From: Novosphingobium meiothermophilum
Lineage (GTDB): Bacteria > Pseudomonadota > Alphaproteobacteria > Sphingomonadales > Sphingomonadaceae
Direction: 5' to 3'
Assembly: GCF_003171715.1 (NCBI RefSeq)
Contig: NZ_QGHL01000008.1
Location: 310,001-374,000, forward strand
DNA length: 64,000 nt
The translations under genes and the position numbers were made by a program. The notes under the pieces were generated by a model. That model made no database searches. It saw only the letters and a program-made list of their open reading frames with translations, and was not told the origin of the DNA. Positions 1 to 64,000 of this stretch are shown piece by piece (within the stretch, counting starts at the first letter, position 1; each line of letters begins with the position of its first letter).

Positions 1-1393
1 CCAGTGCCGGGCCAGCCTCGGCCATATCGCGCGGCTGGACCACGGCCACCACCTTTTCGCCCATATCCGGATCAGGCGCGCCGATCACGGCCACGTCGGC
101 CACCTTGGGGTGCGTGACCAGCAGGTTCTCGATCTCCTGCGGGTAGATATTCACCCCGCCGGAAATGATCATGAAGCTCTTCCGGTCGGTCAGGAACAGA
201 TAGCCGTCCTCGTCCACCCAGCCCACATCGCCAAGGCTCGTCCAGCCGTGCTTGTTGGTGGCATCGCGGGTCTTTTCAGGGTCGTTGTGGTAGCTGAAGG
301 GGCTTCCCCCTTCGAAGAAGACCTGCCCTTCGGTGCGCGGCGGCACCTCGTCGCCGTTTTCGTCGCAGATGCGGATCGTGCCCAGCAGCGCGCGGCCGAC
401 CGATCCGGGGCGCTGCAACCATTCCTCGCTGGAAATAAAGGTGAAGCCGTTGCCTTCGGTCCCCGCATAGTATTCGCGCACGATCGGGCCCCACCAAGCA
501 ATCATTGCCTGTTTGACCGGAACCGGACAGGGCGCGGCAGCGTGGATGGCGCATTTCAGGCTGGATGTGTCATATCTGGCGCGCACCTCGTCGGGCAGCT
601 TGAGCATCCGCACGAAATGCGTGGGCACCCACTGGCTGTCTGTCACCTTGTATTTCTCGATCAGTTGCAGGGCGTGTTCGGGATCGAACTTCTCCATCGC
701 CACCACGGTGCCGCCCATGCGATGGATGGTCATGCACCAGCGCAGCGGGGCTGCATGATAGAGCGGCGCGGGCGAAAGATAGACCGCGTCTCCGGTAATC
801 CCGAATGCCTGCGCGGCAATGCCGATGAGCGAATTGACTGCGCCGATTTCCGGGTCTTCGGGCAGGGGAATGCGCACGCCCTTCGGCTTGCCGGTCGTGC
901 CGGAAGAATAGAGCATGTCGCATCCCGCGCGCTCGTCTGCAATCGGTGTATCGGGCATGGTGGCAAGCGCCGCATCAAGCGACATCGGCCCATCGGTGTC
1001 GAAGCGCAGTTGCGGCACTTCCGGGGCCAGCCTTGCCACTTCGTCCAGCACCGGGGCGGTATAGGCCGATCCGATCAGCAGGCGGCTGCCGCTGTCCCTG
1101 GCGATGTAGGCGATTTCGGGTGCGGCGAGCCGGCTCGATACCGCCACATAGACAAGACCCGCGCGCTGCGCTCCCCAGGCAAGCGCAAAGTAGTCTGCCC
1201 GGTTTTCAAGGCACAGCGCGATGGTATCGCCGATCTCAAGGCCCCTTGACCGCAGAAGCTGGGCGAAGCGGTTCGATGCGGCATCAAGTTCGGCGTAGGT
1301 CAGCATCTTGCCGCTGCCGCCCATGATGACCGCCGGACGGTGGGGATTGCGCGCGGCATGGAACTTGGGGTGGAAGTGCGCCTGGGGTTGCAC
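1..1393 (-). CDS. Acyl-CoA synthetase (AMP-binding), 3' end cut by the window
   Basis: This is an ANL-superfamily enzyme that activates a carboxylic acid to its acyl-adenylate and then acyl-CoA in the cytoplasm. The AMP-binding P-loop motif YSSGTTGKPKG starts near residue 162. The later motifs YYAGTEGNG, the GWTSLGDVGW-type hinge region and the C-terminal GGVNIYPQEIE segment are all readable in the same frame. The start is taken as GTG at 1393, preceded by a GAGAGGA ribosome-binding site, giving at least 464 codons; the end of the C-terminal subdomain lies beyond base 1. It diverges from the methyltransferase-like gene at 1608. The fatty or aromatic acid substrate cannot be told from the sequence. 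Confidence 0.9.
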   Translation of the reverse strand, partial: MQPQAHFHPKFHAARNPHRPAVIMGGSGKMLTYAELDAASNRFAQLLRSRGLEIGDTIALCLENRADYFALAWGAQRAGLVYVAVSSRLAAPEIAYIARDSGSRLLIGSAYTAPVLDEVARLAPEVPQLRFDTDGPMSLDAALATMPDTPIADERAGCDMLYSSGTTGKPKGVRIPLPEDPEIGAVNSLIGIAAQAFGITGDAVYLSPAPLYHAAPLRWCMTIHRMGGTVVAMEKFDPEHALQLIEKYKVTDSQWVPTHFVRMLKLPDEVRARYDTSSLKCAIHAAAPCPVPVKQAMIAWWGPIVREYYAGTEGNGFTFISSEEWLQRPGSVGRALLGTIRICDENGDEVPPRTEGQVFFEGGSPFSYHNDPEKTRDATNKHGWTSLGDVGWVDEDGYLFLTDRKSFMIISGGVNIYPQEIENLLVTHPKVADVAVIGAPDPDMGEKVVAVVQPRDMAEAGPAL

Positions 1394-1451
1394 GGCCTCG
1401 TCCTCTCTCGTTCTTCGTGTGGCAGATTCGCCCTGCCTGCTTCGGCCAAAG

Positions 1452-1469
1452 CTTAATCGATCGGTTAAG
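1452..1469. promoter_or_regulatory. Near-perfect 18-bp palindrome in a divergent promoter region
   Basis: CTTAATCGATCGGTTAAG is a dyad with only one mismatched pair (positions 6 and 13). It sits between the acyl-CoA synthetase start (1393, minus) and the methyltransferase-like start (1608, plus). Its size and position fit an operator for a dimeric repressor, but no regulator is adjacent. Confidence 0.35.
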
Positions 1470-1607
1470 GGGTGCAACCGCCATTTGCGCCTTCGCTGCC
1501 GGGCAGCAACAGCAATTCATGCCGGATTCCCTCAGGTTGCGCGCATCGGGCAAGCGGCCTACGGACGGGCCAACCCGTTCCGGGACATTTGCGAGAAGGC
1601 CAGCCCC

Positions 1608-2291
1608 ATGATTGCACGCGAACTTCTTGGCACGGCGCAGGTGCCCGGCGGTGAGGAACTGCGGCTCTACCGCCATGATCGCGATTTCATGATTGTGCTG
1701 GGTGCTAATGAACTGATGAGCACCCGCCAGAACGGCTCGGAAATCGCGCTGGCAACGCAAAGCATCGCCCGCATCGCGAGGGCGCAGCGCCCTGCCCTGC
1801 TGATCGGCGGCTACGGCATGGGCTTCACGCTGCGCGCCGCGCTGGAAAAGCTGCCCGCCGATGCGCAGGTGACGGTTGCCGAACTCGTGCCCGAAATCAT
1901 CCAGTGGGCAAGAGGGCCGATGCAGGCGCTTGAGGCAGGATGCCTTGATGATCCGCGCGTGCGGCTGGTCATGGCTGATGTGGCCGATGTGATTTCAGCC
2001 AATGCCCTTCCGGTGGGCGGCACCGGCTACGATGCGATCCTGCTGGATGTCGACAACGGCCCTGACGGCCTTGTGCGGCAGGGCAACAACCGGCTCTATT
2101 CGATGCGTGGCCTGCGCACCGCGATGGATGCACTGCGCCCCGGCGGTGTGCTGGCGATCTGGTCTGCCGCGCGCGACGCCAATTTCACCCAGCGGCTGAA
2201 AGCGGCGGGCTTTGTGGTTGAAGAAGTGGAAGTGCGCGCCCGCACCAATGGCAAGGGCGCAAAGCACGTGATCTGGTTCGCAACGGTTTAG
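1608..2291 (+). CDS. Spermidine-synthase-like SAM-binding protein
   Basis: A 227-residue Rossmann-fold protein of the spermidine synthase/methyltransferase type. Visible motifs are the glycine-rich SAM motif GGYGMGFT near residue 66, an acidic residue ending the second strand (VAELVPE), and LLDVDNGP at about the position of the catalytic-loop aspartate in spermidine synthases. The N-terminal beta domain of true spermidine synthases is short here. ATG 1608 was chosen because GAGAAGG lies 8-14 bases upstream and similarity to the fold starts there; the frame is open further upstream but that part does not look coding. The substrate is unknown. It is not obviously in an operon. Confidence 0.75.
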   Translation: MIARELLGTAQVPGGEELRLYRHDRDFMIVLGANELMSTRQNGSEIALATQSIARIARAQRPALLIGGYGMGFTLRAALEKLPADAQVTVAELVPEIIQWARGPMQALEAGCLDDPRVRLVMADVADVISANALPVGGTGYDAILLDVDNGPDGLVRQGNNRLYSMRGLRTAMDALRPGGVLAIWSAARDANFTQRLKAAGFVVEEVEVRARTNGKGAKHVIWFATV

Positions 2292-2292
2292 C

Positions 2293-2982
2293 TTATGCCC
2301 CGCTCAGCTTGCGCCGCAGCAGACGGCGGACCAGCCACGGCTCCAGAAAGCGGCCGACCAGATAGAGAATGACGAAGAAGCCCGCGAAGACATAGGCTGC
2401 CGTGGCCGAAGGCTTGCGCTTGCGGCTGCCGCCTTCGCCGTCCTTTGGCTTTTCCGGCGCAGGCGCGCCCAGCATCTTGTCGATGGGGTGCAGTTCCAGA
2501 ACCTTCTTCTCGTCCTTCTTGGCCTTCTCCGGCTCGGCCTTGGCTTTCGCTTCGGCCTTGGCCTTCTGGTATTCCCCGGCGGCCAGGGTGATCTGGCCAA
2601 AGCCGATGAACAGCAGCGGCAGCAGGAAGCAGAACAGCAGGATCCGGCTGGTCAGCCGGTAGCGCACAACCGGCCCGGCAGCGCCCACATCAACCGCAAG
2701 CGTGCCCTTTTCGAACGCTGAGAGCGTGTCCTGCGCCGCAGGATCTTTCTTGGCATAGTGCAGCGTGCCGGCTTCGCGCACATAGCTGGTGCGCGGCGCT
2801 TCGGCAAAGATCGGTTCGATCCGGTCCAGCGCTTCATCAGCGCTCAGCCCGTCCGGCAGGGGAACTTCGCCGCGCGCCGTCCAGATCCAGTCGATCAGCC
2901 GAAGGTTTCCGCCGTCCCTGACAGTGCGCTGTTCGCCGCCGCTGATGGGTGTCGCAGATTCTGGCCAGGCCGATGATGCCAC
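2293..2982 (-). CDS. Uncharacterised two-TM membrane protein
   Basis: A 229-residue protein that I do not recognise. About 110 residues at the N terminus are soluble and mixed in composition. A first membrane helix (ILLFCFLLPLLFIGFGQ) follows, then a highly charged Lys/Ala/Glu linker, probably helical, and a second helix (AYVFAGFFVILYLVGRFL) before a basic tail. It begins only 5 bases after the stop of the desaturase-type gene upstream, so the two are almost certainly co-transcribed, which suggests a partner or accessory role for that membrane enzyme. The link is inferred from context only. Confidence 0.7.
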   Translation of the reverse strand: MASSAWPESATPISGGEQRTVRDGGNLRLIDWIWTARGEVPLPDGLSADEALDRIEPIFAEAPRTSYVREAGTLHYAKKDPAAQDTLSAFEKGTLAVDVGAAGPVVRYRLTSRILLFCFLLPLLFIGFGQITLAAGEYQKAKAEAKAKAEPEKAKKDEKKVLELHPIDKMLGAPAPEKPKDGEGGSRKRKPSATAAYVFAGFFVILYLVGRFLEPWLVRRLLRRKLSGA

Positions 2983-2987
2983 GTCGC

Positions 2988-3995
2988 TTACTCCGCCGGG
3001 ATTGCAGCGTGATCGTCAAATCCGCCAGTGGTAGTGCGGCGGCCAAGGCGCGCCCTGATCGATTTCCATCCTTCCGAGAAGGGGAAGTGCATGGCCTCGC
3101 GGATCGACATGCGGCGGCCGCCTTCCATGCCCAGCAGTTCCGCTTCGCCATCCACGCAGGTTCCGAAGATGCGGTCGATGAAGATCCACGTGCCCGAATA
3201 GTTGCTGCGGCTCGCCTCGTAGTCCTGCGAATGGTGCACGCTGTGATGTTCGGTGGTGTTGAAGATGAATCGCCACCATGCAGGCGTGTTGAAGCGCACG
3301 TTGATGTGCTGATAGGTGCTCACCGCCATGCCGAAGGTGCCGGCCAGCAGGAAGGCCCGCGGCAGAAAGTCGAAGAACCCGCCGATGCCCAGTCCGATCA
3401 GGAACAGTTCCACCGGATTGCCGACCGCGCCCTTGTTGATGTTGAGTTGGGTGATGTAGTGGTGCGGCGCGTGGGTCAGCCACAGGGGATACCAGTTGTG
3501 CATCCCGCGGTGCATCCAGTATTGCCCGAAATCGAAAATGAACGAGATCAGGAATGCCTGCACCAGAAGCGGCAGCCCGGTGAACCAGTTCAGTTTGCCG
3601 AAGTCGAAGCTGCCCTGAATAGCGGTGATGATCGCATCCGAACCGATGAAGCTGTCAACCACGCGCAGGATGGTGTAACCCAGCCCGACATAGAACAGGT
3701 CCGTCACCAGTTCCTTCCAGGTAAGCTGCCAGCTGCGGAAGCGCGGGTTCACCCATTCCAGCGCAAGGAGGAACACCTTGAAGCCGATGCCGATATAGAG
3801 CGCGGTCGATGCCTTCGCGATGTCGTTCGGGGCATAATACCAGAACAGGATCAGCGCGAAGAGCACGGTGGGCTGGAACCACGTGAAGAAGGCTCGCTTG
3901 AAGGGGCCGCCTTCCACCTTCGGCACATTCTCCCATCCGATGGTGACGGGTGAATCCGCGCCGATGATCCGGTTGCCAACCTGAACGCCTGCCAT
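2988..3995 (-). CDS. Sterol desaturase / fatty acid hydroxylase family protein
   Basis: A 335-residue integral membrane di-iron enzyme of the fatty acid hydroxylase superfamily, which hydroxylates or desaturates lipids using O2. The three histidine boxes are intact: HRGMH at 162-166, HAPHH at 175-179 and HHSVHH at 250-255. Several hydrophobic helices flank them (for example 42-55 and 140-158). Start ATG 3995 leaves about 130 bases of upstream sequence that contains a 7-bp-arm palindrome. Sphingomonads carry several such hydroxylases, acting for example on carotenoid rings, hopanoids or ceramide acyl chains; the substrate of this one is not deducible here. Confidence 0.9.
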   Translation of the reverse strand: MAGVQVGNRIIGADSPVTIGWENVPKVEGGPFKRAFFTWFQPTVLFALILFWYYAPNDIAKASTALYIGIGFKVFLLALEWVNPRFRSWQLTWKELVTDLFYVGLGYTILRVVDSFIGSDAIITAIQGSFDFGKLNWFTGLPLLVQAFLISFIFDFGQYWMHRGMHNWYPLWLTHAPHHYITQLNINKGAVGNPVELFLIGLGIGGFFDFLPRAFLLAGTFGMAVSTYQHINVRFNTPAWWRFIFNTTEHHSVHHSQDYEASRSNYSGTWIFIDRIFGTCVDGEAELLGMEGGRRMSIREAMHFPFSEGWKSIRARLGRRTTTGGFDDHAAIPAE

Positions 3996-4034
3996 ATCGC
4001 TTTTCCCAGTAATAACAAACGGCTACTTGCGTAA

Positions 4035-4054
4035 TACTGATCTGCGAATCAGTA
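4035..4054. promoter_or_regulatory. Palindrome upstream of the desaturase-type gene
   Basis: Perfect 7-bp arms TACTGAT and ATCAGTA are separated by CTGCGA. The site lies about 40 bases upstream of the ATG at 3995, in a locally AT-rich patch. It looks like a repressor or activator operator. The identity of the regulator is unknown. Confidence 0.4.
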
Positions 4055-4121
4055 ATATCACCGTCGTTACCTGCCGCGCTGGCCCTCGGTCGTATACGCG
4101 CCGAATGACGTATGCGGGGTT

Positions 4122-4712
4122 TCACCGCAGCCCAAGGATGACCCGTTCTCCCAGAAGGCCGTCAGCGTAGCGGACGCGGACCGTATCGGGGCGGCTGCGC
4201 GCAAGCCGTTGCCACATGTCCTCGGCAATGAAGAGCCGCCCGGCCGCGATCGGCGGTGCCTGGATCAGCGGTTCAACCCGTGCCCAATGATAGAGGCCCC
4301 GCTGGCGGGTCTTCTGGCTGGTCTCAAGCCCGGCCAGCCGCATCGTGCTTTCGCGCTCGTCATGCAGAATGCTGCCGTTGATGCTTGGCAGAATGCCCAG
4401 CGTCCAGACCGGCCATCCCATCATTCCTGTCACCGCGCAAAGGCAGCCCACCAGAATCCGGAAGTGGCGCTGATCGTGCTGCCGTGCCGTGCGATGCCAC
4501 ACGAGTGCGGCGGTCAGCGTCGATGCGATCAGGCCCTCGAACTTCAATCCCGATCCCGGTGCGATCTGGCGGGGCCATGCTTCGCCGATGGTTACGATCA
4601 GCGCCAGTGTCAGCATAAAGGGCAGCGCGAAAGGCAGCATGATCTGCCAGGGGAGATTTCGGGCGGGGCGTTTGCCATGCCGATTGCGGCGTTCGTCCAT
4701 GCGCCCTGCCAT
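4122..4712 (-). CDS. Uncharacterised membrane protein
   Basis: A 196-residue protein with a basic N terminus followed by three probable membrane helices (about 24-44, 58-72 and 84-106). The C-terminal half is soluble and outside any family I recognise. ATG 4712 and an internal ATG at 4700 are both possible starts; the second has AGGG just upstream. It is followed by the desaturase-type gene in the same direction, but the 126-base gap with its own palindrome suggests separate control. Confidence 0.6.
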   Translation of the reverse strand: MAGRMDERRNRHGKRPARNLPWQIMLPFALPFMLTLALIVTIGEAWPRQIAPGSGLKFEGLIASTLTAALVWHRTARQHDQRHFRILVGCLCAVTGMMGWPVWTLGILPSINGSILHDERESTMRLAGLETSQKTRQRGLYHWARVEPLIQAPPIAAGRLFIAEDMWQRLARSRPDTVRVRYADGLLGERVILGLR

Positions 4713-4811
4713 AAGCCGATTCGCGTTACCGGCAGGTCAAGACTGGCAGCGCGCTGCCCGGCAAGGCTCAGGTTTCAATCACGGGCAATTCGAGACTGGA
4801 AGAAGAGCGAG

Positions 4812-4843
4812 ACAAAAAGAAAAGGGCGCCACGATCGGCGCCC
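4812..4843 (-). terminator. Rho-independent terminator of the M23 peptidase gene
   Basis: Read on the minus strand, a 7-bp GGGCGCC/GGCGCCC stem with loop GATCGT is followed by TTTTCTTTTT. It lies about 70 bases beyond the M23 stop codon. Confidence 0.8.
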
Positions 4844-4911
4844 CTTTCCGCATCCTCTCCAAGATGCAATGCGGCAGGCTTTTGCCTTGTCCGTTTGAGC
4901 CTGACTGAACC

Positions 4912-5619
4912 TTATTCTTCAGGTCCGCCCATGTGATCGTGCTCTTCCGAGGCGTAAAGCGCTTCGCCCTTGCCGTGCATGTAGGGCATGGGGTTCACCG
5001 CTTCACCGGCAACACGCACTTCATAGTGCAGGTGGGGGCCGGTCGAACGGCCGGTCGAACCGACATAGCCGATGATGTCTCCCTTGCGCACCTGCTGCCC
5101 TTCGGCAACCGCGATCCGCGACATGTGGCCATAGCGCGTTTCCATGGCAGCGCCGTGGCCAAGCTGGACATAGAGACCATAGCCGCCGAACCAGTCAGCC
5201 CTTTCGACCACGCCATCAGCCGTGGCGCGGATAGGCGTGCCGGTGGGGGCGGAAAGATCAACACCCTTGTGCGCGCGGCGGCCGCCCAGCACCGGATGCT
5301 CGCGCATGCCGAAGTTGCTGGAAAGTCGGCTGATGGCAACCGGGATCAGGGTGGGGATGGAAACTGAAGTGGGGCGGCTGGCCACGGGCTTTGCCGCAGG
5401 AAGGATGCCATTGTCGAGCTGCTGCCAGCTTGAGAAAAGGCGGCGGAACTCTTCATCGCCGCGATCAGCGGGAACGCCTGCCTTGGCAGCTTCGACGTTG
5501 CGGAGCGGGGCGGCCACATCAACAGCGGCGCTGTTGGCGAATGCCGGGGCGGAAGCGAATGCAACAACTGCCGAAAGGGCGCTGAATGCAGTCTTGAAGG
5601 CTTTGATGTTGAAGAACAT
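4912..5619 (-). CDS. Exported M23-family metallopeptidase (LytM-like)
   Basis: A 235-residue periplasmic cell-wall endopeptidase. The start is ATG 5619, because an Ala-rich Sec signal peptide (ending near APAFA, residues 24-28) follows immediately and AAGGG lies just upstream; the frame is open further upstream but does not look coding. The zinc ligands of the LytM fold are all present: HKGVD (His117, Asp121) and GPHLHYE (His196 and His198), so it should be catalytically active on peptidoglycan peptide cross-links. An intrinsic terminator follows the gene. The leader contains an unusually long hairpin at 5651-5685. Confidence 0.92.
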   Translation of the reverse strand: MFFNIKAFKTAFSALSAVVAFASAPAFANSAAVDVAAPLRNVEAAKAGVPADRGDEEFRRLFSSWQQLDNGILPAAKPVASRPTSVSIPTLIPVAISRLSSNFGMREHPVLGGRRAHKGVDLSAPTGTPIRATADGVVERADWFGGYGLYVQLGHGAAMETRYGHMSRIAVAEGQQVRKGDIIGYVGSTGRSTGPHLHYEVRVAGEAVNPMPYMHGKGEALYASEEHDHMGGPEE

Positions 5620-5650
5620 TACGACCCTTGTGACCCTTTTCTTCCGCTTT

Positions 5651-5685
5651 CCGGCTCCGGCCTTTTGCGGCCTTTGGGGAGCCGG
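5651..5685. repeat. Nested inverted repeat in the M23 leader
   Basis: Outer 8-bp arms CCGGCTCC (5651-5658) and GGAGCCGG (5678-5685) enclose inner GGCC arms (5659-5662 and 5669-5672). There is no T-tract on either strand, so it is not a standard terminator. It would form a stem in the 5' leader of the M23 mRNA, some 30-65 bases before the start codon. Confidence 0.5.
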
Positions 5686-5812
5686 TCCGCGCCAACCCAA
5701 GGCGAACCCAGCTTTGGACAGCGGACCGGATCGGCCCTGCTGCCCGGTATTTTCAGAGCTGGTCGGAAACCCCCCGCCATCTCGTGAGTTGGGGTAGGCG
5801 AGGGTGTTGCGC

Positions 5813-6622
5813 TTAGGCAACCCCTGCCATGAAATCGCGCGACAGACCGGCTGATCGACGCGCCGAGTCGTTGAACGGCGGCTTAACCACGCCGCGAAAG
5901 TGCCGTTCGACCAAGGTTTTCCAATGGCGCGGCGGCGATTCCCCGCGTTCTTCGCACACCGCGATGAAATGGGTTGTGCCAAACCGCACATGGCGGATTT
6001 CGTCGTCAAGGATTCGTTTCAGTATCCGTGCCGAGCGTTCGTCGCCCGCTGCCCGGAAGCGTTCGATCGTGAGCGGCGTCACGTCCAGCCCGCGCGCCTC
6101 CAGCACCATGGGCACCACGGCAAGCCGCGCGGCGACATCGTGCGCGGTCTCGCGCGCGGCATCCCACAGGCCGTCGTGGGCGGGCATTGCCCCGTAAAAG
6201 CTGCCCATCGTGCGCAGGCGGCGCGCCAGCAGGGCAAAGTGCATCGCCTCGTCCGCGGCAACCGAAAGCCAGTCGTCCACGAAAGTTCGCCCCATCTGTT
6301 CGCCGAACCGGCCGACTGCATCGAGCGCAAGGTCGATTGCCACGAACTCGATATGGGCCAGCGCGTGGATCAGCGCGATGCGCCCCCGTTCCGATCCGCC
6401 GCGCCCGCGCTTGGGCATCGCGGCGGGCGGGAGCAGTTGGGGCCGGGCGGGGCGGCCGGGCACATCGGGCATGGCCACGTCGAAGGCAAAGGCAAGCGCA
6501 CCTGCGCCCCAGCGCCGCACTACCTCGCGTGTAGCCATGACCTTGGCCCGCGGCTCGGCGGCCAGCATGGCTGCGCGAACCGCCTGCGCCAGAGTCTCTC
6601 CGATCCGGCCGTCTTCCCTCAT
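5813..6622 (-). CDS. DUF455 family ferritin-like protein
   Basis: A 269-residue protein of the DUF455 family, whose members have a ferritin-like four-helix di-iron fold. Carboxylate and histidine ligand motifs are visible: ALIHALAHIEFVAIDLALD in the first half, AADEAMHFALL in the middle and DDEIRHVRFG in the last third. Their spacing matches ferritin-like ExxH pairs. The reaction is not established for the family. It starts 14 bases after bcp, downstream of glnE, so glnE-bcp-DUF455 look like one transcript. Confidence 0.85.
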   Translation of the reverse strand: MREDGRIGETLAQAVRAAMLAAEPRAKVMATREVVRRWGAGALAFAFDVAMPDVPGRPARPQLLPPAAMPKRGRGGSERGRIALIHALAHIEFVAIDLALDAVGRFGEQMGRTFVDDWLSVAADEAMHFALLARRLRTMGSFYGAMPAHDGLWDAARETAHDVAARLAVVPMVLEARGLDVTPLTIERFRAAGDERSARILKRILDDEIRHVRFGTTHFIAVCEERGESPPRHWKTLVERHFRGVVKPPFNDSARRSAGLSRDFMAGVA

Positions 6623-6636
6623 GCGCCTGCGACCTG

Positions 6637-7110
6637 TCAGAGCGCCCGCGCCGCCGCCAGCACCTCTTCGGCGTGGCCCTTGACCTTCACCTTGTTCCAG
6701 ACCTGCGCGATCCGGCCATCCGGCCCGACCAGATAGGTCGTGCGCTCCATGCCCATGTAGGTGCGGCCATACATCGACTTTTCGGTCCAGATGCCGAGGG
6801 CATCGGAAACACCCCCCGTTTCGGCATCGGTGGCGAGCGGCACGGTAAGGCCGTGCTTCGCGGCAAACTTCGCATGCTTTGCGGGTGGATCCTTGCTCAC
6901 CCCCAGAACGGCCACGCCCGCAGCCTCGAAATCGGCGTGAAGTGCCGAAAAGTCCTTGTTCTCAGTGGTGCAGCCGGGGGTGTCGTCCTTGGGATAGAAG
7001 AACACGACCAGCTTGCGTCCGGCAAAGTCCGCTGCCTTAACGCTGCCGCCATCGGGCGTTGTCATCGCCATATCGGGAAACGCATCGCCCGCTCCAATTC
7101 GTCCGCTCAT
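6637..7110 (-). CDS. bcp: Thioredoxin-dependent peroxiredoxin Bcp
   Basis: A 157-residue AhpC/TSA-fold thiol peroxidase that reduces peroxides in the cytoplasm. The peroxidatic cysteine is Cys47 in FYPKDDTPGCTTEN. The position five residues on, which carries the resolving cysteine in E. coli Bcp, is not cysteine, and I see no other cysteine in the protein. It is therefore a one-cysteine type that must be recycled by an external thiol. Start ATG 7110 overlaps the glnE stop by four bases (ATGA), which implies translational coupling. Confidence 0.93.
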   Translation of the reverse strand: MSGRIGAGDAFPDMAMTTPDGGSVKAADFAGRKLVVFFYPKDDTPGCTTENKDFSALHADFEAAGVAVLGVSKDPPAKHAKFAAKHGLTVPLATDAETGGVSDALGIWTEKSMYGRTYMGMERTTYLVGPDGRIAQVWNKVKVKGHAEEVLAAARAL

Positions 7111-9818
7111 CCTTGTTCAACCTCCAGTTCGATCCCGAAAACCTGCCGCCATCCGAGGCAAACCTGCCGCCGTGCCGCGAGAACTGCCGAAAGCAGGCCG
7201 TCCCAGTCGTCGCAGCCGCATGCCCGCGCGACGATGCCCCGGCTCGCCTCCGGCGGATACATGCCATCAGGGGCAACCAGCCGCACCACCACCAGCAGCC
7301 GGGTCATCAGATCGTGCGCGGCCCGCAGGCCGGATGGCAGAAGACCCTCTTCCTCAAGCACCCGCACTGCCTCGCCAAGGTCGGGCGTATGGGCAAGGTG
7401 CGCGTGCAGTTGCAGGAAGTGGACCATGAACTCGATGTCCACCAGCCCGCCGCGCGCCAGCTTCACGTCGAGCGGCCCCTTGGGCGGCTTGTGTTCCGCC
7501 ATGGTGACGCGCATTTCCAGCACATCGGCGCGCAACTTTGCCGGATCGCGCGGCGCGTCCTGCACCCGCCTGATGATGGCGCACAGGCGGTTGCGGTCTG
7601 CCGACGTGCCGAACAGGGGGCGTGCGCGGCACAGCGCCATGTGTTCCCATGTCCAGGCGTCCTCGCACTGGTATCGCTCGAAGCTGTCGAGGCTTACCGA
7701 AATCGGACCCTGTGCGCCCGATGGGCGCAGCCGCGTGTCCACCTCATAGAGCGCGCCCGCCGCCGTCGGCACCGAGAGCGCCGCGATCACCCGCTGCGCC
7801 AGCCGGTTGTAATAGAGCGTTGCGCCCAGCGGGCGGCGTCCATCGGATTCGCCGCCGTGGTCGCCGCTGAACAGGAACACCAGATCAAGGTCCGAAGCGT
7901 GGGTGAGCGCAGCCCCGCCCAGCCGCCCAAGGCCGAGAATGGCAAGATCGCTGTCCGGCACGACGCCGTGATTGTGCCGGAACTCCTCGATTGCGGCGCG
8001 GCCCAGCACCAGAATGGCAGCCTCGGCCACGCGGCTGAGCGCGGCCGCCACGGCAAGCGGATCATGCTGCCCTTCAATGAGCTGCACTCCCAGGGCAAAG
8101 CGCATCTCGCCCACCCGCACGCGCACATTGTCGAGCAGACGCTGGTAATCGTCGCCCGCCTCGCCGCGCGCGAGTTCGACCGCTATGTCCTCGACGCTGC
8201 CGGGCAGATCGAAGGCGCTGCGATCAATCAGGGTATCCAGCAGGTCCGACCGGCGCGCCAGCTCGTCGGCCAGAACCGGCGCATGGGCAAGGATGCGCAT
8301 GACCACCGCCATCAGGCCAGGACGCGCATCAAGCAGGCGGAACACGTTGATTGCGCTGGGCAGCCCGCCCAGCAACTGTTCCCAACGCAGCAGCGCGCGT
8401 TCGGGATCGGGGGCTTCGGCCAGAGCGCGCAGCAGGTGCGGGCGCATGTGGGCAAAGGCTTCGCGGGCCTCGGCCGAGCGCAGGCAGCGGTATTGCCCGC
8501 CGTCCCAGCCATCGACCCGCGTGGCCAGTGCTTCGGCATTATCAAAGCCCAGCGCCTCCAGTTCCGCCGCCAGCGGGGTTGCCTCCACCGTAACCGCGCC
8601 AGTTGGCGCAAAGGTTGCAATCAGCGCATCGAACCGGCTGCCGACGGTTTCCGAAATCTCCGCAAGCTCCGCGATCAGCGCCTCGCCGCCCGGCAAGCCG
8701 TCAAGCCGTGCCACCGCTTCAATACCAGCGCTATCCATGGGGAGCGCATGGGTCTGCTGGTCGGCCATCATCTGCAAGCGGTGTTCCAGCGTGCGCAGGC
8801 GGTCATAGCATTCGCCCATGATGTGCGCGTCATCGGCCGCGATGATGCCCGCCTGCGCCAGCGCATCAAGGCTGGCGCGCGTGCCGCGAAGGCGCAGCGA
8901 GGGATTGCGTCCGCCATGAATCAACTGGTGCGTCTGGGCAAAGAACTCCACCTCGCGGATGCCGCCGCGCCCGCGCTTGAGATCATAGCCAGGGCCAATG
9001 GCCTGCCCTGCGGAGTAGTGATCGCGGATGCGCGTGGTCAGGCGCCCGATTTCGGCAATCGCGCCGAAATCAAGGCTGCGCCGCCACACGAAGGGGCGGA
9101 TCGTATCGAGGAATGCCTGCCCGGCAGCCACATCGCCCGATGCGGCGCGGGCGCGGATGTAGGCAGCGCGCTCCCACGCCAGCGCGCTCGATTCGTAATG
9201 GGTGATCGCCGCATCGAAGGGCAGGGCCAAAGGGCTGACTTCCGAGGCGGGACGAAGCCTCAGGTCGACCCGGAAGACATATCCCTCGTCTGTCACGGCC
9301 GACATGATTTCCATCAGTGCGCGCGCCACGCGCTGCGCGGCCTCGGCCGGATCATCGCGGTCCCGCCGGGGCAGGACATCGGGATCGTAAAGCAGGATCG
9401 GATCGATATCCGACGAATAGTTCAGTTCCTGTGCGCCGTGCTTGCCCAGAGCGATGGCGGCAAAGCCAGCGGGCGCGGCATCGGGCGTGCGACGTCGGAT
9501 GGCGGCGGCAATGGCGGCATCGAGCGAACGGTCCGCAAAATCCGACAGTTCGGAAACGACGCGCGCAAGGGGAAAGGCGCCCGCCAGATCGCCGATGGCC
9601 ACGACGAGCGCCAGCGCCAGCCGCTCGCGTCGCAGGGCAACTGCGATATCGTCGATGCCGTTTCCCGCTGCACGGGCCTGTCTCAGCGCCTCCTCCACCT
9701 CGCCGGATGCCAGCAGCACTTCCAGTTCGGGCAGCCGGTCCAGCGCGCGCGACAGGAACGGCGCGCAAGTGCGGGCGCGGGCAAGGGCGTGGGCGAAGTC
9801 GTGCGCTGTTTCGTTCAT
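7107..9818 (-). CDS. glnE: Bifunctional glutamine synthetase adenylyltransferase/deadenylase
   Basis: A 903-residue enzyme that adenylylates and deadenylylates glutamine synthetase in response to PII, tuning ammonium assimilation. Both nucleotidyltransferase domains are recognisable. The N-terminal one contains ALGKHGAQELNYSSDIDPI and the C-terminal one LGRLGGAALTHASDLDLVF; each keeps the paired catalytic aspartates. The GRGGIREVEFFAQ motif follows the first domain, as in the family, and GGLVDIEFMVHF follows the second. ATG 9818 was chosen over an ATG at 9839 because AAGG precedes it. The gene is coupled to bcp. A 958-codon open frame on the opposite strand is a composition artefact. Confidence 0.95.
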   Translation of the reverse strand: MNETAHDFAHALARARTCAPFLSRALDRLPELEVLLASGEVEEALRQARAAGNGIDDIAVALRRERLALALVVAIGDLAGAFPLARVVSELSDFADRSLDAAIAAAIRRRTPDAAPAGFAAIALGKHGAQELNYSSDIDPILLYDPDVLPRRDRDDPAEAAQRVARALMEIMSAVTDEGYVFRVDLRLRPASEVSPLALPFDAAITHYESSALAWERAAYIRARAASGDVAAGQAFLDTIRPFVWRRSLDFGAIAEIGRLTTRIRDHYSAGQAIGPGYDLKRGRGGIREVEFFAQTHQLIHGGRNPSLRLRGTRASLDALAQAGIIAADDAHIMGECYDRLRTLEHRLQMMADQQTHALPMDSAGIEAVARLDGLPGGEALIAELAEISETVGSRFDALIATFAPTGAVTVEATPLAAELEALGFDNAEALATRVDGWDGGQYRCLRSAEAREAFAHMRPHLLRALAEAPDPERALLRWEQLLGGLPSAINVFRLLDARPGLMAVVMRILAHAPVLADELARRSDLLDTLIDRSAFDLPGSVEDIAVELARGEAGDDYQRLLDNVRVRVGEMRFALGVQLIEGQHDPLAVAAALSRVAEAAILVLGRAAIEEFRHNHGVVPDSDLAILGLGRLGGAALTHASDLDLVFLFSGDHGGESDGRRPLGATLYYNRLAQRVIAALSVPTAAGALYEVDTRLRPSGAQGPISVSLDSFERYQCEDAWTWEHMALCRARPLFGTSADRNRLCAIIRRVQDAPRDPAKLRADVLEMRVTMAEHKPPKGPLDVKLARGGLVDIEFMVHFLQLHAHLAHTPDLGEAVRVLEEEGLLPSGLRAAHDLMTRLLVVVRLVAPDGMYPPEASRGIVARACGCDDWDGLLSAVLAARRQVCLGWRQVFGIELEVEQG

Positions 9819-9932
9819 CGCGCCTTGCGATGCCCGCATTGGCCACGCGCTTCAAGTCGGCTTGCGGTTCGCATGGGGCTCTGCCAGCTAGGTTATTGGC
9901 AGATTGCCCAAAGACAATTTCGGAGTTGTCCC

Positions 9933-11618
9933 ATGTTTCTTCCCAGGATTGGCGGTCTTGCGTCCGCTTCGCTTTTTGCCCTTTCGCTTGCCGCTGCCGT
10001 TCCCGGCAGTGCGGCGCTGGCGCTTGGTCCAACTGCCAGCCCACCGCCTGTCAATGAGGGTCTGATGCGCGAGGTGATCAAGACGCTCGCTTCCGACGAC
10101 CTGGCCGGGCGCGGGCCTGCCAGTGGCGAGGAGCAGGCAACGCTTGAGGAAATCGTGGCGCGGTTCAAGGCGGCGGGTCTTGCGCCGGGCAACAAGGGTT
10201 CATGGTATCAGGACGTTCCGACCGTTACCATGAACGCAAGTGATTTCTCGCCGCTCAGCGTGCGCGGAGGAAAGGGTGCGACGCTTTCGTTCCTGCACGG
10301 CAGGGATTTCGTGGCAGGCAGCTACCGGGTGGTGCCCGAAACCCGCGTGAAGGACAGCGATCTGGTCTTCGTCGGCTATGGCGTGAATGCGCCGGAGCTG
10401 GGCTGGAACGACTATGCCGGGATTGACATGAAGGGGAAGACCGCGGTCATCCTCGTCAACGATCCCGATTATGCCATGGAAACCGAGGATGGCCCCTTCA
10501 AGGGCCGCCGCATGACCTATTACGGGCGCTGGACCTACAAGTTCGAGGAAGCGGCGCGGCAAGGGGCAACGGGTGCGATTCTCGTCCATGATACCTTTCC
10601 CGCTGCCTATGGCTGGAACGTGGTGGAATCGAGCTGGTCGGGCGATCAGCACTTCGTGGCGACGCCCAATGACGGAGCCGACCAGACCGCATTCAATGGC
10701 TGGATTCAGAAGGCCGCTGCCGAAAGCCTGTTCAAGGCGGCGGGCAAGGATCTCGGCGCTATGGTCAAGGCTGCCGGGCAGAAGGGGTTCCGGCCGGTGC
10801 CGCTAGGTCTCAAGGCCAGCCTCTCGTTCAAATCGGCGATCACGCGTTCGGTTTCGCGCAATGTCGTGGGCATCCAGCCAGGCACGCAGGCACCGGATGA
10901 ATATGTCCTCTATTCCGCGCACTGGGACCATCTTGGCCGTTGCAAGCCCGATGCCAGCGGCGATGACATCTGCAACGGTGCGGTTGACAATGCGACTGGC
11001 ATTGCCGCGCTGGTGGCGCTGGCGGACATGAACCGGAAGGCAGGGCCGACGCGGCGCAGTTCGGTTTATCTGGCCTGGACGCTCGAAGAATCGGGCCTGC
11101 TCGGCTCGGAATACTATGCCCGCAACCCTGTCTTCCCGCTGGAGCGCACCGTGGGCGGGGTCAACATCGATGCGCTTTATCCCGGCGGTCCTGCGCGCGA
11201 CATCGCCGTTACCGGGGGCGACAAGTCCGAACTTTCGGCCATCCTTGCCCGCGTGGCCAAAGAACTCGATCTTGCCACGGGGCCTGAGGACAGCCCGGAG
11301 AAGGGCTATTACTACCGGTCCGACCATTTCAGCCTCGCCAAGCGGGGCGTGCCGATGTTCTACGTGAAGCGCGGCAGCGATCTGGTCGAAGGCGGCAAGG
11401 CGGCGGGCCGGGCGCTGGCAGAAGATTATGTGGCCAACCGCTATCACCAGCCAAGCGACGAATATGCCGATAGCTGGGACATGCGCGGGATTGCGCAGGA
11501 AGTGGACCTCTACTACCGGCTCGGCCGCCCGCTGTCCGAAGGAACCGACTGGCCCAACTGGAACGCGGGCGACGAGTTCCGCGCGATTCGCGACCAGAGC
11601 CGCGCAGGCATGAAATAA
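9933..11618 (+). CDS. Exported M28-family zinc aminopeptidase
   Basis: A 561-residue exported metallopeptidase. A signal peptide covers roughly residues 1-27. A PA (protease-associated) domain insert follows (FVGYGVNAPELGWNDYAG, AILVHDTFPAAYGWN). The M28 catalytic domain then carries the co-catalytic zinc ligands SAHWDH, GAVDNATG, TLEESGLLGS, NIDALYP and SDHFSL. The start is ATG 9933 with GGAG upstream. The same frame stays open for another 2.9 kb upstream, but that stretch is only the antisense of glnE. Probable role: peptide turnover in the periplasm or outside the cell. Confidence 0.92.
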   Translation: MFLPRIGGLASASLFALSLAAAVPGSAALALGPTASPPPVNEGLMREVIKTLASDDLAGRGPASGEEQATLEEIVARFKAAGLAPGNKGSWYQDVPTVTMNASDFSPLSVRGGKGATLSFLHGRDFVAGSYRVVPETRVKDSDLVFVGYGVNAPELGWNDYAGIDMKGKTAVILVNDPDYAMETEDGPFKGRRMTYYGRWTYKFEEAARQGATGAILVHDTFPAAYGWNVVESSWSGDQHFVATPNDGADQTAFNGWIQKAAAESLFKAAGKDLGAMVKAAGQKGFRPVPLGLKASLSFKSAITRSVSRNVVGIQPGTQAPDEYVLYSAHWDHLGRCKPDASGDDICNGAVDNATGIAALVALADMNRKAGPTRRSSVYLAWTLEESGLLGSEYYARNPVFPLERTVGGVNIDALYPGGPARDIAVTGGDKSELSAILARVAKELDLATGPEDSPEKGYYYRSDHFSLAKRGVPMFYVKRGSDLVEGGKAAGRALAEDYVANRYHQPSDEYADSWDMRGIAQEVDLYYRLGRPLSEGTDWPNWNAGDEFRAIRDQSRAGMK

Positions 11619-11632
11619 GGACAGGCACCGAG

Positions 11633-12622
11633 ATGACGCCCGATTTCACCATGCCCCCTGAATGGCACCCGCAGGACTGGCTGTGGGTAGGCTTTCCCCA
11701 TCTGGCGGAAGAATGGTCGGGCGTCATCGATCGCGCGCAGGAACAGATCGCAGCCTTTGCCAGTGCCGTTGCCGAAAGCGGACAGGAGGTGCGGCTGGTG
11801 GTGCGCGATGCGGCCAATGCCGCGCGGGCACGGGCGCTCGTCTCGTCGATGGTGATCCTTGAGGAACGCACCTACGGCGATGTCTGGCTGCGCGATACCG
11901 GGCCGCTGGTGGTCCGCAGCAGCACGGGCCAACGGTGTGCCCGTCTGTTCGGCTTCAATGGCTGGGGCGGGAAGTACCTTATGCCGGGCGATCAGGCGAT
12001 CGGCGCGGATCTGGCCGCATCTGCGGGGCTGGAGACGGGCGAGAAGGCTGACTGGATCCTTGAAGGAGGTGCGCTCGATGGCGATGGCACCGGCCTTGTC
12101 GCAACCACTGAGCAGTGCCTGCTCAATCCCAACCGCAATCCGCACCTGTCACGCGCCGATCTTGAGGCGCGCCTGCTGCGCGATCTGGGCTATGACCGTG
12201 TCCTGTGGCTGGGTGACGGGCTGATAAACGACCATACCGATGGTCATGTCGACAATCTGGCCCGGTTTGTCGCGCCCAACCGGCTGGCCCTGCCGCGGGC
12301 AACGGGGCGGGATGATCCCAATGCCGCGATCTATGCCGATGCGCGCGCGCGCGCGCATGATGCAGGCGTTAATCTGGCCGAAGTGCCCTCGCCGGGGCGA
12401 ATCGAATGGGACGGCGTGGTGCAGCCCGCCAGCTACATGAACTTTGTCATCACGACGAAGCTGGTGGTCGTGCCGGTATTCGGATCACCGCACGACAGCG
12501 ATGGCGTGGCCGCGATTGCCGAGCTTTTTCCCGGCCGCGAAACCGTGGGCGTCATGGCCGATGCGGTGCTGGCTGGGGGCGGCGGCTTTCACTGCGCCAG
12601 CCAGCAGATGCCATCGGCCTGA
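11633..12622 (+). CDS. aguA: Agmatine deiminase
   Basis: A 329-residue member of the agmatine deiminase / peptidyl-arginine deiminase family, which converts agmatine to N-carbamoylputrescine and ammonia for putrescine supply. The nucleophile is Cys321 in GGGGFHCASQQMP. Supporting motifs are YGDVWLRDTGP, WILEGGALD and NDHTDGHVDNLARF. It follows the M28 gene by 14 bases and may share its transcript. An internal (GC)n run near 12340-12356 encodes ADARARAHD and could be slippery. Confidence 0.92.
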   Translation: MTPDFTMPPEWHPQDWLWVGFPHLAEEWSGVIDRAQEQIAAFASAVAESGQEVRLVVRDAANAARARALVSSMVILEERTYGDVWLRDTGPLVVRSSTGQRCARLFGFNGWGGKYLMPGDQAIGADLAASAGLETGEKADWILEGGALDGDGTGLVATTEQCLLNPNRNPHLSRADLEARLLRDLGYDRVLWLGDGLINDHTDGHVDNLARFVAPNRLALPRATGRDDPNAAIYADARARAHDAGVNLAEVPSPGRIEWDGVVQPASYMNFVITTKLVVVPVFGSPHDSDGVAAIAELFPGRETVGVMADAVLAGGGGFHCASQQMPSA

Positions 12623-12636
12623 GTCAGGGCCTTTTG

Positions 12637-12661
12637 CCGTAAGTCTTTCCGTTCCTTACGG
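12637..12661. terminator. Possible bidirectional terminator between aguA and the Sel1 gene
   Basis: A 7-bp inverted repeat CCGTAAG/CTTACGG with an 11-base loop lies in the 42-base gap between the two convergent genes. The T-tract is poor in either direction, so activity is uncertain. Confidence 0.35.
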
Positions 12662-12664
12662 ATT

Positions 12665-13012
12665 TCAGGCTGCGGCAGCGCGGCCTGCACGCAGCCACTC
12701 GCGGGCGCGCCGCTGGGCTTCGGCAATCTCTCGCGCGGTCATTTCCTCGGCCACGTCGGCGCGGCAGCAGGCCGCCTCCTCGTGGCCGCCCACGGCTGCA
12801 AGGTTGAACCACTTGTGTGCCTCGATCATGTCGCAAGGCACGCCGTGGCTGCCGGTGGAATAGGCCACCCCAAGATCGAACAGCGCGTTGCAATCGCCAT
12901 TGGCCGCAGCGGCAAGGCAGCTTGCCACCAGAAGATCGGCCGCGTTGCTGCTTTCGGCGGCGATGGAAGGCGCCGCCGTATCGGGCACCAGCTTGATCCA
13001 GGCTTTCGTCAT
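12665..13012 (-). CDS. Small Sel1-repeat protein
   Basis: A 115-residue protein containing a Sel1-like alpha-alpha repeat. The segment ALFDLGVAYSTG is followed by DMIEAHKWFNLAAVGGHEEA, matching the repeat's ALYxLGxxYxxG and DxxxAxxWxxxAAxxGxxxA patterns. Sel1 repeats mediate protein-protein contacts. No signal peptide is obvious. The C terminus is a charged Ala/Arg-rich helix. It is divergent from dksA. Confidence 0.75.
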   Translation of the reverse strand: MTKAWIKLVPDTAAPSIAAESSNAADLLVASCLAAAANGDCNALFDLGVAYSTGSHGVPCDMIEAHKWFNLAAVGGHEEAACCRADVAEEMTAREIAEAQRRAREWLRAGRAAAA

Positions 13013-13323
13013 GACCCCAAACCCCCTTCAAGGAAAGCCGGTCCCCGAACCTTCCAGGGGCGCTTTCACGAAGGCCAAGGTCAACAATCTTGGTCAACAA
13101 TTGGTTAACGCGCATTGGCTCTCCGCAATCCGGATCGGAAAGCGTGGGAAAACTGTTGTGCCGCCCATCACACTTCAGGCCACCTTAATGCACGATGGCC
13201 GCCTAATCGCTTGTGCCGGTCACTGGCCAATTCTATAGGCGCGCCAGCAAAGAAGCTTGCACGCCGGAAACGGAAAAGAATGCAGGCCGGGAGGGGCGGA
13301 TAGCTTGTTATGCGGAGGGCCGA
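13013..13323. other. 311-base divergent gap between the Sel1 gene and dksA
   Basis: No coding sequence or RNA gene is apparent. It should hold promoters for both flanking genes. The only notable structure is the direct repeat GGTCAACAAT at 13079-13088 and 13092-13101, followed by TGGTTAAC. No clear -35/-10 pair stands out. Confidence 0.5.
13079..13101. repeat. Short direct repeat upstream of the Sel1 gene
   Basis: Two copies of GGTCAACAAT are spaced 13 bases start to start, about 67-90 bases upstream of the Sel1 gene start. This could be a tandem activator site, but with two short copies chance is possible. Confidence 0.3.
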
Positions 13324-13782
13324 ATGGCTGGGGTGCTGAGTGACGAGATTGATGTTCTGGCAAAGGCGCGCCGCGCCATGCCGGGCGATTACGTGCCAAC
13401 CGAAGACGAACCCTACATGAACGAGGCGCAGCAGGACTATTTCCGCCGCCTGCTGCTTGAATGGAAGAAGTCGATCCTCTCCGCTGCTGCGGGAACGCTT
13501 TCGGCCCTTCAGGATGGTCCGATTCGCGAGCCTGACCTCAACGACCGTGCATCGAGCGAAACCGACTGGGGCATCGAACTGCGCACGCGCGACCGCCAGC
13601 GCAAGCTGATCGCCAAGATCGATGCGGCCATGCGCCGGATCGATGAGGGCGAATACGGTTACTGCGAAGTAACCGGTGAGCCGATCGGCCTTGGCCGCCT
13701 GATCGCACGTCCCATTGCCACAATGACGGTCGAGGCACAGCAAGCCCATGAACGCAGGGAAAAAATCTCTCGCGACATGTAG
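13324..13782 (+). CDS. dksA: RNA polymerase-binding transcription factor DksA
   Basis: A 152-residue DksA/TraR family protein that binds the RNA polymerase secondary channel and acts with ppGpp in the stringent response. The coiled-coil tip region (LNDRASSETD) and the globular YGYCEVTGEPIGLGRL segment are clear. Of the four zinc-finger cysteines only Cys114 remains; the others are Thr117, Thr135 and Ala138. This C-T-T-A pattern is known from alphaproteobacterial DksA proteins and implies a fold that does not need zinc. ATG 13324 was chosen because GGAGGG precedes it and the length then matches the family. Confidence 0.93.
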   Translation: MAGVLSDEIDVLAKARRAMPGDYVPTEDEPYMNEAQQDYFRRLLLEWKKSILSAAAGTLSALQDGPIREPDLNDRASSETDWGIELRTRDRQRKLIAKIDAAMRRIDEGEYGYCEVTGEPIGLGRLIARPIATMTVEAQQAHERREKISRDM

Positions 13783-13947
13783 GGTGTGCAGAGTTTCCGG
13801 TGGGCGCCTGCCCGGCCGGAAACGCGGTTAACGAAATGGCGTGCAAACCGTCTGTTAACCCTGTTTCGTTACAGTATGTCCACAGCCGGGTGCAATAGTT
13901 GCCCACGCGGGCGCAGGGGCATCCGCAGGATTGGGTAATGGACGTTG

Positions 13948-14331
13948 ATGTGGGCGGGACTGGTGAGACCTTTGTTGACCGATAACGACCATCGCCAGCT
14001 GGGGCGCGACAGCCTTTTCCTCATGGCAGAGGTGCGCCTGCTGGATTGCGATGCCGAACACCGCATCAAGGTGCGCAATCTTTCGGCCGGGGGCATGATG
14101 GCCGAAGGCGCAGTCAAGGTTCAGCGCGGAACCCGGCTTGAGGTTAACCTGCGCAACATCGGCTGGGTCGAAGGCGTGGTTGCCTGGGTGCAGGACAACC
14201 GATTCGGCATCGCCTTCGTCGAGGAAATTGATCCGAAGCTTGCCCGCGCTCCGCTGGGCGAGGGGCCGTCGACGCCCCGCTTCGTCAAGCCGATCATGAG
14301 CGTTCCGCGAGGGCCGCTCCGCAAGATCTGA
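13948..14331 (+). CDS. PilZ domain protein (putative c-di-GMP binding)
   Basis: A protein of about 127 residues made up essentially of one PilZ domain. The (D/N)xSxxG motif is present as RNLSAGGM, followed by beta-strands ending in GVVAWVQDNRFGIAFVEEI, typical of PilZ. The N-terminal arginine motif is only partial (HRQLGRDSLFL), so c-di-GMP binding is likely but not certain. The exact start is uncertain; ATG 13948 and TTG codons nearby are all possible. Single-domain PilZ proteins in this group often tune motility or polysaccharide secretion. Confidence 0.8.
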   Translation: MWAGLVRPLLTDNDHRQLGRDSLFLMAEVRLLDCDAEHRIKVRNLSAGGMMAEGAVKVQRGTRLEVNLRNIGWVEGVVAWVQDNRFGIAFVEEIDPKLARAPLGEGPSTPRFVKPIMSVPRGPLRKI

Positions 14332-14398
14332 GGCATCGCGGCGCGCGGTTCACAGCAACGTGGACGTCGGCCTGACCCTCGCCTAGACACAACGGGCC

Positions 14399-15868
14399 AT
14401 GTCCCGCTTTCTGCCTGCAACCCTGCTTCTGCCTCTGCTTCTGGCCGCGTGCGGCCAGAACCGCGAAGGCGCACTGGCGGTTGCAGTGATCGGCGAAGCA
14501 TCGGCCTTCAGGGAAACCGGCGCGCGGCTCTCGGCCCCGGCGCAGCTCCTGCGCGCAGCCACCCACGAAGGGCTGGTCGGCTTCGACGAGAAGGGGCGCG
14601 TCGTGCCCGCTCTGGCCGATCGCTGGATCGTGACCGACAACGGGCGCAGTTACATCTTCCGGCTGCGTGACGGAACCTGGGCCGATGGGACGCGAATCAG
14701 CGCCGAGACGACCGCGGCCGTGCTGCGCAAGGCCATCGCGGCGCTCAAGGGCACGGCGCTGGGTCTTGATCTGGCCGCCATTGATGAAGTGCGGGTCATG
14801 GCCAACCGGGTGATCGAGATCGATCTGGCCGCCCCCGTGCCCGATCTCTTGACCTTGCTGGCGCAGCCGGAACTGAGCCTTGCCTATCGCGGCAAGGGCA
14901 CGGGGCCGATGGCGCTTTCCCGTCCGCGGGATTCGGCTGCATCCTATCTTGAACTGATCCCACCCGAAGCGCGCGGGCTGCCCAGCCAGCCCGACTTTGC
15001 CACGCGTTCCCGGCCGGTGGCTCTCTCGCTGGTTCCGGCGGCGAGGGCCGTGGCCATGTTCGATGCGGGCGATGTCGATGTCCTGACAGGCGGCAAGGTG
15101 GATACGGTGCCGCTGGCAGGGCGTATCGGCCTCACGCGCGGGAATGTCGTGCTTGATCCGGTCACGGGGCTGTTCGGGCTGATGGTGACGAACACGCAGG
15201 GCTTTCTGGGTGCGGCCGCCAACCGCGAGGCGCTGGCCATGGCGATCGACCGCGATGCCCTGCTTGCGAGCTTCAATATCGGCGGCTGGCAGCCGACCAC
15301 GCGCATCGTCTCATCGCAGACGGAGGACGATCTCGGGACCATAGGCGAGCGCTGGCAGGGCATGACCATGGAGGAACGGCAGGCCCAGGCGGCGAGCCGC
15401 GTGGCCGCATGGAAGGCGGCGGGCCAGCCCTTGCCGACGTTCAATCTGGCCATGCCCGACGGCGCGGGATCAACCCTCGTGTTCGATGCGGTGCGCCGCG
15501 ATCTGGCCCGGATCGGCATTGCCGTGCGCCGCGTGCCCGAAAACGATCGGGCTGATCTGCGGCTGGTTGATGCGGCGGCTCGCTATGCCCGCGCCACATG
15601 GTTCCTCAATCAGTTGTCCTGCACGGTGCAGAAGGCGGTTTGCAGCCCGGCGGGGGACGAACGCGTGGCCGAGGCGCGCCGCGCCACCGATCCGGCGGCG
15701 CGTGCGGCCCTTCTGGCCGAGGCCGAGGCCGAGATTACCGCCGCCAATGGCTTCATTCCGCTGGCCAGGCCGCTGCGCTGGTCGATGGTGCGCAGCGGCA
15801 CAACGGGTTTCGCGCCCAATCCGTGGGGATGGCATCCCTTGCCGCCGATGGCATGGCTCCCCAGATAG
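14399..15868 (+). CDS. Family 5 extracellular solute-binding lipoprotein
   Basis: A 489-residue peptide/nickel/oligopeptide-type (SBP family 5) binding protein. A lipoprotein signal ends in LLLAAC with lipidated Cys18. The family signature region ATHEGLVGFDEKGRVVPALADRWIVT is present (readable from residue 54), and the expected mid-domain ANREALAMAIDRDALL follows. No permease or ATPase genes of an ABC transporter are adjacent, so it is an orphan that may work with a transporter elsewhere or have a sensing role. The ligand is unknown. Confidence 0.85.
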   Translation: MSRFLPATLLLPLLLAACGQNREGALAVAVIGEASAFRETGARLSAPAQLLRAATHEGLVGFDEKGRVVPALADRWIVTDNGRSYIFRLRDGTWADGTRISAETTAAVLRKAIAALKGTALGLDLAAIDEVRVMANRVIEIDLAAPVPDLLTLLAQPELSLAYRGKGTGPMALSRPRDSAASYLELIPPEARGLPSQPDFATRSRPVALSLVPAARAVAMFDAGDVDVLTGGKVDTVPLAGRIGLTRGNVVLDPVTGLFGLMVTNTQGFLGAAANREALAMAIDRDALLASFNIGGWQPTTRIVSSQTEDDLGTIGERWQGMTMEERQAQAASRVAAWKAAGQPLPTFNLAMPDGAGSTLVFDAVRRDLARIGIAVRRVPENDRADLRLVDAAARYARATWFLNQLSCTVQKAVCSPAGDERVAEARRATDPAARAALLAEAEAEITAANGFIPLARPLRWSMVRSGTTGFAPNPWGWHPLPPMAWLPR

Positions 15869-15873
15869 CAGTC

Positions 15874-16299
15874 ATGGACAGAGCAAGGCCCGCGCGCCCC
15901 CAACCGTTTGCCGCCGGGCTGCCCCGCCTTGGCAGCGATCCTGCCGCCGTGCGCCAGCGTCTGGAAATGCTGGAACGCGTGCTTGAACGCGGTTTCATCA
16001 TTCCGGGCATACGGCGCGAAGTGGGCCTTGATGCTCTTGCCGGGCTGGTGCCGGTTCTGGGCGATCTGCTGACTGCGACGATGGGGGCCTATATCGTGTG
16101 GGAGGCGCGCAATCTTGGCCTGCCCAAGTGGAAACTGTGGCGCATGGGCGCAAATGTTGCGTTCGATACCGCGCTTGGGGCGGTGCCGTTGGTCGGCGAT
16201 GCCTTTGACGTGTTCTTCCGTTCCAACAGCCGCAACCTGCGCATTCTGCGCAGGCATCTTGATCGCCACCATCCCTGTCAAAGCCTGATCGAGGGTTAG
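15874..16299 (+). CDS. DUF4112 family protein
   Basis: A protein of about 141 residues matching the DUF4112 pattern, GLDALAGLVPVLGDLLTATMGAYIVWEA followed by NVAFDTALGAVPLVGDAFDVFF. The two hydrophobic helical segments carry the repeated P-x-x-G-D signature. It is probably membrane-associated, with a basic C terminus. The start at ATG 15874 is 5 bases after the upstream stop; an in-frame ATG at 15853 is an alternative. No function is established for the family. Confidence 0.8.
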   Translation: MDRARPARPQPFAAGLPRLGSDPAAVRQRLEMLERVLERGFIIPGIRREVGLDALAGLVPVLGDLLTATMGAYIVWEARNLGLPKWKLWRMGANVAFDTALGAVPLVGDAFDVFFRSNSRNLRILRRHLDRHHPCQSLIEG

Positions 16300-16351
16300 G
16301 CGTCACTTGGCCATCGAAGCCCGCAAGCCGGAAAGCCTCGCGGCCGGAACT

Positions 16352-16528
16352 TCAGAAATCGATCGCGATGCCGTTCTTTTCCCAATCGCCGAAGCGGGTG
16401 GGATCGATGCCGTCCGGGTCATCGCCACGCTCCATAGCCTTGGGCGCAGGCGCGGGTTCATTGGTCCAGTGCGCAGGCGGTGTGAAGGTTGCCGGGCGCT
16501 TGGTGGCACGGGTGAAGGGCTTGTCCAT
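16352..16528 (-). CDS. DUF1674 protein (SDHAF4-like succinate dehydrogenase assembly factor)
   Basis: A small protein of 58 residues ending in DPTRFGDWEKNGIAIDF, the conserved C-terminal signature of DUF1674. This family includes the eukaryotic succinate dehydrogenase assembly factor SDHAF4, which stabilises the flavinylated SdhA subunit. ATG 16528 gives a protein of typical length. An in-frame ATG at 16603 would add 25 residues and overlap the rsmB start head to head. No sdh genes are in the window. Confidence 0.75.
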   Translation of the reverse strand: MDKPFTRATKRPATFTPPAHWTNEPAPAPKAMERGDDPDGIDPTRFGDWEKNGIAIDF

Positions 16529-16601
16529 GACCGTGCAAATGGGCCTTCGCGCAATGAACTGCAATTGCATATTGGGGCACAAGCGCCGATAGGCTTGGGC
16601 C

Positions 16602-17885
16602 ATGCCCCGGCCAACGTTCCGTACAAAGCCCCGCGCAACCGACGCAGATGAAGCCCCCGGCGTTGCCGCGCGCCGCGCTGCGCTGCGCCTGCTGGATGCG
16701 GTGCTGCGGCGGGGCGATCCGCTCGATCAGGCCGCGCCGCCTGTCCTGCGCGCCATCGAACGCGGCGATGACCGCGCACTGGCGCTTGCCATTGCACAGG
16801 AAGCCCTGCGCTGGATGGCCGATCTCGATGCCCTGATCGATGGCGCGACGCGGCAGATCCTGCCCGAAGATGCCAAGGCCCGTTCGGTGCTGCGCATCAT
16901 GCTGGCACAGACGCTGCGCCTTGGCCTGCCCGGCCATGCGGTTGTCGCCACTGGCCTGCCCTTGCTGAGCGGCGGGCCGCGCCGCCTTGCTCATGGCGTG
17001 TTTACCGCCGTCACAGCCAGCGGCGCCGCGCTGCCCGCCGCCCCCACGCTTCCGCCCGCTGTCGAGGCGCGCTGGCAAAGCGCATGGCCCGGCCGGACCG
17101 AAGCGATTGCCGCAGGTCTGGCCGAACCGCCGCCGCTTGATCTCACCTTGCGTGATCCGGCGCAGACCGCGCAGTGGGCAGAGCGTCTCGGCGGTCATTC
17201 GCTTGGTCCCGGTCATGTCCGGCTTGCCCGCGCGGGTGCGGTAGATGCGCTCGACGGTTTTCGCGAAGGCGCATGGTGGGTGCAGGATCTTGCCGCCAGC
17301 GTGCCCGCGCGCCTGCTGGGTGCGGGGCATGGCCGCCGGGCGCTTGATCTGTGCGCCGCGCCGGGCGGCAAGACCCTGCAACTGGCCGCCGCGGGATGGC
17401 GCGTGACCGCGCTGGACAAATCCGCCCGGAGGACCGAGCGATTGGCGCAGAACCTCAGGCGCAGCAGGCTTGATGCCGAAGTCGTCGTGGCGGATGCGCT
17501 GCAATGGCAACCGGATGCGCCCTACGATGCGATCCTGCTGGATGCCCCGTGCAGCGCCACCGGCACCTGTCGGCGCCATCCCGATGTGCTGCACCGTCAG
17601 GCCAATCTGCCGGAATTGACCTCGCTGCAATCCGTGATGCTCGAACGTGCCGCGGGCTGGCTCGCGCCGGGAGGAATGCTGGTCTATGCGGTCTGTTCGC
17701 TTGAACCTGAAGAGGGGGAAGCGCAGGCGGCGGCCTTCACCGGGCTTGCCCCCGTGCCCGTGACCGATGCTGAACTTCCCGCCGGTCTTGTAGCCACAGG
17801 CGGGCATTTCCGGTCCGATCCCGGAATGCTGGCACAGCATGGCGGCATCGATGGCTTCTTCGCGACCCGCTGGACCAGACGCTAG
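16602..17885 (+). CDS. rsmB: 16S rRNA (cytosine-967-C5) methyltransferase
   Basis: A 427-residue RsmB/NOP-family RNA m5C methyltransferase. An N-terminal NusB-like RNA-binding helical domain (about residues 20-145) precedes the SAM-dependent domain with DLCAAPGGKTLQLAAAG. The two catalytic cysteines are Cys317 in DAPCSATGTCRRHPD and Cys365 in VYAVCSLEPEEGE. The NusB-domain fusion favours RsmB over other NOP enzymes. The last 4 bases overlap the convergent smr-type gene. Confidence 0.92.
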   Translation: MPRPTFRTKPRATDADEAPGVAARRAALRLLDAVLRRGDPLDQAAPPVLRAIERGDDRALALAIAQEALRWMADLDALIDGATRQILPEDAKARSVLRIMLAQTLRLGLPGHAVVATGLPLLSGGPRRLAHGVFTAVTASGAALPAAPTLPPAVEARWQSAWPGRTEAIAAGLAEPPPLDLTLRDPAQTAQWAERLGGHSLGPGHVRLARAGAVDALDGFREGAWWVQDLAASVPARLLGAGHGRRALDLCAAPGGKTLQLAAAGWRVTALDKSARRTERLAQNLRRSRLDAEVVVADALQWQPDAPYDAILLDAPCSATGTCRRHPDVLHRQANLPELTSLQSVMLERAAGWLAPGGMLVYAVCSLEPEEGEAQAAAFTGLAPVPVTDAELPAGLVATGGHFRSDPGMLAQHGGIDGFFATRWTRR

Positions 17886-18457
17886 CGGGCCTTGCGCAGG
17901 ACGATATAGACCGCTCCCGCGCCGCCATGGCGAGGCTGGGCCGGGCGGACGGCAGCAATCCTGCCCGCGTGGGGGCTGTGGGCCAGCCAGTCGAGCAATT
18001 TGGCCCGGATCGCTCCTCGCCTTGAGCCGCGCAGGTCGTGCTCGTCGCTTGGCCGGTGCTTGCCCGCGATCAGCAGCATGATCCGCGCGCCCATCGCCAG
18101 CGCCTGGGCAATGCCGCCGTTGAGGCGGGCATGGGCGGCATCAAGGCCGAGGCCATGCAGATCGATCGTCACGTCAGGCGCAATCGCGCCGCGCGCCAGC
18201 TTGCGCTCCCAGCTTGAATCCAACCCGTGGCGCTCAAGCGGGCGGGCGGGCGGCGGTGAAACGGCGGCGGGTGCCGGCAAGGGTGGCGGAATGCGCCCTC
18301 TGACGCGTTTGGTGGTTGTGGCTTCGGGAGCGGGCTTCGCCGCCATCGCCCTGGGAGGGTTGGCCTTCTGCCTTGGCGGGTGGAGCGGAGTGATCGTGGC
18401 CGCAATGCGTTCCCACAGTGCCGCCTCTTCGGGCGTCAGTCCGTAAGGGGCGGTCAT
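17882..18457 (-). CDS. Smr domain protein (putative endonuclease)
   Basis: A 191-residue protein with a Pro/Ala-rich, probably disordered N-terminal half and a C-terminal Smr domain. The hallmark DLHGLGLDAAHARL is present, followed by the GRIAAVRPAQPRHGGAGAVY segment that ends in the conserved GxGAxxV-type loop. Stand-alone Smr proteins cleave RNA or DNA; in bacteria they have been tied to ribosome rescue and DNA repair. It overlaps mltA by four bases, so the two are coupled. Confidence 0.85.
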   Translation of the reverse strand: MTAPYGLTPEEAALWERIAATITPLHPPRQKANPPRAMAAKPAPEATTTKRVRGRIPPPLPAPAAVSPPPARPLERHGLDSSWERKLARGAIAPDVTIDLHGLGLDAAHARLNGGIAQALAMGARIMLLIAGKHRPSDEHDLRGSRRGAIRAKLLDWLAHSPHAGRIAAVRPAQPRHGGAGAVYIVLRKAR

Positions 18458-19671
18458 CGCCGGGTCACGGTGCCGGTGCGGTCAAGCCGGTCGAGCACGC
18501 CCTTGGGCAGCAGGATCAGCGCGCGTCCGCGTGCCGACATGCCACCTGCAATGCGCCGCGCTTCGGCGCCTGCGCCCCAGAAGCTGTCAAAGCGGTTGGC
18601 GCCGGTGATCGCTCCGCCGGTATCCTGCGCCACCCAAAGGCCGCTGGCCTCGCGCCGGTCAAGCTGGAGCCAGACCGGTGCGCCCAGCGGCACATAGGCT
18701 GGATCAGCGGCAACTGTTGCGCCGCCTGTTACCGGCACGTTCAGTGCGCCCACCGGCCCCGGCCCGGTGAGTTCGCGGAAGAACACGAAGCTGCGGTTCT
18801 GCTGCATCAGCACGCGGCCCTGCGCGGGATTGTCGCGCAGGAACTGCTGGATGCCCTGCATCGAACCGGAATATTGCCCCGGTCCGCTGCCGATCAGCCC
18901 GCGTTCGCGCATCAGCGATCCGATGCCGGTATAGGCATGGCCGTTCTGCCCGGCAAAGCCGAGACGGATCACGCTGCCATCCGGCCCGCGCAGCCGGCCA
19001 GAACCCTGAATCTGCAGGAAGAATACTTCGACCGGATCGGCCGCCCAGCCAATCTCCAGCCCCTTGCCTGCCAGTGCGCCTGCCTCGATCTGGCTGCGGT
19101 CCCAGTAGGCGGTGAAGACGCCTGCCTCGTCATAGCGGCCAAGCGGCATCCGCCCATCGGGGAGGGGCGGGGCATCGCCCGGCCGCGCCCGCACCAGATC
19201 GGGCGGCAGGCCATAGATCGGCACGTCATAGCCGGGCTGGCGCGTGCGCACGCCTGCGATTTCCGGCTCGAAATAGCCGGTGACGAAGGCATTGCCCCCA
19301 CCAACCTCGGCGGTTTCGAAATGGGTGGCAAAGAAGCGCTGCGCATCTCCGGCAGGCCATGTGGCCGCGGCGGCGCAAGCGGCGGTCCAGTCTTCGGGCC
19401 GGGTCAGGCCGGATGTATCGGTGCGCCGGGTGAGGCGCGGGCACGAAATCACGAAAGCGCCCAAGGCCCGCGCGGCATTGTCTGCCCCCATGCCCAGCCC
19501 CGCTGGAAGCGGCCCGCGCGCAATCCCCGCCAGCGCGGCATTGGGCGCCGTGACGATCGCAGGCGGCGTGACCGGTGTCGGTGCCGGGCCGCCAGGGATA
19601 AGCCTGACGCACCCGCCCATCAGGACCAGCGCGGCCAGAACAGCATTGCGAAGCGATAAGCGGGCAAGCAC
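18454..19671 (-). CDS. mltA: Membrane-bound lytic murein transglycosylase A
   Basis: A 405-residue outer-membrane lipoprotein that cleaves peptidoglycan glycan strands. The lipobox is LVLMGGC (Cys21). The MltA domain includes GNAFVTGYFEPEIAGVRTRQ and AYTGIGSLMRERGLI. The C-terminal 3D domain WVAQDTGGAITGANRFDSFW carries the three conserved aspartates, including the presumed catalytic one. It lies 20 bases after the Tim44-like gene in the same direction, so tim44-like, mltA and smr probably form one transcript. Confidence 0.93.
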   Translation of the reverse strand: MLARLSLRNAVLAALVLMGGCVRLIPGGPAPTPVTPPAIVTAPNAALAGIARGPLPAGLGMGADNAARALGAFVISCPRLTRRTDTSGLTRPEDWTAACAAAATWPAGDAQRFFATHFETAEVGGGNAFVTGYFEPEIAGVRTRQPGYDVPIYGLPPDLVRARPGDAPPLPDGRMPLGRYDEAGVFTAYWDRSQIEAGALAGKGLEIGWAADPVEVFFLQIQGSGRLRGPDGSVIRLGFAGQNGHAYTGIGSLMRERGLIGSGPGQYSGSMQGIQQFLRDNPAQGRVLMQQNRSFVFFRELTGPGPVGALNVPVTGGATVAADPAYVPLGAPVWLQLDRREASGLWVAQDTGGAITGANRFDSFWGAGAEARRIAGGMSARGRALILLPKGVLDRLDRTGTVTRR

Positions 19672-19691
19672 GGCAGCTTTCCCGTGACGGA

Positions 19692-20378
19692 TCAGGCTTC
19701 GTCAGTTTCGTCGAGCAGCCAGTCGGGATCGCGCGCGGAAATATCGCGGCGGAAGGTCCACAGATCGCGGGCCTCGATGGCATCGTCGAGCGAACCGGCA
19801 ATCACATTGCCATCCGCATCGCGCGTGACCGAAGCGATATCGGCAAGGAAGCGCACGGTGATGCGTGCCGTCCTGCCTTCGATCGAAGCGGCCACGATGC
19901 GGGCTTCCTCGATGCGGATGACGCGGGCATCGATGGTTTCGCCAGCCGCCACGCGGGCATCGATGGCCGCGGCAAAGCCTTCGTAAACGTCATCATCGCA
20001 AAGCTGGCGCAATTCGTCCTTGTCGCCGCGCCAGAAGGCTTCAAGGATCATCGTGTAGGCCGCTTTCGATCCGGCAAGGAACTGTGCCAGATCGAACCGG
20101 CGATCAGCCGCGATGATCGCGCGCACCCCTGCTTCGGCGCTGTTGTCAAAGGTCTGGACTTCGGGCTGTCCTGCCTCGCGCGGGCGCGGCGCAACCTGGC
20201 CGCCTTCGGCCGGGCGCTGGGCGATCTGTCCGGGACGGTTCTGCGCCGAAGGATCAGGCTGTTCGATCCGGCGGCGCATCGGCTCCTCGTCGCGTTCAGG
20301 GCGGCGGCCCAGAACCGAATAGAGGCGCAGGCCAAGGAAGGCCGCAATCATCGCCAGAATCACAATTTGAACAATCAC
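19692..20378 (-). CDS. Tim44-like domain protein
   Basis: A 228-residue inner-membrane protein. A single N-terminal helix (IVQIVILAMIAAFLGLRLYSVLG) is followed by a Pro/Arg-rich linker and a C-terminal Tim44/TimA-type domain (about 85-228, ending ARDLWTFRRDISARDPDWLL). GTG 20378 was chosen because the membrane anchor starts there and GGGA lies upstream. In alphaproteobacteria these proteins assist membrane-protein or translocon function and are commonly divergent from secB, as here. Confidence 0.88.
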   Translation of the reverse strand: MIVQIVILAMIAAFLGLRLYSVLGRRPERDEEPMRRRIEQPDPSAQNRPGQIAQRPAEGGQVAPRPREAGQPEVQTFDNSAEAGVRAIIAADRRFDLAQFLAGSKAAYTMILEAFWRGDKDELRQLCDDDVYEGFAAAIDARVAAGETIDARVIRIEEARIVAASIEGRTARITVRFLADIASVTRDADGNVIAGSLDDAIEARDLWTFRRDISARDPDWLLDETDEA

Positions 20379-20623
20379 GCGCTGGGTTCCCGAAACTGAC
20401 CGTGCCGCCCCGCAAGGGCACACGGCGCAAGAGTAACGTGCCTCAAATAGGTACGGATTACAAATGAACAACGTGTGCATGGCCCTTTGGGCGGATCACC
20501 TGCACGATAAAACGGCCGGACTGTTGCCTTTGCGCTGCAACAATGAGGCGCAGGCAAAGCGGATTGCCCGCCGGGTGCCATAGTGCTAGTCGCGCGCACC
20601 AGCATTCAAACCTCACCGAAAGC

Positions 20624-21151
20624 ATGTCTCCCATGGCCGATGAAGGCAATATCATCTCGAATCTCGATCTTGGTGGCCCCGCGCCCAACGGCGAGGACAC
20701 CTCGCCCGCCATCGGTCTCATCTCGCAGTATGTGAAGGATCTCTCGGTCGAGAATCCGAATGCGCCTGAGAGCTACCAGTGGGCCGAAGCGCCGGAGATG
20801 GCGGTGGACTTCAATATCTCAGCGCGCTCGATCCAGCCGGAGATCCACGAGATCGAACTGAAGATCAACGTCACCTCCAAGACCGCGCAGGGCACGGCCT
20901 TCATCGTGGAACTGGCCTATTGCGGCCTCATCGGGATGCGCAACGTGCCTGATGAACAGGCCCACCCCTTCCTCTTCGCCGAAGGACCGCGCATCCTGTT
21001 CCCCTTCGCGCGCCGCGTGATCGCCGATGCGGTGCGCGATCTTGGCTATCCGCCGCTCATGCTTGAGCCGATCGATTTCAACGGCCTCTATCTCCAGCAA
21101 CTGGCGCAGGCTCAGGCCACCGCAGAGGCTACCCCTGCCGGGCAGGCCTGA
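20624..21151 (+). CDS. secB: Protein-export chaperone SecB
   Basis: A tetrameric cytoplasmic chaperone of about 175 residues that holds preproteins unfolded for SecA. Characteristic segments are YVKDLSVENPNAP, INVTSKTAQGTAFIVELAYCG and LFPFARRVIADAVRDLGYPPLMLEPIDF. The N-terminal extension before GLISQYVKDLS is longer than in E. coli, as is usual in alphaproteobacteria. ATG 20624 and ATG 20633 are both possible starts. It is divergent from the tim44-like gene and is followed by murJ and trpS. Confidence 0.95.
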   Translation: MSPMADEGNIISNLDLGGPAPNGEDTSPAIGLISQYVKDLSVENPNAPESYQWAEAPEMAVDFNISARSIQPEIHEIELKINVTSKTAQGTAFIVELAYCGLIGMRNVPDEQAHPFLFAEGPRILFPFARRVIADAVRDLGYPPLMLEPIDFNGLYLQQLAQAQATAEATPAGQA

Positions 21152-21174
21152 TCCGGCGCTCTGATCCGGTAGCC

Positions 21175-21234
21175 AGAAGGATGCGGCGATGAACGCCTTG
21201 TCATGAACCTTGTGCCATGAACCTTCTGCCGTGA
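21175..21234 (+). promoter_or_regulatory. Tandem overlapping mini-ORF leader of murJ
   Basis: A Shine-Dalgarno sequence AGAAGG (21175-21180) precedes ATG 21189 by 8 bases. From there, 14-bp tandem copies place starts at 21189, 21203, 21217 (ATG) and 21231 (GTG, murJ). Each of the first three opens a five-codon frame (MNALS, MNLVP, MNLLP) whose TGA overlaps the next start (ATGA, ATGA, GTGA). The real murJ start has no good ribosome-binding site of its own. This looks like a translation relay that delivers ribosomes to murJ; the function is inferred. Confidence 0.6.
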
Positions 21235-22802
21235 ATCTTCTGAGGGCCACCGGCTCGATTGGCGGGCTTACCCTGCTCAGCCGCATTCTGGGGCTGGTGC
21301 GCGACAGTCTCTTCGCGCGCTATGTCGGGGCGGCATTCGCCTCCGATGCCTTTCTTGTCGCCTTCCGGCTGCCCAACATGTTCCGCGCGCTGTTCGCGGA
21401 AGGGGCCTTTTCGTCGGCGTTCATCCCGATGTTCAACCAGAAGGTCGCCAATCCCGAAGGCAAGGGGCTGCGCGACGGGCTGGACTTTGCCGAAGCCGCG
21501 CTGGCAGTCCTGCTGCCCGTCCTGCTGCTGATGACCCTGCTGCTGGAAATCTTCGCATGGCCGGTCACGCTGGTGCTGTCGGGCCGGTTCAACGGTGTCA
21601 GCGAGCAGCAGTTCGCCTATGCGGTGGAACTGTCGCGCTGGACGATCCCCTATCTCATGCTCATCAGTCTGGTCTCGCTGCTGGGCGGAATCCTCAATTC
21701 GCTGCAAAAGTTCTGGGTCAATGCGGCCGCGCCCATCCTGCTCAACCTCACGCTGATCGTTGCGCTGCTGGGCTTTCATGCCGATGACCCGCTGATTACC
21801 GCGCGCAATCAGGCGATCGCGGTATCGGTTTCGGGCGCGCTGCAACTGGCGTGGCTGGCGTGGGCCTGCCATCGCAACGGGGTGAACCTGCGCCTGCGCC
21901 GCCCCCGGCTCTCGCCCGAAGTGAAGCGGCTGATGAAGTTGATCCTGCCAGCCGCCGCAGGGGCTGGCGCGGTGCAGATCAACCTCGTCATTTCCACCGC
22001 GCTGGCGGCTTCGCTGCTCGATCATGGATCGGTCACGTATATCTACATGGCCGACCGCCTGAACCAGTTGCCGCTGGGGCTGATCGGCATTGGTCTCGGC
22101 ACGGTGCTGCTGCCCACGATTTCGCGCCAGCTTGGCGGCGGCGAGGATGCCGCTGCGATGGACACGCAGAACCGGGGCATGGAGCTTGCCCTGCTGCTTA
22201 CCCTTCCGGCCACGATCGCGCTCGTTCTGTGCGGCGAACCGATTGCTGCGGCCCTGTTCGGCTATGGCAAGTTCGATGCGCTTGACACGCACTATACCGC
22301 GCAGGCGCTTGCCGCCTTTTCGATCGGCCTGCCCAGCTACATTCTGGTAAAGGTGCTGACCCCCGGTTTCTATGCCCGTCAGGACACGAAGACCCCGCTG
22401 CGCTATGCCTCGATTGCCGTGGCCGTGAACCTTGCTGGCAATCTCGCGCTGATCGTGCCGCTAAGGCACATGGGACCGCCACTCGCCACGGCGCTGGCTT
22501 CCACGGTCAATGTCTGGCTGCTCTACCGGACGCTGGCAAAGCGCGGGCATTTCGTGGCCGATGCCCGGCTCAAGCGGCGGGTCTGGCGGCTGGCGCTGGC
22601 GGCTGCGGCGATGGGCGGCGTGCTCTGGGCCGGGCAGGGGCTGGTCATGCCGTGGGTCCAGGGAACATGGCTGGTCCGTATTGCGGCCATGGCCGGTCTG
22701 GTCAGTGGCGGAGTGCTGGTCTATGGCCTCGCCGCCATGATGACCGGCGCGTTTCGGCCCGGCGATCTCAAACTTCTCCTGCGGCGTCGCCGCTCCAACT
22801 GA
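21231..22802 (+). CDS. murJ: Lipid II flippase MurJ
   Basis: A 523-residue, 14-helix MOP-superfamily protein that flips lipid II across the inner membrane for peptidoglycan synthesis. It begins VNLLRATGSIGGLTLLSRIL, the standard MurJ N terminus, so GTG 21231 is the start. Other family segments are FRLPNMFRALFAEGAFSSAF and YMADRLNQLPLGLIGIGLGT. The GTG lacks its own Shine-Dalgarno sequence and is preceded by a 14-bp tandem array of overlapping mini-ORFs. trpS follows by 11 bases. Probable transcript: secB-murJ-trpS. Confidence 0.94.
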   Translation: MNLLRATGSIGGLTLLSRILGLVRDSLFARYVGAAFASDAFLVAFRLPNMFRALFAEGAFSSAFIPMFNQKVANPEGKGLRDGLDFAEAALAVLLPVLLLMTLLLEIFAWPVTLVLSGRFNGVSEQQFAYAVELSRWTIPYLMLISLVSLLGGILNSLQKFWVNAAAPILLNLTLIVALLGFHADDPLITARNQAIAVSVSGALQLAWLAWACHRNGVNLRLRRPRLSPEVKRLMKLILPAAAGAGAVQINLVISTALAASLLDHGSVTYIYMADRLNQLPLGLIGIGLGTVLLPTISRQLGGGEDAAAMDTQNRGMELALLLTLPATIALVLCGEPIAAALFGYGKFDALDTHYTAQALAAFSIGLPSYILVKVLTPGFYARQDTKTPLRYASIAVAVNLAGNLALIVPLRHMGPPLATALASTVNVWLLYRTLAKRGHFVADARLKRRVWRLALAAAAMGGVLWAGQGLVMPWVQGTWLVRIAAMAGLVSGGVLVYGLAAMMTGAFRPGDLKLLLRRRRSN

Positions 22803-22813
22803 AGGCATGTTGA

Positions 22814-23833
22814 ATGCGTATCGTTTCCGGCATCCAGCCCACCGGCAATCTCCACCTCGGCAATTACCTGGGGGCGATCCGCAACTGGGTGCGGATGCAG
22901 GATGAATGGACCGCCAAAGGGGCGCAGTGCCTCTATTTTCTGGCCGACCTTCACGCCATTTCAATGCCGCATTCCCCGGCCGAACTTGCCGCCAACACGC
23001 GGGAAATGGTGGCGGCGCTAGTTTCCTGCGGCATCGATCCCGACAAGTCGATCCTGTTCAATCAGGCACAGGTTCCCGCCCATGCCGAACTGCAATGGCT
23101 GCTGAACGGCACGGCCCGCATGGGCTGGCTCAACCGCATGACACAGTGGAAGGACAAGGCCGGCAAGAACCGCGAGGGCGCATCGGTGGCGCTTTTCACC
23201 TACCCCGTGCTTCAGGCCGCCGACGTGCTGCTTTATCAGGCCACTCACGTTCCCGTAGGCGAGGACCAGAAGCAGCATCTGGAGCTTGCGCGCGATATCG
23301 CGCAGAAGTTCAACAACGATTTCTGTGCTGAAGACGCACCGCTGTTCACGCTGCCCGATCCCATCATTCCGCCCGAAGCGGCCCGCATCATGTCCCTGCG
23401 CGATGGCACGGCCAAGATGAGCAAGTCCGATCCTTCCGACATGAGCCGCATCAACCTGACGGATGATGCCGATGCGATCATGCAGAAGGTGAAGAAGGCC
23501 AAGACCGATCCCGAACCGCTGCCCGGCACGATCGAGGGGCTGGCCGGACGGCCTGAGGCCAACAATCTCGTCGGCATCTATGCGGCAATGGCCGGGATTT
23601 CCGCGGCCGATGTGCTGGCGCAGTTCGAAGGCAAGGGTTTCGGCCAGTTCAAGCCCGCGCTGGGCGAACTGCTGGTGGAAACGCTCTCGCCCATGGCAGC
23701 GCGCTACCGCGAACTGCGCGGCGATGGCGAAGCGCTTGATGCCATCCTTGCCAAGGGTGCCTTGAAGGCCCGCGATCTGGCCGCGCCCATGCTGGCACGC
23801 ACATATGCGGCGCTGGGTCTGGTAAGGGGCTGA
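22814..23833 (+). CDS. trpS: Tryptophanyl-tRNA synthetase
   Basis: A 339-residue class I aminoacyl-tRNA synthetase that charges tRNA-Trp. The HIGH-type motif is PTGNLHLGN near residue 10 and the KMSKS loop is at 201-205. The tryptophan-pocket region ([20 protein letters not shown]) is well conserved. The length fits bacterial TrpS. It lies 11 bases after murJ, so it is most likely co-transcribed. A GC-rich hairpin at 23861-23886 follows. Confidence 0.97.
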
Positions 23834-23860
23834 AAACGCGATCAATGTTGCACAATGTTA

Positions 23861-23886
23861 CCCCGGCGCAATCTTTGTTGCCGGGG
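23861..23886 (+). terminator. Possible terminator after trpS
   Basis: A 7-bp CCCCGGC/GCCGGGG stem with a 12-base loop starts 28 bases after the trpS stop. No proper T-tract follows, so termination may be weak or Rho-assisted. Confidence 0.4.
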
Positions 23887-23986
23887 CATTCAACGTGCGT
23901 TCAGCACTTCCTGTCCACAAAGACGCCATGCTAAGCACAGTTGCGTCAGATAACCGTGACGCAGGCAGAGGATCAGGAGTCGCAGG

Positions 23987-24751
23987 ATGAAGTCGCTTTT
24001 GCACAGTCAGCCTTCCGGGCAGCCTGCGGCCGCAGGCAGCAGCCGGCGCCGCCTTCTGGGCATGGCCGCCGTGCCCTTGCTGCTGGTGGCGCTCAGCGGG
24101 TGTGCCACCCCGTTCAAGGCCGATGTCAAGCGCTTTCAGGCCCAGCTTCCCGCCCCTGCCGGGCAGACTTTTGCCGTGGTTGCCGACAACCCGCGCGATG
24201 CGGGCGGGCTTGAGTTTGCGCAATATGCCTCGCTCGTCGGCAAGCAGATGGAAAAGCTTGGCTACCGTCCGGCCAATGCCGAAGTGGCCGATCTCATCGT
24301 CAAGTTCGAATATGGTATCGATGGCGGCCGTGACCGCATCCGCAACACCGGCTTTGCCGATCCCTTCTGGGGCGGCTGGGGTGGCTGGGGCGGCTGGGGT
24401 CCGGGCTGGGGTCCCGGTTGGGGCCGCGGCTGGGGCCGCGCCGGCTTTTACGGCCGTGGCGGATGGGGCTGGGGCTGGTATGATCCGTTCTTCTTCGGCG
24501 GCGCGGGCTGGGGTGGCGGCGTCGATGTGGTGACGGTCTATACTTCGGGCATCAACCTGAAGATCGATCGGCGCGAGGATGGTCAGCGTCTGTTCGAGGG
24601 CAAGGCCGAAGCCGCTTCGCAGTCGAACCGGCTGTCCTATGTCGTGCCCAATCTGGTCGAGGCGATGTTCACGAATTTCCCCGGCAACAACGGTGAAACC
24701 GTGCGTATCTCGATCGCGCCCGAAAAGAAGACGATCAAGAAGATCGACTGA
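23987..24751 (+). CDS. DUF4136 lipoprotein with a Gly/Trp-rich segment
   Basis: A 254-residue lipoprotein with twin basic residues (RRR) ahead of a hydrophobic stretch and lipobox ALSGC (Cys39). The mature part matches DUF4136 (FKADVKRFQ..., YRPANAEVADLIVKFEYGID, then the C-terminal NLVEAMFTNFPGNNGETVRI). Between them lies a roughly 50-residue insert dominated by GWG repeats, also repetitive in the DNA, which may be a flexible or surface-binding loop. No function is established for the family. A good intrinsic terminator follows. Confidence 0.82.
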   Translation: MKSLLHSQPSGQPAAAGSSRRRLLGMAAVPLLLVALSGCATPFKADVKRFQAQLPAPAGQTFAVVADNPRDAGGLEFAQYASLVGKQMEKLGYRPANAEVADLIVKFEYGIDGGRDRIRNTGFADPFWGGWGGWGGWGPGWGPGWGRGWGRAGFYGRGGWGWGWYDPFFFGGAGWGGGVDVVTVYTSGINLKIDRREDGQRLFEGKAEAASQSNRLSYVVPNLVEAMFTNFPGNNGETVRISIAPEKKTIKKID

Positions 24752-24777
24752 CCCGCACCCTGTGCGAACAGGCAAAA

Positions 24778-24807
24778 GGGGCCTCGCAGCGATGCGGGGC
24801 CTTCTTT
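24778..24807 (+). terminator. Rho-independent terminator after the DUF4136 gene
   Basis: A stem GGCCTCGCA/TGCGGGGCC with loop GCGA is followed by TTCTTT. The upstream AAAA could let it also serve the converging dut gene in part. Confidence 0.7.
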
Positions 24808-24829
24808 GCGTTGAACGTTTGCGCTTGTG

Positions 24830-25312
24830 TCAGCCTTTCAGCGCGGCCAGCCCGCCGGTCGATCCGAAGCCGCCTTCGCCGCGTTCGGTATGCGCAAGCG
24901 AATCCACCTCGACCCAGGTGCCGCGCGTGACCGGCGCGAGGATAAGCTGGGCAACACGGTCGCCCCGGCGGATAGAGAAGGTTTCGCTGCCGTGGTTGAT
25001 CATGATGATCTTCAGTTCGCCGCGGTAATCGCTGTCGATCGTGCCCGGCGTGTTGGGCACCGTGACCCCGTGCTTCAGCGCAAGGCCGGAGCGCGGCCGG
25101 ACCTGGATCTCGTAGCCTTCGGGAATGGCCAGCGCGAGGCCCGTCGCCACGGCATGACGCCCCCCCGGAGCAAGATCGATGTCCTCGGCCGCAACCACGT
25201 CCATTCCGGCAGCGCCTTGCGTGGCATAGGCCGGCAACGGCAGGTCCGCCCCATGGGGCAGACGTTTGACGAGCACCGGAACTTCAGGCGTGTTTGCTTG
25301 CAGCGATGGCAT
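24830..25312 (-). CDS. dut: dUTP diphosphatase
   Basis: A 160-residue homotrimeric dUTPase that hydrolyses dUTP to dUMP and keeps uracil out of DNA. All five motifs are present: [14 protein letters not shown] (motif 1), [11 protein letters not shown] (2), [13 protein letters not shown] (3), [10 protein letters not shown] (4) and the C-terminal [10 protein letters not shown] (5). Its start overlaps the end of coaBC by 29 bases, so the two are co-transcribed and probably coupled. Confidence 0.96.
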
Positions 25313-26489
25313 GGGCGATTCTCTCGATCAGGGTGGCGGCGGCGGCGTCCTTGGGCAGTTCGGGCAGGCTGTCCACGCCTTCTGCGTTCACGATATGCAG
25401 ACGGTTGATGTCACCGCCCATGGCATGGGTGGCAACATCGTTTGCCACGATCCAGTCGGCACCCTTGCGCAGCAGCTTGGCGCGCGCATGGTCGAGCACG
25501 TCGTTGGTTTCGGCAGCAAAGCCGACCACCAGCGCAGGCCGCCGGTCCGACCGGCACAGCGTGGCCAGAATGTCGGGGTTCTCCACCAGTTGCAGCGGGG
25601 GGACAGTGCCCGAACCATCCTTCTTGATCTTCTGTGCCGCTTCGCCGGCGCTGCGCCAGTCGGCCACGGCGGCCACCATCACCGCCACATCGGCAGGCAG
25701 CGCGGCATCGACCGCGGCGGCCATCTGGCGCGCGGTCTCCACATCGATGCGCGTCACGCCGGGCGGCGTGGGCAGGTTCACCGGGCCGGAAACCAGCGTC
25801 ACCCTTGCGCCTGCGCGGGCGGCGGCGGCGGCAATGGCAAAGCCCTGCTTTCCGCTGGAACGGTTGGCGATGTAGCGCACCGGGTCGATTGGCTCGTGCG
25901 TCGGGCCTGCCGTGACCAGCACGTGCCTGCCGGAAAGTGGCCCTGCACGTCCTTCAAGGCACCGCGCGATTTCAGCCACGATGGCTGCCGGTTCGGGCAG
26001 GCGTCCGGGGCCGAACTCGCCGCAGGCCATTGCGCCGTCATCTGGCTGCATCACCGTGATGCCATCGCCGCGCAGCACGGCAACATTGCGCTGCGTTGCA
26101 GGATGCTGCCACATCCGCACGTTCATGGCAGGCACCGCCAGAACGGGCTTGTCGGTCGCCAGCAGCAGCGTGCTGGCCAGATCATCGGCAATGCCCGCGG
26201 CCATGCGGGCCAAGAGGTCTGCCGTGGCCGGGCAGACGACCACCAGATCGGCGCTGCGCGAAAGCTGGATATGCCCCATCTCGACCTCGTTCTTGAGGTC
26301 CCACAGCGTTGTATGCACCGGATTTTCGCTGAGTGCGGCCAGCGTCATCGCGGTGACGAAGCGCGATCCGCCCTCGGTCAGCACGCAGGTGACGCTCGCG
26401 CCTTCCTTGCGCAGCAGCCGCACCAGTTCGCACGCCTTGTAGGCCGCGATGCCGCCACCGACGATCAGCAGGATGCGCTTGTTCATCAT
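25284..26489 (-). CDS. coaBC: Bifunctional phosphopantothenoylcysteine decarboxylase/synthase CoaBC
   Basis: A 401-residue coenzyme A biosynthesis enzyme. The N-terminal CoaC flavoprotein domain (about 1-185) has [20 protein letters not shown], the active-site region [15 protein letters not shown] and the [12 protein letters not shown] cysteine loop. The C-terminal CoaB domain has [24 protein letters not shown] and the KIKKDG motif. Start ATG 26489 follows comparison with the family; a second ATG follows immediately. It forms an overlapping pair with dut, as in many proteobacteria. Confidence 0.95.
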
Positions 26490-26590
26490 GCCCGCGCTTG
26501 TGCATTGGCGCACCGCCGCGCGCAATCCTTTTGCGCATGGCCGCATTCTGTTGCAGGCTGGGCGCAAAGCAAAAAAGGGGGATCCGGCAA

Positions 26591-26989
26591 ATGCGACTGG
26601 TGCTGACTTCGCTGGTGTTTCTGGCGGGCTTGTTCGATCTGTTCATAGCCATCGGCTTTCTGACCGGGCCGGCGCAGACCGCCACGGGGTTTGGCATCGC
26701 CGCCACGGGCACGGCGGGCATTTCAACCATCCGCGCGGATTTCACCTCGTTCTTTGGGGTTGCGGCGTTCTGCATGATGTGGGGCGCATGGCGGCGCAAC
26801 GCTGATCTTCTGCTGGTGCCCGCCGTGCTCTTCGGCATTTCGTTTGTGGGCCGGGCGATCGATCTGGCAGTGACGGGCAGTTATCCGGGCTGGGCATTTC
26901 CGATGGCGGTCGAGGCAGGGCACGTGGTGCTGATGCTGGCCGCATGGCGCCTCTTGCCGCACCACCGGCTTCAGGAAATCGCCGCCTGA
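26591..26989 (+). CDS. Small four-helix membrane protein (DUF4345-like)
   Basis: A 132-residue protein that is almost entirely hydrophobic, with four predicted helices (about 4-26, 47-67, 74-93, 100-120). The pattern IRADFTSFFGVAAFCMMWGAWRR resembles the central signature of DUF4345 proteins, whose function is unknown. It is divergent from coaBC, and its last 19 bases overlap the convergent TetR gene. Confidence 0.65.
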   Translation: MRLVLTSLVFLAGLFDLFIAIGFLTGPAQTATGFGIAATGTAGISTIRADFTSFFGVAAFCMMWGAWRRNADLLLVPAVLFGISFVGRAIDLAVTGSYPGWAFPMAVEAGHVVLMLAAWRLLPHHRLQEIAA

Positions 26990-27597
26990 TCCCGCGCCAG
27001 GCCCCGGCCCAGCAGATCGGCGGCGATCTCGGCGATCTCCTCGACCGGGCGTGAGGTGTCCCACACGCCGAAACGCAGGCCCAGAAACACGTTCATGCCC
27101 ATGATGGCCCAGGCGCGCACATCCTGCGCGCCATCGCGCAGTGCGCCAGCCGCGGCGCCTTCGGCAAGGCGCGCGGCGATGCGGGTGGCCGTGCCTTCAT
27201 AGTGCGCGCGGTAGCTGACCGGGTCGGCAAACTCGGCCTCGTCGATGATCCGATAGATTTCCTTGTGTTCGCGGGCAAAGCGCAGGAATCCTTCAAGCGC
27301 CTCGCGTTCGCGCGTGAGACCGATTGATCCTTCGCTGACGGCGGCCGCAGCAGTGGTTGCCACGCGGGCCGACATGTCGCGCACCAGCGCGGTGAAGATC
27401 GCGTCCTTCGAATCGAAATAGGTATAGAAGCTGCCGAGCGCGGTGCCGGCACGCCGGGTGATGCCGCTGATTGACGCTTCGTGAAAGCCCCGCTCGCCAA
27501 ACTCGGCCGCAGCAGCATCGAGCAGCTTGCGCAGGGTTTCCCGGCCCCGCGCAGTGCGCGGCACTTTGCCGGGACTGGCGGCGCTTACCTGCGCCAT
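26971..27597 (-). CDS. TetR-family transcriptional regulator
   Basis: A 208-residue repressor-type regulator. The N-terminal helix-turn-helix (about 15-65) reads LLDAAAAEFGERGFHEASIS followed by ITRRAGTALGSFYTYFDSKD, a classic TetR signature. The C-terminal part is a typical all-helical ligand domain with no recognisable effector pocket. ATG 27597 was chosen as the start. It is divergent from a TonB-dependent receptor gene, and the shared intergenic region carries a nested perfect palindrome at 27715-27740. Control of the receptor and itself is the simplest inference. Confidence 0.88.
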   Translation of the reverse strand: MAQVSAASPGKVPRTARGRETLRKLLDAAAAEFGERGFHEASISGITRRAGTALGSFYTYFDSKDAIFTALVRDMSARVATTAAAAVSEGSIGLTREREALEGFLRFAREHKEIYRIIDEAEFADPVSYRAHYEGTATRIAARLAEGAAAGALRDGAQDVRAWAIMGMNVFLGLRFGVWDTSRPVEEIAEIAADLLGRGLARDQAAIS

Positions 27598-27714
27598 GGC
27601 TGATCGTCCACGCGGCTTCTCCCCCGGCCTGATGCATCCAGCCGCGCGCCCGGCGGTGATGCTGTTGCCAATCCGCCACGATTCGTAGCGGGCAAATCGG
27701 ATTATCACAACGAG

Positions 27715-27740
27715 AAGTTGAAAGGTGGTTCAACTTTCAA
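27715..27740. promoter_or_regulatory. Nested palindrome, candidate TetR operator
   Basis: AAGTTGAA (27715-27722) and TTCAACTT (27729-27736) form a perfect 8-bp-arm dyad with a 6-base spacer. TTGAAAG (27718-27724) and CTTTCAA (27734-27740) form a second, overlapping dyad. The site is AT-rich against the GC-rich background and lies 52-77 bases ahead of the receptor ATG, between it and the divergent tetR gene. Confidence 0.6.
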
Positions 27741-27791
27741 TATCAGCAGGAATGCGGACGCACGAAGTCCGCGAGAGGGAGCCTGTTTGTG

Positions 27792-30119
<2,328 letters not shown>

Positions 30120-30140
30120 TCCATGCCTGAACCACAGAAG

Positions 30141-30176
30141 GGCAGGCGGTCCTCCTCTCCCTCCCACCCGCCTGCC
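30141..30176 (+). repeat. Inverted repeat after the TonB-dependent receptor gene
   Basis: Perfect 9-bp arms GGCAGGCGG and CCGCCTGCC flank an 18-base pyrimidine-rich loop. It lies just ahead of the intrinsic terminator and may protect the mRNA 3' end. Confidence 0.45.
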
Positions 30177-30183
30177 TGAACGG

Positions 30184-30213
30184 AAGCCCCGGTCCGAAAG
30201 GATCGGGGCTTTT
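30184..30213 (+). terminator. Rho-independent terminator of the TonB-dependent receptor gene
   Basis: A 12-pair stem (AAGCCCCGGTCC/GGATCGGGGCTT, one G-T pair) has a GAAA tetraloop and runs into TTTT. Confidence 0.85.
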
Positions 30214-30259
30214 CGCTTGCCAGAAGGAAGGGAAGAAAGGCTGCGCCCGCGCGGCCGGT

Positions 30260-31258
30260 TCAGGCCCCGTGGTAATCCTTGTACCAGCGCACGAAGCTGG
30301 GCACGCCCACGTCGATGCTGGTCGTCGGCCGATACCCCAGATCGCCCGAAATCGCGTCGATATCGGCAAACGACTGGCGCACGTCGCCCGGTTGCATGGG
30401 CAGCATTTCCATCTGCGCCTTGCGGCCCAGTTCATCCTCAAGAATGCCGATCACCCTCATCAGGTGTTCGGACTTGTGGTTGCCGATATTGTAGAGCCGG
30501 TGCGGCTTTTCGCTGCCGCCGGCCTTTACCGTGCCGTCGTCTGGCGGGGGATTGTCGAGACAGGCGATCACGCCCGAAACGATGTCGTCGATATAGGTGA
30601 AATCGCGATACATGTCGCCGTGGTTGAACACCTTGATCGGCTCTCCGGCCAGAATTGCCTTGGTGAACAGCCACATCATCATGTCGGGCCGCCCCCACGG
30701 GCCATAGACGGTGAAGAACCTGAGGCCCGTCAGCGGCAGGCGATAGAGATGCGCGTAAGTCTCGCTCATCAGCTCATCCGCCTTCTTGGTGGCGGCATAG
30801 AGCGAAAGCGGATGATCGACCCGGTCTTCCACCGAAAACGGCAGCTTGGTGTTCCCGCCATAGACCGACGAGGACGAGGCATAGACCATATGCTCGGCCC
30901 CGCGATGGCGCGCCACTTCCAGCAGGTTCAGGTGGCCGACGAGGTTCGACTGCACATAGGCATGGGGGTTCTCGATCGAATAGCGCACGCCAGCCTGTGC
31001 TCCCAGATGCACGATCCGTTCAAACGCCTTGCCTTGCAGCGCGGCCGTGAGTGCCGGATAATCGGCAAAATCGGTGCGGCAGAAGGTGAAGCGCGCGCCG
31101 CCCTCTTCCACCAGCCGGGCAAGGCGCGCTTCCTTGAGCGCCGGGTCGTAGTAATCATTGACCACGTCGATGCCGATCACCTCGTCGCCGCGCGCCAGCA
31201 GACGTGTGATGAGCGAGTAGCCGATGAATCCGGCCGCACCGGTGACGAGGACGCGCAT
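30260..31258 (-). CDS. NAD-dependent epimerase, UDP-glucuronate 4-epimerase type
   Basis: A 332-residue extended short-chain dehydrogenase. The NAD-binding motif is VTGAAGFIGY at the N terminus; the catalytic triad region is YASSSSVYGG and YAATKKADELM. The segments VVNDYYDPALKEARL and RPDMMMWLFTKAIL are characteristic of UDP-glucuronate 4-epimerases, which make UDP-galacturonate for surface polysaccharides. It lies 55 bases after a UDP-sugar dehydrogenase gene in the same direction, which fits a precursor pathway for acidic sugars. Confidence 0.85.
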   Translation of the reverse strand: MRVLVTGAAGFIGYSLITRLLARGDEVIGIDVVNDYYDPALKEARLARLVEEGGARFTFCRTDFADYPALTAALQGKAFERIVHLGAQAGVRYSIENPHAYVQSNLVGHLNLLEVARHRGAEHMVYASSSSVYGGNTKLPFSVEDRVDHPLSLYAATKKADELMSETYAHLYRLPLTGLRFFTVYGPWGRPDMMMWLFTKAILAGEPIKVFNHGDMYRDFTYIDDIVSGVIACLDNPPPDDGTVKAGGSEKPHRLYNIGNHKSEHLMRVIGILEDELGRKAQMEMLPMQPGDVRQSFADIDAISGDLGYRPTTSIDVGVPSFVRWYKDYHGA

Positions 31259-31313
31259 GGTAATTCCTGAGTGCTAGGGGCGTGATGCCTGAGGCCCGGT
31301 TAGGCGCTGGCGA

Positions 31314-32639
31314 TCAAAGTTTCCAGTCAGCCTTTTCACCAAGCACGCCCTTGAGATCGGCGAGCGTGCCGCCCGGCGCCACGAGGGCTGCGATACGCTC
31401 TGCACCGGCCTCAAGGTAATGGCGGTGCGGAACGGCAAGGAACACCAGATCGAAGGTTTGGGCGAAGGCATGGCTCGCCAGTTCCAGCCCGTATTCGTGG
31501 AGCGCTTCGGCAGGATCGGCATGGGGATCGTGCACCGTCACATCATGGCCCAGGGCTTTGAGTTCAACGATCACGTCGGCGACCTTGGAATTGCGCAGAT
31601 CGGGCACGTTTTCCTTGAAGGTCAGACCCAGCACCAGAACTGACCCGGCCTTGCCGCCGCGCTTGGCATGAAGCTGGCGCGCAACCCATTGCGCCATGCC
31701 GTCGTTCACGCCGCGTCCGGCCAGAATCACCTGCGGATCGTGACCCAGCGCCTCGGCGCGGGCCGAAAGGTAATAGGGATCAACCCCGATGCAGTGCCCG
31801 CCGACCAGGCCGGGCGTGAAGGGCAGGAAGTTCCATTTCGTGCCCGCTGCCGCCAGCACGTCCCAGACCGAAAGGTCCATCTTCGAGAAGATCTGCGTGA
31901 TCTCGTTCATGAAGGCGATGTTGATGTCGCGCTGGGCGTTTTCGATCACCTTGGCCGCTTCTGCCGCCTTGATCGAGGCCGCGCGGAACACCCCGCCGCT
32001 GGTGATTGCGCCATAAAGATCGGCCACGCGGTCAAGCACCGCAGGCGTCTGGCCGGAGACGACCTTGGTGATCCGCTCGATGGTATGTTCGCGATCGCCC
32101 GGATTGATGCGTTCCGGGCTGTAGCCGAGGAAGAAATCGGTGCCGCATTTCAGGCCCGAAATCTCCTCCAGCAGCGGTCCGCAGATTTCCTCGGTAACGC
32201 CGGGATAGACCGTGCTTTCATAGACGACCACGGGGCTGCGCCCTTCGGCCACCGCATCGGGCAGCATTCGCCCCACGGTGCGCGAGGCCGCTTCCACCAG
32301 CCTGAGGTCCGGGCGGTTCGCCGCATCGATGGGCGTGGGCACGGTCACGATGTAGAAGTCGCTTGGCGGGCAGACGGCGGCATCGCTGGTGAGACCGAGG
32401 CTCGACTGGGCAAGCCTTTCGGCGTCGATTTCGCGCGTGCGGTCGTGCCCGTCGGCCAGCTCGGCGATACGCTGCGCATCGATGTCGAACCCGGTCACGT
32501 AGAACCGCTTTGCGAGCGCGACCGCCAGCGGCAGACCGACATAGCCAAGGCCCAGCACGGTCACGCGGGTGGTGGTCGGAACCAGCGGATCAGAACCGTG
32601 CAGGGCGGCAGGAGCAAGCGGCGGGAACTGGACGGTCAC
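31314..32639 (-). CDS. Nucleotide-sugar dehydrogenase (TviB/WbpO type)
   Basis: A 441-residue UDP-sugar 6-dehydrogenase. It has an N-terminal Rossmann motif VLGLGYVGLPLA, the catalytic cysteine Cys283 in GGHCIGVDPYYL, and the C-terminal LGLTFKENVPDLRNSKV motif. The YYL after the cysteine motif and TFKENVPDLRNSK favour the TviB/WbpO/WbpA group, which oxidises UDP-GlcNAc or UDP-GalNAc to the uronate, rather than UDP-glucose dehydrogenase. It is divergent from wecB-wecC and followed by an epimerase gene. Confidence 0.87.
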   Translation of the reverse strand: MTVQFPPLAPAALHGSDPLVPTTTRVTVLGLGYVGLPLAVALAKRFYVTGFDIDAQRIAELADGHDRTREIDAERLAQSSLGLTSDAAVCPPSDFYIVTVPTPIDAANRPDLRLVEAASRTVGRMLPDAVAEGRSPVVVYESTVYPGVTEEICGPLLEEISGLKCGTDFFLGYSPERINPGDREHTIERITKVVSGQTPAVLDRVADLYGAITSGGVFRAASIKAAEAAKVIENAQRDINIAFMNEITQIFSKMDLSVWDVLAAAGTKWNFLPFTPGLVGGHCIGVDPYYLSARAEALGHDPQVILAGRGVNDGMAQWVARQLHAKRGGKAGSVLVLGLTFKENVPDLRNSKVADVIVELKALGHDVTVHDPHADPAEALHEYGLELASHAFAQTFDLVFLAVPHRHYLEAGAERIAALVAPGGTLADLKGVLGEKADWKL

Positions 32640-32746
32640 GGGGCAACGGGCCTTTCATGGTTGACGCAGCTTCGCGTCCGAACCCGACCTTGCTTAATTC
32701 GCGGCTCTTATTTCACGGTTAACACTCCGCGATTATTGAACGCGCC

Positions 32747-33871
32747 ATGACGACAAAGACCATCCTTGCGGTGTTCGGCACCCGGCCCGAAGCGATCAAG
32801 ATGTTCCCCGTGGTTCATGCCCTTCAGGACGATCCGCGGTGCCGCGTTGTCACCTGCGTCTCGGCGCAGCACCGCGCGATGCTTGATCAGGTGCTGGAAA
32901 TAGCCGGAATCGTGCCCGACTTCGATCTGGACCTGATGAAGCCCGACCAGACGCTTGATGGGTTGACCGCCGCCCTGCTTACCGAGTTGGGCAAGGTGAT
33001 GGATGAAGTGCGCCCCGATTGGGTGGTGGTGCAGGGCGATACCGCCACCGCCATGGCGGGCGCGCTGGCGGCCTATTACCGCAAGCTGCCGGTGGCGCAT
33101 GTCGAGGCAGGGCTGCGCAGCCACAACATCTATCACCCCTGGCCCGAAGAGGTGAACCGCAAGATCATCGGGACGATTGCAAGGCTCCATTTTGCACCGA
33201 CCGACGTTTCCGCTGCCGCCCTCGTGGCCGAGAATGCCGATCCCGCAACCGTCCACGTCACGGGCAACACCGTGATCGATGCGCTGCACTGGGTCACGGC
33301 GCGGATTGCCGCGGAACCCGCGCTCGCATCGGGCCTTGCCGAAATCGAGGCGCGCTTTTCCGGCAAACGGATCATCGGCGTGACCAGCCACCGCCGCGAG
33401 AACTTTGGCGGAGGGCTTGAGAACATCGCCGAAGCCGTGCGCAGGATCGCGGCGCGCGATGATGTGGCCGTGGTCTTTCCCGTCCACCCCAATCCCAACG
33501 TGCGCAAGGTAATGGATGCGGCACTATCCGGCCTTGCCAATGTGGCCATGATCGAACCGCTCGACTATCCGCACTTCGCGCGCCTGCTCTCCATTGCCGA
33601 AATCATGCTCACCGATTCGGGCGGGGTGCAAGAAGAGGCGCCCGCATTGGGCAAGCCGGTGCTGGTCATGCGCGAGACGACCGAACGGCCCGAAGGCGTG
33701 AGCGCGGGCACTGCAAGGCTGGTCGGCACCGATGTCGACCGCATCGTTTCCGAAATCTTCACCCTGCTCGACGATAAGGCTGCCTATTCGGCCATGGCGC
33801 GCGCGCACAACCCGTTCGGGGATGGGCAATCATCGCGCCGTATCGTGGAGTTGCTGGCGAATGATGGGTGA
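32747..33871 (+). CDS. wecB: UDP-N-acetylglucosamine 2-epimerase (non-hydrolysing)
   Basis: A 374-residue cytoplasmic enzyme interconverting UDP-GlcNAc and UDP-ManNAc. Signatures include FGTRPEAIKMFPVVHAL, VQGDTATAMAGALAAYY, HVEAGLRSHN, TSHRRENFGGGL and TDSGGVQEEAPALGKPVLVMR. Together with the overlapping wecC it supplies UDP-ManNAcA for surface polysaccharide. Start ATG 32747. Confidence 0.96.
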   Translation: MTTKTILAVFGTRPEAIKMFPVVHALQDDPRCRVVTCVSAQHRAMLDQVLEIAGIVPDFDLDLMKPDQTLDGLTAALLTELGKVMDEVRPDWVVVQGDTATAMAGALAAYYRKLPVAHVEAGLRSHNIYHPWPEEVNRKIIGTIARLHFAPTDVSAAALVAENADPATVHVTGNTVIDALHWVTARIAAEPALASGLAEIEARFSGKRIIGVTSHRRENFGGGLENIAEAVRRIAARDDVAVVFPVHPNPNVRKVMDAALSGLANVAMIEPLDYPHFARLLSIAEIMLTDSGGVQEEAPALGKPVLVMRETTERPEGVSAGTARLVGTDVDRIVSEIFTLLDDKAAYSAMARAHNPFGDGQSSRRIVELLANDG

Positions 33872-35165
33872 TGTGAAGCCGGACGTCTGTGTTGTCGGTC
33901 TTGGCTATATCGGACTTCCGACCGCCGCCATCATTGCACGTGCGGGCTGCAAGGTGCTTGGCCTCGATGTTTCGCAGGACGTGGTCGATACGATCAACCG
34001 CGGTGAAATCCACATCGAGGAAGTCGATCTCGATGGTCTGGTGCATGGCGTCGTCCAGCGCGGACTGCTTCGTGCTTCAACCCAGATCGAACCGGCCGAT
34101 GTCTTCGTGATCGCGGTGCCCACCCCGTTCGAGAAGGACGGGCACCACACGCCCGACATTTCCTATGTGCTGGCTGCGGCAACGCAGGTCGCCGCCGTGC
34201 TCAAGGCGGGCGATACCGTGATCCTTGAATCCACCTCGCCGGTGGGAACGACCGAACAGATGCGCGATCTGATGGCGGGTCTGCGCCCCGACCTGAAGTT
34301 TCCCGGCACCATGCGCGAAACGCCTGATGTGGCGATCGCCTATTGCCCCGAACGCGTTCTGCCGGGGCGCATCCTTGAGGAGCTGACCAACAACGATCGC
34401 TCCATCGGCGGCATCACGCCGCGCTGCGCCCGCAAGGCGCTGGCCTTCTACAAGCGCTTCGTGCGCGGCACCTGCGTGACGACCGATGCCCGTAGCGCGG
34501 AAATGACCAAGCTGGTCGAGAACGCCTATCGCGATGTGAACATCGCCTTTGCCAACGAACTGTCGATCGTTGCGGACCGCATGGGCCTTGACGTGTGGGA
34601 AGTGATCCGGCTGGCCAATCGCCACCCGCGCGTGAATATCCTGCAACCCGGCCCCGGCGTTGGCGGGCACTGCATCGCGGTGGACCCGTGGTTCATCGTG
34701 GCAGGCGCGCCGGATGAAACCCCGCTGATCCGCACGGCCCGCAATGTCAACGATGGCAAGATGCACCACGTGGTGAAGAAGGCCGCGGAACTGGTTGCGG
34801 CGCACCCGCATGAAAAGGTTGCCTGCCTGGGCCTCGCCTTCAAGGCCAATATCGACGATTTCCGCGAAAGCCCGGCGCGCTATGTCGCCGCCAGCCTCGC
34901 TCGCCAGTTCGGCAGCCGCATCCATGTGGTCGAGCCTTACGCGGCACAGCTCCCGCGCGAGTTCGAGGGCACGGGCGCGGTGCGGATCGATCTCGATTCC
35001 GCGCTTGAGGATTGCGGCGTGCTGATCGTTCTGGTCGATCACGATGTGTTCAAGGTGGTGCCGCTGGCCGAACGTCAGGGCAAGGTGGTTTACGACACGC
35101 GCGGCATCTGGTCCGATCAGCCTGCCATGCCGAACGTGATCGAAGGGCTGCGTCTGGCGGGCTGA
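33861..35165 (+). CDS. wecC: UDP-N-acetyl-D-mannosamine dehydrogenase
   Basis: A 434-residue enzyme that oxidises UDP-ManNAc to UDP-ManNAcA with NAD+. Motifs are VVGLGYIGLPTAAI, the catalytic Cys271 in GVGGHCIAVDPWF and LGLAFKANIDDFRESPA. PWFIV after the cysteine motif is typical of WecC rather than UDP-glucose dehydrogenase. Its start (ATG 33861, GGAG upstream) overlaps the end of wecB by 11 bases, so the two are coupled. It converges with the next gene with only one base between the stop codons. Confidence 0.95.
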   Translation: MMGDVKPDVCVVGLGYIGLPTAAIIARAGCKVLGLDVSQDVVDTINRGEIHIEEVDLDGLVHGVVQRGLLRASTQIEPADVFVIAVPTPFEKDGHHTPDISYVLAAATQVAAVLKAGDTVILESTSPVGTTEQMRDLMAGLRPDLKFPGTMRETPDVAIAYCPERVLPGRILEELTNNDRSIGGITPRCARKALAFYKRFVRGTCVTTDARSAEMTKLVENAYRDVNIAFANELSIVADRMGLDVWEVIRLANRHPRVNILQPGPGVGGHCIAVDPWFIVAGAPDETPLIRTARNVNDGKMHHVVKKAAELVAAHPHEKVACLGLAFKANIDDFRESPARYVAASLARQFGSRIHVVEPYAAQLPREFEGTGAVRIDLDSALEDCGVLIVLVDHDVFKVVPLAERQGKVVYDTRGIWSDQPAMPNVIEGLRLAG

Positions 35166-35166
35166 T

Positions 35167-36297
35167 CTATCCGCGCCGGAAGGGCGTGCGCCGATCAAGG
35201 ATCATCTGGTCCTGCGCCACGCCGGCACGCTCGCGCTCCAGAAAATCGGCCACCGCATGCCGAAAGCCCGGATCGACGATGTAGTGCGCCGAAAGCGTCT
35301 GCACCGGTTCATAGCCGCGCGCCAGCTTGTGTCCGCCCTGTGCGCCTGCCTCCACGCGCGCAAGACCCAGCGCGATGGCGGCATCGATTGCCTGATAATA
35401 GCACAGTTCGAAATGCAGGAAGGGCTTGTCCACCAGCGCGCCCCAATAGCGGCCATAAAGCGCATCCCGGCCGATGAAGTTGAGCGCGCCCGCCACGGGC
35501 TGCCCGTCGATGAATGCCATGACCAGCAGCACCTTGTCGGCCATGCGTTCTCCGATGAGGTCGAAGGCGGCGCGGGTGAGATAGGGGCGGCCCCACTTGC
35601 GCATTCCGGTATCCTGATAGAACAGCCAGAAGGCATCCCAGTGTTCGGGGCGGATGGCATCGCCGGTCAGCTGGCGGATTTCCACCCCTTCGGCCGCGCG
35701 GGCGCGCTCCTTGCGAAGGTTCTTGCGCTTGTCCGAACTGAGCCGGGCAAGGAAATCGGCAAAGCTGGCGTAGCCCCGGTTCTCCCAGTGGAACTGGATA
35801 TCGGCGCGCACCAGCCACCCGGCAGCCTCGAACAGGGGTATCTGTGCCGGATCGATGAATGTTGCATGGGCCGATGACAGGCCGTTGCTCTCGCAAAGCT
35901 GCTCTGCCGCGCGCAGCAGCGGCGCGGCCAGATCGGGCCTTTCTCCCAGCAGCAGGCGCGGGCCGGTGGCAGGGGTGAAGGGGACGGCGATCTGGAGCTT
36001 GGGGTAATAGCTGCCGCCCGCGCGGTGCCATGCATCCGCCCAGGAATGGTCGAAAACATATTCCCCCTGGCTATGGCTCTTGAGATAGGCGGGCAGGGCC
36101 GCGGCCGGTCTGCCATCCGCGCCCTCGATGACGATGGGCAGCGGCGACCAGCCCGAACGTGCGCCGACAGAGCCGGAATCTTCGAGCAATTTAAGGAACG
36201 CGTGAGATACGAACGGGTTGTCATCGCGCGCCAGCCGGTCCCAGTCGTCGGCGGCGATTTCCGACACGGCCTTGTGAATGCGCGCGGTGTGAGTCAC
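35167..36297 (-). CDS. GNAT-like protein of the DUF482/peptidogalycan family
   Basis: A protein of about 376 residues with the double-GNAT (FemAB-like) fold of the DUF482 family. Diagnostic segments are NPFVSHAFLKLLEDSGSVG, YVFDHSWADAWHRAGGSYYP, the LSSDKRKNLRKER motif and GAQGGHKLARGYEP. The biochemical role is not settled; an acyl or aminoacyl transferase is implied. GTG 36297, with GGAGG upstream, is preferred to an ATG at 36348 that would overlap the upstream gene by 44 bases. It is the last gene of a minus-strand run of five. Confidence 0.82.
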   Translation of the reverse strand: MTHTARIHKAVSEIAADDWDRLARDDNPFVSHAFLKLLEDSGSVGARSGWSPLPIVIEGADGRPAAALPAYLKSHSQGEYVFDHSWADAWHRAGGSYYPKLQIAVPFTPATGPRLLLGERPDLAAPLLRAAEQLCESNGLSSAHATFIDPAQIPLFEAAGWLVRADIQFHWENRGYASFADFLARLSSDKRKNLRKERARAAEGVEIRQLTGDAIRPEHWDAFWLFYQDTGMRKWGRPYLTRAAFDLIGERMADKVLLVMAFIDGQPVAGALNFIGRDALYGRYWGALVDKPFLHFELCYYQAIDAAIALGLARVEAGAQGGHKLARGYEPVQTLSAHYIVDPGFRHAVADFLERERAGVAQDQMILDRRTPFRRG

Positions 36298-36304
36298 GCC
36301 GCCG

Positions 36305-37093
36305 TCATGCCTCCACGCCCGCACCCTCGGCAATAGGTCCATCGGCACAGTCTGCCGCCCTTGCCCGGTGTTCGGCAGAGCGCACGGTCCATGTCAGCAC
36401 GGGCAGGCCGCGCCTGCGCTGGGCTGCGGCAAACCTGCTTGGCAGGTCGCGAACGTCCCATGCAAGGAACTGCGGGCGGGCCTTCCAGAAGACGATGCGC
36501 TGGCGGATGCGTGCAGGCAGGGTGCGATCGCCGTTCTCGGTGACGACAAGCCCACGGACCACGCGCGGCGAATGGCGCGCAAACCAGCGGCTGACGCGCG
36601 GATCAAAACTCATCACCGCCACGGGGCCGCGATAGCCTTCCAGCGCGCGGCGCACCGCAAGGCACAAGGGGGCAGGGCGCACATCGCGCCGTGATTTCAG
36701 TTCGATCAGAACCGGCACACGCCCCGCCACCTGTTCCAGAAAGGCGCAAAGGGTGGGAATGCAGTCGCCGCTGCCATGCAGGGCAATGCGCGCCAGATCG
36801 GCCGCGCGGCGTTCGATCACCGGGCCGTGCTCGTCGGTCAGTCGGTCAAGCTCCCAGTCGTGGAAGACCACGGCCTGCCCGTCGGCGGTGCGCTGCACGT
36901 CGCATTCGATGCCAAGCCCCCGTTCGATGGCAAGGGCGAAGGCCGATGGCGCGTTTTCCGGGACGGTGCGCCCCTGAAACGCGCCGTGCAGGCCCCTGTG
37001 GGCATAAGTCACCCCGCGCAGCCAGCCCACCCGCGCCGGTGGCGGCGCGGGCACCAGCAACCGGTCAAGCAGGGCGAACGGCAAGAACGGCAT
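36305..37093 (-). CDS. Glycerophosphodiester phosphodiesterase family protein
   Basis: A 262-residue GDPD-fold TIM-barrel phosphodiesterase. AHRGLHGAFQGRTVPENAPSAF contains the catalytic His and Arg; IECDVQRTADGQAVVFHDWELDRLT carries the metal-binding Glu and Asp and the second catalytic His. LIELKSR and the MSFDP strand follow as expected. With no signal peptide it probably degrades deacylated phospholipids in the cytoplasm. It overlaps the RidA gene upstream by 29 bases. Confidence 0.88.
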   Translation of the reverse strand: MPFLPFALLDRLLVPAPPPARVGWLRGVTYAHRGLHGAFQGRTVPENAPSAFALAIERGLGIECDVQRTADGQAVVFHDWELDRLTDEHGPVIERRAADLARIALHGSGDCIPTLCAFLEQVAGRVPVLIELKSRRDVRPAPLCLAVRRALEGYRGPVAVMSFDPRVSRWFARHSPRVVRGLVVTENGDRTLPARIRQRIVFWKARPQFLAWDVRDLPSRFAAAQRRRGLPVLTWTVRSAEHRARAADCADGPIAEGAGVEA

Positions 37094-37532
37094 CAACTTC
37101 AACCGCTGCGCCCAGAGGCAGCACGGGCACCCCCACCGCGCTGCGGGCGTGCTTTCCGGCATCGCCAAATGCGGCAACCATCAGTTCGGATGCGCCATTT
37201 GCCACTTTGGGCTGATCGGTAAAGCTTGCCGCAGAATTGATGAATACGCCCAGCTTCACCACGCGTTCCACCCGGTCAAATCCGCCAAGCGCGGCCTTGA
37301 CCTGCGCCAGAATCATCAGTGCGCAGGCCTGCGCGGCAGCGGTGCCCCGTTCAAGGCTGACATCCTCGCCCAGACGGCCTGTGGCCAGATTGCCATCGAT
37401 GAAGGGCAATTGCCCCGAAACGTGCAGCAGCCCGCCTGCCTCCACTGTCGGCACATAGGCTGCCACGGGCGCTGCGGCCTGCGGCAGTTCAAGGCCAAGG
37501 GCGGCCAGTCTGGCTTCAACGCTGTCGGTCAC
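37065..37532 (-). CDS. RidA family protein (enamine/imine deaminase-like)
   Basis: A 155-residue YjgF/YER057c/UK114 family protein. RidA enzymes hydrolyse reactive 2-aminoacrylate and related enamines. The segments LHVSGQLPFIDGNLATGRLGEDV and ACALMILAQVKAALGGFDRVERVVKLGVF match the longer subgroup (near 150 residues) rather than archetypal RidA. The archetypal active-site arginine is not clearly conserved (SAVGVPVLPLGAAVEVDAVLAV), so activity is uncertain. GTG 37532 overlaps the HAD gene stop by four bases (GTGA). Confidence 0.85.
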   Translation of the reverse strand: MTDSVEARLAALGLELPQAAAPVAAYVPTVEAGGLLHVSGQLPFIDGNLATGRLGEDVSLERGTAAAQACALMILAQVKAALGGFDRVERVVKLGVFINSAASFTDQPKVANGASELMVAAFGDAGKHARSAVGVPVLPLGAAVEVDAVLAVRPA

Positions 37533-38158
37533 GCATCTTCTCCATGAAGCTGTTCGATAATCCACGGCAGGGCTGCTTCCCACTGGTCGATCCGGGCATG
37601 GGCATGGCCTGCCTGATGCGCGCAATCGATGTGCGGGGCCAGCAGCGGTTCGCCGCACAGGTGCAGGCGCAGCACTTCCGGCGTCAGTTGCGAAACCGAA
37701 TCGTGGTGCTGCGGCAGATCATCGATGAACAGCGCGCGGTTGGGGCGGTATTCATCGAGGATAGCCTTCAGTGCCGGTCCTTTCGGTCCCTGATTGGTAA
37801 AGACGCGCGCCTTGATGCCCACATCGGCAAGCTGGCGCGCGCGCGTTTCGCGGCGGTGATCGTTGAGGTTGGTTAGGATTACGACGTCGGCATTCTCGCC
37901 CAATGTGTTGATGCCTGCCACGGCCCCTGCGATTGCCTGCTGGCGGTGCATCTCGGTATCGAAGAAGCGGTTCAGAAGGTTCCAGATTTCCTCCGGCGGC
38001 ACCAGATCGCCGCTGTCGATGTAGCGCAGGGCCTTGGAAAAGTCGGCGCTGTCCATCCTGAACGAGACGCCTTCCTTTTCCCCCAGCCAGTCGCGGAACG
38101 GGGCGACCATGTGCAGCAGCACCTCGTCGCAGTCGCTGACGATCAAGGGGCGGGTCAT
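37529..38158 (-). CDS. HAD-superfamily hydrolase
   Basis: A 209-residue haloacid-dehalogenase-like phosphatase. Motif I is SDCDEVLLHM (nucleophile Asp and acid/base Asp two apart), motif II VVILTN, and motif IV ALFIDDLPQHHDSV. A small helical cap lies between motifs I and II. The substrate is unknown. Its ATG overlaps the stop of the DUF3572 gene by four bases (ATGA). It belongs to the run DUF3572-HAD-RidA-GDPD-GNAT. Confidence 0.85.
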   Translation of the reverse strand: MTRPLIVSDCDEVLLHMVAPFRDWLGEKEGVSFRMDSADFSKALRYIDSGDLVPPEEIWNLLNRFFDTEMHRQQAIAGAVAGINTLGENADVVILTNLNDHRRETRARQLADVGIKARVFTNQGPKGPALKAILDEYRPNRALFIDDLPQHHDSVSQLTPEVLRLHLCGEPLLAPHIDCAHQAGHAHARIDQWEAALPWIIEQLHGEDA

Positions 38159-38442
38159 GACAGTTCCTTCCGGGCGGCGATGATGGTTTCGGGCGACATG
38201 TCGAGCGCGAAGGCCGCGTTGACAAGATCTGCCTCATGATTGGCGAGAAAATCGATGACCGCACCCAGCACGGCCGGATCCCCAAGGCCGAGGCGCAAGC
38301 TGTCCGGGGTCAGCCCGGTAAGGCCAAGGAATCGCGCGGCGCGTTCGGTGTCCGCAAGGATCCAGCCGAGCGCCCGAAGCGCGATGGCGCCGGCATCGGA
38401 ACGAGCGTCGGGGGCAGGTTGTCGATCCCGGATGATTGTCAG
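38155..38442 (-). CDS. DUF3572 family protein, start uncertain
   Basis: A small protein of about 90-95 residues matching DUF3572: AGAIALRALGWILADTERA, then RFLGLTGLTPDSLRLGLGDP and AVIDFLANHEADLVNAAFAL. The function is unknown. I find no in-frame ATG, GTG or TTG near the expected N terminus. The coordinate given uses a CTG at 38442; otherwise the frame runs on into the antisense of divK. It is the first gene of the five-gene minus-strand run. Confidence 0.7.
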   Translation of the reverse strand: MTIIRDRQPAPDARSDAGAIALRALGWILADTERAARFLGLTGLTPDSLRLGLGDPAVLGAVIDFLANHEADLVNAAFALDMSPETIIAARKELS

Positions 38443-38497
38443 GGCCTTTCGCGGGCAATAAGGGTCGGTGCAAGTGCAGCTTGGAAACGGCTTTTCA

Positions 38498-38866
38498 GTG
38501 ACAAAAAGAATCCTTGTTGTCGAGGACAACGACCTCAACCGCAAACTGTTCTGCGATCTGCTGCGGGCCAAGGGATTTGCCGTGGAGCCCGTCGCCGATG
38601 GCCGGGAAGCCATTGAGAAAACGCGCATCTTCATGCCCCATCTGGTCGTGATGGATATCCAGTTGCCCAATGTTTCGGGAATGGACCTGATCGGCGCGAT
38701 CAAGGCCGATGCCGAGCTCAAGGCCATTCCCGTGCTGGCGGTCACGGCCTATGCCGGAAAGGGCGACGAGGAAGCGATCCGCGAGGCGGGGGCGGAAGGC
38801 TATCTGGCCAAGCCGGTCTCGATCGGTCCGTTCATGGCTGCCGTCACCGCGCTGATTCAGGAATAG
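38498..38866 (+). CDS. divK: Single-domain response regulator DivK
   Basis: A 122-residue receiver-only protein very close to Caulobacter DivK, which controls cell-cycle progression through DivL/CckA and CtrA. It starts VTKRILVVEDNDLNRKLF, with the phosphoacceptor Asp53 in VVMDIQLPNVSGMD, the Thr switch in AVTAYAGKGDE and the Lys in YLAKPVS. GTG 38498 fits the known DivK N terminus. It is divergent from the DUF3572 run; the last 10 bases overlap the convergent DUF5706 gene. Confidence 0.9.
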   Translation: MTKRILVVEDNDLNRKLFCDLLRAKGFAVEPVADGREAIEKTRIFMPHLVVMDIQLPNVSGMDLIGAIKADAELKAIPVLAVTAYAGKGDEEAIREAGAEGYLAKPVSIGPFMAAVTALIQE

Positions 38867-39447
38867 CGCAGCACATATTCCGCCACGAAGGTGATGGCAG
38901 TCAGGCACAGGCCAAACATGAAGCTGCGATAGGCATAGGACAGGAAGCGGTATTTCTTGCGCTGGAGAACCTGCCCGTTCTGGTAGATGTCGTGCAGCAT
39001 GGCGCGGAAGATGGCTTCGTCGGTGCGCAGGTCGGCAAGCACGGCTTCGGTCCATTCCTCCTCGTCCATGTGGGTGAAGAAGCCGAAGAACAGCTTGTTC
39101 GATTTGCCGTCGTTCAGCTTTGCAGCCCCAGGTTTGCTGACCGATGGCAGGACTGTGAACACCGCGCACATGGCCGAAACGAAGGCAAAGACCGCAAGCA
39201 CGCCAAGCGACCACGGCAGGGTGCCGCTGCGGGCCTGACCTACCGCGATGGTGAACACCACGAAAGTGGCGCCCATGAGGATCGACGCCTTGGAGTCCGC
39301 CATCTGGCTGAGCGACAGGTTGATCTGCTGGACCGTGCGGACGAGGTGGATGGCCTGGTTCGAGTAGCTTTCGCCGGAAGGCGGCACAGGCGCGGCATCG
39401 GCCTGCTGCGGTCCGTCCGTTTCACGCCGGTCCTGATCGTCTGCCAC
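38857..39447 (-). CDS. DUF5706 membrane protein (Pycsar-effector-like)
   Basis: A protein of about 196 residues with the layout of the DUF5706/PycTM family. An amphipathic helix (VRTVQQINLSLSQMADSKAS) is followed by two membrane helices (about 56-70 and 78-100). A soluble segment with the FFGFFTHMDEEEWTEAV and DEAIFRAMLHDIYQNGQVL motifs and a third C-terminal helix come next. PycTM proteins are membrane-disrupting effectors of Pycsar anti-phage systems, gated by cCMP or cUMP. No nucleotide cyclase is near, so this is an orphan, possibly domesticated, member. GTG 39447 has GGGGA upstream. Confidence 0.75.
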   Translation of the reverse strand: MADDQDRRETDGPQQADAAPVPPSGESYSNQAIHLVRTVQQINLSLSQMADSKASILMGATFVVFTIAVGQARSGTLPWSLGVLAVFAFVSAMCAVFTVLPSVSKPGAAKLNDGKSNKLFFGFFTHMDEEEWTEAVLADLRTDEAIFRAMLHDIYQNGQVLQRKKYRFLSYAYRSFMFGLCLTAITFVAEYVLRYS

Positions 39448-39593
39448 GCTTCCCCCGCTTGCCAATTGCGGTGCCAGCCGCGCAAAAGGGGATGGCACAG
39501 GGGCGGCGCGCTTGACAAGCGGCGTCAAAGGCCGCTTTTCCGCCGCAATCGTCTGGCAGGGGCACGGCCACTGCAAACTGGAGAACAAGACCG

Positions 39594-39833
39594 ATGGATC
39601 GCGCCGCAACCGCCGAGAAAATCGCCGAACTGATCGCTCCCTTCAACAAGAAGGGCATCACGATCACCGAGGCGAGCACTTTTGCCGGCGATCTCGAATG
39701 GGACAGCCTGACGGTGATGGACTTCGTGGCCGCGATAGAGGACGAGTTCGACATCATCATCAGCATGAACCAGCAGGCCGAGATCGAGACTTACGGCCAG
39801 CTGATCGACGCGGTGACAAGGCTTCAGGGCTGA
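39594..39833 (+). CDS. Acyl carrier protein paired with serine palmitoyltransferase
   Basis: A 79-residue acidic acyl carrier protein with the phosphopantetheine attachment serine in the WDSLTVMDFV motif. It is distinct from housekeeping AcpP and lies 20 bases upstream of the serine palmitoyltransferase gene. A specialised ACP next to spt is a known arrangement in sphingolipid-making alphaproteobacteria, where it is thought to present the acyl chain to the synthase. Start ATG 39594. Confidence 0.9.
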   Translation: MDRAATAEKIAELIAPFNKKGITITEASTFAGDLEWDSLTVMDFVAAIEDEFDIIISMNQQAEIETYGQLIDAVTRLQG

Positions 39834-39853
39834 CGGGCGGCAGGGACAGGACC

Positions 39854-41053
39854 ATGGCGGATCTTTTCAGCAAGTTCGACCCGCTGATCGAACAGCGCCG
39901 CGCGCTGCTGGCGGGCGGGGTGGAAGACCCATTCAATCTGGTGATGGAGCGCGTCATCAGCCCCACCGTGGCGGTTTGCAACGGGCGCGAGACGATTTTG
40001 CTCGGCACCTACAACTACATGGGCATGACCTTCGATCCCGACGTGATCGCGGCGGGCAAGCAGGCGCTTGACGATTACGGTTCGGGCACGACCGGAAGCC
40101 GCGTGCTTAACGGCACCTATGCCGGGCACCGGGCCTGCGAGGAAGCGCTCAAGGAGTTCTATGGAATGGACCACGCGATGGTCTTTTCCACGGGCTATCA
40201 GGCCAACCTCGGCATCATCAGCACGATGGCGGGCAAGGGCGATTACATCGTGCTCGACATCGACAGCCACGCCTCGATCTGGGATGGCTGCAAGATGGGC
40301 GATGCCGAAGTCGTGCCTTTCAAGCACAACGACATCGAGGCAATGGAAAAGCGGCTCAAGCGCATTCCCGAAGGCGCGGGCAAGCTGGTAGTGCTGGAAG
40401 GCGTCTATTCGATGCTGGGCGATATCGCTCCGCTCAAGGAGATGATCCGCATCGCCAAGGACAATGGCGCTATGGTGCTGGTGGACGAGGCGCATTCCAT
40501 GGGCTTCATCGGTCCGAACGGGCGCGGCGTGGCCGAGGATCAGGGTGTGCTCGATCAGGTCGATTTCGTGATCGGCACCTTTTCCAAATCGGTTGGCACG
40601 GTGGGCGGTTTCTGCGTTTCCAACCACCCCAAGTTCGAAATCCTGCGGCTGGTATGCCGCCCCTATGTGTTCACGGCCTCGCTTCCGCCGAGCGTGGTGC
40701 ATACCGCCGCGACCTCGATCCGCAAGCTGATGCACGCCGGGAACAAGCGCGCCCACCTGTGGGAGAACTCGCGCACGCTGCACAAGGGTCTGCGCGATCG
40801 CGGCTTCCAGCTCGGCACGCAGGAACCGCAAAGCGCGATCATCGCCGTCATCATGCCCGATCTTGAACGCGGCGCGATGATGTGGGAGGCCCTGCTCAAG
40901 GAAGGGCTTTACGTGAACCTTGCGCGCCCGCCCGCAACGCCGGCGGGGATGACCCTGCTGCGCTGCTCGCTTTGCGCCGAGCATTCCGCCGATCAGGTCG
41001 AAACGATTCTGGGCATGTTCGAGCGCGCCGGAAAGGCCGTGGGGATCATCTGA
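39854..41053 (+). CDS. spt: Serine palmitoyltransferase
   Basis: A 399-residue soluble, PLP-dependent alpha-oxoamine synthase that condenses L-serine with palmitoyl thioester to 3-ketodihydrosphingosine, the first step of sphingolipid synthesis. The PLP lysine is Lys245 in GTFSKSVGTVGGF, the ring-stacking histidine is His139 in DIDSHASIWDG, and VDEAHSMGFIGPNGRG binds the cofactor. It is closer to sphingomonad SPT than to BioF or KBL, both in sequence and in having the ACP gene beside it. The SGNH gene starts within its stop codon (TGATG). Confidence 0.93.
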   Translation: MADLFSKFDPLIEQRRALLAGGVEDPFNLVMERVISPTVAVCNGRETILLGTYNYMGMTFDPDVIAAGKQALDDYGSGTTGSRVLNGTYAGHRACEEALKEFYGMDHAMVFSTGYQANLGIISTMAGKGDYIVLDIDSHASIWDGCKMGDAEVVPFKHNDIEAMEKRLKRIPEGAGKLVVLEGVYSMLGDIAPLKEMIRIAKDNGAMVLVDEAHSMGFIGPNGRGVAEDQGVLDQVDFVIGTFSKSVGTVGGFCVSNHPKFEILRLVCRPYVFTASLPPSVVHTAATSIRKLMHAGNKRAHLWENSRTLHKGLRDRGFQLGTQEPQSAIIAVIMPDLERGAMMWEALLKEGLYVNLARPPATPAGMTLLRCSLCAEHSADQVETILGMFERAGKAVGII

Positions 41054-41865
41054 TGCTGCGGCGGGCGTTGCTTATCGCGCTGGCGCTGGCGGCAGAACCG
41101 GCTCTGGCCCAGAACCGCGCTGGCGGGGCGACTGCTGCGGTTTCGCCGCCAGGCGAAGGCATGATCGACAAGCCCTGCCCACCCGATCAGCGGGGCTGGA
41201 CCTTCGCCCATCCCTATGTCCGCCAGTATGACTGGGCGTGGCTGTGCCGCTATGCCGAGGCGGACAAGCAGGTGGCGCAGGCGCCGCGCGTGGTCTTCAT
41301 CGGCGATTCGATCACCGAGAACTGGGTGGCTCTTGCCCCGTCGCTGTTCGTCAGCGGTGCGGTAGGGCGCGGGATCAGCGGCCAGACCAGCCCGCAGGCG
41401 CTGGTGCGCTTCTATCAGGATGTCGTGCGTCTGCGCCCCAAGGTGGTGCACATCATGATCGGCACCAATGACATTGCCGGCAACACTGGCCCGAACAGCC
41501 CGGAAATGTTTGCCAACCACGTGGCGGCCATGGTCGATCTGGCGCGGGCCAATGGCATTGCCGTGGTGCTGGGCAGCATTCTTCCGGCGGCAAAGTTTCC
41601 GTGGAGGCCGCAGCTTTCGCCCGCGCGGCAGGTTGCATCGCTCAATGCCTGGCTAAGGGATTTCGCCAAGGCGCGCGGCGCGGTCTATGCCGATTACCAT
41701 TCCGCACTGGTCAATGCCGAAGGCGGCATGAACCCGGATCTTGCACCCGATGGCATCCATCCCAATGCGCGGGGCTATGCCGTGATGGAGCCGATCGCGA
41801 AGGCAGCGATTGCCGAGGCTGAGAAGCTGGTGGCTGACAGGCAGACCGCAGCCCGGCGCCGATAA
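41053..41865 (+). CDS. Exported SGNH/GDSL-family hydrolase
   Basis: A 270-residue protein with a signal peptide (about 1-19, ending ALAQ). The SGNH blocks are FIGDSITENW (nucleophile Ser), the GRGISGQTS glycine block, IGTNDIAGN (Asn) and DGIHPNARGY (Asp/His). It is likely a periplasmic or outer-membrane esterase or sugar O-acyl hydrolase. Its start overlaps the spt stop (TGATG), so it is translationally coupled to sphingolipid synthesis. A role in modifying lipids or surface sugars is possible but inferred. Confidence 0.85.
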   Translation: MLRRALLIALALAAEPALAQNRAGGATAAVSPPGEGMIDKPCPPDQRGWTFAHPYVRQYDWAWLCRYAEADKQVAQAPRVVFIGDSITENWVALAPSLFVSGAVGRGISGQTSPQALVRFYQDVVRLRPKVVHIMIGTNDIAGNTGPNSPEMFANHVAAMVDLARANGIAVVLGSILPAAKFPWRPQLSPARQVASLNAWLRDFAKARGAVYADYHSALVNAEGGMNPDLAPDGIHPNARGYAVMEPIAKAAIAEAEKLVADRQTAARRR

Positions 41866-41877
41866 CGCAACGGCAGC

Positions 41878-42498
41878 CTAGCGGAAGTCCGCCAGCGAAA
41901 AGCCCTGCGCAAAGGCGATGGACAGGCTTTGCGCATCAAGCCGTTGCAGCATCGGCAGACGGCCAAGCCGCCTGACGCCCCCCATCGCGCAGATCGTGGT
42001 CTCGCTGTCTTCAACCGCATCGCCCACGAAGGCCATGCCATGGATGGGCACGCCGCGGGCGCGCAACGCCTCGATCGTGAGCAGGGAATGGTTGATCGTG
42101 CCAAGAGCGGTGCGCGCCACGATGATGACCGGCAGCCCCCAGCGCGCGAAGACATCGGCATAAGTCACCTGCCGCGTGACCGGGACCAGCGCGCCGCCAG
42201 CCCCTTCGACGACGAGCGGCCGCTGTGCAGGCAGGGCAAGGCGCGCGAGATCGATCTCCACCCCGTCAATCTCCGCGGCGCGATGGGGGGAGCAAGGGGT
42301 GCCCAGCCGATAGGCTTCGGGCAGGATATGGTCTTCGGGCACATCGGCGAGACGGGCCACATGGTCGCGGTCTGCCCCATCATCAAGCCCTGCCTGCACC
42401 GGCTTCCAGTAATGCGCCCGCATTGCGCCGGTCAACGCGGCCGAGAAGATCGTCTTGCCGACACCGGTATCGGTGCCGGTCACGATGAAGGCGGTCAT
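41878..42498 (-). CDS. bioD: ATP-dependent dethiobiotin synthetase
   Basis: A 206-residue enzyme that closes the ureido ring of dethiobiotin from DAPA, CO2 and ATP. The P-loop is GTDTGVGKT at residues 8-16. The substrate-binding KPVQAG and the catalytic-loop region VEGAGGALVPV are present. ATG 42498 overlaps the bioF stop by four bases. Third gene of bioB-bioF-bioD. Confidence 0.93.
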   Translation of the reverse strand: MTAFIVTGTDTGVGKTIFSAALTGAMRAHYWKPVQAGLDDGADRDHVARLADVPEDHILPEAYRLGTPCSPHRAAEIDGVEIDLARLALPAQRPLVVEGAGGALVPVTRQVTYADVFARWGLPVIIVARTALGTINHSLLTIEALRARGVPIHGMAFVGDAVEDSETTICAMGGVRRLGRLPMLQRLDAQSLSIAFAQGFSLADFR

Positions 42499-43643
42499 CC
42501 CAGAGCATTCTCCAGCGCGGCGCGCAAGGCATCGACATCATCGCGCGCGGTGTTGAGGGTGAGCGAAATGCGCAGGCGGCTGGTGCCCTGCGGCACGGTG
42601 GGCGGGCGAATGCCGCGCACGTCGAACCCGGCCGCATGCAGCCCGCTGGCCACGGCCATGGTGCGCGCGTCCTCGTGCAGGATCAGCGGCAGGATCTGCG
42701 ATCCGGTGGCCACAACCCCCAGTGGCGAAAGCGTCGCTTCGGCATGGCGGACCAGTGCATGGAGCCGCTCGCGCCGGTCCGGCTCGTCGGCCAGCATTCG
42801 CAGCGCTTCACGAACGGCAGCGGCGATGAGCGGCGACGGCGCGGTCGAGAAGATGAACGGGCGTCCCCGGTTGACCAGAAAATCGCGCACGATGCGCGGG
42901 GCCAGCACGAGCGCGCCCTCGCAGCCCAGCGCCTTGCCGCACGTGCGCAGCACGATCGTGTCGGGCCGCCCGTCAAAATCGGCCGCAAGGCCCCGCCCAT
43001 CGGGTCCGAAAACGCCCGTAGCGTGGGCCTCGTCGATAAGCATGATCGCATCATGGCGCTCGGCAATCCTTGCCATGGCGGCCACGTCGGCCATGTCGCC
43101 GTCCATCGAATAGAGGGTTTCGAAGGCCAGCCAGATGCGGCCCCGGTTGCCCTTGGCGCGCCATTGGCGGGCGGCGTCATCGAAGCATTGCGGATCGTTG
43201 TGCGCAGCCGCCACCGATGCGGCACGGCTCAGCCGCAGGCCCTCGTGCATCGAGGCGTGGACGAGTTCGTCATGAATGATGAGATCGCCGCGCTGGGGGA
43301 GGGTGGAAAGCAGTGCCACGTTGGCGGCATAGCCTGCCGAAAAGAACAGCGCGGATTCTGCGCCGAAGAAGCGCGCGGCTTCCTCTTCCAGCCGCTCATG
43401 CTCAGGATCGTTGCCGCGCAGCAGGCGCGATCCGCCCGAACCGAGCGGCACCCCGCGCGCGATGGCATCCTGCAATGCCGCGGCAAGGCGCGGGCTGGAG
43501 GACATGGCGAGGTAATCGTTCGAGGAGAAATCCGCGCCGCGCCGGGGGGCAAGGCTGCGCAGCCGCGCCTTTTCCCCCAGCGATGCGAGGTCGGCGGTAT
43601 GGGCCGACCACAGGCTGCCGGTGCGGGTGATGCTTCCCGCCAT
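42495..43643 (-). CDS. bioF: 8-amino-7-oxononanoate synthase
   Basis: A 382-residue PLP-dependent alpha-oxoamine synthase that condenses pimeloyl thioester with L-alanine for biotin. The PLP lysine is in RTCGKALGCEGA; the cofactor-binding IDEAHATGVFGPDGRG and the N-terminal FSSNDYLAMSSSPRL are as expected. ATG 43643 overlaps the bioB stop by one base (TGATG). It is a paralogue of spt, but its position in the bio operon fixes its role. Confidence 0.92.
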   Translation of the reverse strand: MAGSITRTGSLWSAHTADLASLGEKARLRSLAPRRGADFSSNDYLAMSSSPRLAAALQDAIARGVPLGSGGSRLLRGNDPEHERLEEEAARFFGAESALFFSAGYAANVALLSTLPQRGDLIIHDELVHASMHEGLRLSRAASVAAAHNDPQCFDDAARQWRAKGNRGRIWLAFETLYSMDGDMADVAAMARIAERHDAIMLIDEAHATGVFGPDGRGLAADFDGRPDTIVLRTCGKALGCEGALVLAPRIVRDFLVNRGRPFIFSTAPSPLIAAAVREALRMLADEPDRRERLHALVRHAEATLSPLGVVATGSQILPLILHEDARTMAVASGLHAAGFDVRGIRPPTVPQGTSRLRISLTLNTARDDVDALRAALENALG

Positions 43644-44734
43644 CAGGCCGCGCAGCCACCCGAACAGCCGCCGACGGCCTTGCGCGCCCTCATCGGCTCT
43701 TCGCCTTCCATCGGCTTCAGACCGAGGCGGGCGAACATGGCCGCGTCGGCATCGTCTCCGGCATTGGCGGCGGTCAGCAGCTTGTCGCCGGTGAAGATCG
43801 AGTTTGCCCCCGCCATGAAGCAAAGCGCCTGCGTGGCCTCCGACATCGATTCGCGCCCGGCCGAAAGGCGCACCATCGACAGGGGCATGGTGATGCGCGC
43901 CACGGCCACCGTGCGAACAAACTCGATATCGTCGATCTTCGCCAGCGGCGTATCGGCCAGCATGTTGCCCAGAACCGTGCCCTTGATCGGCACGAGCGCG
44001 TTAACGGGCACGCTTTCGGGGTGCTGTTCCAGCGTGGCCAGCGCATGGATGAAGCCGACACGATCGGCGCGGGTCTCGCCCATGCCGACAATCCCGCCCG
44101 AACAGACGTTGATCCCGGCATTGCGCACGTTCTCCAGCGTTTGCAGCCGGTCGGCAAAGGTGCGCGTGGTGATGACTTCGCCATAGCGTTCGGGCGATGT
44201 GTCGATATTGTGGTTGTAGTAATCAAGCCCGGCTTCGGCGAGCTGGGCAGCCTGACCGGGGGTGAGCATCCCCAGCGTCATGCAGGTTTCGAGGCCCATT
44301 TCGCGCACGCCCTTTATCATGGCGATGATCGCGGGCATGTCGCGGTCCTTTGGATTGCGCCATGCCGCACCCATGCAGAAGCGCTTCGATCCGGCGTCCC
44401 GTGCCTGCGCGGCACTTTGCAGCACCTTCTGCACTTCCATGAGCTTGGTGGCCTCGACTCCGCTGTCGGCCTTGACCGATTGCGAGCAGTAACCGCAGTC
44501 TTCCGGGCAGCCGCCGGTCTTGATCGAAAGCAGGGTGCAAAGCTGCACTTCGCCCGCGCGGTGGTGGGCGCGGTGAACCTCGGCGGCGCGGAACACCAGT
44601 TCGGTGAACGGCAGATCGAACAGGGCGGCGATTTCCTCGCGCGTCCAGTCGGTGCGCGGACCCGAATGGCCCGTGGCATCGCCCGCGACGGGGGCGGGGT
44701 TGGCGGTTCGCTCGACGACTGCGATTTCGGGCAC
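43643..44734 (-). CDS. bioB: Biotin synthase
   Basis: A 363-residue radical-SAM enzyme that inserts sulfur into dethiobiotin. The radical-SAM cluster ligands are Cys76, Cys80 and Cys83 in [13 protein letters not shown]. The auxiliary [2Fe-2S] ligands lie in the conserved [14 protein letters not shown] and [12 protein letters not shown] segments, and the C-terminal [13 protein letters not shown] is typical. GTG 44734 is the start with GGAAGGA upstream. It heads the coupled bioB-bioF-bioD operon. Confidence 0.95.
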
Positions 44735-44840
44735 GTTTGCGTCCTTCCAGTGAATGGGCTTGCGCCGCCCCTTAGAGCGATTCCATTCCCGAAGGAAACC
44801 TCCGGTTTTGCGGAACTGCCCTGCGGTGCGGGCGACGAAG

Positions 44841-44873
44841 TGCCGCGGCGCAGCGGATGGCTGCGCCGCGGCA
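44841..44873. repeat. Perfect 13-bp inverted repeat upstream of bioB
   Basis: TGCCGCGGCGCAG (44841-44853) and CTGCGCCGCGGCA (44861-44873) flank a 7-base spacer, forming a very stable stem. There is no T-tract. It lies about 110-140 bases ahead of the bioB start and 150-185 bases beyond the stop of the exported-protein gene upstream, both on the minus strand. Confidence 0.6.
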
Positions 44874-45023
44874 GGCGCTTTACACCGGAATGGAGGAAGG
44901 CGCGCGGCAGAAAACCTTGGGGCTGCACGGGGTGCAACTTTGTGCGGTTACCGCCTTGCCGATCGGTGCAGCGGCCCGCGCCGCGCGTGTCACGCCAGTC
45001 TGACGGTCGGCGCGGACCAACTG

Positions 45024-45494
45024 TCAGGACGGGCCAAGGCCGAAGGCTGCGCGCTCCAGATCTATGTAAACCTTGCAGATCTTCGCCATGGTGATGATGT
45101 ACATCGCCGATGGCGGCAGGTTCATGTAATCGTTGTTCTTGTACATGAAGGTGATGTTCTCGGCCAGGGTATCGGCCCCGGTCTTGAGTTCGAGCAGGCA
45201 CTTGGTGCGTCCGCGCTTGACCATGGCCTCGGCGAGCGTGTCGTCGGCATAGATGAAGTTCTGGCTGTCATTCATGCCTTGCGCATAAGCGGCGCGCGCT
45301 TCGGGCTTCATCGAGAGCCACTGCTTGCGATCGTTGACGTAGCCAGCTGCCATCGCCGCCGAGGAAGCCGCCATTGCAAGGGCGATGGTGCCAGCCTTCA
45401 AGGTGCCGCTGATCCACGGGAAGCGGAGGGATGCGCGGCGGTGCGGCGCGCTGCGGCGCAGCGATGGGCGGTGACGGCGCGATGCGGTGCTCAT
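45024..45494 (-). CDS. Uncharacterised exported protein
   Basis: A protein of about 156 residues that I do not recognise. A long basic N-terminal region is followed by a hydrophobic segment, TLKAGTIALAMAASSAAMAAG, read as a signal peptide with an extended n-region ending near AMAA. The mature part has two cysteines (KCLLE and KICKV) that could form a disulfide, and a YxxGMNDSQNFIYADD motif. ATG 45494 was chosen because AGGA precedes it. No partner gene is adjacent. I cannot assign a function. Confidence 0.55.
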   Translation of the reverse strand: MSTASRRHRPSLRRSAPHRRASLRFPWISGTLKAGTIALAMAASSAAMAAGYVNDRKQWLSMKPEARAAYAQGMNDSQNFIYADDTLAEAMVKRGRTKCLLELKTGADTLAENITFMYKNNDYMNLPPSAMYIITMAKICKVYIDLERAAFGLGPS

Positions 45495-46017
45495 ATGCGG
45501 TTCCTGACAATGGCCGGGCACAAAGGCCCGGAATGGAAATACTGCCTGTTCATTCTAAGCCTGATGCGATCGGCCCGAAGCGGTCAAAGCCTCCGCTTTG
45601 GCCGAAGTTGCAGGCCGTGGCGGCCGAGGCGTGCCTGCCGAGGCAGAGAATGCTGCAGGTCGGCACGGTTTTGAAGGCAGTGCCCTCTTCAATAAAACTC
45701 CGGAACCGATCAATCACCATCCATTACCGATGGTCCTTCAATTGACTTGCGAACTCACTCTGCCACCTTATCGAATGTTATAGGGAATGAGGGGTTCCAT
45801 TTTCGATGGATATTCATCCAATGCAGATCATTGAACGATTATGATCTGTGATTTTCGTCATTAAACTGATCATCGATAATCATAGGATGAATTGCGTTGA
45901 TGCAGGGAATTGATCCCTGATCTTCATAAAAATCAATCCATTTTTCGGGAAGCATGCCGATACTTTCTTCGTGATTTCACGAAACCCTTTTTTGTGCGCA
46001 AAATCCAGGAGGATTAC
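45495..46017. other. AT-rich intergenic region upstream of the adhesin
   Basis: 523 bases with no gene that I can support. From about 45680 it becomes markedly AT-rich against the GC-rich surroundings. It contains a 9-pair stem, GGTCAAAGC/GCTTTGGCC (45582-45603), a near-palindrome at 45867-45882 and a 6-bp-arm dyad CAGGGA/TCCCTG at 45903-45919. A weak candidate promoter is TTGCGA (45747) with TCGAAT 18 bases on. It probably holds the regulatory region of the adhesin gene. Confidence 0.5.
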
Positions 46018-49000
46018 ATGGCGAATATGAGGTCGAAACTGTTGCGGAGCACCACGCTGCCCATCGCGGTCGTGCTGGCTGCGCCGGCAATGGCGCAAAC
46101 GGTCACGATCGGTGGTGACGATGTGCTCGTGGATGATGGGGTTGGAGGCTACACCGCAAACAACGGCGGCACGCTGAATACGAACGGCGGTTCGATCAAC
46201 ACCAACGGTGGCGGTGTCTCCACCAACGGCGGTGCAGTGAACACGGGTGGCGGGTCGCTGACCGTCGGCGGAACCACCAACCTGAACGGCACAACCAACC
46301 TGAACGGCACAACCAACACCAACGGCATTACCAACACCGGAAACATCACCACCACCACGCTGACTGGCAACGTTACCGGCAATCTTACGGGTAATGTCAC
46401 CGGCAACGTGACCGGCAATCTCACGGGCAATGTCACCGGCGATGTGACCGGCAACCTGACAGGCAATGTCACGGGTGACGTGACGGGGAACCTGACGGGT
46501 GATGTGACGGGCAACGTGACCGGGGACGTGACCGGCAATCTCACGGGCAATGTCACCGGCGATGTGACCGGCAACCTGACGGGCAATGTCACGGGCGACG
46601 TGACGGGGAACCTGACGGGTGATGTGACGGGCAACGTGACCGGGGACGTGACCGGCAACCTGACGGGCAATGTCACCGGCGATGTGACCGGCAACCTGAC
46701 GGGCAATGTCACGGGCGACGTGACGGGGAACCTGACGGGTGATGTGACGGGTAACCTGACGGGCAACGTGACCGGCGGCAGCGTGACGGCCAGCACGCTT
46801 GACGTTTCCGGCGCGACCACGACCGCAGGCATCACCAACACCGGCAACATCCAGACGGGATCGGTCTCAGGCACGGGCGGCACGCTTACGCTTGATTCCG
46901 ACAATGCCCCTGGCGGCAGCTATGTGGCGATCACGGATACCGACATCACGCTGCATGGCGGCACGGCATCGACCACTGTCCTCATCAACGACAGCGGCGT
47001 GACGATCACCGACACGAACAACGGCACGACCTTTGTGCTGGATGACAGCGGCAACGGCACCTTCACCGGCACGGTGACTGCGGCCGGCATCGTGTCGAGC
47101 GGCGATCTCGACATGGGTGGCAATGACATCAACAATGTCGGCACGATCAACGCAGCCACCGGCAACATCGCCACGGTGAACTCGACCACAGTGAACTCCA
47201 CCACGGTGAACAACAGCGGCGCGGTGAACACCGCAACGCTGGCAACCACGGGCAATGCTTCGGTCGGCGGTGCGCTGGCGGTGACGGGTGCCACCACCAC
47301 CAACGGCATTACCAATACCGGTTCCATCACCACGGATTCGCTGACCTCGACCACGTCGAGCACCGGTGCAACCACGACCACCACGCTGACCTCGTCGGGT
47401 CTCGCCTCGCTCAATGGCGGCGTCGAAACCAATGGCGCGAACATCTCCACCAGCGGTGGCAATATCGCCACGGCAGCCGGTTCGATCTCGACCACAACGG
47501 GTTCGATCAGCACGCAGCAGGGCAACATCAGCTCGCAATCCGGTGATATCACCACCTTCTCCGGCAATGTCGGCACCACCACGGGCACCGTCTATGGCGC
47601 AAGCGGCAACTTCGGCACGGTGAACGCCGGATCCGGCAACATCACCACGGTCAACTCCACCACGGTGAACGCGCAGAACGTGAATGCTTCGGGCGCGATT
47701 TCCGGCAACACGATCGTGGCCGGGGCCGGTGGCCTTACCTCGAACGGGGCGACGACGCTGAACGGCACCGCAACGCTGAACGGCGCGACCACGGTCAACA
47801 ACACCCTGAACGTGACCGGTGCGACAACCACGGCGGGTATCAGCAACACCGGCAACATCAGCAACACGGGCAACCTGACCAATGGCGGCAACGCCTCCAT
47901 CGGCGGAAACCTGGCGGTGACGGGCGCCACGACCACCAACGGTATCACCAATACCGGCGCGATCAGCACCACGACGCTGACTTCGGGCACGTCGAACACG
48001 GGTGCCACCACCACCACCACGCTGACCGCCAATGGTGCTGCCACGCTGAACGGTGCAACCACGGTCAACAACACCCTCAACGTGACGGGTGCAACGACCA
48101 CGGCAGGCATCACCAACACCGGCAACATCAACAATTCGGGTGCAGTCAACACCGCAACGCTGGCAACCACGGGCAATGCATCGGTCGGCGGTGCGTTGGC
48201 GGTGACGGGAGCCACCACGACCAACGGCATCACCAATACCGGCAACCTCAGCAACTCCGGCACGTTCACCAATGGCGGCAATGCCTCCATCGGTGGCTCG
48301 CTGGCGGTGACGGGTGCGACGACCACCAACGGTATCACCAATACCGGCGCGCTGACCACCGGCACGCTTTCGACATCGGGCAACGCTTCGGTAGGCGGAA
48401 GCTTCACCGTTGCGGGTGATATCTCGACCAGCTCCGGCACGATCACGGGCGCCACGCTCGTCTCGACCGGCGCGACCAGCGTCGGCACCAACCTCACTGT
48501 TGGCGGAACGGCTTCGGTTGCGGGCAATGCCTCGGTTGGCGGCAACTTCACCGTCACGGGCAACTATGTCAGCACGGCGGGTAACATCACCACCGGTTCG
48601 GGCCAGATTGCCGCAGGCGCGGTGACGATCAATGCCGGCAATGGCGGCAAGATCGCGGGGCTTTCCAACGCCACGCTTTCGGCCACCTCGACCGAGGCTG
48701 TCACCGGGCAGCAGCTCTTTGCCACCAACAGTGCGCTGACCACGCTTCAGGGCCGCGTCAGCACGCTGGAAACCACCTTCGGCCAGCTTGTGGTAAACAA
48801 CCGCAAGGCCTTCCAGGGTGTGGCCATGGGCTTCGCTTCGACGGCAGCCCCGCTGAACCTTGCCAACGGCGAATCGGGTCTTGCGGGCGGCGTCGGCACG
48901 TTCGAGGGCGAATGGGCTGCCGCAATCCGCGCACAGGCCGTCACTTCCAGCGGGTTCGGCATCGGCGCGAATGTCGGCTTCTCGAAGGATGCCTTCGGTG

Positions 49001-49029
49001 CGGGCGTGGGTGCCAGCATCAAGTTCTGA
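46018..49029 (+). CDS. YadA-like trimeric autotransporter adhesin
   Basis: A 1003-residue surface protein. A signal peptide ends near APAMAQ (residue 27). A low-complexity Thr/Asn/Gly passenger follows, including 34 consecutive four-residue repeats (N or D, L or V, T, G; residues 118-253), then longer modules such as TGATTTNGITNTG. A YadA-type stalk motif, LSNATLSATSTEAVTGQQL, begins at residue 882, then a short coiled coil and a roughly 70-residue membrane anchor ending in Phe. Proteins of this class form trimeric fibres for adhesion or aggregation. The start has an ideal AGGAGG (46007-46012), 5 bases upstream, implying strong translation. Confidence 0.85.
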   Translation: MANMRSKLLRSTTLPIAVVLAAPAMAQTVTIGGDDVLVDDGVGGYTANNGGTLNTNGGSINTNGGGVSTNGGAVNTGGGSLTVGGTTNLNGTTNLNGTTNTNGITNTGNITTTTLTGNVTGNLTGNVTGNVTGNLTGNVTGDVTGNLTGNVTGDVTGNLTGDVTGNVTGDVTGNLTGNVTGDVTGNLTGNVTGDVTGNLTGDVTGNVTGDVTGNLTGNVTGDVTGNLTGNVTGDVTGNLTGDVTGNLTGNVTGGSVTASTLDVSGATTTAGITNTGNIQTGSVSGTGGTLTLDSDNAPGGSYVAITDTDITLHGGTASTTVLINDSGVTITDTNNGTTFVLDDSGNGTFTGTVTAAGIVSSGDLDMGGNDINNVGTINAATGNIATVNSTTVNSTTVNNSGAVNTATLATTGNASVGGALAVTGATTTNGITNTGSITTDSLTSTTSSTGATTTTTLTSSGLASLNGGVETNGANISTSGGNIATAAGSISTTTGSISTQQGNISSQSGDITTFSGNVGTTTGTVYGASGNFGTVNAGSGNITTVNSTTVNAQNVNASGAISGNTIVAGAGGLTSNGATTLNGTATLNGATTVNNTLNVTGATTTAGISNTGNISNTGNLTNGGNASIGGNLAVTGATTTNGITNTGAISTTTLTSGTSNTGATTTTTLTANGAATLNGATTVNNTLNVTGATTTAGITNTGNINNSGAVNTATLATTGNASVGGALAVTGATTTNGITNTGNLSNSGTFTNGGNASIGGSLAVTGATTTNGITNTGALTTGTLSTSGNASVGGSFTVAGDISTSSGTITGATLVSTGATSVGTNLTVGGTASVAGNASVGGNFTVTGNYVSTAGNITTGSGQIAAGAVTINAGNGGKIAGLSNATLSATSTEAVTGQQLFATNSALTTLQGRVSTLETTFGQLVVNNRKAFQGVAMGFASTAAPLNLANGESGLAGGVGTFEGEWAAAIRAQAVTSSGFGIGANVGFSKDAFGAGVGASIKF
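46369..46776 (+). repeat. 34-copy 12-bp coding tandem repeat with a 120-bp higher-order unit
   Basis: Each 12-bp unit encodes one (N/D)(L/V)TG tetrapeptide. From 46441 the units are organised into 120-bp blocks: 46441-46560 and 46561-46680 differ at four positions, and 46681-46751 repeats the second block exactly before diverging. All periods are multiples of three, so copy-number change keeps the adhesin frame. Confidence 0.9.
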
Positions 49030-49056
49030 TCCTTCCGCAAGCGAAGCAGGAAACTG

Positions 49057-49090
49057 GAGCGGGCCCGGCAACGGGTCCGCTCTTTTCTTT
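49057..49090 (+). terminator. Rho-independent terminator of the adhesin gene
   Basis: An 11-pair stem (GAGCGGGCCCG/CGGGTCCGCTC, one G-T pair) with loop GCAA is followed by TTTTCTTT. It lies 28 bases after the adhesin stop codon. Confidence 0.88.
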
Positions 49091-49242
49091 GTCCCGGACA
49101 TTTTCCCGCTTCGGGCATGGCGCGCGCAGCGCCCGTTGCGGCCCGATTGGTGCCACAGCGGATACGCTGTGTTGCGCCGGGCATGTTTGCGCGTCTGGCT
49201 GCCGGGCTGTTAGGTGTGTCTTCTGTGCTGCCGGGAGTGAAA

Positions 49243-49275
49243 CACCCTATTGTATGTGTTGCATACAATAGGGTG
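49243..49275. promoter_or_regulatory. Perfect 14-bp-arm palindrome upstream of the formate dehydrogenase operon
   Basis: CACCCTATTGTATG (49243-49256) and CATACAATAGGGTG (49262-49275) are exact inverted copies around TGTTG. The site ends 18 bases before the fdsG ATG. It is AT-rich at its core and has no T-tract, and the adhesin already has its own terminator. An operator overlapping the transcription start is the best reading. The TTGTATG/CATACAA core resembles dyads bound by GntR-type repressors; no regulator gene is adjacent. Confidence 0.6.
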
Positions 49276-49293
49276 CAGGGGTAATCTGATGCC

Positions 49294-49722
49294 ATGGAGA
49301 GGTTGAAGGAAATCATCGCGGCCCATGCCGGGCAGGAAGGGCCGCTGTTGCCGATCCTGCATGACGTTCAGGCCGAATATGGGCATGTGAGCGAGGAGGC
49401 GGTTCGCATGATTGCCGCGGCGCTGAACCTCAGCCGCGCCGAAGTGCACGGTGTCGTCAGCTTCTACCATGATTTCCGCGACGAGCCTGATGGTCGCGCG
49501 GTGCTGAAGCTGTGCCGGGCGGAAGCCTGCCAGGCGCGCGGGGTTGAAGCACTGGCGCAAGGCATTGCCGAACACCCCCGTGTGAAAGTGGAGACGGTCT
49601 ATTGCCTTGGCCTGTGCTCGGTCGGGCCGAATGCGCTTGCCGGAGCCAAGGTTCACGCGCGGCTTGATGCGGCTAAGCTGGCGGCGCTGGTTGATGCACT
49701 GGCGGCTGAGGTGGCGGCATGA
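49294..49722 (+). CDS. fdsG: NAD-dependent formate dehydrogenase gamma subunit
   Basis: A 142-residue NuoE-like subunit with a thioredoxin-fold [2Fe-2S] domain. The helical N-terminal part (PLLPILHDVQAEYGHVSEEA) and the four cluster cysteines in LCRAEACQ and VYCLGLCSVGP are present. It passes electrons within the soluble FdsABG complex that oxidises formate to CO2 with NAD+. First gene of the operon; its stop overlaps fdsB by four bases. Confidence 0.92.
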   Translation: MERLKEIIAAHAGQEGPLLPILHDVQAEYGHVSEEAVRMIAAALNLSRAEVHGVVSFYHDFRDEPDGRAVLKLCRAEACQARGVEALAQGIAEHPRVKVETVYCLGLCSVGPNALAGAKVHARLDAAKLAALVDALAAEVAA

Positions 49723-51257
49723 CGCTCGTGCGGATCAGCGAAGATGCGCTGGCTCTGGCCTGCGGGGCAGACGAGGTTGCGGCGGCATTTGCCGCAGCGG
49801 GATGCACGGTTGAGCGCGTGTCATCGTGGGGAATGCACTGGCTGGAGCCACTGGCCGAGATCGGCGGAGAGGGTTTCGGCCCGCTGGAGCCGGAAGACGT
49901 GGCGGCGGTGCTGGGCGGAACTTCGTCCAAGGCCGTCGGGCGGATCGAGGATCACCCCTTCATCGCCCGCCAGCAGCGCTTCATCTTTGCCCGTGCCGGG
50001 AAAACGCGCCCCCTCAGCCTTGAGGATTATGCCGCGCATGGCGGCTGGCAGGGACTGGCCAGGGCGCGCGAGATCGGGCCGGAAGCAACGATCGATGAGG
50101 TCGTGCAGTCGGGCCTGCGTGGGCGCGGCGGTGCGGGCTTCCCGGCCGGGATCAAGTGGACCACGGTCGCGCGAGCAGCCGCAAGCCGCAAATACATTGT
50201 CTGCAATGCCGATGAGGGCGACAGCGCCACCTTTGCCGACCGCATGGTGATGGAAGGCGATCCCTTCCTCCTTATCGAGGGCATGGCGATTGCCGCTCAT
50301 GCGGTGGGGGCGCAGAAGGGCTTTGTCTATATCCGCAGCGAATACCCCCATGCCATCACGAAGATGGCGGCGGCGGTGCGGGCCAGCGCCCATCTGGTGG
50401 CTCCGTTCGAACTTGAAGTGCGCGTGGGCGCGGGGGCCTATGTCTGCGGCGAGGAGACCTCGCTGCTCAACAGCCTTGAAGGCAGGCGCGGCGAAGTGCG
50501 GGCCAAGCCGCCGCTGCCCGCGCTCGAAGGGTTGTTCGGCAGGCCGACCGTCGTCAACAACGTGCTGACCCTTGCCTCGGTGCCGTGGATTCTGGCCCAT
50601 GGCGGCGATGCCTATGCCAATGTCGGTTTTGGCCGCTCGAAGGGCACCATGCCGATCCAGCTTGCGGGCAATGTGAAGCATGGCGGGCTGTTCGAAGTGG
50701 GCTTCGGGATCACGCTGGGCGAACTGGTGAACGATGTCGGCGGGGGCACGGCATCGGGCCGTCCGGTGCGGGCGGTGCAGGTGGGCGGGCCGCTGGGCGC
50801 CTATCACACGCCGGCCGATTTCCACCTGCCGTTCGACTACGAAGCGTTTGCCGCAGCGGACGGGCTGATCGGCCATGCCGGGATCACCGTGTTCGACGAT
50901 ACTGCCGACATGAGCGCGCAGGCCCGCTTTGCCATGGCGTTCTGCGCGGCGGAAAGCTGCGGCAAGTGCACCCCCTGCCGCATCGGCTCCACGCGCGGGG
51001 TGGAGCTGATCGACCGCATCCGCGCCCGTTCTGGCCGCGCGCCGGACCGGGTCGAAGTGCTGCCGCAGATGCACAATGCCCGCAAGACGGAGCGTTCGCT
51101 GGCCGAAGAGATCGCCTTGCTGGAAGACCTGTGCGAGACGATGAAGTTCGGCTCGCTCTGCGCGCTGGGCGGCTTCACGCCCTATCCGGTGCTTTCTGCC
51201 TTGCGCAACTTCCCGCAGGATTTCGGCGCGGATGGCGCACGGGAAGCGGCGGAGTGA
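49719..51257 (+). CDS. fdsB: NAD-dependent formate dehydrogenase beta subunit
   Basis: A 512-residue NuoF-like flavoprotein carrying FMN, the NAD site and a [4Fe-4S] cluster. An N-terminal thioredoxin-like extension (about 1-75) precedes the FMN/NADH domain with SGLRGRGGAGFPAGIKW and GAGAYVCGEETSLLNSLEG. The cluster ligands are in ESCGKCTPCRIG and a later SLCALGG cysteine. It is the NAD+-reducing module of the formate dehydrogenase. It is coupled to fdsG (4-base overlap) and mobA (TGATG). Confidence 0.94.
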   Translation: MTLVRISEDALALACGADEVAAAFAAAGCTVERVSSWGMHWLEPLAEIGGEGFGPLEPEDVAAVLGGTSSKAVGRIEDHPFIARQQRFIFARAGKTRPLSLEDYAAHGGWQGLARAREIGPEATIDEVVQSGLRGRGGAGFPAGIKWTTVARAAASRKYIVCNADEGDSATFADRMVMEGDPFLLIEGMAIAAHAVGAQKGFVYIRSEYPHAITKMAAAVRASAHLVAPFELEVRVGAGAYVCGEETSLLNSLEGRRGEVRAKPPLPALEGLFGRPTVVNNVLTLASVPWILAHGGDAYANVGFGRSKGTMPIQLAGNVKHGGLFEVGFGITLGELVNDVGGGTASGRPVRAVQVGGPLGAYHTPADFHLPFDYEAFAAADGLIGHAGITVFDDTADMSAQARFAMAFCAAESCGKCTPCRIGSTRGVELIDRIRARSGRAPDRVEVLPQMHNARKTERSLAEEIALLEDLCETMKFGSLCALGGFTPYPVLSALRNFPQDFGADGAREAAE

Positions 51258-51799
51258 TGCACAGGCCCCTTCTGGGCGCGGTTCTTGCCGGTGGCCGTTC
51301 CACCCGTTTCGGCAGCGACAAGGCCTTTGCGCGGCTGGGCGGACGCACCCTTCTGGAACGGGCGGTCGAAGGGCTTGGGATCATGTGTGATGCCGTGGTC
51401 GTCGCCGGGCGCGAAGATGCGCCCGTGCCAACGCTGCCGGACTGGCCCCGGCCCGGCATGGGGCCACTGGGCGGGATCGCGGCGGCGCTGCGCCATGCGC
51501 AGGAGGCAGGCTATGGCGAAGTGCTGACCTGTCCGGTCGATAGCGTGGGGCTGGCGGCGGACCTTCCCGCCCAGTTGCGTCCTGCCCCGGCCTATTGCGA
51601 AAGCCAGCCTGTGATCGGACTGTGGCCCGTTTCGGCTCTTGCCGAACTGGAAGCCCTGCTGCGAAGCGACGCGTGCCATTCGCTGCGCGCCTTTGCCGGG
51701 CGGATCGGGGCGCGGGCGGTGCCGCTTTCGCAAGAACCTGCTAATATCAACACACCGGCAGACCTTGAGTCTGCGGAGAGGCGATCCCATGGGTTATGA
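51257..51799 (+). CDS. mobA: Molybdenum cofactor guanylyltransferase
   Basis: A 180-residue enzyme that transfers GMP from GTP to Mo-molybdopterin to build the bis-MGD cofactor needed by FdsA. The nucleotidyltransferase signature AVLAGGRSTRFGSDKAFARL lies at the N terminus, and GPLGGIAAALRHA and CPVDSVGL (metal-binding Asp) follow. ATG 51257 overlaps the fdsB stop and the 3' end overlaps fdsA by 11 bases, so cofactor synthesis is locked into the operon. Confidence 0.9.
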   Translation: MHRPLLGAVLAGGRSTRFGSDKAFARLGGRTLLERAVEGLGIMCDAVVVAGREDAPVPTLPDWPRPGMGPLGGIAAALRHAQEAGYGEVLTCPVDSVGLAADLPAQLRPAPAYCESQPVIGLWPVSALAELEALLRSDACHSLRAFAGRIGARAVPLSQEPANINTPADLESAERRSHGL

Positions 51800-54671
51800 G
51801 CATCATGACTATCGCAGGCAGCCAGATTTCGGCACCCCTGAGGTGCGCAGCGAAAGGCATGTAACCTGCTTCATCGACGGGCGCGAAGTGACGGTGCCCG
51901 AAGGCACGACCGTCATGCGTGCAGCCGCGCTTTCCGGCGGATCGATCCCGAAGCTGTGCGCAACCGACAGCCTGAAGCAGTTCGGTTCATGCCGCCTTTG
52001 CCTTGTCGAGATCGACGGGATGCGCGGCACGCCCGCAAGTTGCACCACGCCCGTTGCCGAAGGGATGAAGGTTCACACCCAGACGCCCCGGCTGCAGAAG
52101 CTGCGCCGGGGGGTGATGGAGCTTTACATCTCCGATCATCCGCTCGATTGCCTTACATGCAGCGCAAACAACGATTGCGAGTTGCAGGATCAGGCCGCCG
52201 CCGTGGGCCTGCGCGATGTGCGCTATGGCTATGCGGGCGAGAACCATCTGGGCGCGGCGCCCGACCTGTCGAACCCCTACTTCGATTTCGATCCGTCCAA
52301 GTGCATCGTCTGCTCGCGCTGCGTGCGCGCCTGCGATGAAGTGCAGGGCACGCTGGCGCTGACCATCGAGGGGCGCGGGTTCGAATCAAAGGTTTCGGCT
52401 GGCCTTGCTTCGGACAGCTTCCTTTCTTCCGAATGTGTTTCGTGCGGGGCCTGCGTGCAGGCATGCCCCACGGCAACCTTGCAGGAAAAGGCGGTCAAGG
52501 AGATCGGCAAGCCCGAACGCACGGTGGTGACGACCTGCGCCTATTGCGGCGTTGGCTGCACTTTCCGCGCCGAGATGCGCGGGGAGCAGGTGGTGCGCAT
52601 GGTGCCGTGGAAGGACGGCAAGGCCAATCGCGGGCATTCCTGCGTGAAAGGCCGCTTCGCATGGGGCTATGCCCAGCATCAGGACCGCATCCTCTCGCCC
52701 ATGATCCGCGAGTCGATCGACCAGCCCTGGCGCGAAGTCTCGTGGGAAGAGGCGCTGTCCTATGCTGCGGGGCAGATCGGCCGCATCCGCGAGACCTATG
52801 GCCGCAATGCGCTGGGCGGGATCACCTCCAGCCGCTGCACCAACGAGGAGACGTTCCTCGTCCAGAAGCTGGTCCGGGCGGGCTTCGGCACGAACAATGT
52901 CGATACCTGTGCGCGGGTCTGCCATTCGCCCACCGGCTACGGGCTGAAGACCACGTTCGGCACTTCGGCCGGAACGCAGGACTTCGACAGCGTCGAGGAC
53001 AGCGACGTCATCCTCGTGATCGGCGCGAACCCGACCGACGGGCACCCGGTCTTTGCCAGCCGGATGAAGCGCCGTCTCCGGCCCAATGGTTCCAAAGCGG
53101 GGGCAAAGCTCATCGTGATCGATCCGCGCCGCACAGACCTCGTGCGCTCGCCGCATATCGAGGCGGACTTTCACCTGCCGCTGCGCCCCGGCACCAATGT
53201 TGCCGTCCTCACCGCTATGGCGCACGTCATCGTGACCGAAGGGCTGGCCAACGAGGCGTTCATCCGCGAACGCTGCGACTGGGATGAATACCGGCACTGG
53301 GCAGAGTTCGTTTCGGCCGAGCGCAACAGTCCTGAGTTCCTCGCGCCCGTGACCGGGGTCGATCCGGAAGCAATTCGCGGCGCGGCCCGGCTCTATGCTA
53401 CCGGCGGCAACGCCGCGATCTATTACGGCCTTGGCGTGACCGAGCACAGTCAGGGCTCGTCCACGGTCATGGCCATTGCCAACCTTGCCATGGCCACCGG
53501 CAACATCGGGCGGCGAGGGGTGGGGGTGAACCCATTGCGCGGGCAGAACAACGTGCAGGGCGCCTGCGACATGGGATCTTTCCCGCACGAGCTTTCGGGA
53601 TACCGGCACGTGTCGGATGCCGCCACGCGCGCCCTGTTCGAGGCAGAATGGGGTGTCGCCATCGATCCCGAACCGGGCCTGCGCATTCCCAACATGCTGG
53701 ATGCGGCGACCGATGGGCAGTTCAAGGCGATCTACATCCAGGGCGAGGACATACTCCAGTCCGATCCCGATACGAAGCACGTGGCGGCCGGTCTTGCTGC
53801 GATGGAATGCGTGATCGTCCACGACCTGTTCCTGAACGAGACCGCCAATTACGCGCACGTGTTCCTGCCCGGCTCCACCTTCCTTGAAAAGAACGGCACC
53901 TTCACCAATGCCGAGCGCCGCATCCAGCCGGTGCGCAAGGTGATGGAACCGCTGAACGGTTACGAGGACTGGCAGGTCACGCAGGAACTGGCCCGCGCCA
54001 TCGGGCTGGACTGGAACTATACCCATCCGTCCCAGATCATGGACGAGATCGCGCGGCTGACCCCGACCTTTGCGGGGGTGAACTACCGGCGGCTCGACGA
54101 GGAAGGCTCGCTCCAGTGGCCGGTCAATGCGGCGGCGCCCGATGGATCGCCAATCATGCACGTCGATGGCTTCGTGCGCGGCAAGGGCAAGTTCGTCGTC
54201 ACGGACTATGTGCCGACCGACGAGCGCACCGGGCCGCGCTTCCCCCTGCTGCTGACAACGGGGCGCATCCTGTCGCAATACAATGTGGGCGCACAGACCC
54301 GGCGCACCGCCAATACCGTGTGGCATGCCGAGGACCTGCTGGAAATCCACCCGACCGATGCCGAGAACCGCGGCGTCAAGAGCGGCGACTGGGTGAAGCT
54401 GGCCAGCCGTTCGGGCGAGACCACCCTGCGCGCGCTGGTGACAGACCGCGTGGCACCCGGCGTGGTCTATACTACCTTCCACCATCCCGCCACGCAGGCC
54501 AATGTCGTCACCACCGACTATTCCGACTGGGCCACGAACTGCCCCGAATACAAGGTTACGGCAGTGCAGGTCACGCCCAGCAATGGTCCCAGCGAATGGC
54601 AGGAGGACTATCAGGCCCTTTCCGCGCGCTCGCGCCGCATTGCCGGATCAGCAATGGAGCCTGCCGAATGA
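51789..54671 (+). CDS. fdsA: NAD-dependent formate dehydrogenase alpha (catalytic) subunit
   Basis: A 960-residue molybdenum enzyme that oxidises formate to CO2. The N-terminal NuoG-like [2Fe-2S] domain has Cys57, Cys68, Cys71 and Cys85; a His/Cys cluster and two ferredoxin-type [4Fe-4S] motifs (CIVCSRCVRAC and CVSCGACVQAC) follow. The catalytic domain begins with TTCAYCGVGCTF. The Mo-ligand cysteine is Cys378 followed by His379 in CARVCHSPTGYG; a cysteine here, not selenocysteine, marks the soluble oxygen-tolerant FDS type. The C-terminal MGD-binding domain (LLLTTGRILSQYNVG) is complete. Confidence 0.96.
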   Translation: MGYEHHDYRRQPDFGTPEVRSERHVTCFIDGREVTVPEGTTVMRAAALSGGSIPKLCATDSLKQFGSCRLCLVEIDGMRGTPASCTTPVAEGMKVHTQTPRLQKLRRGVMELYISDHPLDCLTCSANNDCELQDQAAAVGLRDVRYGYAGENHLGAAPDLSNPYFDFDPSKCIVCSRCVRACDEVQGTLALTIEGRGFESKVSAGLASDSFLSSECVSCGACVQACPTATLQEKAVKEIGKPERTVVTTCAYCGVGCTFRAEMRGEQVVRMVPWKDGKANRGHSCVKGRFAWGYAQHQDRILSPMIRESIDQPWREVSWEEALSYAAGQIGRIRETYGRNALGGITSSRCTNEETFLVQKLVRAGFGTNNVDTCARVCHSPTGYGLKTTFGTSAGTQDFDSVEDSDVILVIGANPTDGHPVFASRMKRRLRPNGSKAGAKLIVIDPRRTDLVRSPHIEADFHLPLRPGTNVAVLTAMAHVIVTEGLANEAFIRERCDWDEYRHWAEFVSAERNSPEFLAPVTGVDPEAIRGAARLYATGGNAAIYYGLGVTEHSQGSSTVMAIANLAMATGNIGRRGVGVNPLRGQNNVQGACDMGSFPHELSGYRHVSDAATRALFEAEWGVAIDPEPGLRIPNMLDAATDGQFKAIYIQGEDILQSDPDTKHVAAGLAAMECVIVHDLFLNETANYAHVFLPGSTFLEKNGTFTNAERRIQPVRKVMEPLNGYEDWQVTQELARAIGLDWNYTHPSQIMDEIARLTPTFAGVNYRRLDEEGSLQWPVNAAAPDGSPIMHVDGFVRGKGKFVVTDYVPTDERTGPRFPLLLTTGRILSQYNVGAQTRRTANTVWHAEDLLEIHPTDAENRGVKSGDWVKLASRSGETTLRALVTDRVAPGVVYTTFHHPATQANVVTTDYSDWATNCPEYKVTAVQVTPSNGPSEWQEDYQALSARSRRIAGSAMEPAE

Positions 54672-54898
54672 GCGGGCATACCGCGGCCAAGCTGGCCATG
54701 ATGGCCAACCAGATTGCGCGCAATCTGGCGCTTGAGCCGGAACCTGCCAGGGCCATGGCCGATCATGTTATCGCTTTCTGGACCTCGCGCATGATCGATA
54801 CCCTGCTGACCGATGACGATGCCGCGTCATCGTTGCTGCCATTGGCCGCCGATGCCATGGCCCGCGTGAAGGCGGCGCGGGCGGCCCATGGCGCTTGA
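54668..54898 (+). CDS. fdsD: Formate dehydrogenase delta subunit
   Basis: A 76-residue small protein matching the FdsD family (KLAMMANQIARNLALEPEPARAMADHVIAFWTSRM split over two helices). FdsD is needed for assembly or activity of FdsABG complexes, as described in Rhodobacter and Cupriavidus. ATG 54668 overlaps the fdsA stop by four bases and its end overlaps fdhD by 11 bases. Confidence 0.9.
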   Translation: MSGHTAAKLAMMANQIARNLALEPEPARAMADHVIAFWTSRMIDTLLTDDDAASSLLPLAADAMARVKAARAAHGA

Positions 54899-55703
54899 GG
54901 GTGAGCACGTTGAGGGTGCGCTGGTCGAAGGTGCGCGCTCGCACACCTTTGCCGAACACTTCGCCGATGGCCGTCCGAATGCGCAGATCGAACGGCTCCT
55001 GATCGAGGAAGCCCCGGTTGCCATCGAGATCAACGGCATCGGCTATGCGGTGATGATGGCAACGCCTGCCGACCTTGATGACTATGCGCTGGGCTTCTGC
55101 CTGTCCGAACGGCTGATCGCTTCGCCCGATGCACTGGTTTCGGTTCACGCTGCGCCGGTGGATGCGGGCGGGTGGATGCTGCGCGTGCAGCTTGCGCAGG
55201 ATGACGCCGGGCCGCTGCTGGAGCGCGCCCGGCTGCGCCTTGCCGAAGGAAGCTGCGGGTTGTGCGGGATCGAAAGTCTTGAACAGGTCATGCGCCCCTT
55301 GCCGAAGATTTCGGCCGGCATAGCGGTGGAGCAGGCTGCCATCTTCCGCGCCACACGGGCGCTGGGCGATCATCAGGTGCTGGGCCGGGCCACGCGCGCA
55401 GCCCATGCGGCCGCGCTGTGCACACCCGATGGTGCGATCCACCTCCTGCGCGAGGACGTGGGGCGGCATAACGCCTTCGACAAGCTGATCGGCGGTGCGG
55501 CGCGCGAAGGGCTGGACATGGCGCAGCATTTCGTGGTGCTGACCGCCCGGTGCAGCTTCGAACTGGTGCAGAAGGCCATCATTGCAGGCGTGCCCCTGCT
55601 GGCTACGGTTTCTGCTGCATCGACGCTGGCGGTGGAACAGGCCGCAGCGCACGGACTGCGGCTTGTCAGCCTTGCGCGTCACGACAGCTTCCTCGAAGGC
55701 TGA
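54888..55703 (+). CDS. fdhD: Formate dehydrogenase accessory sulfurtransferase FdhD (FdsC)
   Basis: A 271-residue protein that binds bis-MGD and transfers sulfur to it before insertion into the formate dehydrogenase. The sulfurtransfer cysteine loop GSCGLCGIESL is present with the CxxC pair. The conserved REDVGRHNAFDKLIG motif and the C-terminal TARCSFELVQKA complete the family pattern. Last gene of the fds operon. In Cupriavidus and Rhodobacter the equivalent is called FdsC. Confidence 0.94.
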   Translation: MALEGEHVEGALVEGARSHTFAEHFADGRPNAQIERLLIEEAPVAIEINGIGYAVMMATPADLDDYALGFCLSERLIASPDALVSVHAAPVDAGGWMLRVQLAQDDAGPLLERARLRLAEGSCGLCGIESLEQVMRPLPKISAGIAVEQAAIFRATRALGDHQVLGRATRAAHAAALCTPDGAIHLLREDVGRHNAFDKLIGGAAREGLDMAQHFVVLTARCSFELVQKAIIAGVPLLATVSAASTLAVEQAAAHGLRLVSLARHDSFLEG

Positions 55704-55752
55704 GCAGCATTACGCTCTACACCCCGGCATCAAGGCAGCCTATGCTGCGCGG

Positions 55753-56496
55753 ATGAGCGCTGCGCCGCCTTCTTCGTCACAACGCTATGCCGAGCGTGCA
55801 GACGGCAGGGGGCAGCGCCTTGCCGCGATCGTCCTTGCCATCGCGCTGCATCTCGGCGTCCTGTGGGCGGTGATCCACGGATTCGGCGGCGTGCCGATTG
55901 GCGACCCTGCAGGAGAGCGGCGATTTACCGTGCAGACTTTCGACGTGCCGCTTGAACGGCCCAGTCCCTCCCCCAGCCCTACGGCTCCCGATCCTGCGGG
56001 GGCATCGGGCGAGGAAGGAAAGAAGGCGGTGGCGCGTCCGGTTGTGGCCAAGGCCCGCGTGCCTGCCCCGCCCAGCCCCGCCCCGCCGGTTGCCGCCAAG
56101 GGCGAGGACGTGCGCTCTGGCGCAGCGGCACAGGGAGAGGGCACCGGCGCGGGCGGGCAAGGTTCCGGCACGGGCAGCGGAGCAAGCGGCAGCGGCACTG
56201 GCGGCGGTCTGGCGAGAAAGGCCGAAAAGATTGCCGGCGATATCAAGTCGGCACGGGATTATCCGGCCGCCAGCCGCGACGACCGCATCGGCAAACGCGT
56301 TGTCATCGTCCTGACTGTGGGCACCGATGGCCGCGTGAGCAAGTGCCGCGTCTGGCGGCCGAGCGGTGTTCCCGATGCCGATGCCGTTACCTGCCGCCTG
56401 GCGCAGGAACGCTTCAGGTTCCGCCCCGCGACCGACAGCGAAGGCAATCCCGTGGTGTCCGAATATGGCTGGGAACAGCGGTGGTTTGCGCCATGA
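55753..56496 (+). CDS. TonB-family energy transducer-like protein
   Basis: A 247-residue protein with the TonB layout. There is a short cytoplasmic N terminus, one membrane helix (about 21-41, IVLAIALHLGVLWAVIHGF), a Pro/Ala-rich then Gly/Ser/Thr-rich periplasmic linker, and a C-terminal TonB domain (about 165-247: IGKRVVIVLTVGTDGRVSKC, LAQERFRFRPATD). It probably energises an outer-membrane receptor, or is a TonB-like protein of another role. ExbB/ExbD genes are not adjacent. Start ATG 55753. Confidence 0.83.
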   Translation: MSAAPPSSSQRYAERADGRGQRLAAIVLAIALHLGVLWAVIHGFGGVPIGDPAGERRFTVQTFDVPLERPSPSPSPTAPDPAGASGEEGKKAVARPVVAKARVPAPPSPAPPVAAKGEDVRSGAAAQGEGTGAGGQGSGTGSGASGSGTGGGLARKAEKIAGDIKSARDYPAASRDDRIGKRVVIVLTVGTDGRVSKCRVWRPSGVPDADAVTCRLAQERFRFRPATDSEGNPVVSEYGWEQRWFAP

Positions 56497-56642
56497 TGGG
56501 GCAATCGCGCGCTGATCTGCGGATAAATGTCTATTCGATTTGTTGGCAATTGGCGGGATTTCTCTCTAGGGAGCAGAACTGCCGGGAGCGATGCCAGGGG
56601 TCGGGATAAGGTCACGGTTGCAACCATGCCACAAGGCATACG

Positions 56643-57698
56643 ATGAACGAGATAGCGCCTGTCGTGATAGTGCCCGTCATTCTGTGCGGCGGAGGGGGAA
56701 CCCGGCTGTGGCCGCGTTCGCGCAGGCACAAGCCCAAGCCGTTTCTTCCGCTGGTTGGAGAAACCACGCTGTTTTCCGCAACCGTGCTGCGCTGCCCTGC
56801 CGAGGAAGGCTTCGCCGATCCCATGGTGGTGACGGGCGCGGCGCATCTCGGTTTCGTGGTCGAACAGCTTCCGGACGCCGGGCGCACGCAGATCATTGTC
56901 GAGCCTGAAGGCCGCAATACTGCCGCAGCGATTGCCCTTGCCGCACTGCGCTTGCCAGCCGATGCGATCATGCTGGTCTGCCCCAGCGATCATCATATCG
57001 GCAATGTGGCGGCCTTTCGCGCGGCGGCAAGGGAAGCCGCGCGGCTGGCGGGGGATGACTGGCTCGTCTCGCTGGGAATTGCGCCAACCGCGCCGGAAAC
57101 CGGCTACGGCTATCTCAGGCAAGGCGACGCTATTCCCGGCACGGCTGGCCGCAAAGTGGATCGCTTTGTCGAAAAACCCGATCTGGAGCGCGCGAAGGGC
57201 TTTCTGGCAAGCGGCGGATATGCCTGGAATGGGGGCATTTTCGCATTTCGTGCGGGCGCCTTCCTTGATGAACTGGAAAAGCATCGCCCGCAGATTGCCG
57301 CCGCGGTGCGCGCGGCCGTTTCGGCCGGACATGCCGAGGGCCAGTGCTTCTATCCCGATGCCGCGGCCTTTGCCGCCGTGCCGGGCGAATCGGTCGACTA
57401 TGCCGTGATGGAAAACACCGGCCGTGCCGCGATGGTGCTTGCCGACATGGCATGGTCCGACATTGGCAACTGGCAGGCGCTGCACGAGGCGCTTGACCGC
57501 GACGGCGATGGCAATGTCATTGCCGGGCGGGCGGAACTGCGCGATTGCCGCAATGTGATGGTCATGAGCGATGGGCCGCGCGTTTCGGTCGTGGGCGCGC
57601 ATGATCTCATCGTCGTGGTGGACGGCGATGAAGTGCTGGTCTGCACGCCAGAGGGCGCACAGTCCGTGGGCAAGCTGTCCGGAGCGGTGAACCAGTGA
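56643..57698 (+). CDS. manC: Mannose-1-phosphate guanylyltransferase
   Basis: A 351-residue GDP-mannose pyrophosphorylase making GDP-mannose for glycolipids and exopolysaccharide. The nucleotidyltransferase signature GGGGTRLWPRSRRHKPKPF is near the N terminus, with PEGRNTAAAIALAAL, the metal-binding CPSDHHIG and RFVEKPD after it. It lacks the C-terminal isomerase domain of bifunctional enzymes; instead the isomerase is the next, overlapping gene. Confidence 0.93.
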   Translation: MNEIAPVVIVPVILCGGGGTRLWPRSRRHKPKPFLPLVGETTLFSATVLRCPAEEGFADPMVVTGAAHLGFVVEQLPDAGRTQIIVEPEGRNTAAAIALAALRLPADAIMLVCPSDHHIGNVAAFRAAAREAARLAGDDWLVSLGIAPTAPETGYGYLRQGDAIPGTAGRKVDRFVEKPDLERAKGFLASGGYAWNGGIFAFRAGAFLDELEKHRPQIAAAVRAAVSAGHAEGQCFYPDAAAFAAVPGESVDYAVMENTGRAAMVLADMAWSDIGNWQALHEALDRDGDGNVIAGRAELRDCRNVMVMSDGPRVSVVGAHDLIVVVDGDEVLVCTPEGAQSVGKLSGAVNQ

Positions 57699-58513
57699 TC
57701 CGTCTGGCGCGGCGGATGGTGGAAAAACCGTGGGGGGTTGAGCGCCTGCCCGCACCGTTCCCCGCGCCTGCCGATGGCCGCATCGGCGAGGTATGGTTCG
57801 ATAGCCCGGCTGCCCTCGCCTCGATCCTCGTCAAGCATATCTTCACCAGCGAGAGCCTGTCGGTGCAGGTTCACCCCGATGATGCGCAAGCGGCTGCCAT
57901 GGGTCAGGCGGGCGGCGGCAAGGACGAATGCTGGCTCGTCACGGATGCACGGCCGGGAGCCATGCTTGGCATCGGCTTCGTCAGGCCGGTCGATGATGCA
58001 ACGATCCGGCAGGCGGCGCTGGACGGCAGCATCGAGCATCTCCTCGCATGGCATCCGGTGAAGCAGGGCGATTTCTTCTTCATCCCGGCGGGAACGGTCC
58101 ATGCGATCGGAGCCGGTGTCAGCCTGATCGAGGTTCAGCAGAACAGCGACATCACCTACCGGCTCTACGATTACGGCCGGGACCGGCCCCTGCATCTCGA
58201 TGAAGGTCTGGCCGTTGCGAAGGGGCTGCCCCATGATCCTGCCATGCGCCGCCATTTCGCGCCCCATGCCGGGAAGGCGCAGGAACTGATCTGCAGCAGG
58301 CACTTTGCGGTCCACCTGCTTGGCGGCCCGTTTGCCATGGAAGGATCGCTGGGCTGCGATGCACCCTGCATCATCCTGCCGCTTTCCGGCCGCGTGATGG
58401 CGGGCGATGAACCGCTGGAGCCGGGATCTGCGGGATTTCTGGCGGCAGGTGGCCCGTTCTCGCTGGACGAGGGGGCTTCGTGCCTGCTCGTCCGGGGGGC
58501 ACAGAGCGCCTGA
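57695..58513 (+). CDS. manA: Mannose-6-phosphate isomerase, class I
   Basis: A 272-residue cupin-type zinc isomerase interconverting fructose-6-P and mannose-6-P. Zinc-ligand segments are readable: SVQVHPDD (His), KDECWLV (Glu) and IPAGTVHAIGAG (His). It is shorter than E. coli ManA, like the small class I forms. GTG 57695 overlaps the manC stop by four bases (GTGA), so the two steps toward GDP-mannose are coupled. Confidence 0.9.
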   Translation: MIRLARRMVEKPWGVERLPAPFPAPADGRIGEVWFDSPAALASILVKHIFTSESLSVQVHPDDAQAAAMGQAGGGKDECWLVTDARPGAMLGIGFVRPVDDATIRQAALDGSIEHLLAWHPVKQGDFFFIPAGTVHAIGAGVSLIEVQQNSDITYRLYDYGRDRPLHLDEGLAVAKGLPHDPAMRRHFAPHAGKAQELICSRHFAVHLLGGPFAMEGSLGCDAPCIILPLSGRVMAGDEPLEPGSAGFLAAGGPFSLDEGASCLLVRGAQSA

Positions 58514-58569
58514 ACCCCGGTTTCCGGGCAGCATTGACGCCAGATCCGGCAAAGTGATCGGCTGGTGTA

Positions 58570-58586
58570 ATGTTATCTTGTAACAT
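58570..58586. promoter_or_regulatory. Zur-type box upstream of the zinc receptor gene
   Basis: ATGTTATCTTGTAACAT has perfect 6-bp arms around 5 bases. It closely follows the Zur operator consensus ATGTTATANTATAACAT. It lies 80 bases ahead of the receptor start, where a zinc-bound Zur dimer would repress transcription. Confidence 0.7.
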
Positions 58587-58665
58587 CCGTGGCGACGCTG
58601 TAGGGGGCAGGGAAAGCCCGGCACCTGTGTGACCGGGCCGGGTCAATCCGCAAAAGGACACGAAC

Positions 58666-60846
58666 ATGCGTTTGAACGCGCTCCTGGCTGCAACGGCGAT
58701 CGTCAGCACCAGTGCCTCGCCCCTCCTTGCCGTTTCAGCCCATGCCGCTCCGGTCGATGCCGCCGCAGATCTGCCTGCACCCGAAGGCAGTGCCGCCGCG
58801 CCGCAGGACAATGGCGGCGGGCACAATCAGCCTTCGTCCGAAATCGTGGTCTCGGCCCCCTTTGAACGCGACCGGGAACTGGTGGCAACGGCCGTTACCG
58901 TTCTGCAGGGCGCAGACCTTCAGTTGCAGCAGCGCTCCACCATCGGTGAAACCCTTGCGCGCCAGCCTGGCGTGTCTTCCACCTTCTTTGGCCCCAATGC
59001 CTCGCGTCCGATCCTGCGCGGCCTTGATGCCGAGCGCGTGCGCGTTCTGACCGACGGGATCGGCAGCTTCGATGTGTCCAACACGTCGGTCGATCATGCC
59101 GTGGCAATCAACCCGCTGCTGGCTGACCGGATCGAGATCCTGCGCGGCCCGGCAGCACTGCTCTATGGTTCGGGCGCGATCGGCGGCGTGGTCAACATGC
59201 GCGATCTGCGCATCCCGCGCGAGGTGCCCGATACGGCGGTTCATGTCGATGCAGTGGCAGGGCTGGCATCGGCTGCAGAAGAGCGCAACATCGGCGCATC
59301 GCTGAACGCGCCGCTGGGGGGCGGGTTCGTGGCGCATCTGGATGGCAGCTTCTTCGAATCCGGCAATTACCGGACGGGCGGCTTCGTGTTCAGCCAGCCG
59401 CTGCGCGAGGAAGCCGCCGGGGAAGGCGGCGCCGTGGCTGAAGAGGCGCAGGCGCGCGGGCGTGTGCCGAACACGGCGGCGCGCACGTGGGACATTGCCG
59501 GCGGGCTGGCATGGGTGGGCCAGAGCGGTGCCAGTTTCGGCCTCGCCGTCAGCCATCTGCGCAACCGCTATGGCATCCCGAACGGCCTCGACATCGCCCA
59601 CCACGATGATCACGACGCGGACCATGATGACCATGACCACGACCACGGGCATGAAGAAGATGGACACGGCCACGAGGACATCACGCTCAACATGCGCCAG
59701 ACCCGCGTCGACGTGCGCGGCAGCGTGCCTCTGGGCGGGGCCTTCAAGGAGCTGAAGCTGCGCGGCGGCTGGGCGGACTACCGCCACGACGAGATCGAGG
59801 ATACCGGTGCGATCGGCACCAGCTTCTTCAACCGGAGCTGGGAAGCGCGGCTTGAACTGGTGCAGGCCGAAAGCGGTGGCTGGCGCGGGGCAAGCGGGGT
59901 GCAATACTTCAGCCGCAATTTCCGCGCCGTGGGTGAAGAAGCCTACATCCCGGCTAACGAGACGAGGCAGTTCGGCCTGTTCACGCTGCAGGAGCTTGAT
60001 CTTGGGGGGCTGCGCCTTGAAGGCGGCGCCCGGTATGAACATTCCAACGTGCAGTCGGCCCCGCTGGGGCGCTCGCGCACGTTCGATGCCGTATCCTTCT
60101 CGCTTGGCGGGTCGGTCGATCTGGGCAAAGGCTTCCGCTTTGCCCTCAGCGGAGCGCGCAGCGAACGCGCGCCGGGTGCGGAAGAACTCTTTGCCAATGG
60201 CGCACATGCCGCAACACGCGCCTACGAGATCGGTAATCCCGATTTCCGCAAGGAACGCCAGCTTGGCGCAGAAGCCGTGCTGCGCGGGCGGGGCGATGGC
60301 TGGCGGATCGAACTGACGGGCTTCATCAATCGCTTCGACAACTACATCTTCCTTGATCCCACCGGCGCTGAACAGGCCGGGCTTCCGGTGTTCCGATATG
60401 GTCAGGCCGATGCCCGCTTCTATGGCTTTGAAGCCGAAGGGGCGGTGCGGCTGGCGCAGATCGGCCAGACTCAGGTGGAGCTGACCGGCCTTGCCGACTA
60501 CACCCGCGCCGAATTGCTGGGCGGGGGCGGCGCGGTGCCGCGCATCCCGCCGCTTCGCCTGATCGGCGGGGTGGAAGCCAATGCCAGCACGCTGGGCGGA
60601 CGCATCGAGGTGGAGCATGCCGCCCCCCAACGCCGCATCGCGGCCTTCGAAACCGAAACGCCCGGCTGGACGATGGTGAACGCCAGCGTTTCGTGGAAGC
60701 CCTTCGGCGCGGCGTCCGGCACCACGCTGATGCTTCAGGCCAACAACATCTTCGATGTCGAGGCGCGCCGCCATACCAGCTTCCTCAAGGATGTGGCCCC
60801 TCTGTTCGGCCGCGACATCCGCCTGAGCGCTCGCTTCAGCTTCTGA
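58666..60846 (+). CDS. ZnuD-like zinc TonB-dependent receptor
   Basis: A 726-residue outer-membrane receptor. It has a signal peptide (to about residue 27), TonB box SEIVVSAPF, a plug with RVRVLTDGIGSFDVSNTSVDH and LRGPAALLYGSGAIGGVVN, and a barrel ending LSARFSF. Residues 312-338 form an extremely His/Asp-rich loop (11 His), as in the zinc-capturing loop of Neisseria ZnuD. The VDH motif in the plug and the upstream Zur-type box agree with zinc uptake. The assignment rests on these three lines, not on experiment. Confidence 0.88.
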   Translation: MRLNALLAATAIVSTSASPLLAVSAHAAPVDAAADLPAPEGSAAAPQDNGGGHNQPSSEIVVSAPFERDRELVATAVTVLQGADLQLQQRSTIGETLARQPGVSSTFFGPNASRPILRGLDAERVRVLTDGIGSFDVSNTSVDHAVAINPLLADRIEILRGPAALLYGSGAIGGVVNMRDLRIPREVPDTAVHVDAVAGLASAAEERNIGASLNAPLGGGFVAHLDGSFFESGNYRTGGFVFSQPLREEAAGEGGAVAEEAQARGRVPNTAARTWDIAGGLAWVGQSGASFGLAVSHLRNRYGIPNGLDIAHHDDHDADHDDHDHDHGHEEDGHGHEDITLNMRQTRVDVRGSVPLGGAFKELKLRGGWADYRHDEIEDTGAIGTSFFNRSWEARLELVQAESGGWRGASGVQYFSRNFRAVGEEAYIPANETRQFGLFTLQELDLGGLRLEGGARYEHSNVQSAPLGRSRTFDAVSFSLGGSVDLGKGFRFALSGARSERAPGAEELFANGAHAATRAYEIGNPDFRKERQLGAEAVLRGRGDGWRIELTGFINRFDNYIFLDPTGAEQAGLPVFRYGQADARFYGFEAEGAVRLAQIGQTQVELTGLADYTRAELLGGGGAVPRIPPLRLIGGVEANASTLGGRIEVEHAAPQRRIAAFETETPGWTMVNASVSWKPFGAASGTTLMLQANNIFDVEARRHTSFLKDVAPLFGRDIRLSARFSF

Positions 60847-60935
60847 GACGGAGTCGGCCGGGTCTGCCAGTTCACGCCGCGTAAACCTGACCCGCCGCAG
60901 GCTGCGGCCCGATCAGGTGTAGTGAGGTGAACGGT

Positions 60936-61877
60936 ATGCGAAAGGCTTGGCTGGCTGTGCCTCTTGGCGCAGCGATCGTGGCGGCAGGGGTGGTGTCCGG
61001 GGCAGCCGAGGCCCGGCCCGGCGACCGTCTGCGCGAACGCATCGCCAAGCGCATGGAAGAGCGTGCCGAAGCTGCTGGCAGGCAGAAGCGCACGCCCGGC
61101 GCGCAGATGCTGTCCTATGGCAGCGATCCGTTGCAGATCATGGACCTGTGGGTGCCGGATGGCGCGAAGGCTGCGCCGCTTGTGCTCTATGTCCACGGCG
61201 GCGGGTGGAAGCGCGGGAGCAAGGACAGCGCCATGGGCCATGCCTTGCCGGGGCACATGCTGGAACAGGGCTATGCCTTTGCCTCGATCAACTACCGGCT
61301 GGTGCCTGCCGCCACGGTGGAGCAGCAGGCGGCTGATGTGGCGCAGGCGCTGGCCTTCGTGCTGGCGCGAGCCGACAAGCTGGGCATCGACCGCAGCCGC
61401 GTGGTCATCACCGGCCACAGCGCGGGCGCGCATCTGGTGGCGCTGGTGGGAACCGACGAGCAATATCTGCGCAAGGCCGGTCTTTCCTTCGCGGATATCG
61501 ATGGGGTGATGCCCAATGATGGCGCCGCCTATGACGTGCCCGGACAGATGGCGCAGGCAGGCCCATTCATGCTCCAGACCTACCGGCAGGCGTTCGGCAC
61601 CGATCCCGCCCGCCAGAAGGCGCTTTCGCCCACATTCCATGCCGCCGCGCCCAATGTGCCGCGTTTCCTGCTGCTGCACGTTCAGCGCGAGGATGGCGTG
61701 GCGCAGGCAAACGCACTGGCGGACGCGCTGAAACGCGGTGGATCAAGCGTGGAAGTGGCCAGCTTCGCGGGCACGGGCCTTCAGGGCCATGCCGAAATCA
61801 ACCGCCGACTGGGCGAGCCGGACTATGCCGCCACCCCCGTCATGGACAGGTGGCTGAAGGCCGTGTTTGCCGGTTAG
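60936..61877 (+). CDS. Exported alpha/beta hydrolase
   Basis: A 313-residue protein with a signal peptide (about 1-28, ending AAEA) and an alpha/beta-hydrolase esterase domain of the BD-FAE/Aes type. The oxyanion-hole motif is VHGGGWKRG, the nucleophile serine is in GHSAGAHL, and a C-terminal GLQGHAEINR supplies the His. ATG 60936 with AGGTGA upstream is preferred to GTG 60927. It lies about 90 bases after the zinc receptor gene on the same strand and may share Zur control. Its end overlaps hisZ by four bases, convergently. Confidence 0.85.
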   Translation: MRKAWLAVPLGAAIVAAGVVSGAAEARPGDRLRERIAKRMEERAEAAGRQKRTPGAQMLSYGSDPLQIMDLWVPDGAKAAPLVLYVHGGGWKRGSKDSAMGHALPGHMLEQGYAFASINYRLVPAATVEQQAADVAQALAFVLARADKLGIDRSRVVITGHSAGAHLVALVGTDEQYLRKAGLSFADIDGVMPNDGAAYDVPGQMAQAGPFMLQTYRQAFGTDPARQKALSPTFHAAAPNVPRFLLLHVQREDGVAQANALADALKRGGSSVEVASFAGTGLQGHAEINRRLGEPDYAATPVMDRWLKAVFAG

Positions 61878-63007
61878 AGCTTCTCCGGCCCGCCTTCCCG
61901 CAGAACATGCGTGCAGCCCAGCGCGCTGGCGCTGTCGGCTTCGTTCAGCGCGGCGCGGGTGCGCCAGCCGATCGAGCGCAGACGGGCCGCCTGATCGCGG
62001 TCATGGCCGAGCGGGAGGAAAACGCAATCCTGCGCAGCCTCGCTGGCAACCAGCAGGTTGATCAGCCCGTCAGGATAGAGCGAGAAGCCGGTTGCCACCT
62101 CGTGGTGCGCGCCGCCTGCGATGCGATAGGTGCCGCCGCGCCCCACCGGGCCGCGCACACCATCGGCGTAGAGCGTGAAGCCGAACCATGTCTGGTATTC
62201 GAAACCGTGCCGTTCGCTGGGATCGAGCGTGAGGCGCGCGGTGCCGTTGAGACTGGCCGCGATTTCGCGCAGGGCTGAAATGCGGCTGGCCAAGGCTCCG
62301 CCATCGGGGGCGATAGCGGCATCGATGGCGGCCAGTTTCTCGATGGCGGTGTCAAACTCGCCCGTGGCGTAGAGCAGGGGCACATAGGCTGCTCCGCCCA
62401 CATCGCGCAGGCCGCCCGCATCCTTGGTGTCCAGTTCGCGGCGCACCGCCTCGATCTGGCCGGGAGCCAGCGGAAACGCCTTTTCGGCGAGTGTATCGAC
62501 CAGATCGGGCAGGGTGAAATCCACGCTCACGCCGCGCGCGCCCGCAGCTTGCAGGGCTTCCACCGCGATCGAGACGATCTCGGTTGCCGCGGCCAGATTG
62601 TCGGCGCCGATCAGTTCCGCGCCGCATTGCAGCTTTTCGCGCGCGGGGTTCAGCCCGTCGCTCTTGATGGTCAGCACCTGTCCGGCATACATCAGCCGCA
62701 AGGGGCGCGGGGCTTCGGCAAGGCGGGTCTGCGCGATGCGACCAATCTGCGGGGTATGGTCCGAACGCAGGCCCATCATCCGTAGAGAAGACGGATCGGT
62801 AAAGCGGAACATGCGGCGGCTCTGGATGCCCGCCATGCGCGCGGCGAGGCTCTTTTCGAACTCGATCATCGGCGGCAGCACGCGGTCATAGCCGTGGCCG
62901 TGCATCACGTCCTGAATGCTGCGCATCACGCGCGTGGTGGTCGCGGCCTCTGCGGGCAGGCGGTCCTCAAGCCCTTCGGGCAGAAGGCTGGAATCGACGT
63001 CGGTCAT
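61874..63007 (-). CDS. hisZ: ATP phosphoribosyltransferase regulatory subunit
   Basis: A 377-residue histidyl-tRNA-synthetase-like protein without synthetase function. HisZ binds short-form HisG and restores its activity and histidine feedback in the first step of histidine synthesis. The N-terminal SSLLPEGLEDRLPAEA, MFRFTDPSSLRMMGLRSDHT and the later GVRGPVGRGGTYR segments match HisZ. The C-terminal anticodon-binding domain of HisS is absent. Start ATG 63007. The hisG partner is not in the window. Confidence 0.9.
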   Translation of the reverse strand: MTDVDSSLLPEGLEDRLPAEAATTTRVMRSIQDVMHGHGYDRVLPPMIEFEKSLAARMAGIQSRRMFRFTDPSSLRMMGLRSDHTPQIGRIAQTRLAEAPRPLRLMYAGQVLTIKSDGLNPAREKLQCGAELIGADNLAAATEIVSIAVEALQAAGARGVSVDFTLPDLVDTLAEKAFPLAPGQIEAVRRELDTKDAGGLRDVGGAAYVPLLYATGEFDTAIEKLAAIDAAIAPDGGALASRISALREIAASLNGTARLTLDPSERHGFEYQTWFGFTLYADGVRGPVGRGGTYRIAGGAHHEVATGFSLYPDGLINLLVASEAAQDCVFLPLGHDRDQAARLRSIGWRTRAALNEADSASALGCTHVLREGGPEKL

Positions 63008-63055
63008 GGCCAGCGCGCTTAGCGGTTGGGGCGGCCAAAAGCAAAGGGCACCAGC

Positions 63056-63088
63056 AAAGAGGGGCGGGCGCATTGCTGCACCCGCCCC
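63056..63088 (-). terminator. Probable terminator of serA
   Basis: Perfect 8-bp arms GGGGCGGG (63061-63068) and CCCGCCCC (63081-63088). Read on the minus strand, the stem is followed by TCTTTGC. It lies 24 bases past the serA stop, separating it from hisZ. Confidence 0.6.
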
Positions 63089-63111
63089 CGATTGCGCGCA
63101 GGGTTTGCCGG

Positions 63112-64000
63112 TCAGACGAACTTCAGCGCCTTGACCACGCGCACGCCCTGAATCTCGCGGGCCTTGCCCAGCACTTCCTCGCTCACCGGGCTGTCGAGCG
63201 AGAGCAGCAGCACCGCCTCGCCGCCCGCTTCGCGGCGGCCAAGGTGGAAGGTGCCGATGTTGATGCTGTTTTCGCCAAGCAAGGTGCCGATCCGGCCGAT
63301 GAAGCCGGGCGCGTCGGAGTTGACGATATAAAGCATGTCGCCATCGAGATCGGCCTCGATCCCGATGCCGAAGATTTCGACAAGCCGCGGCTGGCCATTG
63401 CCGAACAGCGTGCCGGCAACCGAACGCTCACCCTGGCTGGTGCTGACGGTGACGCGCACCAGCGTGCGATATTCGCCTTCGCGGTCATGGCGCACTTCGC
63501 GCACGTCAAGCCCGCGCTCCTTGGCGAGGAACGGCGCGTTGACCATGTTCACGCTCTGCGAATACTGCTTCATCAGCCCAGCCAGCACGGCGGCGGTGAT
63601 CGGCTTCTGGTTGAGCTGCGCGGCCGCGCCTTCAACCTCGATGGCGATCTTGGTCAGGTTGTCGTGCGCAAGCTGGCCCACCAGCGTGCCCAGCTTTTCG
63701 GCAAGGGCCATGTAGGGCTTGAGCTTGGGCGCTTCCTCGGCCGAAAGCGAGGGCATGTTGAGCGCGTTGGTCACGCCGCCGCTCACCAGATAATCGGCCA
63801 TCTGTTCGGCCACTTGAAGCGCGACGTTGACCTGCGCTTCGGTTGTGCTGGCGCCCAGATGCGGGGTGCAGATGAAGTTGGGCGTGCCGAACAGCGGGGA
63901 TTCCTTGGCCGGTTCGGTTTCGAACACGTCGAGCGCGGCGCCTGCCACGTGGCCGGAATCAAGCGCATCCTTGAGCGCGGCTTCATCGATCAGCCCGCCG
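63112..64000 (-). CDS. serA: D-3-phosphoglycerate dehydrogenase, 5' end cut by the window
   Basis: The C-terminal 295 codons or so of a long-form SerA, which oxidises 3-phosphoglycerate in the first step of serine synthesis; serine also feeds sphingolipid synthesis here. Visible parts are GGLIDEAALKDALDSGHVAG, the end of the NAD domain with FICTPHLGASTTEAQ (catalytic His), the intervening domain (DGDMLYIVNSDAPGFIGRIG) and the ACT regulatory domain ending VRVVKALKFV. The start and most of the NAD-binding domain lie beyond base 64000. Confidence 0.95.
   Translation of the reverse strand, partial: GGLIDEAALKDALDSGHVAGAALDVFETEPAKESPLFGTPNFICTPHLGASTTEAQVNVALQVAEQMADYLVSGGVTNALNMPSLSAEEAPKLKPYMALAEKLGTLVGQLAHDNLTKIAIEVEGAAAQLNQKPITAAVLAGLMKQYSQSVNMVNAPFLAKERGLDVREVRHDREGEYRTLVRVTVSTSQGERSVAGTLFGNGQPRLVEIFGIGIEADLDGDMLYIVNSDAPGFIGRIGTLLGENSINIGTFHLGRREAGGEAVLLLSLDSPVSEEVLGKAREIQGVRVVKALKFV

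Follow-up and report, generated by a model that had tools for sequence, protein, structure and literature searches.

The window analysed here, a 64,000-nucleotide stretch of the Novosphingobium meiothermophilum genome, carries secB (20633..21151, + strand; SecB, 172 aa; Pfam SecB, E 5e-49) upstream of murJ (21231..22802, + strand; lipid II flippase, 523 aa; Pfam MurJ, E 6e-110), which is followed by a tRNA synthetase gene, trpS by position and start and class I by Pfam. Four 14-bp units can be read directly in the secB-murJ gap: ATGAACGCCTTGTC at 21189, ATGAACCTTGTGCC at 21203, ATGAACCTTCTGCC at 21217 and GTGAATCTTCTGAG at 21231. The fourth holds the GTG start of murJ, 21231 being the position that aligns with the starts of orthologues; a TTG at 21210 shares the murJ frame, yet is not the conserved start. 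The other three open five-codon ORFs on the + strand—mini-ORF 1 (21189..21206, MNALS*), mini-ORF 2 (21203..21220, MNLVP*) and mini-ORF 3 (21217..21234, MNLLP*)—and each TGA shares 4 nt with the next start, the last one overlapping the murJ GTG. The sole clear Shine-Dalgarno (SD) sequence, AGAAGG (21175..21180, + strand), lies 8 nt 5' of mini-ORF 1, and the SD duplex energy is 0 before both unit 3 and murJ. An extra short ORF, ATG CGG CGA TGA (MRR*; 21181..21192, + strand), terminates at the unit 1 ATGA and leaves no space for an SD. Tandem Repeats Finder places the array at 21202-21242 (period 14, 2.9 copies, score 61), and with the base composition of the gap the chance probability of ATGs at all of offsets 14, 28 and 42 is about 2e-6. 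Direct reading of the sequence thus bears out the four starts with three overlapping mini-ORFs, the serial ATGA chain (three overlaps in series) and the lone good SD serving the first mini-ORF that had been described in the initial annotation. murJ is an essential cell-wall gene, and it seems to have gained three copies of its own start at intervals of 14 bases.

The close relatives of the window belong to Novosphingobium, and against six aligned ones (L004, L005, L006, L008, L009 and L010) the array stands out as a clean 42-bp (3 x 14) insertion in a leader that is otherwise alike. The six relatives lack the array, and their purine stretch or SD directly adjoins murJ; the counterpart of the ATG at 21181, located 8 nt before murJ, occurs in L006 to L010 (of the six aligned, in L006, L008, L009 and L010). 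Because of this insertion, and because codons 2-4 of unit 3 agree with codons 2-4 of murJ at 8 of 9 nt, the murJ start has most likely been copied three times, as the suggested duplication had it. Comparably clean steps are seen elsewhere: 28 bp in L066 relative to L142, 14 bp in L206 relative to L205 (another genus of the family), and 14 bp in L119 and L120 relative to their sisters, these last two probably sharing one event.

Two other kinds of element were considered for the gap and rejected. A phase-variable repeat acting as a frame switch does not fit, each unit stopping after five codons on the next start, so that gain or loss of whole units would leave the frame of murJ separate. An attenuator or riboswitch leader does not fit either, the sole terminator-like site in 20400-21400 lying inside murJ and no Rfam match being found in 20000-22900. 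The same absence of an Rfam match counts against an RNA hairpin switch in which the SD would be masked by base pairing of CAGAAGG to CCTTCTG in unit 3: this pairing is present in the minimum-energy fold, but the fold is no better than that of shuffled sequences (z 0.01; 94 of 200 shuffles reach an equal or better fold), which makes such a switch very improbable.

The most likely reading, somewhat more probable than not, is a serial termination-reinitiation relay running from AGAAGG to murJ, in which duplications of 3k+2 nt are kept. The first 12 nt of murJ together with two flanking bases would have been tandemly duplicated three times and, since 14 = 3 x 4 + 2 and murJ begins (A/G)TGA, every copy would start a five-codon ORF with its TGA on the next start. 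Ribosomes would load at AGAAGG, translate mini-ORF 1 and terminate at the overlap, and reinitiation would then run through mini-ORF 2 and mini-ORF 3 into murJ. Duplications of 3k+1 nt would bring ribosomes into murJ in the wrong frame; those of 3k+2 nt would survive because murJ stays reachable through coupling. Of this reading, the anatomy of the array, the insertion, and a frame bias and an excess of ATGs 14 nt before murJ in related genomes are observed, while translation of the mini-ORFs, reinitiation and any effect on the MurJ level are inferred; that the nearest relatives lack the array counts against it. The chain may lower MurJ output, as in the throttling proposed in the initial annotation, or may maintain or regulate it.

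The five-codon units have a geometry for which termination-reinitiation has been demonstrated experimentally (PMC6728339, PMC11260477). At ATGA gene overlaps, strict coupling was found in 13 of 14 tested gene pairs (PMC6728339); the 4-nt overlap is the same as here, but it joins two protein genes, whereas in the array it links three five-codon ORFs that are copies of the start of murJ itself. In Mycobacterium tuberculosis, ppe2 lacks an SD of its own and depends on an out-of-frame upstream ORF ending in AUGA (PMC11260477); that is one upstream ORF under a B12 riboswitch, with no repeated units mentioned in the available text of the paper, in contrast to the serial units before murJ. The window shows the stop/start overlap of a coupled upstream ORF, with an SD before the upstream ORF and none before murJ; across the other chain leaders this SD arrangement is found in part.

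A total of 216 murJ leaders (147 distinct and 69 more) were gathered, mostly from Sphingomonadaceae, skewed to closer relatives and drawn from the matches listed; near-identical pairs such as L049/L140 and L052/L118 were kept, and 15 genomes of the genus with a distant MurJ were included. secB adjoins murJ in 211 of the 216, and 207 leaders were left once four more rows, in which no start codon could be recognised, had been removed. An ATG exactly 14 nt before murJ (the -14 ATG) is present in 25 of these, corresponding to about 20 parsimony changes, as opposed to 1.75 expected in shuffled leaders; this count is approximate, the tree being rough (359 columns, quick search), and about 16 origins were judged by eye. 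ATGs lying 4-27 nt from murJ are heavily biased to the frame whose stop falls on the murJ start (offset 2 mod 3), with 58 in this frame and 5 and 3 in the others across the 207 leaders. In related bacteria, comparable 14-base mini-frames have apparently arisen on many occasions in front of murJ. Aligning related genomes had also been proposed as a way to see whether the repeat number varies while the ATGA chain is kept, and it does: one link of 14 nt precedes murJ in 20, two in 6 and three in 2 of the 216 leaders. Two or more links are present in 8 of the 207 (the window, L057, L066, L075, L119, L120, L144 and L168). That chains of this length occur before murJ in seven other genomes, and that the units of the array differ from one another, makes an assembly or sequencing error in one genome an extremely improbable explanation, even though this species is represented by a single assembly and its closest relatives lack the array.

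With regard to MurJ itself, only a distant MurJ (E above 1e-120) was found in roughly 75 of 192 genus genomes with a match, among the matches listed. Members of this distant set (for example G139, G098 and G019) have 42-46% identity where listed, and a few are fragments; secB still adjoins the distant MurJ in the 15 such genomes fetched.

The frame bias is shared neither by the neighbouring genes nor by ordinary ATGA genes. In controls from the same loci, upstream ATGs at offsets 2, 1 and 0 mod 3 numbered 39, 2 and 2 for murJ (n=121), 4, 2 and 11 for secB (n=103), and 1, 1 and 8 for trpS (n=109), and an ATG at -14 was found 14 times before murJ, once before secB and never before trpS. Since the majority of secB and trpS genes start with something other than ATGA, 195 ATGA genes (864 kb, eight genomes) were counted as a further control and gave 23, 16 and 13 at offsets 2, 1 and 0 mod 3, with 2 at -14. 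In the same eight-genome set an ATG at -14 precedes 7 of 290 ATG[CGT] genes, where about 2.9 would be expected, and 3 of 45 GTGA or TTGA genes, one of them the murJ of the window. There may thus be a mild general excess at -14, given that both of these classes show some, but murJ stands well above it. This control, made with no SD term, supersedes an earlier, smaller one of 323 genes that used an SD term in start choice and in which 103 ATGA genes gave 18, 7 and 7 by frame; the gene finder was home-made in both, so start calls are approximate.

The distribution of these ATGs also bears on two other interpretations of the chains. The mini-ORFs could be the idle, neutral relics of random short tandem duplications, with a frame filter keeping mainly those of 3k+2 nt before ATGA starts and murJ initiating alone or through ribosomes from secB. 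Of the 28 units at -14, 7 can be recognised as murJ-start copies (at least six of nine nt shared), compared with 1 of 148 among leaders lacking an upstream ATG; this is in keeping with the neutral reading. A pure frame filter, however, predicts neither a peak at 14 nor a concentration at murJ, and the remaining 2-mod-3 offsets underwent 2-7 changes each compared with the 20 at 14; we consider a purely neutral origin unlikely, although it deserves serious weight. Alternatively, the chain could be a selected regulator in which each reinitiation would lose some ribosomes, the number of 14-nt links setting MurJ output or a response to reinitiation capacity, with positive selection at murJ. Such a role would account for a frame bias and a -14 excess at murJ far above those of secB, trpS and ordinary ATGA genes, for link numbers that vary between lineages, and for -14 units that are not merely fresh copies, several of them sharing little with the murJ start (L011, 1 of 9 nt; L076, 2 of 9; L141, 3 of 9). 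It fits less well with the absence of a -14 ATG from 182 of the 207 leaders, including relatives of chain-bearing ones (L113, L115 and L131), and we regard it as possible, if somewhat doubtful.

SD signals across the leaders bear on the relay. In leaders with a -14 ATG the murJ start mostly lacks an SD of its own (median -1.9 kcal/mol, n=28, against -5.1, n=148; p 2e-6, relatedness ignored), and in a narrower window the loss is smaller (p 0.017). Relatedness-aware pairs for the -14 ATG gave 3.8 opposite and 0.1 same of 10 pairs (median p 0.125), and for the whole 2-mod-3 class of upstream ATGs the SD loss vanishes (4.8 against 3.1 of 22 pairs, p 0.73). The lack of an SD at murJ in these leaders would fit ribosomes arriving by reinitiation, but once relatedness is considered it is only suggestive. 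Before the first chain link the SD has a median of -3.0, against a background of -2.2 (p 0.03), and since many chain leaders have no clear one, ribosomes may in some species come from secB termination.

Chains of this type are not restricted to murJ. In the genus, two-link 14-nt chains gave 137 matches in 67 of 195 genomes, with overlapping matches and longer arrays counted repeatedly; murJ leaders contribute 9 matches from 7 genomes, and chains at other loci carry other sequences. On the same 99 genomes, spacing 14 gave 71 matches in 35 genomes, spacing 11 gave 68 in 46 (a set inflated by one conserved element found in 15 genomes), spacing 17 gave 36 in 32, and spacing 13 gave 22 in 17. Genome-wide, 14-nt chains are thus not commoner than 11-nt chains, and chains at 11, 14 and 17 are each commoner than at 13, as expected if a neutral frame filter operates. 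Spacing 13 on these genomes replaced a reversed-pattern control (10 matches), which was not considered a fair comparison, AGTA being probably less frequent than ATGA in these genomes. An ORF of 80 codons or more begins at the last start at 16 of 31 places for spacing 14 (30 loci), 10 of 21 for spacing 17 (20 loci chosen from 36 matches), 4 of 18 for spacing 11 (18 loci, selected among 68 matches) and 6 of 23 rows for spacing 13 (22 loci, L304 left out, one place making up four rows). The gap is smaller when the ORF may begin at any start within 45 nt, 24 of 31 at spacing 14 against 14 of 23 at 13. These counts, from small samples, suggest a preference for 14 and 17 over 13 in chains that stand right at the start of a gene.

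Among 144 genomes of the class, two-link chains occur in 53 at spacing 14 and 41 at 13, a contrast weaker than in the genus and again in keeping with neutral duplication. A variable-gap scan was dominated by the in-frame spacings 12 and 15, and among the 150 matches listed, from few genomes, equal spacings of 11, 13, 14, 16 and 17 occurred 5, 4, 3, 3 and 4 times, with no preference for 14. A family scan in which murJ-start chains had to be followed by a strict motif had no match in 397 genomes, 10 of them from the genus of the window; since even the array of the window, where murJ begins with GTG, escaped it, this result is not taken to show that such chains are absent.

The initial annotation had named no precedent for a serial chain of duplicated starts. 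In the literature searched, by title and beginning of abstract, neither such a chain nor a murJ leader of this kind was found; that statement nevertheless has to be qualified, since the components do have precedents, namely the coupled upstream ORF of ppe2 (PMC11260477) and the -4 overlap of mycobacterial interspersed repetitive units (MIRU), which are reported to insert at start codons with -4 coupling, the insertion being tolerated (PMC12548453). The array likewise has a -4 overlap with the downstream gene. According to the available text of that source MIRU are apparently mobile repeats present in many places (PMC12548453), whereas the units here are 14 bp long and copied from murJ itself. 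Assignment of the array to such mobile dispersed repeats was rejected, the insertion being made of units like the murJ start, unit 3 matching murJ codons 2-4 at 8 of 9 nt, and chains elsewhere having different sequences. The axe-txe operon contains a minigene, a very short translated frame that affects the downstream gene (PMC8708949), and unlike for the murJ array the available text of that paper mentions no chain of duplicated starts.

Coupled short upstream ORFs being already known, what appears to be new, as far as the literature searched shows, is the 14-nt serial chain of five-codon ORFs made from a gene's own start, together with the repeated occurrence of a -14 ATG before one gene. We tentatively raise the possibility of a 14-nt start-codon relay, in which copies of the gene's own start form five-codon ORFs that would pass ribosomes on, which would be favoured at 14 nt and would have evolved repeatedly before murJ in Sphingomonadaceae, and whose link number would tune lipid II flippase synthesis. 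Work on reinitiation usually concerns a single overlap joining two genes; one to three mini-ORFs of equal length before one gene, found in some species and absent in their relatives, amount to a natural dose series for reinitiation efficiency. The array also suggests how a start region could become duplicated while the gene remains functional, and it prompts one to ask why murJ and a spacing of 14 nt are so often involved.

Several further repeats were observed in the course of these scans. The genome of the window has a second two-link 14-nt ATGA chain (L310; G000:C10:205389-205420, minus strand), which precedes an ORF that runs for 396 codons or more and starts MKFADLGLSDELLQSV, with another ATGAAGTGCCCCTTTGC unit just upstream. 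In L264 (G020:C105:71210-71257) three 14-nt links precede a 195-codon ORF that begins MKILGLTGSIGMGKSTVAQM and that we take, from its appearance, to resemble coaE. L329 (G046:C1:1177616-1177689) consists of five perfect ATGACAGGGCGGTC copies with no long ORF opening at the last start, and its opposite strand also reads as an ATGA chain. The conserved 11-nt chain, ATGACACTTC[CT] ATGAC...... ending in GTGA or ATGA, is found in 15 of the 99 genomes, and in the one copy read (L316) the last start opens merely 49 codons. Finally, the window contains a large tandem-repeat block at 46361-46776, with periods of 12, 36, 84 and 120 and of GGCAAYGTSACC type, which by its look codes for a repeat protein.
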